This document shows positions 1 to 64,000 of a stretch of DNA of 64,000 bases, piece by piece (within the stretch, counting starts at the first letter, position 1; each line of letters begins with the position of its first letter). The stretch is from NCBI GenBank assembly GCA_021234155.1, contig JAJEKV010000047.1:10850701-10914700 (forward strand), written 5' to 3'. The notes below the pieces were generated by a model, which did not search any database, was not told where the DNA came from, and worked only from the letters and a program-made list of their open reading frames with translations. The position numbers and the translations under genes were made by a program. The stretch comes from Isoetes taiwanensis. Lineage: Eukaryota > Streptophyta > Lycopodiopsida > Isoetales > Isoetaceae.

Positions 1-612
1 GAGCCTTTATTGGATGGAAAAAATGAAAATAATTAGGCAGATATAGATGAAGACATGCTTGTAAATTCTTCATTTTGTCCTCTTATATGTATCTCTCTCT
101 CGGTAGAAAAACTATCTGTCTATCTATTTCTACAGAATAGAATCCTGATTACAAAGGCCACATTACTGCCTGGGATAGATAATTAAGCCAAAGCTTACAT
201 TAGCCTTCACTACTGTGCATATCACATTAGAGCCAAGGCCTTTTTTTTTTGGTCAAAATAGCCTCCATGTTATAACTGCATAATAAATACACTTTTCACA
301 TGGGTTTTTCATTTTGTCAGAGTGTTTTATTTGATATGCATGCAATAGAGAACTGTACGCGGGATAATTCAGGCTATGATAATATAATGCTGCGCAATGC
401 TATGCAGACGCATATGGTTCACTGGATCAGATGCAGATATCTCCAGAACATGTATTAACAATCTGCTTCAGTGATGCCGTAAGAACATACGTCCTAAGCC
501 TGCAATTTTCTAGTAAAACAATGGATGTAAACATTAATAAGGACAGGGAAAAACTTTCAAAGCATCGGAGTTATTTTAGCAAAGGACAGGAAAAACTTTG
601 AAAGCATGGGAG
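1..612. other. no recognised feature
   Basis: AT-rich sequence without a coding pattern, terminal repeat or RNA gene that I can recognise. A short phrase (ggacaggaaaaactttgaaa-like) occurs twice near 540-605, a minor local duplication. Confidence 0.4.
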
Positions 613-882
613 CTACTTTATCAGATGTGCTCCATTGGTCACTCCACAAAGGTCGGCAACAGTTACACGCGATTCTTTAAGATTTTGCTCAATCTTTCCT
701 AGATCTGGCAATGATGTTGTGAATGCATAATCTACAATACTCAATCTGGCCAGAGATACAGTCAAATGCAAAATGTTAGAATAGCCCAACTGCATCAATA
801 TCACAAAATATCTGAAGTCCATAAAGTTCTCAGATTCATTTGTGACTTTTGCTGCATGTCTGCCTTCCCCGTACCATGCCAT
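613..882 (-). CDS. possible terminal exon, unidentified protein
   Basis: An open minus-strand reading frame of 89 codons from an ATG at 882 to a TAA at 613. The composition is balanced and protein-like, with phrases such as YFVILMQLGYSN and VADLCGVTNGA, and has no low-complexity run. I do not recognise the family. A second protein-like, splice-bounded segment lies upstream on the same strand at 2936-3109, so this could be the last exon of a multi-exon gene whose other exons lie at higher coordinates. The TRIM element at 1618-1966 would then be intronic. The start codon may be fortuitous if this is an internal or last exon. Confidence 0.25.
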   Translation of the reverse strand: MAWYGEGRHAAKVTNESENFMDFRYFVILMQLGYSNILHLTVSLARLSIVDYAFTTSLPDLGKIEQNLKESRVTVADLCGVTNGAHLIK

Positions 883-1617
883 TATACAACAAAAAAGTAA
901 GCTTAACCTAAACTAAAGATGGAAAGTCTAACCCTAAAGCTAAATATTTACCTGCATGAAAATATGCAAAACTATAAGCAACACAGAACATGAATGCGAA
1001 ATAGAATAAGTGAGTGACAAAATGGCAACATCAAGGTACTTTTAAGCTAGCTGCCCTCGAGCCTAGTTTTTAACTGCACGGAATATGTTGTTGCCAAAAC
1101 TTATATAATAATGTTGGATAGTCAATCTTTTTTTGGTATCCAAAATTTGTGAGTAGAATTTTTCATCCCTTTGACCTTGTCATAAAGCTATTTTGAGAAG
1201 CAACGTTAAGCCTCCGATTTCTAGGCCTTCTACCTAATTCGGTGTTTGCGAAAAGACACATTTTCAACTCCATATGCATTTGAGCAAACATGTCAAAGTT
1301 TCAATAAAAGAAAAGAAAAGAAAAGATTTAACTGAGAAGGAAGTTCAAACCTTAATGCATTGCGTGTTCATACGCCGAAGCTAATGGATAGTCTTTAATC
1401 ATGCGAACAAACATTGATGTGGCATCAATCTAATGTTATTGAGTTAAAGAAAAAAGCAACATGGACAAAACCTAGGAAGCAAATAAACACATCTCAACAT
1501 TGAACCCATGCCTCAATTGTTGGATCTATCGCTTATGAATGGAATGATATCCTTCAAGTCTACATAGTGGTGCGAGAACATCTTAGAAAGAAAATCTGCA
1601 AATGCAAGGAAGAAACT

Positions 1618-1775
1618 TGTAACGGGCCCATGGTAGACCGCTCGAGTATTCGAACCTTGAATGTGCCTGTGGGGCGTTCCCGAGACACCGGCATAAATGG
1701 GTAGAAGCGACTACTCATAAATGTCTAGACGGTTTTGCCTAGTTGGTTAAGGGCATGTCGGTTAGGAACGTTACA
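1618..1775 (+). repeat. 5' LTR of the TRIM
   Basis: 158-bp LTR, TG...CA. It holds a TTGCCTAGTTGG block at 1735-1746 that resembles a tRNA A-box. Confidence 0.85.
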
Positions 1776-1777
1776 GT

Positions 1778-1789
1778 TGGTATCAGAGC
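1778..1789 (+). promoter_or_regulatory. primer-binding site (tRNA-iMet)
   Basis: TGGTATCAGAGC lies two bases after the 5' LTR and is complementary to the 3' end of plant initiator tRNA-Met. Confidence 0.9.
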
Positions 1790-1913
1790 AGGTCTCGAGT
1801 TCGAGTCTCCATGGGTGCCTATATGCTTGGGTAATTTGCAAAGACTTGGTAATCATTGTGACATGGTATAGCCTTGGATGCTCGAGGACGAGCATAGTTC
1901 TAGTGGGAGAGAC

Positions 1914-1966
1914 TGTAACGGGCCCATGGACTACTCATAAATGTCTAGACGGTTAGGAACGTTACA
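1914..1966 (+). repeat. 3' LTR of the TRIM, internally deleted
   Basis: 53 bp. It keeps both LTR termini and the ACTACTCATAAATGTCTAG block but lacks two internal segments of the 5' LTR. Confidence 0.85.
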
Positions 1967-1971
1967 AAACT

Positions 1972-2935
1972 GTTAGCAAACATAATGCAAGACTCGATAC
2001 ATTGGTTGATAAAATTCCCTCTTTAACAATGAATAATTATGCTCGTTGTATCAGAAACTTGCCATTACAACTGCACAATTTAAGTCCATAACTAATCAAA
2101 CCACTGCTACTTATGCAAAAAAAAGAATGAAATAAAGGCAGAAAGGAACAAATAAAACAATGAGGTAGGCAACATGTTGTCCCCTGATCTGCCAACTGCC
2201 GGTGCTCTAAAACTGGCAGTGGAGCTCTGCTGAAGGATTACAATCGGATTTATGCATATGGCAAAGGACAACACAATACCTGGCAAATGGAAAATGGCAA
2301 AGCATATCAGCAATTCCAAGCTTCATGCATCTAGAATGAGTGCTTCAAAACTGCACAATAGAAAACAATAGCATCATCCTTAATCATGGAGATTTAAGGA
2401 AAAGAACAGAGAAACGGTTTTCAAGAAATGTGTAGATTCATTCTTGTTAAGTCCATCAGAAGCTATGCTCATTAGAAAACAAAAGTTTTCATAGTTAGAG
2501 CACATCTACCTTCTTTGGAGCGGTATTTAAAAGCACAAACATTCCAAAATTTGAAAAGGATGAGAAGTAAGGCAATGGGAGTTTAAAGAGAAATGTCCCA
2601 AACTTTTTCATCCAAGATAATTGCATGCTAAGAAACCTTGAGCCCATTTCTGCGTTGAAGAAATGTACCTGAGACTCTGCAATAGCCATAGGAGCTGTGG
2701 CTGGAGATTATTGGCAACATGCAATCTGAAGACAACATAGAACTTAACTTCAGATAATATATTCAATGTATGATATATAATGGTCAGCAGCAAATCAGGC
2801 TTGAAACTCTACCATTCTTAAAGTTTTCCATTTAGAAGAAACATTGTGAGCCAATTCATCATTATGAGCAGCTTTGTGAGATACAGAGAAATAAGAAACT
2901 TATAGTTTGAAAGAAGAGGAACTACTGTATCGTAC
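1972..2935. other. probable intronic or intergenic sequence
   Basis: No element ends seen. A short minus-strand open segment near 2665-2720 ends in CTCAG followed by a GTACAT donor, so it could be a small exon of the same gene as 2936-3109. Its reading frame does not join cleanly to that exon, and I do not call it. Confidence 0.3.
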
Positions 2936-3109
2936 CTGTGAACGGACTATTTTGGAAATGGGTGCCATAGCCAAATGGCTTCGACCATCCAGATAAGGCA
3001 TCCGGATTGCAGACTGCAACTCGCCTGCACGAAGTTGGATTGCCGGCTCCCAGGTATGGCCATTTCGAAAAAATGAAGCTCCTTCACATGGTGATGCAAT
3101 CGGATCTCC
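2936..3109 (-). CDS. probable internal exon, unidentified protein
   Basis: On the minus strand a clean acceptor (ttctacag) is followed by 174 bases, exactly 58 codons, open in one frame, and then by a consensus donor (CACAG then GTACGA). The translation begins GDPIASPCEGASFFRNGHTW and ends MAPISKIVRSQ, and looks like globular protein. The splice sites and phase-0 length make a real exon likely. I do not recognise the family. The next exon should lie at lower coordinates, and the segment at 613-882 is a candidate for the 3' end of the same gene. Confidence 0.5.
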
Positions 3110-3430
3110 CTGTAGAATCCTAGTATACAGATAAAGATAAAACTCTAGTATAGAACCCTAGTATAGAGCAAATTTTATGGAAGATTTGCGAACCTAGCAC
3201 CATCGATCCTGCCGATTTTAGAAAATTTTCCCATCCTGAAGCCCAAATGTATAGCAGGCCCAAGGTCTTCCACTCATCCTCCATGTCGTTCGTCGTGGCA
3301 TATATGCATGCCGGATTGGAAGAGTCGAAATCAGAAAGGGCAAATTTGAAACCCGAAATTTATTTTTCTGCCGCTAATCAATTAAGGGAAAATTCCAAAA
3401 AGTTTTCGGAACCCCGAAAAAACCAAATTT
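3110..3430. other. probable gene 5' region sharing a junction with 40.8 kb
   Basis: The last about 55 bp, ending AAATTTAAACAATA at about 3434, closely match the sequence ending at 40823. At both places this phrase is followed at once by different mobile DNA: the mosaic block here and a Helitron there. Confidence 0.45.
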
Positions 3431-3507
3431 AAACAATAGGATTTTATTCTAGTATACTATGCATAAACATCTTTTCAGAGGGCATCCCTTGATCGCCACA
3501 TCGTCTA

Positions 3508-4900
3508 TGGTGGGGGAAATCTCCTCTATGGTTCGCAACTTCATATGGGGAGGCAATGAGGAAGGGGCGGTCGTCAAGGTGGCCTGGTAGAAATGCGTGC
3601 ACCCCAAGGCTGCGGGTGGACTCGGCTTCTTCAACCTCTCCCTGCATGGCAAGGTCCTCTTGTCCAATTTCGTCTTTGCGATTCTTGAGAATGCACTTGA
3701 CTCCCCGGGCATGGTCTTGCTTCATTAGTCACTGTCTCACTCGATAGTTTTCCACAAGCCGTACGTGCCTGCGCGGCTCCCCTGGGCGTTGTTCGTGGAT
3801 ATCAGGATGTATGCTCATGCCTCTCCTTTTTACGAAGGGCTCCCCGCGAGCACGGGAGCAGTCCACCATTTGTTTGCAATTGACGCCACCCGGGTGCATT
3901 CGGTTGGGACGATCGCCTTTGGTGGATCCCGTTCGGACGGTACATTACCTTTGGCACCGGGCGGCTTCGCCGATCCCCGAGTTCAAAGCCATGGGCGCAG
4001 CGTGGGTATTGATGGTGGGGAGTGGTATGTCGGCGGGCAGATGGCACCCCAGCAACTTTTTTGCCACGGGTTTCGGCTTCAAGAGCGGGATTGTGCTATT
4101 CGGTGCGGGTGGCTAATGCTACGCCATTGAACCCATGAGCATCGGGGCGTGTGTGGAAGTGTCACAAAAGTAGATCCCTCAAATTTCGTGAAAATCTGTT
4201 ATGAGCTTTTTGGCAATACAGGATGAGCTGCCTCCTTCGGACGGCTGGAGTCTCCAGGTGCCGAGAGATGGTTGGGCCAACATCTGGAGATGGATGTGGA
4301 AGGGTATTGCTGTGGCAGATTGTGCACCGTTCCCTGAGGGTGAACACGTGGGTTCATAGGATCAACCCGCGGATCAGCGACCTGTGTTCTATGTGTGGTG
4401 CCTGTGTAGAGACCCTGGAGCACTACATGTTTCTTTGCTCAGATATCCAGCCGGCATGGCAGTGGGTCCAGCGCCTCTTCTACACCTCCCTCCGTAGTCA
4501 AGAGGTTCTTTTGGGGATGTACCCTAGCAGATGGTCCCAGCTTCAGAGTCTGACCTTTCATTTGTGTAAAGCCTGGTTGCTGTGGCTCATTTGGAAGCGA
4601 CGACGCATGAAGGTGTTCAGGAATGCGGAGGTGCAGCCTGGGGCTTTGATCCCACAGTTGAGGTACAAACTATATCTTTCTTACCTGGCGTCCCCTCGAA
4701 AAGAGCAGTTCAAGGCAGCGGTCTGGGAAAGAACCCTCCTCATTGTAGACAGTGTTGGCAGGTTTGTGTCATGAGTCGTAGATAGGTATACATGCCAGGT
4801 GGGTACTCGCTCCAGTGTGGACAAGAGTACCCTAATATCGCTCATCTTGTATTTATTCTGGATTAATATTAGTTAATTTGATCTTTCAAAAAAAAAAAAA
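3508..4900 (+). pseudogene. L1-type LINE ORF2, 3' fragment
   Basis: A 5'-truncated LINE holding the region after the reverse transcriptase and the C-terminal zinc-binding (zf-RVT) domain. The frame around 3530-3600 reads MVRNFIWGGNEEGAVVKVAW and then meets a stop. The segment 4223-4774 is open and contains the CSMCGACVETLEHYMFLC zinc-binding pattern followed by LLWLIWKRRR. A 13-base A run at 4888-4900 is the 3' tail. Several stops and frameshifts make it inactive. The same LINE, with more 5' sequence, lies at 47735-49858. Confidence 0.85.
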
Positions 4901-5777
4901 CTTAGAGAGGATCTCTTGGATGGTAAGGGAATCTTGAGGGTCTCTACAGGAATCTCCTTGAGGGAATCTTAGAGTCTAGAGGAGTTTATGCAGAGCCAAT
5001 TTTGGCATTGACTTCTAAAGTTTGACTTCAAGTTTTCAGGTAGCTCTTGCCACTTGAAGTTGACTTTGACTTCTACGAGTTGACATCTAAACGGCAAGAG
5101 AATTTTTTGTATTGACTTTCTCTCTTGATGTTGACTTTGACTTCTTGAGGTTGACCTTGACTTCAAGGTTGAGTTTTGATTTTTAAAGGGAATTTAGAGG
5201 GAAAATCTTTCTCACGTGGTGTTTCTCACTTTTTATAGAAAGAAATGTTAACTACCTTCGTAGAGGTTTGATTTTTTAATGCTTGTTCATGCAAGGTATA
5301 ACTCTTATTTGTGTGTGATTATATGCGCTTTACATAGGCATATCCCATATCCACACATGTATACTTATGTTATGATGGGGTCTTCCAAACCTCTAGAATG
5401 GTAGACCTAAAAGTGATAAGAAGTGGTAGAACCTAAGAGACTTGAAAGAAAAATTGGACATTTTCTTATGTTTTCTTAGGTCTTATTGGCGCAGATTCGA
5501 AACATATGCATTTTCTCTACGTCCACTATGGTTTGTAGGTGAACATGAAATGCAATGCAAATACATCTAACAAGCATTTGCACATAATCTTCTCCATTAG
5601 TCTCCTTGAAATGGGCTTTACTAGTTCTTAGAAAATGCTCTTCTTTGAGTTATCTAACTTGCAAATTTGCATAACCATGTCCTCCTTTTGTTGAACATAA
5701 ATTAATCTAATCTAATCTAATTTTATTCTAATATACTATGCATAAACATCTTTTCAGAGGACATCGTCTCTTTTTAG
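4901..5777. repeat. spacer repeat rich in TTGACTTTGACTTC
   Basis: Non-coding, AT-rich, with many TTGAC motifs between 5000 and 5180. It recurs at 49859-50745. Similar TTGACTTTGAC text flanks the left side of the other LINE copy (47520-47570), so the LINE probably inserted into this repeat. Confidence 0.7.
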
Positions 5778-6604
5778 AAGATGGTCAATATGAACGATGC
5801 TCGTCTTCTAAACTTGGCTTGCACCGTACCAATAGGGTCCCAATGCCTCAAGGCCTACTGGAGGGAAAGGAGAGCTCAGTGGTTGGTCAAGTGGGATGTG
5901 CAGGAGCACAGGTGTATACAGGTGCAAACAGAAGCAGATCGCCATAGCTTGAGACAGTACCTTGACGCTTGCTTCCTCAGCAAGCTTTGGGATGCCAATG
6001 TCGTTGAACAGGTCAAGACAACACATTACCAGCACCACATAAATCCCACATTGAATGGGGCCTGCAATGCTACCTGCATACCCAGCTGCCTATGAAGAAG
6101 TGCATACTCATTGCCTTGATTCGCACAGGTGCATACCGTCTCCAAATCGAGACAAATAGATGGATTGAGGAGCCACGTCATGACAAGATTTGACAATGCT
6201 GCCAAGGGAGAGTAGTTGAAGATGAGTGTCACATCGCAGAGCTGTCCAGCGTATGAACAAATCTGGACACGCTATGCTGGGTTGGTCAGGCCCGACCCGC
6301 CGCTCCATGTGCTATTGAACACAGCTTCGGTACGGATGCTGGGATCATACCTATAGGAGGTCATGGATATGTGGGCTCAGCTATATCTTCAGACTCACCT
6401 TACATGTATACATATTTCATGATGTATATTTGTATAGTTTATCAGCATTCTTATTATTGCCACGGGTTTTCCCTCAAAAACTTTTTGGAACAGGAGTTTT
6501 TTAACGTGAACAATAATAAGCTTGTTGCGCTCCTTTTTTGGTCTCATAGGCCGATTGGTCTCCGCGGACGATAGAAAATATTCAAATCTATTCTATTCTA
6601 TTCT
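5778..6604 (+). pseudogene. non-L1-type LINE, 3' fragment (family B)
   Basis: The open segment 5781-6095 encodes the C-terminal part of a LINE protein (RHSLRQYLDACFLSKLWD). It continues after a stop as a degraded zinc-binding end with a VVEDECH pattern around 6200-6240. The 3' untranslated end has the block TTTTTGGTCTCATAGGCCGATTGGTCTC and ends in TTCTA repeats at about 6585-6604. Other copies of the family are at 16511-17147, 45085-46900 (minus, with the reverse-transcriptase domain) and 50746-52345. It is 5'-truncated and not functional. Confidence 0.75.
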
Positions 6605-6732
6605 AATGCAATTCCAACAACAAGTAATAAGTTCTTGTGGATAATGGATTAGAAATCACTTAATATCTAAATAGTACATTCATTGTAGTAACTATCGGTC
6701 TATTTTAGCCTACGCCTCCTTTTAACATATTT

Positions 6733-7004
6733 GTTTGGGTGCATATTCACACGGGGGTTACTCCGGGCATCGAGAGCTGTCGGATGGGCATATTTGCCCT
6801 TTATTCCTTGATCTGGATCGTACATAGCGATCCTCGTTTGTTGGGTATGCCTGTACAAGTTTTTGTATACTGTATATTGAAGTTTGCAAAATACTATAAG
6901 ATTTGAGAGAATGTACTTAGTGGTGTTAATTTTGTATATGTATTGTAAGTTTTTAAGGGCTCTCGCTGCCCTACGTAACCCCCCGTGTGAATATGCACCC
7001 AAAC
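6733..7004. mobile_element. MITE with about 29-bp terminal inverted repeats
   Basis: GTTTGGGTGCATATTCACAC at 6733 is mirrored by GTGTGAATATGCACCCAAAC ending at 7004; the inverted repeats run about 29 bp with one extra C on the right. The 272-bp element has no coding capacity. It sits exactly where copy A of the mosaic block loses homology with copy B. I see no clear target duplication, so the superfamily is open. Confidence 0.7.
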
Positions 7005-8190
<1,186 letters not shown>

Positions 8191-9251
8191 TATTCTGTTC
8201 ATTCTTGCAAACCTTTACTCTGTAGTCGCTCAGGAAGCATGAAAACTTGATGAATTTGGCTATGATGGCAGTAGTCTCATGACTTCATCTGTGAGACAAG
8301 CCATTGCTCCCGTGAAGTTTATATTTCCCTGAATTTTCCTGTTCATCTTTCCTAACCCAAGAACCCTAAAATTCCATGAAATTGCCTTTTGTTTCTGTCA
8401 GGTTGTGACAAAACCTAAGGCATGTGTTCAGCAAACAAATCGACCAGCAACAAACTCCTACAACATGATGTGGATTCCGGCTCAAAAGGATGATAGAACA
8501 GAGCTCTCAATCTCGCCCAAGAACTAATGTTTGAGAGCTTTTCTGAATCAGAACTAATGCTAGAAACGGAATCTGCAACTTGCATCTTGAACCGTGGCCG
8601 GAAGTCAAGGAGTTGAATTGTGGCTGTGCTATATATTTGCTCCTTTGTAAAAAAAGGTTCCTTGCAAAACTATAACTCTGGCAGATTTAGATGACTGCAA
8701 ATCAAGGAAGCCCAGATGCCTTCCATGCCTTCCGACGGACGAAAAGTTTAATCCTTCACCCTAACGAGGGTCAGAAATAAACCCTAAAGTTAAGCTTATC
8801 GAGCCCCGCATGCCTTTAGATTTTTTTTTTTTTTTAGCACACCAGCCCTACCAGGCCTCGACCTTTTCTTACAATTCTACCCTATCCCGTGTAATTTCCA
8901 TGTCATCAAAATCTGATGTGCCTTATTTTCCACCGGTCCGATCTTGGCTTTTGCATATCGACGGTTGGGAAAATTAGAGTCCAAGAAAAAACAGCCCACG
9001 GACCCCATAGAGATTGATCTCTCCATTGAAAAAGCCTCCGTCTTGTGGCAGCTATGGCTATGGTCAAGCCCTCATCCTCTTTATCCATTCCGACTATACC
9101 TTTTACCGCCGCTGTTGTTGGAGATCCGGGTATGGCTAAAGGATGCGTGCAATCTGGACTCTCGAACATCATCGCTAAAGGGACCCTCATTTAAAGGCTT
9201 GGAATGTAGTGTAATGAAGAAAATGGGCTGAGATAGGAGACGACGCCGTGT
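8191..9251. other. no recognised feature
   Basis: Includes a T run at 8821-8835. A 46-codon plus-strand ORF at 9054-9194 (MAMVKPSSSLSIPT...) is open, but I cannot assign it. Confidence 0.3.
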
Positions 9252-9635
9252 TTGCGTATGTCCCGGCCGCAAACCATCGTGTTGGGTTTGATTCCGGTAT
9301 GGCGAAAAAAGCTAAACGAATGGGGATTAAGCTACCAAGAACTCGATCAACTAGAGCAAAACACCATGCGCCAGATTGCTCGTGGCATTTTTGCCTCTAT
9401 AAATGGCATAAGCACCTTCTTCTTCTTCCTCAAAGAACACATTCTCGCCTTCCTTTCTGGTCCATCCCCGCCAATTTCCACAGTAAACAACCCTTGCTTA
9501 AGTCTCCTATCAAGCGTCGGGTCGTGGGTTCTCATTGCTAGCTTTGCCAAAATGAGTAAACCACTTCCGTTTAAGGTGTTCAAGGATCGAGATGGAAAAA
9601 TTGGCGTGGAGACCCCTTACCGCCGTGTGAGTTGA
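9252..9635 (+). CDS. unidentified 127-residue ORF
   Basis: Open from the ATG at 9252 to a TGA at 9635. The first about 55 residues (WRKKLNEWGLSYQELDQLEQ) look helical and protein-like, the middle is hydrophobic and Phe/Leu/Ser-rich, and the end reads KPLPFKVFKDRDGKIGVETP. I recognise no domain. It could be a fragment of a retroelement or a chance ORF; no splice sites or promoter support it. Confidence 0.25.
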   Translation: MRMSRPQTIVLGLIPVWRKKLNEWGLSYQELDQLEQNTMRQIARGIFASINGISTFFFFLKEHILAFLSGPSPPISTVNNPCLSLLSSVGSWVLIASFAKMSKPLPFKVFKDRDGKIGVETPYRRVS

Positions 9636-10557
9636 GAACTTTTTAAAAGTGCCCATATTATGAGCTGGCAGGATGCCGCTTAAAAAGTTGAAAATACCGG
9701 TTTTAATGCTATGGGCGGGATCTTGGCCGGATCATAGCTAGGGTAGAGGTATCCTGTCATGGCGAATCGAAGCACCGACCGCTTAGCTCTCGAAAGAATG
9801 TTGGCAATTTCCACATACTTGGTCCGCACCACGGATTTTGTGTGCCTGAATGCCTCGTAACAGTAAGTATCTTCTCTTCTTCCTTTCCTTTGCATTCCCT
9901 TATCCCGAACCTTAACGCCCCGGGTCCTCATCCTTTCACTCTAGGTTTTAATCTCAGCCATTCATTCTAAAGTGCTATATCCAAGAAACATTATTGTGGA
10001 CTAATTTGTTATGGGCCATAACAAGCATGTTATGGCCATAACAAGCGTGTTCGAATTTGGTCGGGTAGATTTCACAAATAGGATGAAGAGAGGCGAGATA
10101 GATAGGATACGAGGCGCCGGAAATGGGGAAAACAAGCGGGAAAAGATCATTCTATGGCGGTTTGAAAGATGCGGGAAAAGATCATTCTATGGCAAATGCG
10201 CAGATTAACCGAGATTTTAGGCGCAGGATTAACCTGGAGGTTGCTCTTAAATCAAGGCGTGCTTTAAATCGCCTTGCCGTAAAAATATTTCTCAAGCCTG
10301 CAAAGTTCAACATAAAGTCTACGTTTTCTTTCACCGGAGCTAAAAAGCTCGCTTTTTTCATTTTAGAAGGATGATCTTAGGGATCTTAGGCCAAATCTGG
10401 CTGATAAACGTTGTTTGCCGGATCTCTTTGTTAAGCGATGATTGCATTCTTGCCGGATCTCGCCGCCAAACCATAATAAGGCGTTGGATGCGTGAGCCAG
10501 CCCGGCCTCTATTCCTTTTTTGTCTGCGAAAAGGACTCGCCCAGGGCGTTAAGGCCG
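9636..10557. other. no gene recognised; short direct repeats
   Basis: GCGGGAAAAGATCATTCTAT occurs twice, 35 bp apart, at about 10136 and 10171. The rest holds only short unsupported ORFs. Confidence 0.35.
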
Positions 10558-10640
10558 AACGTCCTCCCCTCGGGTTATGGGCCAGGAAAATGGCCTGGCG
10601 AGGCCATTTTCCCCGCCCATAACTCCTCTGAGAGGACGTT
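10558..10640. repeat. long imperfect hairpin (about 38-bp arms)
   Basis: AACGTCCTCCCCTCGGGTTA at the left pairs with the reverse complement of the right arm, which ends GAGAGGACGTT. The core GAAAATGGCC...GGCCATTTTC is perfect around a 6-base loop. It could be a foldback MITE core or a small-RNA precursor. Confidence 0.7.
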
Positions 10641-10679
10641 TATCTACCCCTTGTCAACGCACTGCGTTTTGCTAGATAA

Positions 10680-11345
10680 CAAGTCTTACTCTATTCCCTA
10701 AATCCACATTTCGAAAAATTGGGATCAACACGTTAATCAGTTCAAGCACCATTCTCAAGGCATAAACATCAACTTTTCCATTCGCTTTCATAGTGTAACA
10801 ACACTTTCTGTGGAAGTTATTCATGTTAGATAAGAAATTAAATGGCAGCCGATATTTTGAGGTCTTTGGATTTACCCGGTGCCATGTATCCGTATGTGCC
10901 AACAATAGCAGATACATATAACCCATCTTTGTCAATCAATCTTTCTATTCAAGTCCGATGCAAGGCTCCATGTTAGAGTGTAAATTTTCTTTGCCGATGT
11001 TATATCGTGATGAATAATTTGGGGATGAATATCATGGTGCGGGTATGCCAATCCATGTGCAGTGCCTAATGCAATTTTGTATCTTGTTTTCCAATCAAGA
11101 GGTGTCCCATGCAGAGCATCCGTCCGTGAGGCTTCCTAGTTCCATGTACTCATATATGACGTAACCAATTCCATTCTGGGTTGAGTACCCAATGAGTTCT
11201 AAGCCTAGAGTTTCTAACTCCCTTTAAAATGTTGCTCCTGCTCTTGATAGCTCAAGTTTCTTTACTGCAAGTTCTTATCCAGATCTGCTAATGACTTTGT
11301 ATACTATTCCATTTACACCTTTTCCTACAATATCTACTTTGTTAA
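10680..11345 (-). pseudogene. receptor-like kinase domain, decayed
   Basis: Reading the minus strand from 11345 down, pieces of a Ser/Thr kinase of the plant receptor-like family appear in order across changing frames. They are a glycine-loop piece (VGKGVNGIVYKVISRSG), the lysine strand (ELAVKKLELSRAG), a hinge-region piece ([15 protein letters not shown]), a degraded catalytic loop (PQIIHHDI in place of HRD), an activation-segment piece (VGTYGYMAPG) and subdomain IX (GKVDVYALRMVLELI). Stops and frameshifts break nearly every junction. No ectodomain is attached; a leucine-rich-repeat relic on the same strand lies far away at 25.9-26.7 kb. Confidence 0.85.
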
Positions 11346-12461
11346 TTTGGGATTTTCCGGTATGATCGAAAATGTTTTTGGAATTTTTTTTTAACCGATT
11401 TCCTAAGATTTTGTGGTTTTCGGTAGCCGGAAAATATTTCCGTCATGTCAAAAATCGGGACAAGTTTTCGTAGTATTATTTCCAAGGGGCAGTCTCATCC
11501 GCCTTGCTCCACGATTGCAAATTGCATGTGGCATAGATTTTAGCTGGCAGATCAGATTTCACAAAATTAACCATTGCCAGAAGCAGAAGAACAGGCCACG
11601 ACTTTGCCCAAGAACACTGAAAGCCAGAATTTGCATGTTCTGGTAGCTTTAGAATTCGTGCTCCGGGTGCAGGTATGCATTTTCTGAAGCTGTGGATAAC
11701 CTGTCTTTTGGATTATTATTTTTTTATCCTTATCCATGTCTTTCGTATTGATGCCAGAGCATGGAGGTATCCATGTCTTTCGTATTGATGCCAGGCATGG
11801 AGGCCGCATTGTTGTGTGATGCTCCAATTGATCTGATGCACTAGACTTTTGCTCCAAGCTAAGCCCACTCAGAAATAATTTGTGCCATATAGGTCCAAGT
11901 TTTGTGCATCAGATCTTAGCCCTATTTCGGTGTACTCTTATAGGAAGTTTTGTGCTTGCATTAAAGCACATGGTTCACATGGTGCTCTATAATTTGGCAG
12001 TCCAATTCCCACTTACTATTTGGCAGCCATGTATGCTAGCTTGCTTGAACACCCTTTGACAGGTTTGCAGGAAAACAGATCAATATGGACGTTGGGTTGC
12101 AAACGAGTGATCGAGCTCTCCATACTTATTTTATTTTTCTGATTATCAGGGCCCACATTGGTGGGAATAAAAGGAATACAAGCAAACCATTCTCGGATTT
12201 CACTTTGAGGTAGATATGCAGGTATTTATCATCATTCTATTATCATTTCAAGCATTATATCTTTGGAAAGTTCATATTTCTATAAAGACATGAAACTCCA
12301 TAATGTCCTCTCCATTTCCAATTTAATTCCTGGGCATGTCTACATATAAGTACTTTGAGGCAGATGTGCAGGTATAGATGAAAGTCCTCTTCAATAAAGT
12401 TGTATCACTCTTTGTTTCGATTTGTAATTGCAACAAATTTGCCAGCATCTTATGCATCACA
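11346..12461. other. no gene recognised; short tandem duplication
   Basis: TCCATGTCTTTCGTATTGAT is repeated at about 11731 and 11769 as a duplication of about 38 bp. It is otherwise featureless up to the LTR element. Confidence 0.4.
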
Positions 12462-12466
12462 TAGGG

Positions 12467-13160
12467 TGTTGACCGGGTTTTTGGCACCCGGTCAACATGA
12501 AAAAAAAAGAGAAAAGAAAAACCATTGGGGGTCGATTATAAAGCCTAAATGTTGTAAAGGTCTAAGGCACCAAAAATAAAAAAAGGGCCTAGATCTAGTT
12601 TAAATTTAAGGGCTTCTAAGAGTTTTTAATGGTTGAAGGGGGTACATTATCTAAGGCTAAGATGAAGAGGCAAGATCAAAGGTGGAGATTAAAAAAGGCA
12701 AAAATTAAAGGTTGAGATAAAAAGGCAAGATCAAGGGTGGAGATGAAGGGGTCAAAATTAAAGGTTGAGATGAAGAGGCAAGATCAAAGGTGGAGATTAA
12801 GAGGCAAAAATGAAAGGTCAAGATGAAAAGTAATTGTTTATAAAAGATTCTTGAGGAGCACGAGCTCCTCCTCTTGCCTTGCTCCAAATTCTTGGGGATG
12901 GTGGCAGTTCCTCCTTGAATTGGATCAATGGCCCCTCCATGGTTCAGAGACATGGAGGGACCCTTTTGTATTTGAAGTTTTGTGCTTATATGAATTTTCT
13001 TTTGGGCCCAAAGATATTCCATTCCAAGTTTTTCTTCAAATCTCTTATTCTACACTGATTTCATATTGCAAGCCTTTGATTTCATATTGCAGCATCAAAG
13101 TGATCCTGATTTCTGCCTTTGAGGCCACCTGTTGGGGATTGTGGGAAAAATCCGCCAACA
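12467..13160 (+). repeat. LTR 1
   Basis: Starts TGTTGACCGGGTTTTTGGCA, whose first 30 bp form a hairpin with ACCCGGTCAACA. U3 contains about 50-bp repeats of the phrase GAGGCAAGATCAAAGGTGGA, and a TATA box lies at 12837-12846. The end is set at CCGCCAACA just before the primer site. Confidence 0.8.
12837..12846 (+). promoter_or_regulatory. LTR TATA box
   Basis: TTTATAAAAG lies after the U3 repeats. The identical box is in LTR 2 (15159-15168) and LTR 3 (18132-18141). Confidence 0.6.
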
Positions 13161-14790
13161 GAATGGAGGTCCTACCGAGATAAAGCTCTTCCCCAGGATC
13201 AGATTTTGGTGCTGCTGTTTCATGTCTTCCATACCTTAAATCCTGCTTTCTATTCTCTGCCATTTACATTCTGCTGTCCCGTTTTGATTCCCTGATATCC
13301 TGCCATTAGTACTCTGCCATTTACATTCTGCTGTCCCGTTTTGATTTCCTGATATCCTGCCATTAGTATTCTGCTCTGGCAAATGAGATGGAAAAAAGGA
13401 GTTCAAGGATGTTTCTTTAAGCAGCAAAGTTACAAGTAAAAAAGAATAAAAAGTTGCTGCTTGAAGTTGTTACAGGAAGGAGAAGCTGCGCCTTTGCGCC
13501 TTGCTGAAGATTGCTACAGAAAATTGAAATACTTTTTGGCTTGTTTTTTGGAGAGCTAGCATGGGCCAGCCTTCCAATCCTATTCTTTGTATGCCGTGCT
13601 CTGAATGTGCCCTGTTTTAAAAAAGAAAAGAAAGAAGACCTCTGTTTCTGCCATTGCCAGTCTGCGTTTGCATTCCATCTGTGTTGTGCCATGCCATCTT
13701 CTGCCCACATTGCCATAGCCATGCCATCTTCTGCAAGCGCCCAAAATTCTGCCTACCTGCAAGAAAACAAAAGGGGAGCTCATCTGCCGCCATCCCTGTT
13801 TGCTGCTGACGAATCTGCACAAGGACAGAGGCGAAAACCATAGCCTTGGCCGAACCTGCGGAAGAAAAGGAAGGAAAGAAGTGAAAAGGAGGGGGAAAAG
13901 AACAGCATGAACGCCATGGCTTCTCCTAAATTCGAGCTGTATCACAGCCGTAGCCGCCCGCCATAGCCGCCCATCACAATTTTTTGACCCTTGCACAAGT
14001 TTTTTTATTTTTTTCTCTCCTTTCGTTTCTTTTTTCTAAACCTTTGCTTTCTTCTAACCTTTGTTTTTCATGTTTTTTTCCTTTCGTCTTATTTCTAACC
14101 TTGCTTTCCATGTTTTTATTTTGCCTTTCATCACATATTTCTAACCTTTGCTTTCCATGTTTTTTACCCTTTCATTCATTTTCTAACATTTGCTTCCAAA
14201 TTTCAATATTTTCTCACTCTTTCATTCTAGTTTTTAACCATTGCTTTTATTTTTTTGCTACTATTTTCTCACCCTTGCAATAATGTTTCTTTACATTTAT
14301 GGTCCATCCTTGTTGCCTCAAAACATCATTTTTTGCCCTATTGCTACACCATTGCCACAATTTTTTGTTTGGGCGCCGCCCCTTTTGCTTATATTAGATT
14401 ACATGTGTCTTTCCCTAAAGCCCAAAATTACCATTGATTTTCTATCATCATGGCACTCATTATTATCATCATTCTATCAAAGTTTGAAGTCTCGGATATC
14501 AAAACCTCGATTACTATCACCAAATTATTATCATCATTTTATCATATCAAAATTTCAATTATTATGGTGTTGGAGTACACCTTAAAACCTCCAAATATTA
14601 TTATTATTCTATGGTGTTGGAGTACACCCTAAAACCTCCAAATTATTATTATTATTTCGAGTTCGAAGTCTCGGATATCAAAACTTCGGTTGTGTTCTTT
14701 ATTGAGTCTAAGGGACCAACTATTGTACTAAATAGATGAAAAACTTTGAAGTAAGAGGGCCGAGGGACCGGCCCATTTTTGTTTATGAGA
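13161..14790 (+). repeat. internal region 1
   Basis: No gag-pol. It contains a pyrimidine-rich tract at about 13995-14290 and ATT-repeat microsatellites near 14590 and 14645, all repeated in internal region 2. Confidence 0.75.
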
Positions 14791-15482
14791 TGTTGACCGG
14801 GTTTTGGCACCGGTCAACATGAAAAAAGAGAAAAAAAACCATTGGAAGAGGGGTCGATTATAAAGCCTAAATGTTGTAAAAGGTCTAAGGCACCAAAAAA
14901 TAAAAAGGGCCTAGATCTAGTTTAAATTTAAGGGCTTCTAAGAGTTTTTAATGGTTGAAGAGGGATACATTATCTAAGGCTAAGATGAAGAGGCAAGATC
15001 AAAGGTGGAGATTAAAAAAGGCAAAAATTAAAGGTTGAGATAAAAGGCAAGATCAAGGGTGGAGATGAAGGGGTCAAAATTAAAGGTTGAGATGAAGAGG
15101 CAAGATCAAAGGTGGAGATTAAGAGGCAAAAATGAAAGGTCAAGATGAAAAGTAATTGTTTATAAAAGATTCTTGAGGAGCACGAGCTCCTCCTCTTGCC
15201 TTGCTCCAAATTCTTGGGGATGGTGGCAGTTCCTCCTTGAATTGGATCAATGGCCCCTCCATGGTTCAGAGACATGGAGGGACCCTTTTGTATTTGAAGT
15301 TTTGTGCTTATATGAATTTTCTTTTGGGCCCAAAGATATTCCATTCCAAGTTTTTCTTCAAATCTCTTATTCTACAACGATTTCATATTGTAAGCCTTTG
15401 ATTTCATATTGCGGCATCAAAGTGATCCCCGATTTACGCTTTTGAGGCCACTGTTGGGGATTGTGGGAAAAATCCGCCAATG
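14791..15482 (+). repeat. LTR 2 (middle)
   Basis: Same start, U3 repeats and TATA box as LTR 1. It is shared by both units of the array. Confidence 0.8.
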
Positions 15483-17744
15483 TAATGGAGGTCCTACCGA
15501 GATAAAGCTCTTCCCGAGGATCGATTTTGGTGTCATTGTTTATGTCTTCCATACCTTTTTAAATCCTCGCTTATTCTCCGCCATTTACATTCTCGGCCGT
15601 CCCGCTTTGATTCCCCGATATCCCCCGCCATTAGTACTGCCATTTACATTCGGGTTGTCCCGTTTTTGATTTTTCTGATATCCCGCCATTAGTATTCGCT
15701 TTCCGCAAATGAGATGGAAAAAAGGAGTTCAAGGATGTTTCTTTAAGCAAAGAAAGTTACAAGTAAAAAAAGAATAAAAAGTTGTGCACAGTTGTTACAG
15801 AAGGAGAAGAAGCCTTTGCGCCTTTGGTCAAGATTGCTACGTAAAATTGAAATACTTTTTGGCTTGTTTTTGAGAGCTAGCATGGGCCAGCCTTCCAATC
15901 CTATTCTTTGTATGCCGCGGCTCGAATGTGCCCCTGCTTTAAAAAGAAAAGAAAAAGACCTCTGTTTTTCGCCATTGCACCAAGGCTTGTATTCCATCCG
16001 GTGTTGTGCCATGCCATCTTCGCCCACATTGCCATAGCCATGCCATCTTCGCAAAGCCAAAATGATGCCACCGCAAGAAAACAAAAGGGGAGCTCATCTC
16101 GCCGCCATCCCTGTTTGTCGACGAATGACCACGCACAAGGGACGTAGGCGAAAACCATAGCCTTGGTCGAACCTGAAGAAAAGGAAGGAAAGAAGTGAAA
16201 AGGAGGGGGGAAAAGAACAGATGAACGCCATGGCTTCTCCTAAATTGAGCCGATCACGCCCATAGCCGCCATCACAATTTTTTGACCCTTGCACAAGTTT
16301 TTTTATTTTTTCTCTCCTTTCGTTTCTTTTTTCTAAACCTTTGCTTTTCTTTCTAACCTTTGTTTTTCATGTTTTTTCCTTTCGTCTTATTTCTAACCTT
16401 GCTTTCCATGTTTTATTTTGCCTTTCATCACATATTTCTAACCTTTGCTTTCCATGTTTTTACCCTTTCATTCATTTTCTAACATTTGCTTCCAAATTTC
16501 AATATTTTCTCCTTGCTTCATGGCCCAAGCTTTGGGATGCAGAGAGTCTGTCACATGTCAAGGTGGCAAATTATCGACGGCGGGTTAATCCCATGCTCCT
16601 CAGGGCCCACACCACTACTGCTCCGCACCCATCTACCCATGAAAAGCGCAGGGTGATTGCTTTCCATTCGATGACAGTGCACACCACCTCCGATTGAGAC
16701 GAGGGGAGATGGATTCGGGAGCCGTGAGGACGAGTCCGGTCGCCATCAGCGCCATTGAGGATGAAAGTCACGCCCTGCCCTGGTCCCTGTCACGGGCATA
16801 TCCGGGCCTCGGTATGCTCTGTTAGGTTGTGCCCCATCGCCTTGCATGAGCACGAGCATGGCCTCCTCGAGGCTTGTTGGGATCGTGCCTCCGGGAGGAA
16901 ATGGATACTGTGGACTTCGGTTATGCCCCCTGTCCGACATTAACCTCACTGTACTTGTGATTATGTATATAACTATGCAAGATGTCAAGATCCTTATTGC
17001 TACTATTAAGGTTTTCCTTAAAACCCTTTGGGGCGGGGTTTTTTAATCCCGTAGTAATGTCCGGCTTTGCTCTCTCTTTTTTGTACTTGGGTCCCATAGG
17101 CCAGCTTGGTCTCCGGGGATCTATAAAATCATATTCTATTCTATTCTAGTTTTTAACCATTGCTTTTATTTTTTTGCTACTATTTTCTCACCCTTGCAAT
17201 AATGTTTCTTTACATTTATGGTCCATCCTTGTTGCCTCAAAACATCATTTTTTGCCCTATTGCTACACCATTGCCACAATTTTTTGTTTGGGCGCCGCCC
17301 CTTTTCCTTATATCATTTTTGCCAAAAAATAGCCATCTTGCCCCAAACATTACATGTGTCTTTCCCTAAAGCCCAAAATTACCATTGATTTTCTATCATC
17401 ATGGCACTCATTATTATCATCATTCTATCAAAGTTTGAAGTCTCGGATATCAAAACCTCGATTACTATCACCAAATTATTATCATCATTTTATCATATCA
17501 AAATTTCAATTATTATGGTGTTGGAGTACACCTTAAAACCTCCAAATATTATTATTATTATTCTATGGTGTTGGAGTACACCCTAAAACCTCCAAATTAT
17601 TATTATTATTTCGAGTTCGAAGTCTCGGATATCAAAACTTCGGTTGTGTTCTTTATTGAGTCTAAGGGACCAACTATTGTACTAAATATATGAAAAACTT
17701 TGAAGTAAGAGGGCCGAGGGACCGCCCATTTTTGTTTATAGAGA
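15483..17744 (+). repeat. internal region 2, interrupted by a LINE fragment
   Basis: Collinear with internal region 1 but more diverged. Many differences fall where region 1 has CTG and region 2 has CG or CCG. A LINE fragment is inserted at 16511-17147, and an extra about 30 bp appears near 17311-17340. Confidence 0.75.
16511..17147 (+). pseudogene. family B LINE 3' fragment nested in the LTR element
   Basis: The start (CTTGCTTCATGGCCCAAGCTT) matches the family B coding end at about 5966. The degraded zinc-binding region, the GGTCCCATAGGCCAGCTTGG block and a terminal ATTCTATTCTATTCT tail follow. Compared with the empty site in internal region 1 (14220-14235), about 14 bp of target are missing rather than duplicated. 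Confidence 0.75.
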
Positions 17745-18446
17745 TGTTGACCGGTTTTTGGCACCCGGTCAACATGAAAAAAAGAGAAAAGAAATAACCA
17801 TTGGAAAGGGAAGGGGGGGGGGGGGTCGATTATAAAGCCTAAATGTTGTAAAGGTCTAAGGCACCAAAAAATAAAAAAGGGCCTAGATCTAGTTTAAATT
17901 TAAGGGCTTCTAAGAGTTTTTAATGGTTGAAGAGGGGTACATTATCTAAGGCTAAGATGAAGAGGCAAGATCAAAGGTGGAGATTAAAAAAGGCAAAAAT
18001 TAAAGGTTGAGATAAAAAGGCAAGATCAAGGGTGGAGATGAAGGGGTCAAAATTAAAGGTTGAGATGAAGAGGCAAGATCAAAGGTGGAGATTAAGAGGC
18101 AAAAATGAAAGGTCAAGATGAAAAGTAATTGTTTATAAAAGATTCTTGAGGAGCACGAGCTCCTCCTCTTGCCTTGCTCCAAATTCTTGGGGATGGTGGC
18201 AGTTCCTCCTTGAATTGGATCAATGGCCCCTCCATGGTTCAGAGACATGGAGGGACCCTTTTGTATTTGAAGTTTTGTGCTTATATGAATTTTCTTTTGG
18301 GCCCAAAGATATTCCATTCCAAGTTTTTCTTCAAATCTCTTATTCTACACTGATTTCATATTGCAAGCCTTTGATTTCATATTGCAGCATCAAAGTGATC
18401 CTGATTTCTGCCTTTGAGGCCACCTGTTGGGGATTGTGGGAAAACA
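17745..18446 (+). repeat. LTR 3 (right end)
   Basis: Same start and body as the other LTRs. It ends GGGAAAACA directly before the TAGGG target duplication, lacking the ATCCGCCAA seen near the ends of LTRs 1 and 2. Confidence 0.8.
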
Positions 18447-18793
18447 TAGGGAGCATACTCTTGTTCTATTATCTTTATAAGGGCTGAGAAATCCACTGTT
18501 CAGCCTTTTCTGCCTTACTGTTCAGGTTTAGCAATTCTTGATTCTTGAACTAATACAGAGATGCCACTTCATATGCAGACATGGGAAAAAACTCAGCCAG
18601 TCTCTGGTATGTGTCAGTGTTTGTGATAATCCTATCTACTAATTGTTGAATATAATAATATTGTAGGTTCTTACGTGACAAAATTGTATTCCCTTTGGAT
18701 CTATGGAGCCAGGTTTTGAATTGTAACATTAGTTTTTTCAGTTTTTCCTTTTTGTTTACTCTCTCACAGCACCTGCATGATGCAGTATTGTAA

Positions 18794-18990
18794 ATGGCAG
18801 ATCTATGTAACGTCACGGTTGGAGAAGGATTGGGAACGTGGATTAAATATCCATTTAAAGTTGTTGATCATTTTATAGAGCGCTTTGTTATGCATCGTCC
18901 CAACAATTTGGCAAAGATTGCCTTCTTTCTGAACTCGGGAGCTGAGAAGGCATCTCAGAGTTTCTATTGCCTCCAATTTCTTCAAGGTTT
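18794..18990 (+). CDS. possible captured exon, unidentified
   Basis: The plus-strand frame reads NVTVGEGLGTWIKYPFKVVD and continues HRPNNLAKIAFFLNSGAEKA to a CAAG|GTTTGG donor-like end at about 18985. It looks like protein but I do not recognise it. It lies inside the putative Helitron and would fit a captured gene fragment. Confidence 0.25.
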
Positions 18991-20100
18991 GGCAATTCTT
19001 TAACATTAGAAAGACCCAATTCTCGCTCTAAATCTGTGCTTTTTCCAATCTCATCATGTCGATTAGCTGTGATTTGTCATTGAAGTTGGAATCATAATGT
19101 TTAGTGTGATTGTTTGGGGTCAGTGGGGTTGTCTGTCCAATTGAGCTGTTTCAGGGTAGATGGCATTTTGCTCACAAACTACTCGCCTTCCTCCAGAAAC
19201 ATTTGACTCATAATCAGCTTTCTTTAGCTTCTTCTATTTTGTATTATTGGCGACTTCTTTCTACAGATATATTCCTCCAAGTTCACAGAATCTTAACTGG
19301 GACTTTCTATTATTGTTGCAGGTTGAATATGCTCAAGTGTTGCCTTTGACTGGTGGAGAAATATGTTGAGCGTTGCTCTTAAGATCAATATGTCTGCAGA
19401 ATAGGAAGGTTACTCTCCAAGCATCTGCACAATAGCAGAGATGGAAGAACCAAGTCTTATGTTCCATGAAGAACAGAGGTCACAGCATTAGGGAAACCCA
19501 TGAAAATTATTCTACTCCACTTAGTGTTCAGCTTCATATAGTATTTCGCCATTCCTTAACGGCCATTATGAGACAAAACAGTTCCTTCAGTTTTAGTACT
19601 ACGTAGGCTACAGGTAACGCACAAACCAGTTTCTTCAGTTTAGGAGTTTGGATATCTATCAATTACAGGTTACTTTTCAGTTCAGGAATAGCCTTCTCAG
19701 CTCTTCCACAAAGGGTCGTAGCACTACCATCAAGTTCCAAAGGGTAAGATCTAATTTCAGCACTCCTTGCACCTGCACATCCAAATGTGACAGAAAATTT
19801 AAGGTTCTCTGACATCTCCAAACTTCATAAGTTGTTTCAACAAACAAGCTTGAAACCATAATTATGTTCATATAATTACCCAGATTCAGCCACCAAATCA
19901 TCACATTCTCATGAAGACATGCTGCATTGCTTTTTCTCTGTAGTTTGATCTTAAGATCTCGCTGTAACTTTCTGATTCGAATTTTGAATGCCCAGATTTT
20001 CGTCTTCTCCGGATTCCAAGTACCAACTGTTCTTCCAACACCACTTTTACAACACACCGGAAGCTATAGTTTCAATCGTGCATTTCATTTACAGGTCAGC

Positions 20101-20222
20101 CAGTACTTCATTTCTAAGGTTCTCTTTGTTAACGTTTTAATGTTCTCATCTTGCAAGAATACAGTACTTCATTTCTAAGGTTCTCTTTGTTAACGTTTTA
20201 ATGTTCTCATCTTGCAAGAATA
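20101..20222. repeat. perfect 61-bp tandem duplication
   Basis: The unit starting CAGTACTTCATTTCTAAGGT occurs at 20101-20161 and again at 20162-20222 without differences. Confidence 0.9.
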
Positions 20223-21703
20223 CAGGGTCGTCATCATCATCACCACTTCACATTTTATTTAAGTGAGGGACCAGGTGCTTCAGTTTTTAACAAACAGTTC
20301 GTCAATCAGTCATAGAAGATAGTTTTAAGGTTGGCCTATGCAGGGATATCAAATTGAGGCTATTGCTAAAACATCACATGGTTGCTAGAATATTCAATAA
20401 AAGTCTAATGTTTCAAACTCTCTATTGACACATAGAGGATCACTACTAAGAATTTAAGGCTTCTTTGGCTTATTTGAAGCAGATCTCATGTGTCTTCATA
20501 ATCCTACTTCATTCCCCATTGAAATGTGCATGATAAAACTATATTGACCAAACATCATGATTACTCTATTGCTATGAACACATCATTAAGACTCATATTA
20601 AGAAACATGTCGCTATATTTATGATTATCTCAATTCTGTCTTTATAAACTAAACTAAAGCCAAGAACACACATTACTAGGCAATGCCATCAACCAAAGCT
20701 TCTAATGGCTTGATCATTTGCATGTTGGAAGACAAAAGTGTCATGTCCAACGTTAGAGTAGATGCCATAATTAATATGTACTTCATCCAATATACAATCA
20801 AGATTAGATCCAAATACATACACACAAAAATCCACACGTTCAATCTTACAGTGGAACAATCTCCCAACACCTATGATCCCATTAAAAAAAAACCTCTACG
20901 AAATCATACCCCCTCTAGAATCATACGGCCCCTACTTTTTGATTCCTCATCCTCCTCATTTGTGCCCTATGTGCGACAAAAAAAACCTCTAGCGACAAAA
21001 AAAAAAACCCCATAAACTATAAACCTTAGAAAAACGAATCCAACATGTGAAATATTGTTGGTATCAACATAATTTGATCAAAATAAAAGTATAATTACAT
21101 CTTCATGTTCCACACCTCCCCTTCTAGGAATCTTATTATAGCAATCATAACGTTAATACATACCAAACTGCAAATATGAACATAAAAGGTAGTAATTTCT
21201 TTCTAATACAATGTACTATTTCGCTTTCAGAATTAACAAGTTGTTGAGATGATGTTGGAAATTCCATGCCTACCCAAAGTCTATCGTCGATGGTCTTCTT
21301 TTACTTCATTCCAACTACAATGAATTTTACAGCACAAAGAGAAAACTGCATTTCAGTTGTGCAGTTCCTCTATAATTACTTATCTTCATCACTTCCAATG
21401 TATATACTTCGCTTCTGCATTTGTTCCTTAGAATAGAATTGATATCATATAACACATCGTTAAAACTTCAAACACATATCACTACATCAAATGAGCATCT
21501 CAAATTGCACAACACAACCTAAAGGCCACAAAAACTCATCCACTACCGTCTAAATAACCACGTGAAACCACAATAGCTCAGCAACTCGCGCGTAGATCAC
21601 ATTCAACACATAAAACTTCCTCTTTTTACCCTTGCCCCTTCCAAATAAACAACCACCCCTTCAAATCGTTACTAGGCCCGGCAACGCCGGGCACCATAAC
21701 TAG

Positions 21704-22375
21704 TTATCATTAATTAAGCTCTATGTGGCATGCAATACTTCTGCTGCAGACAGTTTCCTGGAGCCATTGATAAGGAAGACTCTTGATTTGGCTTTCTGAC
21801 ATTAGATGATGATCAGACAAACAACTAAAAGACAAAGTGCAATCGCTCCAAGAATTATTCCAGCAAAAATGCCCTTTTTTAGTCATATCGTTCTTATCGT
21901 TTGTTTTATCTTATCGTTTGTTTTGGGCCACTGATTTACATAATATTCTTATGGATATTCCTTCTGCTGCATTTCAGACCATCCATCAAGTCCGTGATGG
22001 GGTCAAATCCCCATTTCCACCTCAGCATAAGATTTTGTAACCTTTGCAATAAGTCAAAATACAAGTCAATATAAAATCATCTCACGGAACAGCTACTGAG
22101 GGGATTTGAACCCCAGTTGCCAGAGAATTCAGCAAAAAATAAAATGAACTCACATAAAACAAATGTGAATATGATTCTCAGCCCATCATCACTAGGAGAA
22201 TAATTGCAAAGAAATACCTCGAAGACCTCAATGGAATAGTCACAGCTTTCAAAATTCAGCGTGCCTATGTATAAGTGAAAAGTCTGATATAGAGGAAAGT
22301 TTATTGTGTAAGGAATAGACCAAGGACCCCAAATAAGTAAAATGCGGTGCTTCCTAAATCTGACTAACAAAGGAA
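21704..22375. other. no recognised feature
   Basis: Contains a small local duplication of CTTATCGTTTGTTTT near 21893-21925. No gene seen. Confidence 0.4.
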
Positions 22376-22378
22376 TAA

Positions 22379-23500
22379 GGCCCTTTTTCCACGGTTGTCT
22401 TAAAATATGGTTGTCTTATAATTATAAGACAGCATTTTAGGTGCCACGTCATTTTTGTGGCATGTCTTAAAAAATTTAGTTTTCCATGGCTTCGTTATAA
22501 GAGGTGTCTTATAATTATAACACATGTCTCATAATTTTGGTTTTCCACTACTCCATAGTTTTCCTGATCCACGGCTCTACCTAACCATTTCGGTGGGCTC
22601 TGCATCCTGATCTACAGCCCGCCTTCTTTTGCCATCTACCAGATTCATAGCCATCTACCAGATTCATAGCCCATGCATCAGAATCAGAGGCATAAAGAAT
22701 CAGAGGCATAAAGAATCAAATTACAGCAGAGGCATAAAGAATCAAATTACAGCAGAGGCATAATTACAGCAGAGGCCGAAATACAGGAACTAAGCTTGGG
22801 CACCAATGATTCAGAGAGGGTACAAAGTGCGGACAGAAGGGCAAGGACGAGTAGTTCTGCTACTGCTGCCATAACAAAGCAACGAAGAATGAGCAGAACT
22901 TAGATATCTGGATGAAGATGCTGCATGGAGATGAACCCATTCCAGCCCTGCAGATTCCGTCCCTATTGCCCATTCCAACCTACAGCTGCAAAGAAACAAA
23001 GAACAACCAATTACCTTCTACAAGGCCGATCTGCAACACAAAATTTGACCTGTCAATGCAAATCCGTTCTGCAATCCGACCTGCATTTCCGTTCTGCACT
23101 TCCGTTCCGACCTGCGGAGGCAAATCCGTTCTTGATATTTATAAAGTATGGCCTTTGGCCTTTCCATTCTGATCAGATCCTTCCATTCCCAACGATTCAA
23201 TCAGCCATGCCAATCTTTGGACTGTCGACGATCCATTCCAGTCACGGCTGCTTCATCAGTTTACTCTTTTTTATGACACCCTAAAGATCCGGCAGAGCAG
23301 CCCTGTGATAGAATAGAAATGCATACCTTATTTTGTGGCGGGGGGTTTCCCCCGGAAGAAAATGCTCCACTCAAGTTGTACGAAACCCATTTAAGACATG
23401 TCTTAAATTGTTTAGTGGAAAAGCTATGGTGACTTATTTTCTTACGTGGCCCAATAATATTAAGGTAAATATAAGACAGAGGTGCCATGGAAAAAGGGCC
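22379..23500. mobile_element. PIF/Harbinger-type non-autonomous element
   Basis: The ends are GGCCCTTTTTCCACGG and its mirror CCATGGAAAAAGGGCC, flanked by TAA on both sides (22376-22378, 23501-23503). That is the target preference of the PIF/Harbinger superfamily. The 1.1-kb interior has no transposase. It includes short tandem repeats of GAGGCATAAAGAATCA at about 22688-22765 and palindromic GTCTTATAATTATAAGAC text near the left end. Confidence 0.75.
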
Positions 23501-23507
23501 TAATAAG

Positions 23508-23914
23508 GGTGATTTTCCATTAGAGTGGTGTCTTATATTTTAGTCATTTCCATTGGGCCACATAAGCAAATAAGAAAAAATTGGTTTTCTACTATTAAAA
23601 ATAAGACATGTCCCATTTAGGCTTGGATAGGTTCGGTTCCTCCTTTTAAGGAAAATGGAGTCTTATTTTATACCGGGGGATTTCCCCCGGTATAAAATAA
23701 GACAGTGTGACTATAGTTAAAAATATCACTAAAATAAGACATGTCGTATTTTTTGATGATTTTCTATTCGCATTTTAATGGTGTCTTATTTTATGACACC
23801 TTATAGTAGAAAAACAGCTTCAATTCTATGTGTTGTATTTTTTGATTTGGAGTCATAAAAGGTGTCATATCTCAATATGACAGTCATATTTTATGACTAT
23901 AGTAGAAAATCACC
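23508..23914. mobile_element. MITE with a 44-bp perfect hairpin inside
   Basis: The ends GGTGATTTTC and GAAAATCACC are inverted repeats. The interior repeats GTCTTATTTT-type phrases also found in the neighbouring PIF-like element. At 23660-23703 two 21-base arms around CCGGGGGA are perfectly complementary with a 2-base loop. No target duplication is clear. It starts 5 bp after the previous element's right-hand TAA. Confidence 0.6.
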
Positions 23915-23995
23915 AGAGACTTCAATTTCACATGACTGCAAGCACTTGAAATTACAAACCGGAACGTACTACCTTCTGGAAGCGACCACTTTATT

Positions 23996-24709
23996 GGCTC
24001 CCGAAACCAAGTTCGCGAACCAAGTGGGTTCGCCAGCGAACCCGAAAAGTTACCGGGCGAACCCGCAATCGCTGGGCCGACTGGGGAGGAGGGAGGGGTG
24101 GCGTGGGGTCTTCCCTCTACCGGGTTCGCTCAAGACCCGAACCCGGGGTTAGTTGCGAGCTTTGGCGGTGCGGGTTTGGCGAGTCTGCGAGGCGGTGACT
24201 CACCGAGGTTAAACTGACTGAACCGAATTTTAAGAGATCTGGCGTTGGAGCTGCGGGGAATGCGATTAGATGCAATGACTCACGAGGTTAAACCCCAGAA
24301 GCCGAACCGGTCTGCGAATGTCTGAACCCATACGGTAGCGGGCCGGTGGCGGTAGTCACCGAGGGTTATTGAGCCACTAGATGCAGACTGCCACCGAGGA
24401 TTCGCTTTAAGGCGGGCAGGTGTGTGGGCACCCGGCGCACCACGGCGGACGCCATTGTCATGTTCGCCACCGGATTCGCTGGCTAACCCGGTAGGGTGGG
24501 GTGGCACCCACCGACGCTCCCAATGCTGCGAGGCGTGGCAGGTTAGGGGTTCGCTTGGGCGAACCCGGCAAAGAATGCCAAAAGCCCGGCCCGCCATAGC
24601 CCGCGTCTGCGGCGATGGGGTTGGCTGGCGAATCCGGTGGGTTTCATTGGCAATTCTCGTGGTTCGCTCGGGCGAACCCAGTTGGATGGCCAACTTCCTT
24701 TCGGGTGCC
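23996..24709. mobile_element. GC-rich DNA element with about 40-bp imperfect inverted termini
   Basis: The left end GGCTCCCGAAACCAAGTT and the complement of the right end, GGCACCCGAAAGGAAGTT, align and continue to a shared TGGGTTCGCC. ATT flanks both sides. The interior is far richer in G+C than its surroundings and carries several GGTTCGCTYGGGCGAACCC-type palindromes (about 24549, 24661). The long ORFs inside are GC artefacts, and no transposase is visible. Superfamily undetermined. Confidence 0.6.
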
Positions 24710-24712
24710 ATT

Positions 24713-25354
24713 CGAAGCACCGTTCTGGAAGCCTCGGATTTGCTGCAATAATTGCAGCCATGTGCAAGAGCCTCACTCTCCAATTGTTTTAAATCCCTGA
24801 ATGCCTCACATTAAGCTTCATGGCAACTGAACGATTCTGCACATGCTAATAACAACCTGCAACAGAATTCAGCCCAGCCCACTAACCACACAGAACTTGT
24901 TGCCTTCTGCAAGCTGCAAGTCTCCTGGAATAATTGGAGCCCATGTGGAAGGGCCTCGCTTGGCATGCTTCAAATGCTAAGACGAACCTGCACATGAATT
25001 AAGAGCAGCCTGCATTCTATAGACAGAAAGGAAATCAAATTTCAAGAATTGACTTGGAACACTAGACAACCAGAAAGAAGAAATCAATTGCAGAACCTTA
25101 TGGCAGATCTGGCTCTTTACACAACCATGTTCACAAATCCAGATATGAAAAAATACACCAGCGAGATAGCATAGCACCAAGCCAAGCCTGTATGTTAATC
25201 GTTCAAATTTTAACTGTTTGTAACCAGCGCCCGGAGCATAAGCACCAAGCACAGTAAAACTGCAGAAATTACAGAATTCTAATATTTTGGATAACAAAGA
25301 ATCTTAAACGGGGACGTGAAGACTGCCAATGCTCTATTACATGCCCAAACCCCC
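24713..25354. other. no recognised feature
   Basis: A short phrase (GCATGTG-AAGGGCCTCRCTTG type) near 24765 and 24945 is loosely repeated. No gene seen. Confidence 0.35.
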
Positions 25355-25470
25355 TGCCATATCAATATTCAAAGGCACTGTCGGATCTACTTCACCAAAA
25401 TTTCTTCTTGCTGGTAATGCTAGTTGTAAATCGGACATTTACAGCTTTGCGATTCTTCTGCCACAACACT
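25355..25470 (+). pseudogene. receptor-like kinase fragment (subdomains VIII-IX)
   Basis: The plus-strand frame reads GTVGSTSPKFLLAGNASCKS followed by DIYSFAILL. This matches the kinase activation-segment end and subdomain IX (GTxGYxSPEY...KSDVYSFGILLLEL), with Pro kept and the Glu of PEY changed to Lys. The match fades after AILL, and the rest of the 153-codon ORF is unrelated. An isolated fragment. Confidence 0.75.
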
Positions 25471-25914
25471 ATTTTCATGACAGTCCTGAATATTCGATAT
25501 GCACTGGAAGCATTACATGCATGCTATTTTTGAAACAAAGGCGAATGCCAACCTATGGCGCAACCGATGCTGAAATAAATGGAGCCAGACCGATGAGTCG
25601 CTACCTCCGCAAATCTTGCAAGAAACCTCAGCGGCCGATTTTGACGAGGGGAGAGGAGCATCTAGCAGTGTCTTCCGGTCTATTGTCACGTTCCTTCCAG
25701 CATAACCCTAAACCTAAAGTAAGAAAATCCCTACATATTCTGATAACCAAAATAGAACTATCTAAAATAAACATCGCCACCTTCTTTTGACCTCATTCAC
25801 TTATTTAAGGAGGCTACATATAAAAAGTCAGTTTCATTAGCTTGGGTCAAACTAGCCCAGCCACGTAATTTTTCTACTATTTTTTATACGAATACAGCAC
25901 CTTAACCATTGACA

Positions 25915-26640
25915 ATCTTATGTTATCCCGTACATTTTCCACAATTGCAGAACCTTATTGCTTGATAAAGTTTCTGACGTATTTAAAGTGCAGGTCAACT
26001 TCTGATTGCCAGCAAATGATAGAGGATAGAAAATCAGGAACCTTTTGCATGATGTATTTGAAGTGCACAACTTCCGGTTGCCAGCAAATGACAGAGGATA
26101 GGAAATCAAGAACCTTTTTCATAACTCGGGAACATCTCCTGATAAATTGTTATATGAGACATCCACATGTATCAGCTTTGCCATGTTAGACAAGATGTCT
26201 GGAATGTGACCTTCTAATTTGTTATGTGACAAGTCCATTTGTTCAAGTGAAATCGGGATGCCTAGTTCTTCACGGTATATTCCCGATTAACTTATTGTAG
26301 CTTATGTTAAGCATCCTTAAATTGGGTGCTTAATTTCGAGGCATGGATCCCTTCAGTTTGTTATCTCCCATCCTCACCTCCGCAAAAGATTGCAAAGCAA
26401 AAATTAAGCTTGGGATTTCGTTTGCCAATCTATTCCCTTCAAGGTTTAGTGTTTCTAATTTTTTAAAGCTATTCATCTCTTGTGGGAGATTGCCTGCAAG
26501 AAGGTTGTTGCTAAAATCGGTTAGAACATTTTAACGTGCGGTTGGCAAGCTCTGGTGGAATAGAACCATTTACCAAGTTAAATGGGATTTTCAGTTTTGA
26601 AAGACGATATAGATTACTGCGAATATCTCCAGCCTTTTTC
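25915..26640 (-). pseudogene. leucine-rich-repeat receptor fragment, decayed
   Basis: The minus strand, read from 26640 downward with frame changes, gives VNGSIPPELANRT, NNLLAGNLPQEM, LETLNLEGNRLANEIPSLIF, GDNKLKGSMP, and near 26140-25950 [10 protein letters not shown] with two copies of SYPLSFAGNRKLC-like text. These are leucine-rich repeats and the post-repeat FxGNxxLC cap of LRR receptor kinases. A segment of about 70 bp containing the cap is tandemly duplicated. Several frameshifts and stops show it is dead. Confidence 0.8.
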
Positions 26641-26740
26641 ATGCCATTTGGAAAAAAATGCATTTTTTATGCCTTCTGCAAAATTCTTGATGATGTATTC
26701 AAGCAATTTGCATGCAAGGATTTATGTACATAGGAGAGAA

Positions 26741-28130
26741 ACTAGAGCATAATACAAGAAAATTGACTAAAACACAATTTATGATTTGATATGGACTTCT
26801 ATTTTCATGTGATATCTTAGATTGCTAGAGAAAAAGCAAAAGCAGTGAAGCAAATGTAAATTGTGACAATGAACTATAAACAAATATCAGCCTACTGGAT
26901 AAGGATCATAGGGAGAAACATTAGTACTATTAAGTGTTTTCACCTTCAGTGTTTTCAAATTAATATGCTTGTTGTTGGCACTATTGTAGTACGGATTGAA
27001 CCTTCAACCAAAAATATTAATCATTTTATCTTGAATCAATTTATCTGATCGTTTATGGACTATCTATCATCTTCCGCTTTGCATTACAGTTTAGAGTGCA
27101 CATCTTTTGCAACTCTAGATTTTTTTTTTTTTTCAATGTGTAACCCATTTTTACGCCTGTAGCTTGTTACTTAATTCCAGTTCATGATTTGTGATGCAGC
27201 TCTGTATTTGCTTGCTGCAACTTAATGTTTGACATTTTATTACATTGAGTTAGAAGTGATGCAGCCTCTGATCCGATCAACTGTTGATCCTATCAAGTGC
27301 ATCGTCTTCTACAAGTTAGCCATAGGAGCGCATTCTTTGTAGTTTGTCATAATCATCACATGTGGTGAAGAGGTACATTTTGACGAGATACATCCACCTT
27401 AAGTTAGACGAATAAAGACAAATATTATTCATATAGTCTAGTACTAGACCATAAAATTGTATACGTTTCATTGGGTAAACATTTTGTGAGCAATGTTCTA
27501 ACAATCACTTTGAATCATATTGTTGTACAATAAATTGTGCCTTTACCAAAAACCATGACGTGCCAACTTTGTTTTATTGATGCCCTTCCAAATACATACT
27601 ATGTACATTATGCATATTTTATAAGGGAATATATGAAGCCTGATCAGTGCCATCTAAGCATTTTGGAGAAAGTAGGCAACACTACAATGCTTGAAAGAAG
27701 GAGTAATGTAAAGTATGATGGATTTATCTAGGTGGATCTTCACATTAGTGAAATTCATGGTGCATACGTGTTCCACAACTTCTACTAAGTGCCTTTAATA
27801 GAAACAACTTCTACTAGTGCCTTTTATTGTTACTAAGTGCCTTTAGTAAAAGTTTTAATATGCCTAGCTAAACAAAATTTGCCAAAGCCTTATGTTTTAA
27901 TATGCCTAGCTAAACAAGACCTTGTCAAATCCTTCTGGTGTGCCTTTTGCTAGTTTTTTTTTTTCTTTTTTTTTAGAACATGGGGTCAAACCATTGGCAA
28001 TTGCCATTAAAAAAAACATGAAACTGTATGCGCGCTCTAGATGTACGCATTAGTACATCCACGAGATTACACCACCAAATCATATAAAAACCTTAGGGAA
28101 AAAAGTATAAAAATACAAAAACAACCCCCT
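26741..28130. other. no gene recognised; local duplication
   Basis: TTTTAATATGCCTAGCTAAA is repeated at about 27853 and 27894. T runs lie at 27121 and 27955. Otherwise featureless. Confidence 0.35.
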
Positions 28131-28455
28131 GTTATTGTGCTACATATTCGTCTTATGCTCTAATGTCTTTTATCATGTGGTTGTACAATTATCAGTGCAT
28201 CGTATCTCCTAAAGAAGATGCCAAATTCATTCTTATTCATCATGAGTACATTGATATAGCACATGTGGTCAATCCACTGCTAGTCAAAATAACCTTTCTA
28301 GTAGTATTTCCATGTGCATATATTACATGTGGTAGATTCTAGGTTTTTACAACCTTGAGCAATGTTGGACAAGCTTGTGTCTTTCATGTAGCTACCTCCG
28401 CATGCAACCATAAAGCTTCATGGCAAACAAGATGAAGGAGAAGCAAATCAATGCT
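28131..28455. repeat. dispersed repeat also at 52481-52804
   Basis: GCTCTAATGTCTTTTATCAT through GAAGCAAATCA matches the second locus almost base for base apart from small indels. There it directly continues the right flank of mosaic block B. Confidence 0.85.
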
Positions 28456-28990
28456 TTTTAGCTTCTGCAATGTGTATGTAGACAGGTCCATAAATGTAAT
28501 TTCATTTGTTAAATATCTAGAGTCATCACTTTGGCTTTCTGTCCCATTTTGCACCTCAATATGATTGGTATCTTGTGCACTTGATTTGGCATGCACATTT
28601 TTATCAGGAGCAGATTCTGGTCTAGATAACAGTTTGCTATTCTGTCCTCTAAAAGCTTTTCTTGCAGCACCTGGAATAGGTGATTTTTCTGATAAAAGTG
28701 GAAGTTGAATGCTGCACCTTCTTGCATACTTTTGGCTGCTGATTTTCTACTTCCCCTTCATTAATTTCAACATCTCAGAACGTAGCCTTTGGAAGTGTTA
28801 ACAAAGGAATTGGAGACTTTCTCAAAAATTTGGAAGGAAATCTTGGAGGCAAAGGAGCATCGAACTTCAGATTCTTTGGAAGAAAAGTTGAAGACTCTTT
28901 TGCAGCAGACCTCTGGTTGCTAACAGGTGATTTAGCTTCAGAAACTTTGCTACCTGGTTTGGATGCACTGTTAAAGTTAGGCTCCTGCAC
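28456..28990 (-). CDS. possible exon(s) of an unidentified protein
   Basis: Minus-strand text reads NSASKPGSKVSEAKSPVSNQ, then FDAPLPPRFPSKFLRKSPIP up to a stop after PKATF. After about 50 bp the coding look resumes in another frame with KYARRCSIQLPLLSEKSPIP, GAARKAFRGQNSKLL and HAKSSAQDTNHIEVQNG. The motif KSPIP appears in both parts. It is Ser/Lys/Pro-rich and probably disordered. It may be two exons with a very short intron or a broken gene. The open frame runs on into the dispersed repeat, which is not part of the protein. Confidence 0.35.
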
Positions 28991-29123
28991 TTTATTAGTT
29001 GACAGAAAAACTTCATGTTCTATTTAAGCTTGATAGATTGCAAGTTTGTCATAGTACCTTAATAATAGCTGCTTTGTCATTGATGATAGAATTTGGGATT
29101 CCATGCTGGTGAGACTCCTTTTG

Positions 29124-29255
29124 TAAGCAATTTAAATGATCAGAGACTTTGATTTCGCTCTTTTCATATTAATGTCTAAAATCAATTTCTGTAAGCAATT
29201 TAAATTATCACAGGCTCCAGTTTAGCTCTTTTCATATTAATGTCTAAAAATAAAA
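29124..29255. repeat. diverged tandem duplication, about 68-bp unit
   Basis: GTAAGCAATTTAAATGATCA and the following text up to TTCATATTAATGTCTAAAA are repeated once with a few changes. Confidence 0.75.
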
Positions 29256-29674
29256 TAAAAAAATAGACTGTTGATGCTTGTACAATTGCAGAAAGAGAGT
29301 CCGACACATAGTCTCAACTTTTTTGAAGACCAAATGGATTTCTACTTTTGCATGTTATTGCTATAGCTTTGCAAAAGTTTATGCATTACAAAAGTGACCA
29401 TAAAATAGTGATTCATTTGGGCTAACCGAAGAGAAAATGCTACTTTTAAATCTTTAAAGCATATGTACTACAGATAAGAACAAATGCATGCATGCTACCA
29501 TTGGACAATAATTTTTACCATCGAGTTTGGATCTGAATCTGACATTTTGTTTCTCTCTCAGCTTAGAGATGTCCTTCTAGATCTGTTCATGGCACGAAAG
29601 AAAAATAACAATAACCTACACCCTTAATACCTTTATGATAGAACCATCAGACATAAATGAGAGCATCTTTGCAT

Positions 29675-29845
29675 TCTTCCTTATACAAAGCTTTTATGCT
29701 TCCAGAGCCTACAGTAATTAGTTTAAATCTTAGATATATATTACCATATTTGGATCTGGATTAGAAAACTGTCCGATCTTTCCATTCTTCCTTATACAAA
29801 GCTTTTATGCTTCCAGAGCCTAAAATAACTAGTTTAAATCTTAAC
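29675..29845. repeat. direct duplication of about 60 bp
   Basis: CATTCTTCCTTATACAAAGC...AGTTTAAATCTTA occurs at about 29675 and 29783, separated by about 45 bp. Confidence 0.8.
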
Positions 29846-31332
29846 TGAAGGATGCACAAACTTGAATAAGATCTACATAAAGCTTGTTGAAGGTGGAATG
29901 GTACTCAAGGCATCATTCAAAAACCATGCAAAGGACCCTGTAAGAAGTGAGTGTTAAATCATATAGTCATATGTGGCAGTTGAAATATGTGGACACCTAG
30001 GTGCAACCTAGGTTCCTCTAGGTGCCATTGAATCCCCACTTTAAAAGTTCAACCTCTGAATCCTTTATAAAATCCATGTCTTGCATGTTTGTAAGTTGAT
30101 AAAAAATTGCCTCAGAGGCATCTGGGCCTAAAGCGCCCTGCATAGCACGTGCATTGACGCCAGGCAACAACACTTTTCAAAACATGGAGATCATAGGTTA
30201 TGAATCATTTGATCAACATGAATAACTTGTCCTAGCATTCCACAACCAATCAGCCTTGATTTAGAAATGCTGAGCAGAGAGCATAGATGTACCTTTATAT
30301 AATCATTGCAATAGAACAATCAAACAATAACAATGTGAGCTTTTAAGAAATCATCATTTTAACAGGCAATAACAGATTTGAATTACGGGCTTATATGATT
30401 GTTCAGATTACCATAAAAAACTTCATGAATTTCCAGCATCAAATATTCAAAACCATCATGCTAAGTTAAGTGCATACAGAACGTATCTTTACCAGCAGGG
30501 TTTAATATCTTTGCTTAGAACCTCTTGCAACAAAAAGGATAAGAGTATATTTTTATACCATACTCTTCGATGGCTCTCAAGAGTTAAAGACATCCAAGCC
30601 TCATACTTCGTCTGTCATCAAATTGAAGGGAACGGATGAGTGCAATAGTTATAGCATGGAGTTATAAAGAAACAAACATATATCTCTAATTTTGGATGAG
30701 ATTCAAGATTGCCATATATAACCTAGAGTGTTTACATCTAGCATAATATTTGCACACTAAACATAGTTAACAATCAAATGCTTTCAAACTCTTACCTTTC
30801 TGATTATACTGGCAGTAGTAAGATGTCTGCGGAGGTTAATACCAGATCCATAATGTGATAATATCAGATCTATAATATGCATCTGCTGCTCGCCAAATGA
30901 TATCCTTTGCACTATCTACAATGCAAATGAAGAACAACAATAAATATAGCAAAATATAACTTAATAGAAGCTGGCAATCCTATCAGAGTGTTGTTTAAAA
31001 AGAGGTGTCAAAGGGGCTGTCAATCCTAGAAAACCCCTACTTCAAAATATCTTGAGCTCGATCTTACAATTTAGATTCCTCGGGTTTATTAAGTGATAGG
31101 TTACAAAGAAAGAATCCGTATAAAGAAATAAAGAGTAACTTGTGAAATTCAACAAACAACCTGCCCAGATCTTTCCTCTGTAGTTAAACCCTTTGTAACA
31201 GATGTTGGCCACATGTACTTAATGAATGTCTCATTTCTACATGAATGCAAAAGACTTTGTACTTACTGAACACTTCATCTCTGCATGAATGTTGAACGAA
31301 CTTACTATAAAAGTTGGATGGTAAGTGCACAA
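29846..31332. other. no recognised feature
   Basis: AT-rich, no gene pattern, terminal repeat or RNA gene seen. Confidence 0.4.
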
Positions 31333-31570
31333 ATGAAATGATTTTTTTTTTTTTTTGAGGGTAAGATTATATGTAATATATTAAATATAGGAAAACCATG
31401 TACAATATGAAAAGTAGTGATATAGGAGTCACAGCATATGTACTAAAGGGAGCATCTCCTCATCTTCCCTACTGTTTGGATACTATAAGGGAAGTCACCT
31501 ATCTTCACCAAAAGTGAGGTACTATAGAGAGAGGCAGCTTTGTTCCAATGCTGGATCCCAACTGATATCC

Positions 31571-34500
31571 TTAGTTCTGAATATACAGAGTACCTGTTTG
31601 TCTATTCACAGCTCTTTCTGCTTCCCTATTATCATTATCTACCCAATGACACTTGAAGAAGGCATAGAAACCCTGCAAGGTCCCTAGTCTATCAAGCTCC
31701 TTGTTGTAGTTTATACCATGCTTTCTGTGATGGGATAATGCCATGAGCGCAACCTCTGAGTTGAAAGAGTTTCTTAACTTCCTTATGGATATCCCCTCAC
31801 CACCCAAAGCTACGTCACAACGGTGTTTCCATATGACCCACAATGCCAGGTTCACTAGGGAGGCCTCTATACAGCACCTATCAATGACCAGTAATTTAGG
31901 CCAGGTCAATTGGTGTGCCATTAGCCCAATTATGGGACTTACCCATTGCCAAAATTCTGAGATCATAGAGAAGAAGAAGAGGTGCCCCACAGTCGGTGAC
32001 TTGACAACCAAATGGACACCTGTTGTCAACCACAATTCCTTTATTGAATAAACTTTCCATTGTACTCAGTCCCCCTTGCAGAGCTATCCACCTGAAGAGT
32101 TGTATCTTCCTAGAGCACATAGACTTCCAGGAGTTAGCCAAAGCATTTTTGGCCACTGCATTGCTTACCCCGAGTCTAGCCTCAGCTATCAGGGGAGTAA
32201 CCTTGCAAAATGCTCGATAAATCCTGGCCACACTATATTCTGTATGTCCTTCAAATGACCATTGTTCACATGGGCCAATAATACCTGAGTGGTTGGTGAC
32301 ATTTGCTATAATCTCCCTTAGTACTTTGCGATCTCCTTCACCAGGAGTATGGATTTTCCGCTTGAATGTGGTCCAACAAACCCATCTATCATTTACCCAG
32401 AGATGTTGTAAACTTAATATTCCACAATCCTTCCATTTGGTGAAGGTACGCGGATGGGAGAGTGTCAACGGAAGACCTTCTTTCTCCCATATCTTGATAT
32501 TCCAGAACAAGCTGAATCCACCTGCGTCCCTCGGAGGATTCATAGGGGTGGGATCTTTCTCATTATCGGAGACGTACCTGGGGCTATCTTGAAGGCATAA
32601 TACAAAGCTCCCAGCTCATCCCTGGGCAGAGCTGGCTTTCCCAGGAGCTTACCTTGCTTTAGCCAATATAATACAAATTTTAGAGCAGGAGAAAACTCAG
32701 AAGACTCTCCTTGTAGAGTCCTCCAGACGAATTTAGCTGCCAAAGCCTGAGCTTGGATAAGAGGGTCTTTGCATCCTAGTCCACCATCCCTTTTATCACG
32801 ACAAAGCTCCCCCCAGGCCACTTTTGCCCTGCCCCCCCAGACGAATTTTCTTGTGATAACTTGCATTTGGTTGTAGACCCCTTTCTGGGCAACCATAACT
32901 GATGAATAGTAGATATGAGAGGCAGCTAGTACCGCATTAGCCACTGTGACACGCCCAGATGTTGCCAAGGTTTTTGCAGACCACAGACCTACTTTCTTTT
33001 TGAGTGTGTCCAGTATAGGAGCCCAGAGGCCCTTTAGACTGTCAGAGAGTACAAGGGGAAGGCCCAAAAGTTTGACTGATTCCCCTGCCGCCACAACTGG
33101 AAAGCCCAGACCTCTGGCCCGGGGGTCAATGACACTATCTGAGGCCCGCAGAACTGTGCATTTATTTGCATTAAGGCCAATTCCTGATATAACCTCAAAG
33201 GATAGCAGGATCTCCCGAAATGAGTGAAAACTATTATCATCATATCTGAGAAACATAAAAGTATCATCCGTGTACTGCATGATTGTTAGTTTATCTGTAC
33301 CTTCAGGGAAAGTGAGTCCCTCTAAATTTCCTTCTGCTATCTTTAGTTGAACCATTCTTGTAAGGAAATTAGCCATGATGAGGAACAAGTAAGGAGCCAG
33401 AGGGCAACCTTGTCTTATTCCCTTCTTGAGACTAAAAAGACCTGATGGCTGACCATTCACTAGCACCGAAGTAGACGCTAAGTTGTTCATCCCCATAGCC
33501 AGTCGGATAAATTGCAACTCAAATCCCATGTAGCTCATGACAGACCTCAGCCCTTCCCATCTGAGGGAGTCGTAGGCCTTTCTAAAATCCATTTTGACAA
33601 TAACACATTTCTGTTTTGAGGCCTGACACCAACGTAGCCCTTCCCTTGCTGCAAGGTAGTTATCTAGTATATATCTGGCCGGCAAGAAAGCAGATTGCTC
33701 GTTCCCAATGATCTTATTGAGGATTGGTTTCAACCGGTTGGCAATAGCCTTCATGATCACTTTTTTTATATATGACATTGGTGAGTGCAATGGGTCGCCA
33801 TTCACTAAGGCACTGAGGCCTAGGGATCTTTGGAACAAGTGTGATAAAGCCTGCTGCTAATGTCGGGTGTAGAGAGTATGAAACCCACGCACCACATACT
33901 GCTCTGATAAAGTCATGACCAAGCACATCCTAAAATTCAACAAAGAATTCTGGAGGGAAACCATCAGGGCCAGGGGATTTTCCGGCTGCTAGAGAACACA
34001 GGGTCTTGTAAATCTCTTCCCCTTCAATATTTTGCAGTAGTCGTCGATTCTCTTCTGGGGTAACCCTCTCTCCCCTGTCAACTTTAGTCAACCAAGAAGC
34101 TATCTGAGAATGGTAGAAGGGGGGTAGGGGGTCTTCCTTGAAAAGATTTTCAAAACTTCCCCTTATATAGGACCTGATTTCCTGGGGATCTTCTAATATG
34201 TTTGAATTATCGTCTTTAATCGATAGGATGTTATTTTCTGCTAACCTTGCTCCAGCCATTCTAAAAAAGCATTTAGAGTTTTCATGGTCTAGTTCAGCAT
34301 ACCATTTGGTTTTTGATCGAACAGCTGCACCTCTTGCCTCCTCCTCTTCAATTGCCCTTGCTTTTTCTTCCAAATCAGCCTCAATATTCTGTTTGTCAAT
34401 GTTATGTGGGTCGGATAGCAGTTCTTATTTGACCATTCTCAACAGAGTGTATACCTCAACCTTTTCTTTTTTAAATGCCAAAGCTCTACTCTTACCCCAA

Positions 34501-35395
34501 TTTTTAACCCAGCTCTTCATGAGACTGAGCTTCTGCACCCAAGCTTTCATACTAAGAGGGCTGAGGTTGATAGGGAGAAACGATACAAATACCCTAAACG
34601 GCTTGCAAAATGCCTCCTTCCCCAGCCAGGATGTATTGAACTTGAATGGAATATTTTCGCGTATCCCAGCTATAGATACATCCTCTATCATTAAACTTTG
34701 GGGGACATGATCAGAGTGAGAGAAGGCCAAATCCCCCTCTACATAACACCTGTCCATGAAGCATGCAGACTTACTGGCCATATAAAATCTGTCTAACAGA
34801 CAATATACTCTGTCTAGCCCCTTCTGTTTATTTGACCAAGAGAATGCAGCATTGAAAAGTGGAACCAGATTAAATCCAACATTATTAAGCAAGGAGTTCC
34901 ACGAAGTCTCCTCATCTTCTGATAGATTCCTGTGTAACCCAATCTTCTGGTCCCACACATCAGTCATGTTGAAGTCCCCTCCTAAGATCCAATTTTCTGT
35001 GTAATCCCCTAGATGACTAATCCAGCTTTCAATTTCCTTCCACATAACCGTCCTTTCAGCAGGCTTGTTAGAGGCGTAGACATTGATAATACCCCATTGA
35101 CACTCCTTAGATTCAAAGATCACAGCTTGCCATCGACCATTCCTTGCAGCAAAAAAGGATTTTTGAGTGAGGCCTTTCCAAAGTATGCAAGTACCTCCCT
35201 TGGTTCCTGTGGCTGCACAGTTAAGTGAGGAGTAATTACTGCCGTCCATTTGCCCATAGAGTTTGCTTCAAAATCAGGGAGTCTGTGTTCCTGGACAAGA
35301 ATAACATCCGCCTTCATGGAGCGAAGGGCAGCAAGCACTCTGCCACGTTTGAGGACACCTTTTATACCACGAAGATTCCAGGAGACAATTTTCAT
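31571..35395 (-). pseudogene. LINE ORF2: endonuclease, reverse transcriptase, zf-RVT
   Basis: The ORF starts MKIVSWNLRGIKG at 35395. An apurinic-type endonuclease follows (VQEH, then ILGGDFNM at about 34.97 kb and HSDHVP at about 34.7 kb). The linker has FPPEFFVEF followed by a TAG where Trp is expected (about 33928). The reverse transcriptase (about 33.9-32.6 kb) shows VKMDFRKAYDSLRW, GIRQGCPLAPYLF and the catalytic box QYTDDTFMF, where YADD is usual. The C-terminus has the zf-RVT pattern (RWIALQGGLSTMESL, RCPFGCQV) and a final LWVIWKHRCD motif. At least four breaks separate five frames, so the protein cannot be made as one chain. It would copy LINE RNA at a nicked target site. Confidence 0.9.
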
Positions 35396-35524
35396 GGTGT
35401 GTATAGTAAAAGGCTACCTTGCCTGCACACGGATCTTTTACACGTGACTGGACAATCCCCAGTTTCTTTTGTCGGCCCATTTACCAAAGCTTTCAATTTT
35501 CCATAATGTGAACTTCCCCAAAAC

Positions 35525-36280
35525 TCATTTATATGCCACCATACTCTTAACCAAGAAGATGTGTATGTAGGGACCTATGATTATGGGAACCAAGGTTCTT
35601 ATTGCCCCCATCAACCAAGACCATAATGCTATTATCATACAACATAGGGGAATTGAGACATGTATCCAGACCTGGATGTTAAAATAATCTTGGCGAAGAA
35701 TTGCCCATAAAATCGAATTGTTCCAATTTAACTTTGATGGGACCTTAGGTGCAAAGCTAAGTTTGTTATCAAAACCCCAGAAAGGTCCAAAAAGTGTAGC
35801 CCACGGCTTCCAATCCAGTGGGAATGATTGAGTAATAGTGTCAATAAAGACAAAAGGGCCTTGGGACTTTGGGCCCGATGTATGGTCATTCCGAGGCCAG
35901 TACCAAAATGTAGCCATTGCTATGCAAAGACACGACCAGATTGCCTCAAGAAGTCGCTCCCCAAATATAAAGGAAGTTATATTTTCAGTTGCACCCATCC
36001 TTCCACAAAAGGATTTGGACAAGACATGGTGACCATTCCAGTGATTATTTTGAATATAACTGCTCATGGTGATAACATGTAAATATTTACATAACAAAAA
36101 TTCTGGAGCAATACTGTGGAATATAGGAAACTGAGATACTGAACACAGACTTGCTGCCCTCCTCCTGAGATGCTCCAGCAGTGCCTTTGCTATGGATGCT
36201 TCAAACCCGTGCTTATCAGGCTTCTTGTAGTAAGTTTTTTCTTTCTTTTTTTCCAGCAGGAGGTTTGGATGAAGAGGCAA
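35525..36280 (-). CDS. extra open frame between ORF1 and ORF2 of the LINE
   Basis: 251 codons are open without a stop, overlapping the end of ORF1 by 65 bp in another frame and ending 130 bp before ORF2. The first codon of the open stretch is TTG, and internal ATGs occur (for example at MSSYIQNN), so the true start is uncertain. The N-terminal half has a basic helical piece (IAKALLEHLRRRAASL). The middle is aromatic-rich (FPLDWKPWATLFGPFWGF). Near residues 205-245 is a hydrophobic stretch (SIPLCCMIIALWSWLMGAI) that could span a membrane. I know no standard LINE protein that fits. It is intact while ORF1 and ORF2 are broken, yet chance openness cannot be excluded. Confidence 0.4.
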   Translation of the reverse strand: MPLHPNLLLEKKKEKTYYKKPDKHGFEASIAKALLEHLRRRAASLCSVSQFPIFHSIAPEFLLCKYLHVITMSSYIQNNHWNGHHVLSKSFCGRMGATENITSFIFGERLLEAIWSCLCIAMATFWYWPRNDHTSGPKSQGPFVFIDTITQSFPLDWKPWATLFGPFWGFDNKLSFAPKVPSKLNWNNSILWAILRQDYFNIQVWIHVSIPLCCMIIALWSWLMGAIRTLVPIIIGPYIHIFLVKSMVAYK

Positions 36281-37890
36281 GGCGTCTACCTGCTTGAGAG
36301 GCCTCCATCATTTCACCTTCAATAGTTGCCGGCTCAGAGGATTTGAAGCCATCCCCAACCTTATCCATTTCGCCATTCACAATGGCATCACAAGCCTTGG
36401 GTGCTGCTGGTCCAGCAGACTTGGAACCATTTTCAGAAATACCAATTGCCGGCTCAGAGGATTTGAAGCCATCACCCATTTCGTCATTCACAATGGCATC
36501 ACAAACCTTGGGTGCTGCTGGTCCAGCAGACTTGGAACGATTTTCAGAAATACCAAATGCCAGATGCAAAATACTGGCACAATCTTGTTGAATGCCCTTG
36601 GGTGAGATAGGGCCATCTCGGTCTTGCTGAATGCCCTTGGGTGAGATAGGGCCATCTCGGGTATGGAGAAAAGAGCTGATGGGGCTGATATGAAGACTAG
36701 AACCAGTGGAAGCAATAGGGCCGTGATCTACCTTCCGGAGATGACCTGAAATCACCTTGGGGTGTTCTTTGTGATTATCAGCCGCCTCCAAAGAGCAGTC
36801 TCTATCAGAAGAGCAGACCAGATGTGTGTTGATCAAGGCCGGCGGAGAGGTGGGCTCCTCAAGCCCAACCAAAGGAGCATATCTGTTTTGGGAAGGGACA
36901 AACAGAGGCACTGGTCTGTTAGGAGCATATGCGACACTTGCGGAGTTCTGGACTGCAGTCAGATCAATAGATACAGTTGAGATTGGTGCAATGTCAGCTT
37001 GGATACTTTGCCCATGTCTGTTTTGTCCAGAGCTGCCTCCCTTGGAGCTTTCACAGAGGTGGACAGCAGCCTTTTTTATGGCAGAGCTAAGAAACATGGA
37101 TTTTTCAAAGTCTACATTTCCATCAAAGGTCTCTTTCCCTTTCATGTCAGGACCTAGCTTAGGAGGTAACTGGGGATTGGTACAGAGCACTCTTGAATGC
37201 ACATTGGCTCCGCATATAGAGCATGGAAGAGGCATGCCAGAAATGGAGAGTTTGAACTCAGTGAGCTTGTTGTCAAAGCTATGGAAAAAACTGGGAGCAG
37301 CTTGAAGGTATCAACAGAGATACAGATCTTTGGAGCTTCGGTGGTTGTCCCTCCCATGCATACAAACTCTCCTAGACAAGAGGCAATGGCTTTGAATGCC
37401 TTCTCAGTCCAATACTCGGCACTAAGATCTGAAAGGGAAAGCCAGATAAGATAAAACAAAGCTTCTAGCTTATGAGGGTTAAAGCCTGCCCGCCACTTTT
37501 GGAGCAGAATCTGGCCATTTGGACATGTGAGAATCCCTTTCTTGAAGAGAGTTGAAGCCTCTCTATCAGACTTAAAAGTAATGAGGAAGTATAGATTTCC
37601 AAGAGGTTGAATACGAGGTAGGATTCTGCCCCGACAGATACGCTCTATGGTCTTCTTAAGCTCAGGTAAAGAGGGATTACCTCTTATTATTTTAGCAATC
37701 AAAGCTTGATTATCAAGGTGGCGAATCTGGTTCGCCACCTCGGGAATATGAAGGGATACAGCAGCTACATCTTCCTTCAAAGAGGAAGACATACTTCCCA
37801 TTGGTGCTGGAGGCAGAACAATGGCCTCAAGATCTTCCTTCAAAGAGGAAGACCCATTGGTGCTGGAGGCAGAACAGCGGCCTCAGCCAT
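36216..37890 (-). pseudogene. LINE ORF1: nucleic-acid-binding protein with zinc knuckle
   Basis: ATG at 37890 (MAEAAVLPPAPMG). The N-terminal domain resembles the DUF4283 domain of plant LINE ORF1 (LIAKIIRGNPSLPELKKTIE, GNLYFLITFKSDREASTLF). It ends in the knuckle CSICGANVHSRVLC (CX2CX4HX4C), then a long low-complexity tail. Two lesions are seen. A 70-bp-scale tandem duplication around 37770-37870 repeats the VLPPAPMG segment and shifts the frame. A one-base change in a six-base T/A run at about 37288 shifts the frame just before the knuckle. The tail carries tandem repeats of GPISPKGIQQD and of GISENxSKSAGPAAPK. It would coat LINE RNA. Confidence 0.8.
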
Positions 37891-38038
37891 GATAAACTTG
37901 GACAGACTAGTATGTTTCTAGCCAATAATACTCCTGGAGCCAAGAGCACTGGACTAGAAGAGATTGTGTAGGTAGAGCTTCCACGTTGCCAAAGATGAGT
38001 AGCCTTACCGATCTACGAAAAAAGCTCGGATCAGACCC

Positions 38039-38659
38039 TCAGATGGCGAAACCACCAACACAGGAGAACTGGTCCAGGTAGAGCTGCCTGTTGTCGATTG
38101 TAGAGGCCCACAAAATATCGATAGGCCCTTCAATATATCCCCACCAGATGTATTCAGTGTTAATAAGAATGACAGCTCGGTGTATAACAGGGATTTGAAC
38201 AGAGAGGGACGATAACTCTTCTGAGATCTGAGGTCTAGAGTCCATTGACAAGACCAGAAATTCCATATCTGAGCCTCATCAATCAGCCTTGTGCAGTTCC
38301 AAGGTGATGTAGTCGTTGAAGGATTCAGAGTAGATATAAAATGGAGCTATTGGATAGCGGTCTGAACCCAGATAAGCAATTCTGAGCTCTATAGTAGCAG
38401 CAGACGGAACTTGAGTGGGATGAGACTGCTCCCCAATGAAGAAAATTTCAGGGAAGACAGTTTCTTCAACAAGAAATGTCCAGATATCAGCTGGGGGACC
38501 TTCTAACCAACCACAGCAGATCTGTGAGGTACTGTAAAAGATCACAAAATATTTGGATGAATCTTCAGTGGAGGAGTGACTTGAGGCTGGAGGATGCGAT
38601 ATAGAAGAGCTTGAGCACGCGATTTCAAGGGAAGTGGCTTCCCCATTGATCCGGGGCAT
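38039..38659 (-). CDS. upstream two-part ORF of the LINE, unidentified
   Basis: From the ATG at 38659 the frame runs 126 codons to a double TGA at 38279, then stays in the same frame from another ATG (38266) for 75 codons to 38039. The two parts look like diverged copies of one domain: YFVIFYSTSQICCGWLEGPP in the first and AVILINTEYIWWGYIEGPID in the second, both followed by a short hydrophobic stretch and both ending TGA beside GGxTCxGAT. The frame is open further upstream to a TAG near 38770 but without an ATG. It lies between the LINE 5' end and ORF1, so it belongs to the LINE or to sequence it carries. I do not recognise the family. Confidence 0.4.
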
Positions 38660-39103
38660 TGAGGCAAGTGGAATAGAAGAGTCACTGCTGAGCTTATGTA
38701 ATGTGAGCAGAGTTATTGTATCCAACAGTGAGGAATATCGCTGGTTAAAGCAAAGAATAAGATTTAAGAAGCAGCCCCGCCGCTAAATCTGACAAGGAGC
38801 AGGCTCTCCAGAACTCCGGATCCAGCCATATCAACTTCAATCATTGGCACTGGAAGTCATGGTCAGACCCACAAACGAACGCCCTTATTGCATGTTCATT
38901 CTTTTTGCAACTGTCCATTCATCGATCCTTGGAGCAGGGAGCAGAGGAATGTCCTCCCTTCTACAAGGGGGTGATAGATAGATCGGAAGCTTCAGACAGA
39001 GGGAGATATTAACGGGCAGCATGCAAACAAAAGGGAGACGACCATGCAACAGGGGACCAAGCTGCTAAAAATGTCCGCCATCAGCGCCTTTTCCATACCT
39101 GAT

Positions 39104-39190
39104 TCAATTTTTCATGAAATGATTTATGATGTCTGGCAACTGTAAGTTGTGGTCTAGGTAAAAGGCATGGGCAAATGATGTCTTTCCACT
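39104..39190 (-). CDS. possible host exon with P-loop-like GKTS, cut by the LINE
   Basis: The minus-strand acceptor tctcttacag is followed by GKTSFAHAFYLDHNLQLPD and then INHF. The residues resemble the GKT/S end of a nucleotide-binding P-loop followed by a helix. The LINE target duplication begins inside this segment, so the coding sequence after INHF is LINE, and the uninterrupted continuation would lie below 31341. Family not identified. Confidence 0.4.
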   Translation of the reverse strand, partial: SGKTSFAHAFYLDHNLQLPDIINHFMKN

Positions 39191-40823
39191 GTAAGAGAAA
39201 TAAAAGAGGTCAATTAATGCAACCAAAAAGTTACTTAAAATAGAGACACAAGTATTGAATGAAAGGACTTCAATAGCATATGACATATATGACATTGGCA
39301 CACCCATTGAATCATTCATTCTTTAACAAAAAAGAAAATAGACACATAAGCCATTTGCTGAATCAAATCTAAAAGAAACTTCTGATCAAGTTTTAGCCAT
39401 TGCATGGAGCCTAGTATACAAATTCGAAGTTGTGGAACTTGCAGATATTTGCACAAAATATAATGTTCACATTTCAAATTTTCTGCATGAATAGCTCATA
39501 AAACCTTGGACTACATAGATCATGTTGGCGATGTCACCCTTTAAGTCTTCGAAAGCATGATCTAGTTCTATAGTTGCAAGTATGCAGATCTGCAAGGTCA
39601 CATCCTACAAAATGAAATTCATAGGCAGATACAAAACTAAGGTGTATGGAATTGGGCTGCCATGATATGCACTAATGATGAACTACACAGATCACCTGCC
39701 TAACACAGAAAATTTTCACAGGAAAATGCTACTTGCAGCAAATAAATAAATGCATAACAGAGAGTTAGTATTGATATAGCTGGCCAATAAAATGATTATG
39801 GATAAACAATCGTTTAATGTGAATAAGTCTAAGTCATCATACTCATTAGTGAGTTGACATGTAAGCGCATTTTACTGCAAGCAAACTTATCTGTCTCCAT
39901 ATCTTTACTATTAAGAAAATAAATTGCAACGACATACCTTTGTTGCTAAATGGTGTGATCTCTTTGCCAAACACTGCCACAAATGTAAAGATAAACCATC
40001 TGAATATCATGAAATTAGATTGTCAAAGACACCACAACCTTGGCTGGTTCTCTCTCTTTCACCTGCCATTTTTTAATAGAAGTGTGGTTTGCAATAGGAC
40101 CTCAAATAGAATATTTTCAGCCTATTCACCTAAGATCAACAATTCGCTAGTTTATTGCTCAAAATCTAATCCTCACCAGATCCAAAGCGGAACTTCAAGA
40201 CTTAGATTCCTTCAATAGAACCTCTGCTGCATGGAATCTGCACAAAACCATCGCATAGAAATATATAAGCGAATGGAACTTCATCTGAGCGATGGCCCAG
40301 CCACCGGATTAGCGATATTGCACAGCGAACTATGGGAAAAAAATGGTCCAAATCTAAGAGAACCATCGAAAGGCTCCTTCTGGCATTATCCAAATTGCTT
40401 GATCAATCAAAACCTGGATGTCTGGATGACCATCTGTACCCATGTACGATTTTACCAAAATAAGGTGGATCGAATAAGCATGCTCATGCAAAAAAAAGGG
40501 GTAAAATCTTATATAAGGAGACATCTGGATTTTTACCGATCCCGTGTCATATCAAATTTGCAATCCGACATAGAATCGAATTAAATACTTTCGGTGTATC
40601 CAGTGTTTAACCATGCGGCTCACACCAAATCCAGCCAACATGCACGACCTCCATATTTTTGCATTTCGAAACCATACGATTTTTGGGAAACGGAAAGTTT
40701 TATCGGCGAGAAAATCTCCCACAACTGTAGGATATTAACCTGGGAAAAAAACCTTAGGAAATTAACCTGAGAAAAAAATCCAAAAAGTTTCTAGAACCCC
40801 AGAAAAACCAAATTTAAACAATA
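39191..40823. other. no assigned gene; possible minus-strand first exon near 40.2-40.4 kb
   Basis: The minus-strand segment 40202-40393 is open (MVLLDLDHFFPIVRCAISLI, SDEVPFAYIFLCDGFVQIP) and could be an exon of the gene hit by the LINE. This is weak. The right end shares about 55 bp with 3380-3434. Confidence 0.3.
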
Positions 40824-43800
40824 CTAGTAAACGTGTGCCCGGCGTTGCCGGGCTAATGTCCTCGTATAATTTTTTTGTCGGCCTTTAACATCCACATGTG
40901 CAACTTTTGTCAATAGCAAACACATCTTGATATTTGCAAGAATGGGCATTATTTGCTTTTGTAATTATTTTTGTTATTGAAATTGTCTAATGACAGTATC
41001 AATGTATTAACTTTGCGTTTATGGATTTCAGTAGAGAAAACGATACTTTATAAGGAATGTGGGGGGCAATTAATTTACTTCTAAAGACAAAAAATAAGAA
41101 AGACAGATTCATAACTTATGCTCAAAATTTCACTCTCAGAAGTAGTTAAGTACATCAACAAAAAATACATAACAATAACAAACCCTACGTAACAAACAGA
41201 AGTGCGCCGTTAGCATGCGCGTTGGACGATGGAATCGTAGAAGTGGTTATCTAGGACAAATTTGTGATGGTACAATTCTGGGAGTACTTGAAAAATGAAA
41301 GGGTCTGATATGCTTGGAACGCTTGAAATGCTACCAAATAACATCGTATCAGGGCAAGAATTTATAATTTTCTTAAAATTCATATGCAAACAAAAGCAAA
41401 CTTGCTAAACAAAGCAGACCTAAAAGCTCCAACAACAAATACGTTTAACATTTACAATTTGAACCGCTAGATTTCAAACTCTTATAGCGCCCAATGGTTG
41501 TAACATGTTACAACTTGAATATGTAACATGTTACAATGTGAATCTCTATATTTCAACTTCTTTTAGCGGCCAATGCTTGTAATATCTCACATAAGCGTTG
41601 CTAACTTTAGATATTTCACATGCATTTTTGTCCTATAGATTGTTTTTGGGCTTCATGAACTGTGTTTTGGGCCTCATGGATTGTTTTCATTGTTCACCCT
41701 TGCTTTCATTTATTGATCGATAAAAAACGAATAGAATGGAGCTAATAAATCAACAAAATATGAATGTGTTGTGAGAAATTGCGCAATGAATGTGAATAAC
41801 TACTTACCATACAATGAGTTTCTATAGCTATATTTATGTTTGCAACCTTTGTGCTACTCAATTATTCCAATTTCATTATCATTTTAGCACCCTTGTACGT
41901 GAGCGGGATCTTTCTAGAACCACATCACTAAACTCTAGTCTTCCGCTTGCATAAAATTAGCTCATATGCAATGGATTTGCAAGATGGATTGCAAAATAGT
42001 TGCAATGTAAACTTGATCGAGTCTAGTGTTTCACAACTTCATTAGAACTAAGACGATTTGGTACAACCATGCCTTTATGTTTTGTTGGATGACGTTGCAT
42101 TTATGGAATAATGATATGTTAAAATAAATAACCTGAACATGTGCATACCAGTAATACCTAAGAATGGGGCATAATAAAAAGGACTTTAGCGGGCACGCCC
42201 CATTTGAAATACATATGCATTCAACTTGAATATGTGGATAAATCTGTTGGCTAAAGCATTATTATTGCCAAATCTCACAGTACTTCAGAATATTCTTGGC
42301 TTCTGAGTCCATGAATGCAAAATAAACAAATTTAAAAGTACTCCACGAATGCAAAATAAGCAATGGTTGAAGGCTCTCATCTGGTTATTTAAGGAACCCA
42401 ATATTTTAGTACATTTCTTATCATATTCACTTACGAATTGCGGAAGTGTTATAACTGGGCCTGAGCCAAGTATGGTGTGCATAAAGAATCATCCTCCAAA
42501 CCATTTCAAAAATTGTATGGGCTACATCCAACTCAAGCTGAATTCCAATGCACTGTTTTATAGCAGTAAAACAAATACACAGCAGACTCTGCACTTTGTA
42601 ACCCTGCCTTCCTAAATATAGTAGGACTTCCACTCAAAATGGCCAAGGTGGTGGTTGCCAAAAACCTGCATTTAATAAGAAAGAAATGAAAAAAGTAAAG
42701 AAAGTACTTGCTCTATGCCTTTAAGTACCTTCGCCTGCTGGCTAATTCAGCATAATACAAATCCTTGCAAGGTCACCATATCTTTATGATATTATATCGT
42801 GATCAAGAACAAATCGAGAAATTTGTAGAAGTGAGACTTGTTAACAACTCCATTGCACACCAATAAAGCAGATGTTTGAACTTTGGATATGTCCATTTGG
42901 ACTTCGAATATCTGGACTTTGGATACATCTGTGTGCACAGCAAAACCACCAGCAAGACTTCGAAAAAACATAAATAACTTGCAGGTTACGATAATTTGTT
43001 AAATTACCAAAAAAAAAACACATGGTTAAAATGGCCAGTGCTTGAGATGGTTTCTGAGGAGAATGCATGCACCATAGACTTTGCTGTAATAGAGCCTTCG
43101 ATAATAAACCAGTGTAAAAGAGTCTATCACGACTTCAGATAATCATAACCTGCCATTGCAAAGAATGAAGATCTCTCTTCCTTTTAATAATGCAAAAATG
43201 AATGCCTTTACATTTAATTAACGATATAATTGCTTGCACAACAGATAATTTGCTTCATGGAAGAAAGATTTCTTGAAATTTATCTTGCTATGTACCTGGC
43301 TTGAAGCCCCTGCTCCGCACATCAAGGGATTGAAAAATTTCAAGCTCCTGCTGCAGAAAATCGTCTGCTCCATTGATAAGAAAATAAATAAATTAAATAA
43401 AGAGCAAAAATATAAACTACCTTACAGGAAGAAACTACCAAATGGGAGATGTCATATATCTATGCATATTTTATTACAAATATTACCTGCAAAGCATGCA
43501 AACCACATCTGCCAATTAATAGAAATGAGAACAAAGTGAATGCAAACATGTCCTTTGAAACAAAAACACTTTTTGAAAGATAATGTCTTGCAGCTCATAC
43601 TTTAAGATTTGGAAGCGATGTTCAAATGGAGCTTCCTTAATTTTGACGCATGTGCATCATTGCAAAACCGTCGGGATTTGGATTTTGGTGCTTCACAGAG
43701 AAAAGCATACATAGTTGACTTCTGAACTCAAATCCACTCTTTTGCTGCAAGGTAACAATGCTCGAGAATCCTGAACTGAAATCGACCCTTTCTGGTGTTT

Positions 43801-44970
43801 ATACCATGTTTACGGGCTGCTTGTTAAAATAAGAGAATGCAAACATACCGGATTTAGAGATAATATGTAAGAATGAGCTACCAAACCATTGAATGAGCTA
43901 CCAAACCGTTAGAGCTATGTGCTTGTCTTGCCACTGCCCCTCTCTTTTATGCGCGTTTTGATGTCCGCCAAAAGCTTGAAAGCTTGTGATGGGCATGGAA
44001 AACCCCTTGGCTCTGTCAGCAACCCAGTTTTCACTGCCGGCATAGCTGCTTCGGCATCTGACATTTTTAAAAATGCATTAATCCGTTGGAACTTAATGTC
44101 AAATCCATGCATTGACCTCTGTTAACAATAAGAACCCGATCTGACTAAGAGAGCCGTAGACAAATCACTCTTTGATTTAGTTTATAAGGTCTTCCAGACT
44201 TTCAGTTCATGTCCAAAGCTCAATTTAAATGGATAAATTTTAGCGAAAAGAGCAAAGAATCAAAAACTTGAAAGCTGTATGCATAATACCGGACCAGTGG
44301 GAGGCGAATCATGTTCTGCCATAGCTGAAATCTGGAGCTTCGTGTTCTTCATCGTCGCCATGAATAGAGAAAACATTTCACCCCGAGTCATTTGCTCTAA
44401 TCAATCTATCCGCTGCCCATTAAACATTCACCTCTTACAGCGATCTCTGCCGCATACAGAGCCTTACAGAAAAATAGAAAAATACGAAATGCAAAGGCTG
44501 AGCATACGAAAAATAGAAACCATGCATGCTTCTTATCTGTGACTCAAGTTCTGGTAGCCAAAATGGATACTGGATTCTTCATAGCTTGCTATTCTGCGGC
44601 TGGGGAGGTTCTTACCCAAAACATAGTTCTTTGTAGCAAATTTTACCTGGACGTTTTCGTAGCTGAATACTGATGGAGCTGCACATGAAAAAAAAAACAA
44701 ACAGACCGGGATTCCTAAAGAACAACCTAAAACTCTCTCAAATTTAAACTGCGTTTCCCTAATCGTGGAAGACCGAGGGCACCGCCCCGCCCCATGATGT
44801 TCGCTGCCCTCGTCGAGAATAACGCTTCCCTTCTCTGCAGTAGAAATCCAAGTCAATAAGAAATGAAGGAAAATTTTGCCCGGAAAACTAAAAAAGCGGC
44901 GTTACATCGCCGGAAAAAGCGTTAGCGCCGGCGTGAGGCCGGCGACCCAAAAACTTTTTAAATAAGTAGA
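40824..44970 (-). mobile_element. non-autonomous Helitron with both ends
   Basis: Read on the minus strand, the 5' end is TCTACTTATTTAAAAAG at 44970 and the 3' end is a 7-bp hairpin (GCCCGGC-AAC-GCCGGGC, 40837-40853) nine bases before CTAG at 40827-40824. The host bases are A on the left (40823) and T on the right (44971), as expected for insertion between A and T. The last 60 bp at the 5' side hold GC-rich palindromes (GCGCCGGCGTGAGGCCGGCG). The 4.15-kb element has no Rep/helicase. Confidence 0.75.
43915..44120 (-). CDS. possible gene fragment captured by the Helitron
   Basis: After an acceptor-like gttaacag at about 44121 the minus strand is open to a TAG at 43915, reading KFQRINAFLKMSDAEAAMPA, VKTGLLTEPRGFPCPSQAFK and LLADIKTRIKERGSGKTST. 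Further upstream (about 44390-44270) the same strand has a start-like MATMKNTKLQISAMAEHDSP, and at about 44800 MGRGGALGLPRLGKR. These are consistent with 5' exons of host genes carried in Helitron orientation. None is identified. Confidence 0.3.
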
Positions 44971-45084
44971 TGATACAATTGAATACAAAGTTGCCATTAT
45001 ACAAAGATGCATTTTAATTTCGAATGCCAAGTGATTGTACATAAAATAAATTTAAAAAGGTTATTTTCCCAATGTTGCCAATAT
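44971..45084. other. host flank between Helitron and LINE
   Basis: Short AT-rich stretch. The Helitron ends at its left edge and the ATTCTC-repeat tail of a minus-strand LINE begins at its right edge. Confidence 0.4.
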
Positions 45085-46900
45085 GAGAATGAGAATGAGA
45101 ATGATTTTTTATCGTCCACTGAGGCCAATCGGCCTATGGGACCCATAAGGAGCGCAGCAAACTTATTACTATCCGGGTTAAAGAACCCCCGCCTCGAAGG
45201 GTTTTCAAGGGAAAAACCGTGGCAGTAATAAGAATGCTGTCAAACTGTACAAGTATACATCAATGTATATATACATGTCAAGTATGTGCCCGAGGACATA
45301 GCTGATCTCGCATGTCCATAACCTCCTGAAGGTATGATCCCAGCACCCGTACGGATGCTGTGCTCAATGTCACATGTAATGGCGGGCGAGTGCCCTTCAA
45401 CTCAAAGATAGCGTCCGAATTTGATCATATCTTTGGGCAACTTTGAAGGATATGAGATTCATCCTCAATGACTCCCATTTGGCAAAGCATTGATGAGCAC
45501 AATCTGGCGTGGCTCACCAATCCATCCGCCCATCTCAATTCGAAGATGATGTGCCCACAATGCGAATGGAGGCAATGAGTCTGCGCCTTTTCATGGGCAA
45601 GTGGGTACTTGGGTAGCATTGCGGGCCTCGTTCCAATGTGGGATTTATGTGGCGGTAGTGTGTTGTCTTGACATGTTCAAGGGCATTGGCATCCCAAAGC
45701 TTTCGAGGAAGCAAGCGCCAAGATATTGCCTCAAGCTATGGCGACCGCCCTGTTTGCACATGTATGCACTGTGCTTCTCGCACATTCCATCTAGCCAACC
45801 ATTGAGCTCTCTTTTCCCTCCAAAGAGGGCCTTGAGGGCGCCGCGCCCCATTGCCATGATATAAGCTAGTTTAGGGAGACGAAAGCATCGTCCATATTGA
45901 CCACCTTACGAAAATAGACAATGTGGCGATCAAGGGCCGCCCTATGAAGAGGCAAGAATCCCTCTCCGCCGTGAGTATTTGATATGGGACCGTGGACTTC
46001 ACCCCTAGTGCTCGCATTACTAAGAAGGCTTTACGGACCTGCCCAAGTCATTCAAATAGCAAGTGATACTCTTTGGGCCCCATACTTCCACCCCATATAA
46101 AAGGGACGGGCTCTACTAAGACCTTGAAGCAGTGTGATGATGGGCCCAATCATACAACTCCGCTCTATGACTATTGTTTTGCATTGTATATAGTGCCTTC
46201 CAACTGCTTGAGTCACCGAGCCGTATGGATGTGTCCCAAGTGCATAGTAGAAGGAAACTCCACTCCCAAATACTTGTATGTGGATGCAACTTCCACATTC
46301 GCCTTGGTAACGAAGGAGGGGACCCTCGGCCGACGTGAAGATGATATGAAAACCACCTTAGTCTTGGCGAGGTTGACGCATTATACCGTAAGCTTGGCGA
46401 GAATGTGTCCAGGCATCGAGATGTCGTTGCATGTCTGCTGGGTGTGTAAGTTTAGGAGGTCCATATCATCGGCATATATTAACTATCGATGATCCGATAG
46501 AGAAGGTGAGCTCCATCGCCCCATTATCGAGCAAGCCCGGCTCTCCAATTGATCAATGTAAAGCCCAAACAATGTTGGGGGAGAGGGCATCCTTGGCGAA
46601 CCCCCGATACTACTATCAAATGGTTGGCTTGTCTGCGCCGCAACCGACCGAGCATCTTTCATATAGCTCAGATGTAATTTGCATTACGCAAATCTACAGG
46701 GAACCTCCAACATTCTTGAGTCTTGCCCATAGTCTTTCCCGAGGCACAGTGTCAAACGCCTTCGCAAAATCCACAAAGCAACAATATAGATCCTGACGGC
46801 AGTTCCTGCTGTCTTCAATTAGAGTTCGCAACGTGAAGATGTGGTCAATGGTTGAGTGCCAGGGTCTGAATCCTGCCTGGGTGAGGGCCCGCACCTAGAG
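45085..46900 (-). pseudogene. family B LINE with reverse-transcriptase and zinc-binding remnants
   Basis: The longest copy of this family in the window, 5'-truncated. From 46894 down the minus strand encodes QAGFRPWHSTIDHIFTLRTL, then CFVDFAKAFDTVPRERLW, a TLFGLYIDQLE piece, a degraded YADDMDLL box near 46470, and the end SSMLCQMGVIEDESHILQSC (zinc-binding type). The FRPxHST and DFAKAFDTVPR wording differs from the L1-type LINEs in the window. The 3' end has hairpin-rich text and an ATTCTC hexamer tail at about 45085-45105. Many stops. Confidence 0.8.
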
Positions 46901-47734
46901 TTGAGGTTAGTTTTTAGTCTCAATGTACACATGTTTCAACTCTTATATGCTGAAAATAAAACATCTGCAAAGTTTAAGAATTGAATTGAAATCTCCCTAA
47001 AGGTTTTTGAGGGTTTACAGTTGCGGAACAAAGTATCTTGAAGCGAAATTGGTTTGGTTGTCTTGACCTTTTAACTTTGGTAGAGAACTAATTCCTATTG
47101 GTGATGTGCTAGTCTATAGTTAGGGAACAAAGTACCTTGGAGCAACTGGATTTTCTGAACATGGACTAATAAGTTCTTTGTTGGCTGGCCTCAGTTCACA
47201 ATTTTATCATCATATATTGTTACTTGTAAGGACAAAATATTGAAGCAGACGCTGGGAATGAAGGAATCCAAAACCTTTTCAAAAATTGTTACAGCAGATG
47301 GCAAGACCATTAGATTAGATACAAGCACTAGAAACAAGTGATAATAATGAAGCAATATTAGGAAACCCAGAGACTGTTGGCTCATGCAGTAGTTGACTTC
47401 ACATGATCTCAACTTTACACTAGGACCATTTTACACTGCACCAACTCAACGAAGGTCATTTCTTTTGATGGGGCATTACATTAGAGTGTTGGCATGCCAT
47501 TTAATTAACAAACTCCTTAGAGTTGACTTTGACTATGGAAGGTTGTCTTTGACTTATGTGCTGACTTTTACTTTCAAGTATTGGCTTTATCCATTTGGTA
47601 TTGCCACTGGGTTCGAGAGCCTCAAGATAATTTCAGAGTCTTAAAGAATTTATGAGGATATTTAAGCGACCTTTTAAAATCTAAGAGCATTTTTACAATC
47701 TTGGAGAATCTCAAAGATTTTGAAGGAACCCAAA
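46901..47734. other. no gene; sequence related to the TTGACTTTGAC spacer
   Basis: The right part (47510-47735) contains TTGACTTTGACTATGG and GAATCTCAAAG text similar to the spacer repeat at 4901 and 49859, supporting insertion of the following LINE into that repeat. Confidence 0.5.
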
Positions 47735-49858
47735 GGCCTATGATAGTGTTCGGTGGGAGTTCTTGAAAAGGATGATGTTAGCCTTTAGATGTGGTGAGAG
47801 CTTTACGGCAGTGGCTATGAAGCTCTTAACGTCTGCCAGAGCCACCCTCCTGTGTCACGGCGAGTTATCTTCGATCTTTAGTGTGGGGCGTGGGGTTCGC
47901 CAGTCATGCCCTTTGGCGCCCTTCCTCTTTACCATCATAGCGGAGGCCCTCTCGTAGTTGTCGACCTCCGCAGTGGAGGCGGGTGTTATGGAGGGGCTGA
48001 GGATGGCAGACGGGTCGCAGCAGATTGGGAGTCAGTACGCTGATGACTCGTTCCTCTTCCTGCAGGCCGATGAGAGGAATCTGTTAAACACGAAGGACTT
48101 CTGGATACATTCTCCCATTGCTTCTGGCTGCCTCATGAATTGGACGAAGTGCTCGGCATTGTGGCCGGCAACTGACCCCATGCCCGTGGTCGTGTCCCAA
48201 TTTTCTTGGCGAACGCAGCCGTGGGGCACATGCTCTAGGCTTTTGGGTATCCCGTTCGGCATCGACATCTCGGCATCAGGTGTGTGGGAGGACATTCTGG
48301 TGGGACTGCGTCGGCACCTTAATTGCTGGAAGGGGAGAAACTGTCCATGGCTGGCAGGGTCATAGTGGCGAAGTCCGTCCTATATTCAACTCATATTTAT
48401 ATGGCATCTAACATCCTGGCGCCAGAAAGCAAGGTGCGGGAAATCTCCTCTATGGTTCGTAACTTCGCATGGGGAGGCAATGAGGAAGGGGCGGTCGTCA
48501 AGGTGGCCTGGCGGAAATGCGTGCGCCCCAAGGCTGCGGGTGGACTCGACTTCTTCGACCTCTCGTTGCATGGCAAGGTCCTCTTGTCCAAGTTCGTCTT
48601 TGCAATTCTTGAGAATGCGCTTGACCCCCCCGGGCATGGTCTTGCTTCATCAGTCGCTGTCTCACTCGATAGTTTTCCACAAGCCGTCCGTGCCTGCACG
48701 GCTCCCCTGGGCATTGTTCGCGGATATCAGGACGTATGCTCATGCCTCTCCTTTTCTGAAGGGGCTCCTGCGAGCCTGGGAGCAGGTCCACCCGCTGTTT
48801 GCAATTGACGCCACCAGGTGCATTCAGTTGGACGCATCGCCTTGGTGGATCCCGTTCGGACCAGGTACATTACCTTTGGTACTGGCGGCTTCCTTCGATC
48901 CCTGAGTTCAGCACAGATGGGCGCAGCGTGGGGTATTGATGGTGGGGGAGTGGTATGTCGGCGGGCAGCTGGCACCCTGGCAGCTTTTTTGCCACAAGTT
49001 TCGGCTTCAAGAACGGGATTGTGCTATCTGGGTGCGGGTGGCTAATGCTCTGCCGCTGAACCCCCCGCAGGCATCAGGACGTGTGTGGAAGTGTCACCCG
49101 AAAGTAGATCCCTCAAATTTCGTAAAATCCTGTTATGAGCTTTTGGCAATACAGGATGAGCTGCCTCCTTCGGACGGCTAGAGTCTCCAGGTGCCGGGAG
49201 ATGATTGGGCCAACATCTGGAGATGGGTGTGGAACCCAATCTCGCCCCCCAAGATTCAGGTATTGCTGTGGCAGATTGTGCACCGTTCCCTGAGGGTGAA
49301 CACGTAGGTTCACAGGATCAACCCGCGGATCAGCGACCTGTGTCCTATGTGTGGTGCCTGTGTAGAGACCCTGGAGCACTGCATGTTTCTTTGCTCAGAT
49401 ATCCAGCCGGCATGACAGTGGGTCCAGCACCTCTTCTACACCTCGCTTGGTAGTCAAGAGGTTCTTTTGGGGGTGTACCCTAGCAGGTGGTCCCAGCTTC
49501 AGAGTCTGGCCTTTCATTTGTGTAAAGCCTGATTGTTGTGGCTCATTTGAAAGCGACGACGCATGAAGGTGTTCAGGAATGCGAAGGTGCAGCCTGGGGC
49601 TTTGATCCCACAGTTGAGGTACAAACTATATCTTTCTTACCTGGCGTCCCCTCGAAAAGAGCAGTTCAAGGCAGTGGTCTGGGAAAGAACCCTCCTCATT
49701 GTAGACATTGTTGGCAGGTTTGTGTCATGCGTCGTAGATAGGTATGCATGCCAGGTGGGTACTCGCTCCAGTGTGGGCAGGAGTACCCTAATATCGCTCA
49801 TCTTGTATTTATTCTGGATTAATATTAGTTAATTTGATCTTTCAAAAAAAAAAAAAAA
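47735..49858 (+). pseudogene. L1-type LINE ORF2, larger 5'-truncated copy
   Basis: Starts within the reverse transcriptase (KAYDSVRWEFLKRMMLAF), then GVRQSCPLAPFLFTIIAEAL, a stop, and the catalytic box QYADDSFLF at about 48030. The thumb region follows (LSMAGRVIVAKSVLYSTHIY) and the zf-RVT end with LCPMCGACVETLEHCMFLC-like text at about 49340-49400. The tail is A15 at 49844-49858. Stops at about 47956 and several frameshifts disable it. The part from about 48437 on is the counterpart of 3508-4900. Confidence 0.85.
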
Positions 49859-50745
49859 TCTTGAGAGGATCTCTTGGATGGTAAGGGAATCTTGAGGGTC
49901 TCTACAGGAATCTCCTTGAGGGAATCTTAGAGTTTAGAGGAGTTTATGCAGAGCCAATTTTGGCATTGACTTCTAAAGTTTGACTTCAAGTTTTCAGGTA
50001 GCTCTTGCCACTTGAAGTTGACTTTGACTTCTACGAGTTGACATCTAAATGACAAGAGAATTTTTTGTATTGACTTTCTCTCTTGATGTTGACTTTGACT
50101 TCTTGAGGTTGACCTTGACTTCAAGGTTGAGTTTTGATTTTTAAAGGGAATTTAGAGGGAAAATCTTTCTCACGTGGTGTTTCTCACTTTTTATAGAAAG
50201 AAATGTTAACTACCTTCGTAGAGGTTTGATTTTTTTAATGCTCGTTCATGCAAGGTATAACTCTTATTTGTGTGTGATTATATGCGCTTTACATAGGCAT
50301 ATCCCATATCCACACATGTATACTTATGTTATGATGGGGTCTTCCAAAGCTCTAGAATGGTAGACCTAAAAGTGATAAGAAGTGGTAGAACCTAAGAGAC
50401 TTGAAAGAAAAATTGGACATTTTCTTATGTTTTCTTAGGTCTTATTGGCGCAGATTTGAAACATATGCATTTTCTCTACGTCCACTATGGTTTGTAGGTG
50501 AACATGAAATGCAATGCAAATACATCTAACAAGCATTTGCACATAATCTTCTCCATTAGTCTCCTTGAAATGGGCTTTACTAGTTCTTAGAAAATGCTCT
50601 TCTTTGAGTTATCTAACTTGCAAATTTGCATAACCATGTCCTCCTTTTGTTGAACATAAATTAATCCAATCTAATCTAATTTTATTCTAGTATACTATGC
50701 ATAAACATCTTTTCAGAGGGCATCTCTTGATCGCCACATCGTCTC

Positions 50746-52345
50746 TTTTCAGAAGATGGTCAATATGAACGATGCTCGTCTTCTAAACTTGGCTTGCACC
50801 TAGGGTCCCAGTGCCTCAAGGAAGGGTAAATTTTAACGGCCCTAAATGTTTTTCTATTCAAATTAAGATTGGCTAAACCTATGAAAAACAAAAGTTCTTA
50901 GATTTTTTTCTTGGCGAAATTTGATAAAATAAAACCCTTTAGTTATCTTCCCACTTGGCTAAAATGTAAAATTTATATGACATGAAATTATGATGTTGGC
51001 AATTTTTTCTTGGTCCCCAACTAAAGTGCAACTATTTAACTTCAAACTTTGAGCACTGATTATTGATTCAATATGCTTCTTTTACAAAATGATAACAAAG
51101 TTGTTCAAAGTACAATTCATAAGGAACAAACAATATCGTTTGAAGGAACATGCATGTTTAAGTTGGGGTCAAATGCATCCAAATGGTGTATTTGGGGATG
51201 AAGCACTTTAGGGTCAACAATTGGAAGAAGAGATCACTATTATTTAAAGCTTAAAATGTGAACCATATAGCATTCTTTGTAGCATTTATCCTAAACAACT
51301 TATAGATACAAATTCAAAATATGATTGAGGTCGCTAATGGCAATTCCTAAATGAAAGAGGCCCCTGAATAGAATTGGCATGGCTATTTGAATTGATAAGG
51401 GTTCTCCTAATCGACTTTAGAGAAGGCGATTCAGTACACCATGCAGCAAACAATCCTAGCTAAACTCTAAGCGTTCAGAATTTACCCCGTTTTGGAGTGG
51501 CTAAATTATACTTTTTCTAAAAAATTTGCCTTTATAAACTTTAGCCATGAAATTTGACAAAAGGTCTAAAAAATCGCCATTTGGCAAATTTTAGCCACTC
51601 TTTATTACCCTGGCCTCAAGGCATGCTGGAGGGAAAGGAGAGCTCAGTGGTTGGCCAAGTGGGATGTGCAGGAGCACATGTGTATACAGGTGCAAACAGA
51701 AGCAGATCGCCATAGCTTGAGACAGTACCTTGACGCTTGCTTCCTCAGCAAGCTTTGGGATGCCAATGCCGTTGAACAGGTCAAGACAACACATTACCAG
51801 CACCACATAAATCCCACATTGAACGGGGCCTGCAATGCTACCTGCATACCCATCTGCCTATGAAGAAGTGCATACTCATTTCCTTCATTCGCAAAGGTGC
51901 ACACCGTCTCCAAATCGAGACAAGTAGATGGATTGAGGAGCCACGTCATGACAAGGTTTGACAATGCTGCCAAGGGAGAGTAGTTGAAGACGAGTGTCAC
52001 ACCGCAGAGCTGTCCAGCGTATGAACAAATCTGGACACGCTATGCTGGGTTGGTCAGGCCCGACCAGCCGCTGCATGTGCTATTGAACACACTGGGATCA
52101 TACCTGTAGGAGGTCATGGATATGTGGGCTCAGCTATATCTTCAGACTCACCTTACATGTATACATATTTCATGATGTATATTTGTATAGTTTATCAGCA
52201 TTCTAATTATTGCCACGGGTTTTCCCTCGAAAACTTTTTGGGACAGGAGTTTTTTAACCCGAACAGTAATAAGTTTGTTGCGCTCCTTTTTTGGTCTCAT
52301 AGGCCGATTGATCTCCATCAAATCTATTCTATTCTATTCTATTCT
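50746..52345 (+). pseudogene. family B LINE fragment split by a hAT element
   Basis: The parts 50746-50821 and 51622-52345 correspond to 5778-6604. The C-terminal coding piece RHSLRQYLDACFLSKLWD is at about 51710-51770. The tail TTCTATTCTATTCT ends at about 52345. Confidence 0.75.
50822..51613. mobile_element. non-autonomous hAT transposon, 792 bp
   Basis: Flanked by perfect 8-bp duplications CCTCAAGG (50814-50821, 51614-51621). Copy A of the block has the single CCTCAAGG empty site at 5846-5853. The ends AAGGGTAAATTTTAAC and, inverted, CCAGGGTAATAAAGAG share the core AGGGTAAW. Subterminal TTTTAGCCA/TGGCTAAA motifs recur near the right end. No transposase. Confidence 0.85.
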
Positions 52346-52480
52346 AATGCAATTCCAACAACAAGTAATAAGTTCTTGTGCATAATGGATTAGAAATCAC
52401 TTATAATATCTAAATAGTACATTCATTGTAGTAACTATCGGTCTATTTTAGCCTACGCCTCCTTTAAACATATTTGTTTA

Positions 52481-52804
52481 GTTATTGTCTTATGCTCTAA
52501 TGTCTTTTATCATGTGGTTGTACAATTATTAGTGCATCGTATCCCCTAAAGATAAGATAAGATACCAAATTCATTCTTATTTATTCATCATGAGTACATT
52601 GATATAGCACATGTGGTCAATCTACGGCTAGTCAAAATAACCTTTCTAGTAGTATTTCCATGTGCATATATTACATATGGTAGATTCTAGGTTTTTACAA
52701 CCTTGAGCAATGTTGGACAAGCTTGTGTCTTTTCATGTATCTACCTCCACATGCAACCATAAAGCTTCAAGGCAAACAAGATGAAGGAGAAGCAAATCAG
52801 TGCT
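52481..52804. repeat. dispersed repeat also at 28131-28455
   Basis: Continues the right flank of block B. It has a 13-bp deletion (after GTTATTGT) and a small AAGATAAGAT expansion relative to the other copy. Confidence 0.85.
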
Positions 52805-52981
52805 GATATTGACTCCCTCGTCTCAACCGTAGGATGGTGTGATTAGCATAAGGGAATTAGATTAGCTCGAGACAATCACATGATGCTAATCACAAACCAC
52901 ATCATGAAGCAGCTAGCTGGCTTACATGCAAGCCACAAATGCAGGTGTGCAGAGAAGCATGCCACATAGGCACCATGTCAT

Positions 52982-53166
52982 TGATTAGCTCAAGCAAATC
53001 ACATGATTGTCTCGAGCAAATCATGTGATTCGCTCCGAGGAATCTTTAGATTCGCTCGATTGTCTCGAGCAAATCATGTGATTCGCTCCGAGGAATCTAA
53101 AGATTCGCTCGAGCAAATCATTGATTCGCTCCGAGGAAATTAAAAAATTCGCTCAAGCGAATCACA
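52982..53166. repeat. tandem, internally palindromic 52-bp repeats upstream of the reductase gene
   Basis: Units at 53008-53059 and 53060-53112 are nearly identical (CTCGAGCAAATCATGTGATT, then CGCTCCGAGGAATCT). Shorter partial units lie on both sides. Each unit contains GATTCGCTCCGAGGAATC and AATCATGTGATT inverted symmetry. The array ends about 240 bp before the start codon. Confidence 0.8.
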
Positions 53167-53305
53167 TTGCCGTCCTGGGTAAAACCCACGAGCCAATAAA
53201 GTGCGGGGAAGCCATTATACGAAACCTTAGATGTTGCATCAATTAACACAAGAAATGATCATCCAATGCTCACTGGATGTCATAATCGTGCGAAAGAAAA
53301 TCCAA

Positions 53306-53315
53306 TATTTAAATA
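53306..53315 (+). promoter_or_regulatory. putative TATA box of the reductase gene
   Basis: TATTTAAATA lies 92 bp before the first ATG, at a normal distance for a plant promoter with a 5' leader of about 60 bases. Confidence 0.5.
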
Positions 53316-53406
53316 CCAGCTTAAAAAAGTGCTCTGCCATTTTGACGGACTGTCTGTTGCTGTAACTAAAAGTAGACATAAGTGAAATAGGCTACTCACA
53401 TTCGAA

Positions 53407-56400
53407 ATGCAGAAAAACATGGCGGAGAATCAGCACATGGGCAGAGTTTGTGTCACCGGGGCTTCCGGTTTTTTTGCATCCTGGCTGATCAAGAGGCTCC
53501 TGGAAAAGGGATATCATGTGCGCGGAACTGTTAGAGACCCAGGTGCAAAACCAAATCCTTTTTCCAATTATCTAATGTAAGTACTCTTCATTGCAGGTGT
53601 AGTTTTCCTTTGAATTGCAACAGATAGCAAAATACATCTTTCCTAGAAGTTGAATATATAAGCAATGTGGAGAAATTTATGTGTCAATGTACAGTATTAT
53701 TTCTGATAAATCTCTAGATATTGAAGCTCTTTACATTCAATTGCCATGCTTACAGAAAATTTGAAGAAAACTGCTCATCTGCTTGTTCTTCCTGGTGCCA
53801 ATGAGAGGCTTGAATTGGTAAAAGCAGACCTAACTGTCGAAGGCAGCTTTGATGATGCAGTTGCTGGATGTGAAGGTGTCTTTCACACAGCTAGCCCCGT
53901 AACTTTTAGTGCCCAAGATCCAGAGGTAAAAGAGACTCAGTCTTTTAAGATCAGTACAATCTTAAACAATTGAAGAACCACTTTAAGCTCATTTTTCAAC
54001 TTATCCTTTTCATTGCATGCTTCCAGCACATCCTAGACAGACAACTCCATTTTCAACCATCACTAGAGCTGCTTATGCAATACCATACAAATCAAAAGAG
54101 CATCTCGTGACTCTATTTATATCTCAATAAAGTTTCCTTTCCACTCCTGCTCTTTGTTAGAAGCAACTGTGCACCGTTTCAGCTAATTTTCTCTTAACAG
54201 CATATAATCTCCTCTATATATTCTGCACTGTAATCCCAGGTAGGTTCAGTTGCCATTAGAACGCAAAGTGAAAATTTTATCTTTATATTTGGATTGCACT
54301 TATTCAACCTTAGAGTCGTGCTTTTCTTCTCTTGAAGTGTTAGACAATCACATAAAAGTACGTGTGTTAATCACTATTCTCCAAAAAGTCATGAAGGATG
54401 AAAGTCGAGCTCATCATTTGATCAGTGATTGGACTAGACATAAGGACAATAAGAGAGGACTGCTCTGAATTTGGGGTCTAGAATCAAGTTTTCTTTTGCT
54501 TGTTGTGGACCAAAAAAAACATAAAATAAGTCACACCTTTCTCCCATCTCCAGAAACAAGTCCATGGAAGATGATACAATTTAAGCCTGAATATCAGGTT
54601 CCCTCATTCAAGTTCGACTCATGTTATTCCATTTGCCTTCTGCAGCTGTAACCTAAACCCATGTTTTACATGGAAGATGAGCTTTCCTATTTGGGACAGT
54701 GAAGCTTTCATCTTTTCACACTCTAGGCATTGGAATAAATACTTTATTCATCATGAAAGGGCAGTTTGTTATTCATTCATATTAAATTCTGACAGTTTAC
54801 ATTTTTCTTCTTCCTACTTTTATACATTTGTTTATTAATGGCTTGCAGAAGGAAATTATTGAACCAGCAGTTAAAGGCACACTGCGCTTGCTGCAAGCTT
54901 GTGTGAACGCATCAGTGAGAAGAGTAGTGATAACCTCATCATGCTCTGCTGTTGGGTTTTTAGACCTTGATGATCCTACGATATTGGCAGATGAATCATG
55001 CTGGAGTTCTCTGACACGTTGCCGACAAGAAAAGGTAAGAAGATGATGTTCTACCTGTATTATTATTTTGGGGCTCATGCTGACACCATGTCCACTAGTG
55101 TTGTTTATGGTGAATTATGATTTGTGAGGTTGCTATGCAGCAATTCTCATAAAATCAAGAAAATCACCAAAATTCTCTGCTAATAACTGCTCAAAATTGA
55201 AAAGTTAGGCGGCTATTGATGAAGTTCAAGCATCTTTGAATTAGAAAGGTGTATAATGATCTATTATCACGAAAGTAGTGAACATGTTTTAGAAATTTAT
55301 GCCAGTGGAAAGTAGGGCTAGTATTGATTAAGTTTAAGAAACTTTGGAGATAAGTACATCTAATACTCTATTATCTATTTTCACTGAAGTGGTTCATTAT
55401 AAGGCCTGGATATTTAGATATGGATCTGCCGAACAAAGTGAGATACTCTATGGGGCAGTTTAGAGTGTCATCTCACCAGTTGGAAATTGAGGTTGGTAGG
55501 GCGAAAAATATTAGTCGTGAGGATCGGAAGTGCCCAATGTGCGATCTAAACATGGTCGAGTCAGAAGAACATTTTATTTTTACCTGCCCAACCTACTACA
55601 TTATTAGAGGCAGATATCATTGTCTTTTTAGAGACCCCACATCTCTACGACAGTTGGTAGAATATTACGATCAGAAATGTGTATCTCACTTTGTATATGA
55701 ACTATCTCTAGAAAGGAGAAATATTCTCAAACAAAAGAATCCAATGGGCCTGAAGCAGACAGAAATAACTAATTTCTTTTCATCTGAGACAAACGATGAT
55801 AAGATGTTAGTAGACTCACCACAGAAGAGGAAGTATCCTGACCCTAAAGGGGTAACTTTGGCACTGTCTAAAAAGATTAAACGATCAGTAGCCATGAAAC
55901 ATAAAAAGTTTTTCCAGAAGAGGCCAAGCAGCAAGCAGCAAAGCAAGCCAAGAAGGGGTATTATGAAGTACTTTACAGCAGTCACAGGAACGAATGGGCT
56001 GTCTCCATCAAACACTATCTGCGCAGTTTCTTTGATTTTCAATTGTTAAACTTAATATTTTTTTGTTTCCATACTTTAGATAACAGGAGGGTTCTCCTCC
56101 TGGAGGTCCTGAATTCTGTTTATGTTATGGTCTCATAGACCCTTCGGGTCTTACGTAGACGTTAATAAATCTTTCTTTCTTTCTTTCTTATATCCAGAGA
56201 TGGTACCCTACTTCTAAACTGCTGTCAGAGCAGGCAGCTTGGAAGTTTGCAAAAGAACACAACCTAGACCTAGTTACAGTCATACCATCGCTCATTATTG
56301 GGCCTGTCCTTGCTTCTGAAGCCCCAACAAGTGCAGGTCTTATATTATCAATACTGAAAGGTAAACGAGCCTGCTTCATTAATCAAGGTTTTATCAAGCT

Positions 56401-56977
56401 TTTACCTTCCTGATATATGTTCAGGTGATGTATCCAAACTCGAGCCCTTCCTTAGGACAGGACTGGTCCACCTTGACGATGTTGCTGCTGCGCATATCTT
56501 GTTGTATGAAGAACCCAAGGCTGGAGGGAGATACATTTGTAGTGCATTATTTGCCAACATGAAAGAGATCCTTGACTTCATGGCACAACGTTATCCTAAA
56601 TATAACATTCCAACAGAGTATTATTCTTATTTCCTTTGTCTTTCCCCCTTTTTTAAATGCTCTTGTAGGTTATAATGTTGGCTACATATAGATTGTGGCA
56701 TTTACTGCTTTGCAACACAGTTCTGTTATTTCAAACGAACTCTATATTCTCATGTACTTGAAGTCTATATTATGCAATGACAAATGCATCACATTAGGAT
56801 AGATACTGATTATGGCCTTATTTTTGCTGTTTCATGTATAGGATTGAAGAGGGGAGTGCTGTTTTCAGTCGAGATATGACAAGTGATAAGTTGCAAAAAC
56901 TTGGTTTCCAGTATAAAGGCCTTGCGGAGATGTTGGATGATTGTATTTCTAGTTTGGAAGCAAAAGGTTTTGTATAA
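53407..56977 (+). CDS. cinnamoyl-CoA reductase / dihydroflavonol reductase-like protein, six exons
   Basis: NADP-dependent short-chain reductase of the extended CCR/DFR family (phenylpropanoid or related ketone/aldehyde reduction, cytosolic). Exons: 53407-53542, 53756-53925, 54849-55034, 56198-56360, 56425-56617, 56842-56977. All introns are GT-AG and phases join without a stop, giving 327 residues, normal for the family. Residues 16-24 (VTGASGFFA) form the nucleotide-binding glycine loop and R43 of GTVRDP fits NADPH choice. ITSS at 130-133 and YPTSK at 167-171 supply the Ser-Tyr-Lys active site. The end is [17 protein letters not shown]. The KNWYCYGK signature of true CCR is absent (RWYPTSK instead), so a CCR-like or tetraketide/DFR-like role is more likely than lignin CCR. 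A second ATG at 53419 has the better context (ACATGGCG). A LINE relic fills much of intron 3. Confidence 0.9.
55400..56190 (+). pseudogene. LINE 3' fragment inside intron 3 of the reductase gene
   Basis: The frame 55420-56049 encodes the C-terminus of a LINE protein: [20 protein letters not shown], then [20 protein letters not shown] (C2HC-type zinc-binding end), then a Lys-rich tail of about 110 residues with NFFSSETND and SKKIKRS. The 3' untranslated part has two hairpins (AGGAGGGTTCTCCTCC and AGACCCTTCGGGTCT) and ends AATAAAT plus CTTT repeats at 56170-56188. It is 5'-truncated but the retained 209-codon frame is unbroken, so it is young. It belongs to a different lineage from the other LINEs here. 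It lies on the sense strand of the host gene. Confidence 0.85.
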
Positions 56978-57948
56978 GAAAGTATGCATTCCATTGTTCA
57001 TTTAAAGAAAATCTTAATGATGGAACTATGTTCAGAAGCATGTGAACCCATGTGGTATGATGTAAAAAATACTATCTATCTATCCATCCACCCATCCATT
57101 CAAAAATCTTCCTTGCATGAGTTTTTTAATCCTAATAATTAAAACGAATTTTATTATGTTCAATATTTTGAGCTGTAAACTTTTTTTAGGAATCTTCACG
57201 CATTATAGTAGTAGTTGGATAGAAGAAATTCTCGTCTACATCAACATACCCCACACAAGCAAGCTATGAGATCACGATCCACAACTATAGTTGCAACTAA
57301 CTCATGACTTAGTCCAAGCTACATATCACCTTGATAGCAAATGAAATGCCATGGCTCCTAGACATCAAATGCTCAAGCCCCCCTAGTTTGCAATTACTAA
57401 AGTTATAAGCAAATATTCATGATCATGAATTTTATTTCAGCAGTATTTGCCTAATGATTCCACTTGCAAAGAACAAGAGACGACCCGTTCAAGTTGAATG
57501 ATGATGTTAATGGTTTGCTCAAGTCCCAATGTTAGTTATCCATCTAACAATTAGTTAACTCTCATTTAGCCATGACTAGCCTAATGAATGGTAGGTATGG
57601 CTCTAGTTCATCTAGTATAAAAATCATGCAACATTTGCGGTAGTGATTTTTTTTTTCGTGAAATACTCGACGCAATTATCTCGGGCAAAGTTTTTGTTAT
57701 ATTGTCTAATGTTTAAATTATTGCCAATGAAACTAGGGGCGTCATGGTGACTTAATGAATAGGCATTTGGGTTGGGTTGTCCTTCACCTGAGTTGACAAC
57801 TTACTGGCTACTGTCAGGTGGGAGAAGTGAGCAAGTGCAAGTCTCATCAATGTGTTATGTGTTTGTCTTCAACAGATGGAAAAAGAAGAGGATCTAGGAG
57901 AACAACAACCAGAATACATTTTACCAATCATACATTCACACTCGCCGT
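56978..57948. other. 3' flank of the reductase gene
   Basis: Short CTATCTATC/CCATCCATC microsatellite near 57074-57105. No gene recognised. Confidence 0.4.
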
Positions 57949-58290
57949 TAAGTTAAGTTAAGTTAAAAAAAAAAAAACTAGCTCCTTAAACTTAACTATG
58001 AAAATACTATTTGCATATAGACTAGTTAAGTTTCAGTTAAATACCTTAACTTAACTAAGACATGCTAAATTGTTTTCAGACTTGACACAGTTAAGTTAGC
58101 GAATTTAGCAATTTTTAACCTAACAATATAGCATTCAGACGTGACTGACTAACTTAGTGTTAACTCAAATGTTAACTGTAACACCTTCGGACTAACCTCC
58201 AGTTAAGTTACCAATTTAAATTAACTAAATTGCTTTCAGATATAACTTCAGTTAAGTTAAAACTTATGTTAAGTTCAGTTTTGGAAGCAC
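57949..58290. repeat. TTAAGTTAA-rich repeat, MITE-like
   Basis: More than ten copies of GTTAAGTTA or its complement lie within 340 bp, with a GTTAAGTTAAGTTAAGTTAA array and A12 at the left and GTTAAGTTAAAACTTATG at the right. No clear ends or target duplication. Confidence 0.5.
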
Positions 58291-59497
58291 TTCTGTTAAG
58301 TGCCAGCTAGCCAATGACAACTCAACTTTGAATTAAAATACAATAGTATTTCTAGCTACTGTAATATATCTCTTAACAGATTATCAGATTATCGTTAAGA
58401 ACATAAGCTCAAGGACCATTCATTGACAAAAAAACAACAAAGACACCTCAAAGTCTTTGTTTACAATCATATGTTGCTGCATCGAATCTTATCACAAACT
58501 ATAACACGTGTCTCCAGTCTGATCACAAGCTAACTTGTCATTTAATTGTCTAAAACATCATTCGCTTTTTGAATATTATTCACAGCTTCACATAAGGTTT
58601 TTAACTGCATCACCAATGGGGCAACATTAAATTGCAACAGGCAGAACATGCACAACACTACAGCTTCCAAATGCGCGCAAACGGGCTAAAACACATTCTA
58701 AATCTATAATCTTTTTCATATGTACTCGGATTGTGCAGTTTAGTTCCGGAGACTCTAGTAGGTCATCCACTGCGTCCAGTCTATTTTTTATTTCTCAACG
58801 TGATACAGCTATCAAGATAGGCAAGCAAATGCCTATGAAATTACCAAAGCAATAATTAGATAACCTTGTTAAGATTCTCAATTACAATCAAGTGCATACC
58901 AGGCATGAGAAAACCATACAACAACTTGAACGTTAGGACTAAAAGCCAAGAGATCCACAACCCATATCAAACGTTCTAATACAATTGACAAACTCATCTG
59001 AAACGACTACACTCTGACCAGGGTCTTTGAAATGGATCCTGTTGTGCTTGGTATTAACCTAGTCTGTTATGAAATAGTATAATGTATGAACATGAATATG
59101 TTGGAGGATTAGCAACGACCAAATCCATATAGGCATGGTCTGCACAAGCAAGTATCGTGCATGGTGCGGCAAAAATAGGGAAAATGGTAGCTGCCCAAAT
59201 GACACTTATGTTCCTAAAACCTGCACGTTCCCCTAAAAGCAATTGGCAAGTCAAATGAAATCCTCAAAGAAGTCCTTTAGTAGGAATCTCAGTTATAACT
59301 AATCCAAACTACTGGATTAGATATTATTACCAAGGACATATTGACAAGTAAGACAGGCTTGTTCCCTTGACAGGAGTGGGAATCAAGTGCCTTATTGCCT
59401 GCAGCCAGATTTAACGAGGCTTGAATTAGGTTGGCAGGATAAGGGAACTACAATAAAGTGAACTCTACCATAATGTTAATAGCTAACCTTCACAAGG
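58291..59497. other. no recognised feature
   Basis: AT-rich, no coding pattern that I can support. Confidence 0.4.
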
Positions 59498-59650
59498 AAA
59501 TGGAGACTACACAACCTGTCTTTTTTCCATCGAAGGAGTTTTGACGCAACTCGAGATTTGCTATTGTTGGGCCATAAAGTCTATGTGAATCTTGGAAGGC
59601 TTCATATGGACGAAGTACGCTACTTGACAGCTCCCCCTCTACCTTCACAA
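59498..59650 (-). CDS. possible exon, unidentified
   Basis: The minus strand is open with protein-like text VKVEGELSSSVLRPYEAFQD, SHRLYGPTIANLELRQNSF and DGKKTG up to a donor-like ACAG|GTTGTG at about 59514. The family is not recognised and no neighbouring exon is seen. Confidence 0.3.
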
Positions 59651-60352
59651 TGTACAGTAGTACAATATGTACATTTATATGTGGCTGCAAGGAATAATCT
59701 GGTTTGGATAAAGCCACAATACTTACAAATAAAAACAACGGGGCAACTTCCGTAAAAAAACATCATCTTTGTCTTTTGAACATATAGAGGTGCATAAGCT
59801 GAAGCAAATATGAAACATCACATGGAACATCATTTATCAATGCAAAAGATAGTACATAATACCAATAAATGAAAAAATAAAGCATCCACAATGTCTGAAG
59901 TAGTACATTCATACCAACTCCATGGAAAGATAATGAAGATATCTCTGCAGAGCTTATTAGCCCAAGACCATAACTCTGTAGGAACAGATGACCGTACTCT
60001 AAGGTGTGGAGACTAAACTGATGAACTTGCATTCATTACACAGTAGGATAGAATATAAGGCAGATTAAAGGGCAGTAAATGGATGTAGCCTTTTGAGGCT
60101 GATTCTGCTGCACGTTGCAGGTGATAGCCAAATTCTTTATAATGGTCATGAATTCACAGAATTCATTCCTCAACGTACAACAACATAGATTAGCCAGCAT
60201 AACCTGCACGTTGGAGAACTAACAGTCCGAGAAACAATAGATTTTTTAGCCTATTGTCAAGTTGTTGGGCAAAAATATGGTGAGGCCAGATTCTGATATG
60301 TTTTTAGAGTGCTACTACTACATAGATTATAAAGAATATTAATGCTTTATAG
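59651..60352. other. no recognised feature
   Basis: No gene or repeat ends seen. Confidence 0.4.
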
Positions 60353-60690
60353 GACGGTTAATGGAGATTTTGAGACGGGAAAAGGCAGCAGGAATCAACC
60401 CAGATCCTGACATAGACGCATTTGTAAAGGTTGTCTATTTATTATTTATCCTATATTATGATCAAGTGCATGCACTGTTTTCAGGCTGTAGTCTCGGAAG
60501 GCTAAGAGACAAATATTTTTACTGACTATATTATCAAGGTAAACTAAGCAACTTTTATTTATGAAACATTGGTAATATTCACAACTATTTGAATTTTCTC
60601 TAGAGCTTAGATACATGTGCAGATATGCTAGTGGTGTAGATATGACATGGGCTCTTGTACAACCTGATGGTCCCTGTAAGATGAAATCAC
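60353..60690 (+). pseudogene. PDR-type ABC transporter (ABCG) fragment
   Basis: Three consecutive exon-like pieces of a pleiotropic-drug-resistance ABCG transporter, from the first nucleotide-binding half between Walker A and the signature motif. Exon 60353-60429 reads LMEILRREKAAGINPDPDID then AFVK, the family's RREKxAGIxPDPxID motif. Exon 60485-60538 reads AVVSEG, a TAA stop where the family has Gln (GQET), then ETNIFTDYIIK. The third piece from 60604 reads SLDTCADMLVG and then loses the frame before the expected GISGGQ signature. Splice sites of the first two exons are intact. The stop and the missing remainder make it a pseudogene fragment. Intact relatives export terpenoids, hormones or defence compounds across the plasma membrane. 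Confidence 0.85.
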
Positions 60691-61054
60691 TTATACATAA
60701 GCAAAACATAACAATAATATCCTGATTTGGTCTGGCATGGCACATCGAGTTCTCTTATGTTTAGAAAAATATGGCATTCTTTTACTCTAGATATTCCGCC
60801 TTGGCTGCAAACTAATTATTGATTGGCAAGAGCAATAAGAAGAGAGCAAATTCCTAACAAATCACTTGGAGAACATGGGCCTTTGGGATATGCCAGGTGC
60901 TGACACCATCAATTATCCCACTGAAAGCTATTATGAGGATACCAGGCTTGGGGAATTTCACAGAATTTTAATCTTGCTAAAAAGGATTAAAAAAAGATTT
61001 TAATTATTGCAAAATGTTGCTTGGGAAACTTTGCAGAATTTTAAGAGACAGAGT

Positions 61055-61840
61055 TTTTGAGATTGACAATTCTGGGAAGGGACTCGCAAGAGACACAAAA
61101 CCGGATATAGATAGGCTTGTCATTCATCACAACAGCAGTATACAATGTTTTGAAGAATAGAGGGGGTAGCCGACCATAGGAACAATATCGGACTACCCAG
61201 TAAAAAGAAATGTGCACAGGCAATATAGAAGGGTAATGGCGACAACTTCTCATTGGGATAAAAAAAAAACCCGCCCTTTCGGGTTTTCGAGGAAAACCCT
61301 AATGAGAAATGGTCGCCAACAACCTTGAATGTGTTGCCTGGAAAACCGAAGGAGATGGGTTGATGACGAACACAAATATAGCAGGACCCCAGGCAGAATC
61401 CTGGAATGTGTTGCCTGGAGAACCGAAAGAGGTAGGTTGATGGCGAACACCAATATAGCCGGACCCCAGAAGACAGCAGAAGCCTGCAAGCAATACAAAG
61501 AACCCCTAAAAAACACCCGTGAATGGTGAGAGAAAAGCAAACTCATGCCCCCACGCAGCAGGGCGGGAAGAGAGGGAAGCAACGCGAATAGAAGAAGAGT
61601 TGCTGTGAGAAGATGCCGATAACCGGTCCAAAAGAGAAAATGGCCTTATATAGTAGCTCGTCCCTTCCCAGAATGGCGATCCGATGGCTCGGATTGATGC
61701 TATTCTGGGAAGGGACTCGCAAGAGACACAAAACCGGCCGACTACCAGAGAACTTCCTCAACTATAAGCCGATGGCATAAAACCTGCAAGCAACACAAAG
61801 ACCTCCAAAAAACACCCGTGCATGGTTAGAGAAAATCTAA
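61055..61840. repeat. cluster of direct and inverted repeats
   Basis: GGGAAGGGACTCGCAAGAGA occurs at about 61076 and 61708. A 77-bp unit starting GAATGTGTTGCCTGGAAAAC is at 61327 and again at 61404. The CCTGCAAGCAAYACAAAGAM...AAAACACCCGTG phrase is at about 61482 and 61782. CTTCCCAGAAT...ATTCTGGGAAG at about 61664-61712 is an inverted pair. Confidence 0.8.
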
Positions 61841-61859
61841 CATGTAGCAGAAAAAGAGA

Positions 61860-62175
61860 GCATCACCCAATAGGGTGGAGAACAACATCACTCAACGGGT
61901 GGAAAACAATTACGTAAAAAGAAATATGCGTCACCCTCGAGGTGGAAATAAACAGCAGCACCCGCATGTGGAGATAGCATCACCCATAGGGTGGAGAAAA
62001 ACGTCACCCAAGGGGTGGATAACAATCATGTAAAAAGAAATATGCGTCACCCTCGAGGTGGAAATAAACAGCATCCCCGGAGAGTGGAGAAAAAACGTCA
62101 CCCAATGGGCGGAAGAAAACATGATAAATAGAAATGTGCGTCACCATCTCGGTGGAAATAAACAGCACCACCCAC
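61860..62175. repeat. minisatellite of CACCC...GGGTG palindromes
   Basis: Ten or so short units of the form RTCACCCNNNNGGGTGGA, each able to fold. They are arranged in a higher-order repeat marked by AAAGAAATATGCGTCACCCT at about 61918 and 62034, and a diverged third copy at about 62126. Confidence 0.8.
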
Positions 62176-62254
62176 AAAAAATGGTCCAATCGAAACCCAT
62201 GTCACAAAATTGCAATGGTGTGCCAAACGCAATATTTGGCACAGCCAGACACAG

Positions 62255-62450
62255 CTAAATAGCAAAATATGATGTATAATGATAGCACAATGCACAATGC
62301 TCAATGATAGCACAATGCACTGTGAAAAAAAGAGCTCAACAGCGAGCTAGAAATGAAGTTCCCGGCAAATGATGCATAATGATAGGAATGCACAACGCAC
62401 AATGAGAGCACAATGTACAGGAAAAAAGATCTCAACAACCGGCGAAAAAT
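62255..62450. repeat. diverged tandem repeat, about 110-bp unit
   Basis: GATGTATAATGATAGCACAA and GATGCATAATGATAGGAATG begin two units, both containing CACAATGCACAATG-type text and an AAAAAAGAKCTCAACA phrase. Confidence 0.65.
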
Positions 62451-62546
62451 AAATGCCCCAAGACAACTAGAATTAGGCAGGACTGCACAAAATCAGAATG
62501 CGCCCAAGATAACACCTCATGCACAATAACCCAATATACGCGACAT

Positions 62547-62948
62547 TCAGAGAAAGATAAGCATCAATATAAAACCATAAAAAAGAACGTCAAGAACACG
62601 AAAACAAACTAAAAGTGGCCAAATAAAACGTGCTTTCGACAAAAAAAGCAATACACTCCATGCAGGACCAGATGCACCAATAGGAATGATACTTTTACAG
62701 AACGAGGAAGACGTAGCGAGAGCGGGAAGAAGAGGAGCGCGAGCAGCATCATGTAGAACTCCCCGAGCCGCAGCTGCCGAGGCTCCACCGCAACGAGCAG
62801 AATGTGTACCATATTGGGATGGATCCAGGCCGATAGCAAGAAGACAACCCCTCCACCATAAGCGGGCCATCAGATAGGATAAAGGGCGCAGAGAGGATGG
62901 AGAATATAAGCCCGAAGACGAGGAGTATGACGCAAAAAAAATGAACAA
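62547..62948 (-). pseudogene. tyrosine recombinase C-terminal fragment
   Basis: The minus-strand frame contains LAIGLDPSQYGTHSARCGGA then SAAAARGVLHDAARA. This matches the HxxR box of tyrosine recombinases (GLDPxxYGTHSLRRGGATAAAxxG), as carried by DIRS-type retrotransposons and Cryptons; the His and Arg are kept. The downstream [HW]...Y-containing end is not recognisable, and the upstream Arg box is not seen before the frame turns Ser-rich. It is embedded in tandem repeats, as expected for an element remnant. Assignment to DIRS versus Crypton or another source is open. Confidence 0.6.
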
Positions 62949-63095
62949 GGTTGAGTTAGAGTCATGTTGTGCGAAATGTCTACCCAGATATGACCAAATA
63001 TAGGCACACTAAATAAATCAACTAAGCAGCATTTATAGAAATGAGGGAGGAGGTAAAGTTAGAGGAGGGATGAGGAAAAGTTAGAGGTGGCATAC
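62900..63095. repeat. direct repeat, left copy
   Basis: The text from AAGCCCGAAGACGAGGAGTA through GAGTTAGAGTCATGTTGTGC to GGATGAGGAAAAGTTAGAGG reappears diverged at about 63745-63915. Confidence 0.7.
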
Positions 63096-63739
63096 ATATT
63101 AGCGTAAAGTCAAAAGTCACGAGGAAGGTCAAGAAGCAAAATGAGGTTGGCATCAAATAGAAGTAACTAGTAAAGAGGTACATAAGGCTGCGAAATGGTC
63201 TGGAACAAGAATAGGAGAGTGAAGGTAAATATTAAGAGAGCCAAGGTCTGGTCAGGATAGCAGAGTTAGATTCACCTCATATTCTAAAAACAATATACAT
63301 GTGCAAAAACATATCCTATGGAAAACCCTCTAATGATCAAGTTAAAACCATGCGAATGCACCCATAAGGTAAAAAAGCAAATGCTCGCGCATCATCCTGA
63401 AGAAATTTCAAACCAACTGAACGACACACATGAGAACAACCTCATAGGAAAACCCTTTCATAAATAACTTAGGACCATGCAAAAAATGCCTGAAAAGTTA
63501 GGAATAAATGCCCCCAATCATGGAAACTCCAGGCCACAAAAATTCCCGATAGTTCTAATAGTGTAGAAAAAACTCAATAGAATTGAGATGCAGAGAAAGA
63601 CAAGTAGCAAACCGCAAAATAGACAGCATGATGAGACGGACCCAGCTTCAATTCCCACAAATAGAACGAGGGATGAGGTGGAAGTCGAGGTAGAGGTCGC
63701 AGACACGGGAGCACCAAGTCAAGAGGAAGGTTAAGAACC
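63096..63739. other. no recognised gene between the direct repeats
   Basis: Purine-rich, with short phrases (CATAGGAAAACCCT, AACGACACAC) but no supported feature. Confidence 0.35.
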
Positions 63740-63920
63740 CTGAACATAAGCCTGAAGATGAGGAGTATGACGAAAACAATGGACAAGGACAAGTCGAGTT
63801 AGACTCATGTTATACGAAATAACAGCCCAGAGATGACCACCTATAGGCACCCTAAACAAATGAAATAAGTAGCAGTTAGAGAAACAAGGGATGAGCTAAA
63901 GTCAGAGGTGGCAGACATAA
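63740..63920. repeat. direct repeat, right copy
   Basis: AAGCCTGAAGATGAGGAGTA, GAGTTAGACTCATGTTATAC and the final GTCAGAGGTGGCAGACATAA correspond to the copy at 62900-63095, about 845 bp to the left. Confidence 0.7.
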
Positions 63921-64000
63921 AGAGGCTGAATCTATGTTTTTTTTTTATAACAATGCGTTCAATTGTTTAGAGATATCTGGTCTACGGTTTTAGCCATTGT

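Follow-up and report, generated by a model that had tools for sequence, protein, structure and literature searches.

Retroelements at splice acceptors

Splice acceptors supplied by transposons are known. In the dog PMEL merle allele, as described in PMC7349775, a SINE lies at an intron/exon boundary with its tail as the pyrimidine tract, and the length of the tail decides between the original and a cryptic acceptor. Exonization of antisense Alu elements, as summarized in the same source, uses poly(T) as the tract. In a study of MET exon 14 a sense L1 lay 4 bp before the exon in three of nine cases, in which the L1 reportedly appears to cause skipping (PMC12934576), and mouse L1 is described as carrying internal splice sites on both strands, with L1 exonization (PMC2176070).

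Here we describe a LINE just upstream of exon 4 of a reductase gene in Isoetes taiwanensis, within a stretch of 64,000 nucleotides (the window). As in merle, a retroelement sits at an intron/exon boundary with its tail placed as a pyrimidine tract, the use of the tail in the window being predicted. According to PMC7349775 the merle SINE is in reverse orientation, has a poly(T) tail and a 15-bp target-site duplication, and keeps the original acceptor, which is used when tails are short. In contrast, the window LINE is in sense orientation and its tail is itself pyrimidine; there is no duplication, and a native branch-like motif and part of the native tract were deleted. The element tail acts as the tract in Alu exonization too, but there a new exon is made, whereas the window exon keeps its old AG. 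The MET L1 insertions are reported with poly(A) tails and target-site duplications of 9-17 bp (PMC12934576), unlike the pyrimidine tail, target loss and open frame at the window locus. LINE-borne splice sites are common to mouse L1 and the window, where the end of the LINE would serve a host exon. What would be unusual is a sense-strand pyrimidine tail that replaces, in one step, the signals deleted by its own insertion. We found no plant case of a LINE-tail acceptor in the literature searched, which is no proof of absence in print.

The reductase gene

The gene is predicted to have six exons, which join into an open frame of 327 codons. Its features are:

53407-56977, + strand: dihydroflavonol-reductase-like (SDR/epimerase) gene, predicted six-exon model, 327 aa
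53407-53542, 53756-53925, 54849-55034, 56198-56360, 56425-56617, 56842-56977, + strand: predicted exons 1 to 6
55035-56197, + strand: intron 3, 1163 nt (366 nt in the paralogue that lacks the LINE)
56198-56360, + strand: exon 4, 163 nt (3n+1)

The protein matches the Pfam Epimerase profile (E 3.8e-28) and PDB 2c29, a dihydroflavonol 4-reductase (E 4.3e-89, residues 13-326, with small gaps). This whole-length match and the intact frame place it among the dihydroflavonol/cinnamoyl-CoA reductase-like SDRs. The initial annotation had described a frame intact on both sides of the LINE, and we find the same; the alignment to 2c29 spans the join of exons 3 and 4, at which 2c29 is three residues longer. 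This gap was not caused by the LINE, since a LINE-free paralogue (L004, see below) has letters identical to those of the window at the join.

Direct and inverted repeats of the CGAGCAAATCATGTGATTCGCTC type, each about 22-53 bp long, interleave at 52983-53154, about 250 bp 5' of the start codon.

The LINE in intron 3 and its family

Intron 3 contains the following features:

55391-55394, + strand: GGTT at the 5' junction, microhomology common to target and LINE, with the breakpoint somewhere within it
55395-56189, + strand: 5'-truncated sense LINE comprising a C-terminal coding end and 3' UTR, with family copies elsewhere
56164-56169, + strand: AATAAA, polyadenylation-signal-like, in the LINE 1 nt 5' of the tail, as read from the sequence
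56171-56189, + strand: (CTTT)4CTT tail, LINE-derived pyrimidine tract; the last letters are ambiguous and could be target

The 3' end of the element, GTTAATAAAT(CTTT)4CTT, stops at 56189, 8 bp short of exon 4 at 56198, which bears out the earlier observation that the CTTT tail of a sense LINE ends just before this exon.

We searched the genome (1,658,258,908 bases in 1110 contigs) for relatives. Besides the window itself, the 40 candidates scored of 761 found at first look gave at least 39 long matches of 94-97%, the majority covering 55391-56189, together with five other pieces. The 3' 26-mer of the LINE occurs exactly 135 times genome-wide, and a 24-mer taken from it has 343 occurrences when as many as two mismatches are allowed; controls gave 0 in both searches. 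For comparison we used the first 60 of 100 listed copies among the 135 exact ones, which with the window copy makes 61. Their 5' ends lie at many points and the length of (CTTT)n differs between copies. Varied 5' truncation with a repeat tail is as expected of a LINE; the shared 3' end is by construction, since copies were picked by the 3' 26-mer. Reverse transcriptase (RVT_1, E 1e-22), a part that the window copy lacks, is encoded by L002, a longer relative. The C-terminal zf-RVT match of L002 (E 0.022) is below the cut-off, and no Pfam match was found for a third frame of this relative. In an alignment with 33 spanning copies, the window LINE has seven private substitutions in 797 columns (~0.9%), and the closest of the 33 is 1.8% different.

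Target-site duplications are usual for LINEs, although not universal. No such signal was detected in 25 copies of the family, the window included (28 with a usable 5' end minus the near-duplicates L037, L045 and L067): the longest word shared between flanks averages 4.92 nt, versus 4.76 in mismatched pairs. Flanks share 8-9 nt in 2 of the 25 copies, as do about 2% of mismatched pairs. Insertion without a duplication may thus be a habit of this family, the window copy being the one for which we have an empty site.

The empty site

Searches with each LINE flank identified two further copies of the reductase gene region. In each search all three first-look candidates, the window included, were scored; weak matches can be missed by this method. 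The informative copy (L004/L007, here the paralogue) shares the contig of the window, ~91 kb upstream; the two flank searches put its identity at 96-98%, and it is without the LINE. Its gene is intact. It differs from the window gene at 18 of 328 codons (stop included), 7 silently and 11 non-silently; for so few non-silent changes the binomial P is 0.096, not significant as a test of constraint.

The intron of the paralogue ends in CACTGAAGTGGTTAACATATTTCTCATATCCAG, and the acceptor before insertion reads GGTTAACATATTTCTCATATCCAG/AG (the slash marks the intron/exon boundary). The window has CACTGAAGTGGTT, the LINE and then ATATCCAG, in the form GGTT-LINE-ATATCCAG/AG, and where the window has the LINE the paralogue has AACATATTTCTC between GGTT and ATATCCAG. 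The native remainder is:

56190-56197, + strand: ATATCCAG with the acceptor CAG, identical in the paralogue, one letter different in the second copy (L005)

About 9 bp of native intron had been proposed to survive. The remainder is indeed short; its sure part is ATATCCAG, 8 bp, and the TTTCT 5' of it is ambiguous, fitting tail or target through common letters, with one mismatch adjoining. A target-site duplication for the window LINE was sought in the empty-site alignment and none was found. Instead, 6-12 bp of target were lost. This loss broke the native TTAAC after TT, removing its A, and took at least part of the native tract, so the comparison with this same-genome paralogue agrees with the initial annotation in that no intact native tract stands between LINE and exon. 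The polarity is that of an insertion in the window, because the presence of AACATATTTCTC in the other copy is hard to explain by loss of a LINE. Of the ungapped sites, 22 of 1936 to the left of the insertion and 44 of 1410 to its right differ between the two copies; thus both the duplication and the insertion look recent, with roughly similar ages.

The LINE joins the intron cleanly at both ends, and as far as the breakpoints the gene sequence on either side stays close to that of the paralogue. Junction microhomology and the loss of a few target bases are what is expected of a real insertion. Misplacement of the LINE beside exon 4 during assembly is on these grounds very improbable, even though the assembly that appears to be the source used Nanopore reads (PMC8566536) and the copy of the reductase region at C1045:518817 is full of small indels.

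This second copy (L005/L008, G000:C1045:517317-521328) is 85-88% identical to the window and closest to the paralogue. It also lacks the LINE. Many small indels and private mismatches make it look like a poorly polished or decayed duplicate. We rejected it as an outgroup or independent witness: it is indel-rich and sides with the paralogue at 56 of 61 two-state sites and with the window at 5. At five more sites all three copies differ.

The exon 4 acceptor

By position in the empty-site alignment, LINE sequence forms the tract before the AG of host exon 4. Upstream of the tail is a further candidate signal:

56162-56166, + strand: TTAAT, candidate LINE-derived branch point, its A at 56165 being -33

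The last AG upstream of the acceptor is at 56157-56158, and the 39 nt that follow it contain no strict YTRAY other than TTAAT. The equivalent interval of the paralogue likewise has a single strict YTRAY, TTAAC, with its A at -19. For comparison we assembled 29 acceptors, namely 24 from paralogues (30 rows minus five near-duplicates and the unclear exon 5 of L075), four more from the window gene and one from the LINE-free paralogue. A strict YTRAY lies 3' of the last upstream AG in just 10 of these 29, so the motif is dispensable here and the choice of branch A is uncertain in either copy. Both the tract and the branch point of this acceptor had been attributed to the LINE in the initial annotation. 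The empty-site alignment makes this attribution very probable if exon 4 is joined at 56198, with the assignment of the branch A less secure given the 10 of 29.

The window acceptor is pyrimidine-rich by the standard of these comparison acceptors of the same gene family and genome. From -33 to -4 its pyrimidine fraction is 0.80 and its longest pyrimidine run is 20, values each reached by 1 of 29, and its T fraction of 0.60 is reached by 2 of 29. With a weight matrix built from 28 of these acceptors (without that of the paralogue), the window acceptor scores 9.0 bits and that of the paralogue 0.5, within a leave-one-out range of -2.1 to 12.3. The matrix is crude, its acceptors having been placed by eye, from one gene family and in four cases from the window gene itself. 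It both over- and underpredicts, because the AG at 55140, common to both copies and presumably unused, receives 9.7, and the presumably working site of the paralogue only 0.5. On these scores a weak acceptor seems to have given way to a stronger one through the insertion. This ranking of the tail above the acceptor it replaced goes beyond the initial annotation, as do the target-site deletion and the competing acceptor at 56086 in the LINE, described below.

We propose the following account, which we consider probable as a whole. A LINE whose family numbers a few hundred copies was reverse-transcribed near the 3' end of intron 3, within its last 20 nt; no target-site duplication arose, and 6-12 bp of target were lost. 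The insertion cost the intron the A of the branch-like TTAAC and at least part of its pyrimidine tract, with ATATCCAG kept. Since the element landed in sense orientation, its GTTAATAAAT(CTTT)n end set a run of 20 pyrimidines, preceded by a branch-like TTAAT, in front of the old AG, and splicing of exon 4 most likely continues at 56197/56198 through these LINE-derived signals. The insertion, the deletion, the surviving native bases, the intact frame and the spacing of the motifs are established by the sequence comparison; we infer both the identity of the branch-point A and the use of the 56198 site in most transcripts.

The two gene copies form a natural before/after pair in one genome: the same intron with its ancestral acceptor, and with branch-like motif and tract swapped by a single transposition. 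The pair allows a direct test of how little of the native 3' splice site is needed in a lycophyte. It could likewise be used to ask whether a LINE with a pyrimidine tail is tolerated next to an exon, a position in which poly(A)-tailed LINEs reportedly cause skipping.

Competing sites and outcomes of other splicing

The LINE itself contains competing AGs:

56078-56086, + strand: AG ending at 56079 (5.1 bits) and AG ending at 56086 (9.4 bits)

These lie behind a T-rich run, and their use would add 118 nt (56079) or 111 nt (56086) to the transcript. The T-rich motif is present in 37 of the 61 LINE copies under a relaxed pattern, and in part of the remaining copies the 5' truncation reaches beyond the motif. 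In silico splicing at 56079 gives a premature stop at codon 175, and at 56086 at codon 188. An early stop also results from exon 4 skipping (a frame shift, since the exon is 3n+1), from intron retention, and from use of the AG at 55140 or 56199. The 327-codon frame depends on the 56198 acceptor, because every alternative tried gives a premature stop. The open frame and these stops argue indirectly for joining of exon 4 at 56198, and the retention of the frame is mild evidence that the normal exon 4 site works. Seven private changes have accumulated in the LINE, yet the 327-codon frame is open, which counts in the same direction.

If instead 56086 or 56079 were the main site, the LINE would be exonized with a premature stop, and this gene copy would be knocked down, or be an unnoticed null, with the paralogue doing the work. 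We consider this unlikely. The AG at 56086 scores slightly above the exon 4 site (9.4 versus 9.0) and lies upstream of it, which counts against our account; both internal AGs follow a TTAAT and the T-rich run, and loss of function could be tolerated given a near-identical intact paralogue. However, the frame is open across the six predicted exons, and scores as crude as these cannot rank sites 0.4 bits apart.

Splicing at 56198 through the LINE tail also has to be weighed against a young, neutral or damaging insertion with mixed splicing, skipping or premature polyadenylation at the AATAAA, in which the tail has no lasting role. The LINE has diverged by only ~0.9% in private changes, constraint on the window copy is weakly supported (P 0.096), and the AATAAA could end transcripts early; the last two points count against our account as well. 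The human L1 at -4 of MET exon 14, which appears in PMC12934576 to cause skipping, offers a precedent. That L1 is likewise sense but has a poly(A) tail, whereas the window tail is a pyrimidine run that outscores the site it replaced, and we regard a young insertion of this kind as improbable.

Other copies of the LINE

The first AG after TTAAT is 18-60 nt away in 43 of the 61 LINE copies, a proportion to be read with the facts that random flanks would often give the same and that TTAAT and the tail start belong to the 26-mer used to pick copies. Among the 60 copies with 3' flanks, 19 loci besides the window have an AG within 45 nt of the tail followed by at least 35 open codons. Single frames from nine of these (L010, L019, L027, L040, L049, L051, L054, L059, L060) gave no Pfam match above the cut-off, the best being DUF4995 (E 0.01, 16.3 bits versus 28.4); the other ten of the 19 loci are L013, L014, L023, L029, L037, L038, L041, L045, L052 and L064. 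By eye, the frame at L049 is copia-like and that at L054 LINE-like, with a Pfam match in neither. At L040 and L059 a CAG directly follows the LINE tail, forming an acceptor-like TTAAT-(CTTT)n-CAG, with no Pfam match in the frame behind it.

With 343 tails and the 39,461 genes reported for Isoetes taiwanensis (PMC8566536), and assuming five introns per gene and a 20-bp target, chance would give about 0.4 sense insertions at such a short distance from an acceptor. We claim neither an excess over chance nor a genome-wide pattern. A speculative extension, which we hold to be doubtful, is that the 3' end of this family, TTAAT plus (CTTT)n, acts as a mobile 3' splice site that is complete except for the AG. 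A sense insertion just before an exon could then repair its own damage, and a slippage-variable tail could tune exon inclusion, as in merle.

Duplications and repeat arrays in the window

Window positions 4895-6732 and 49854-50821 both match one stretch upstream of the L004 paralogue, at 86-87%, which points to a complex history of duplication around the gene. Three arrays at 12653-12827, 14976-15149 and 17948-18122, spaced 2.3-3 kb apart, share one 53-bp consensus unit. Their arrangement over 12653-18122 suggests a tandem triplication.
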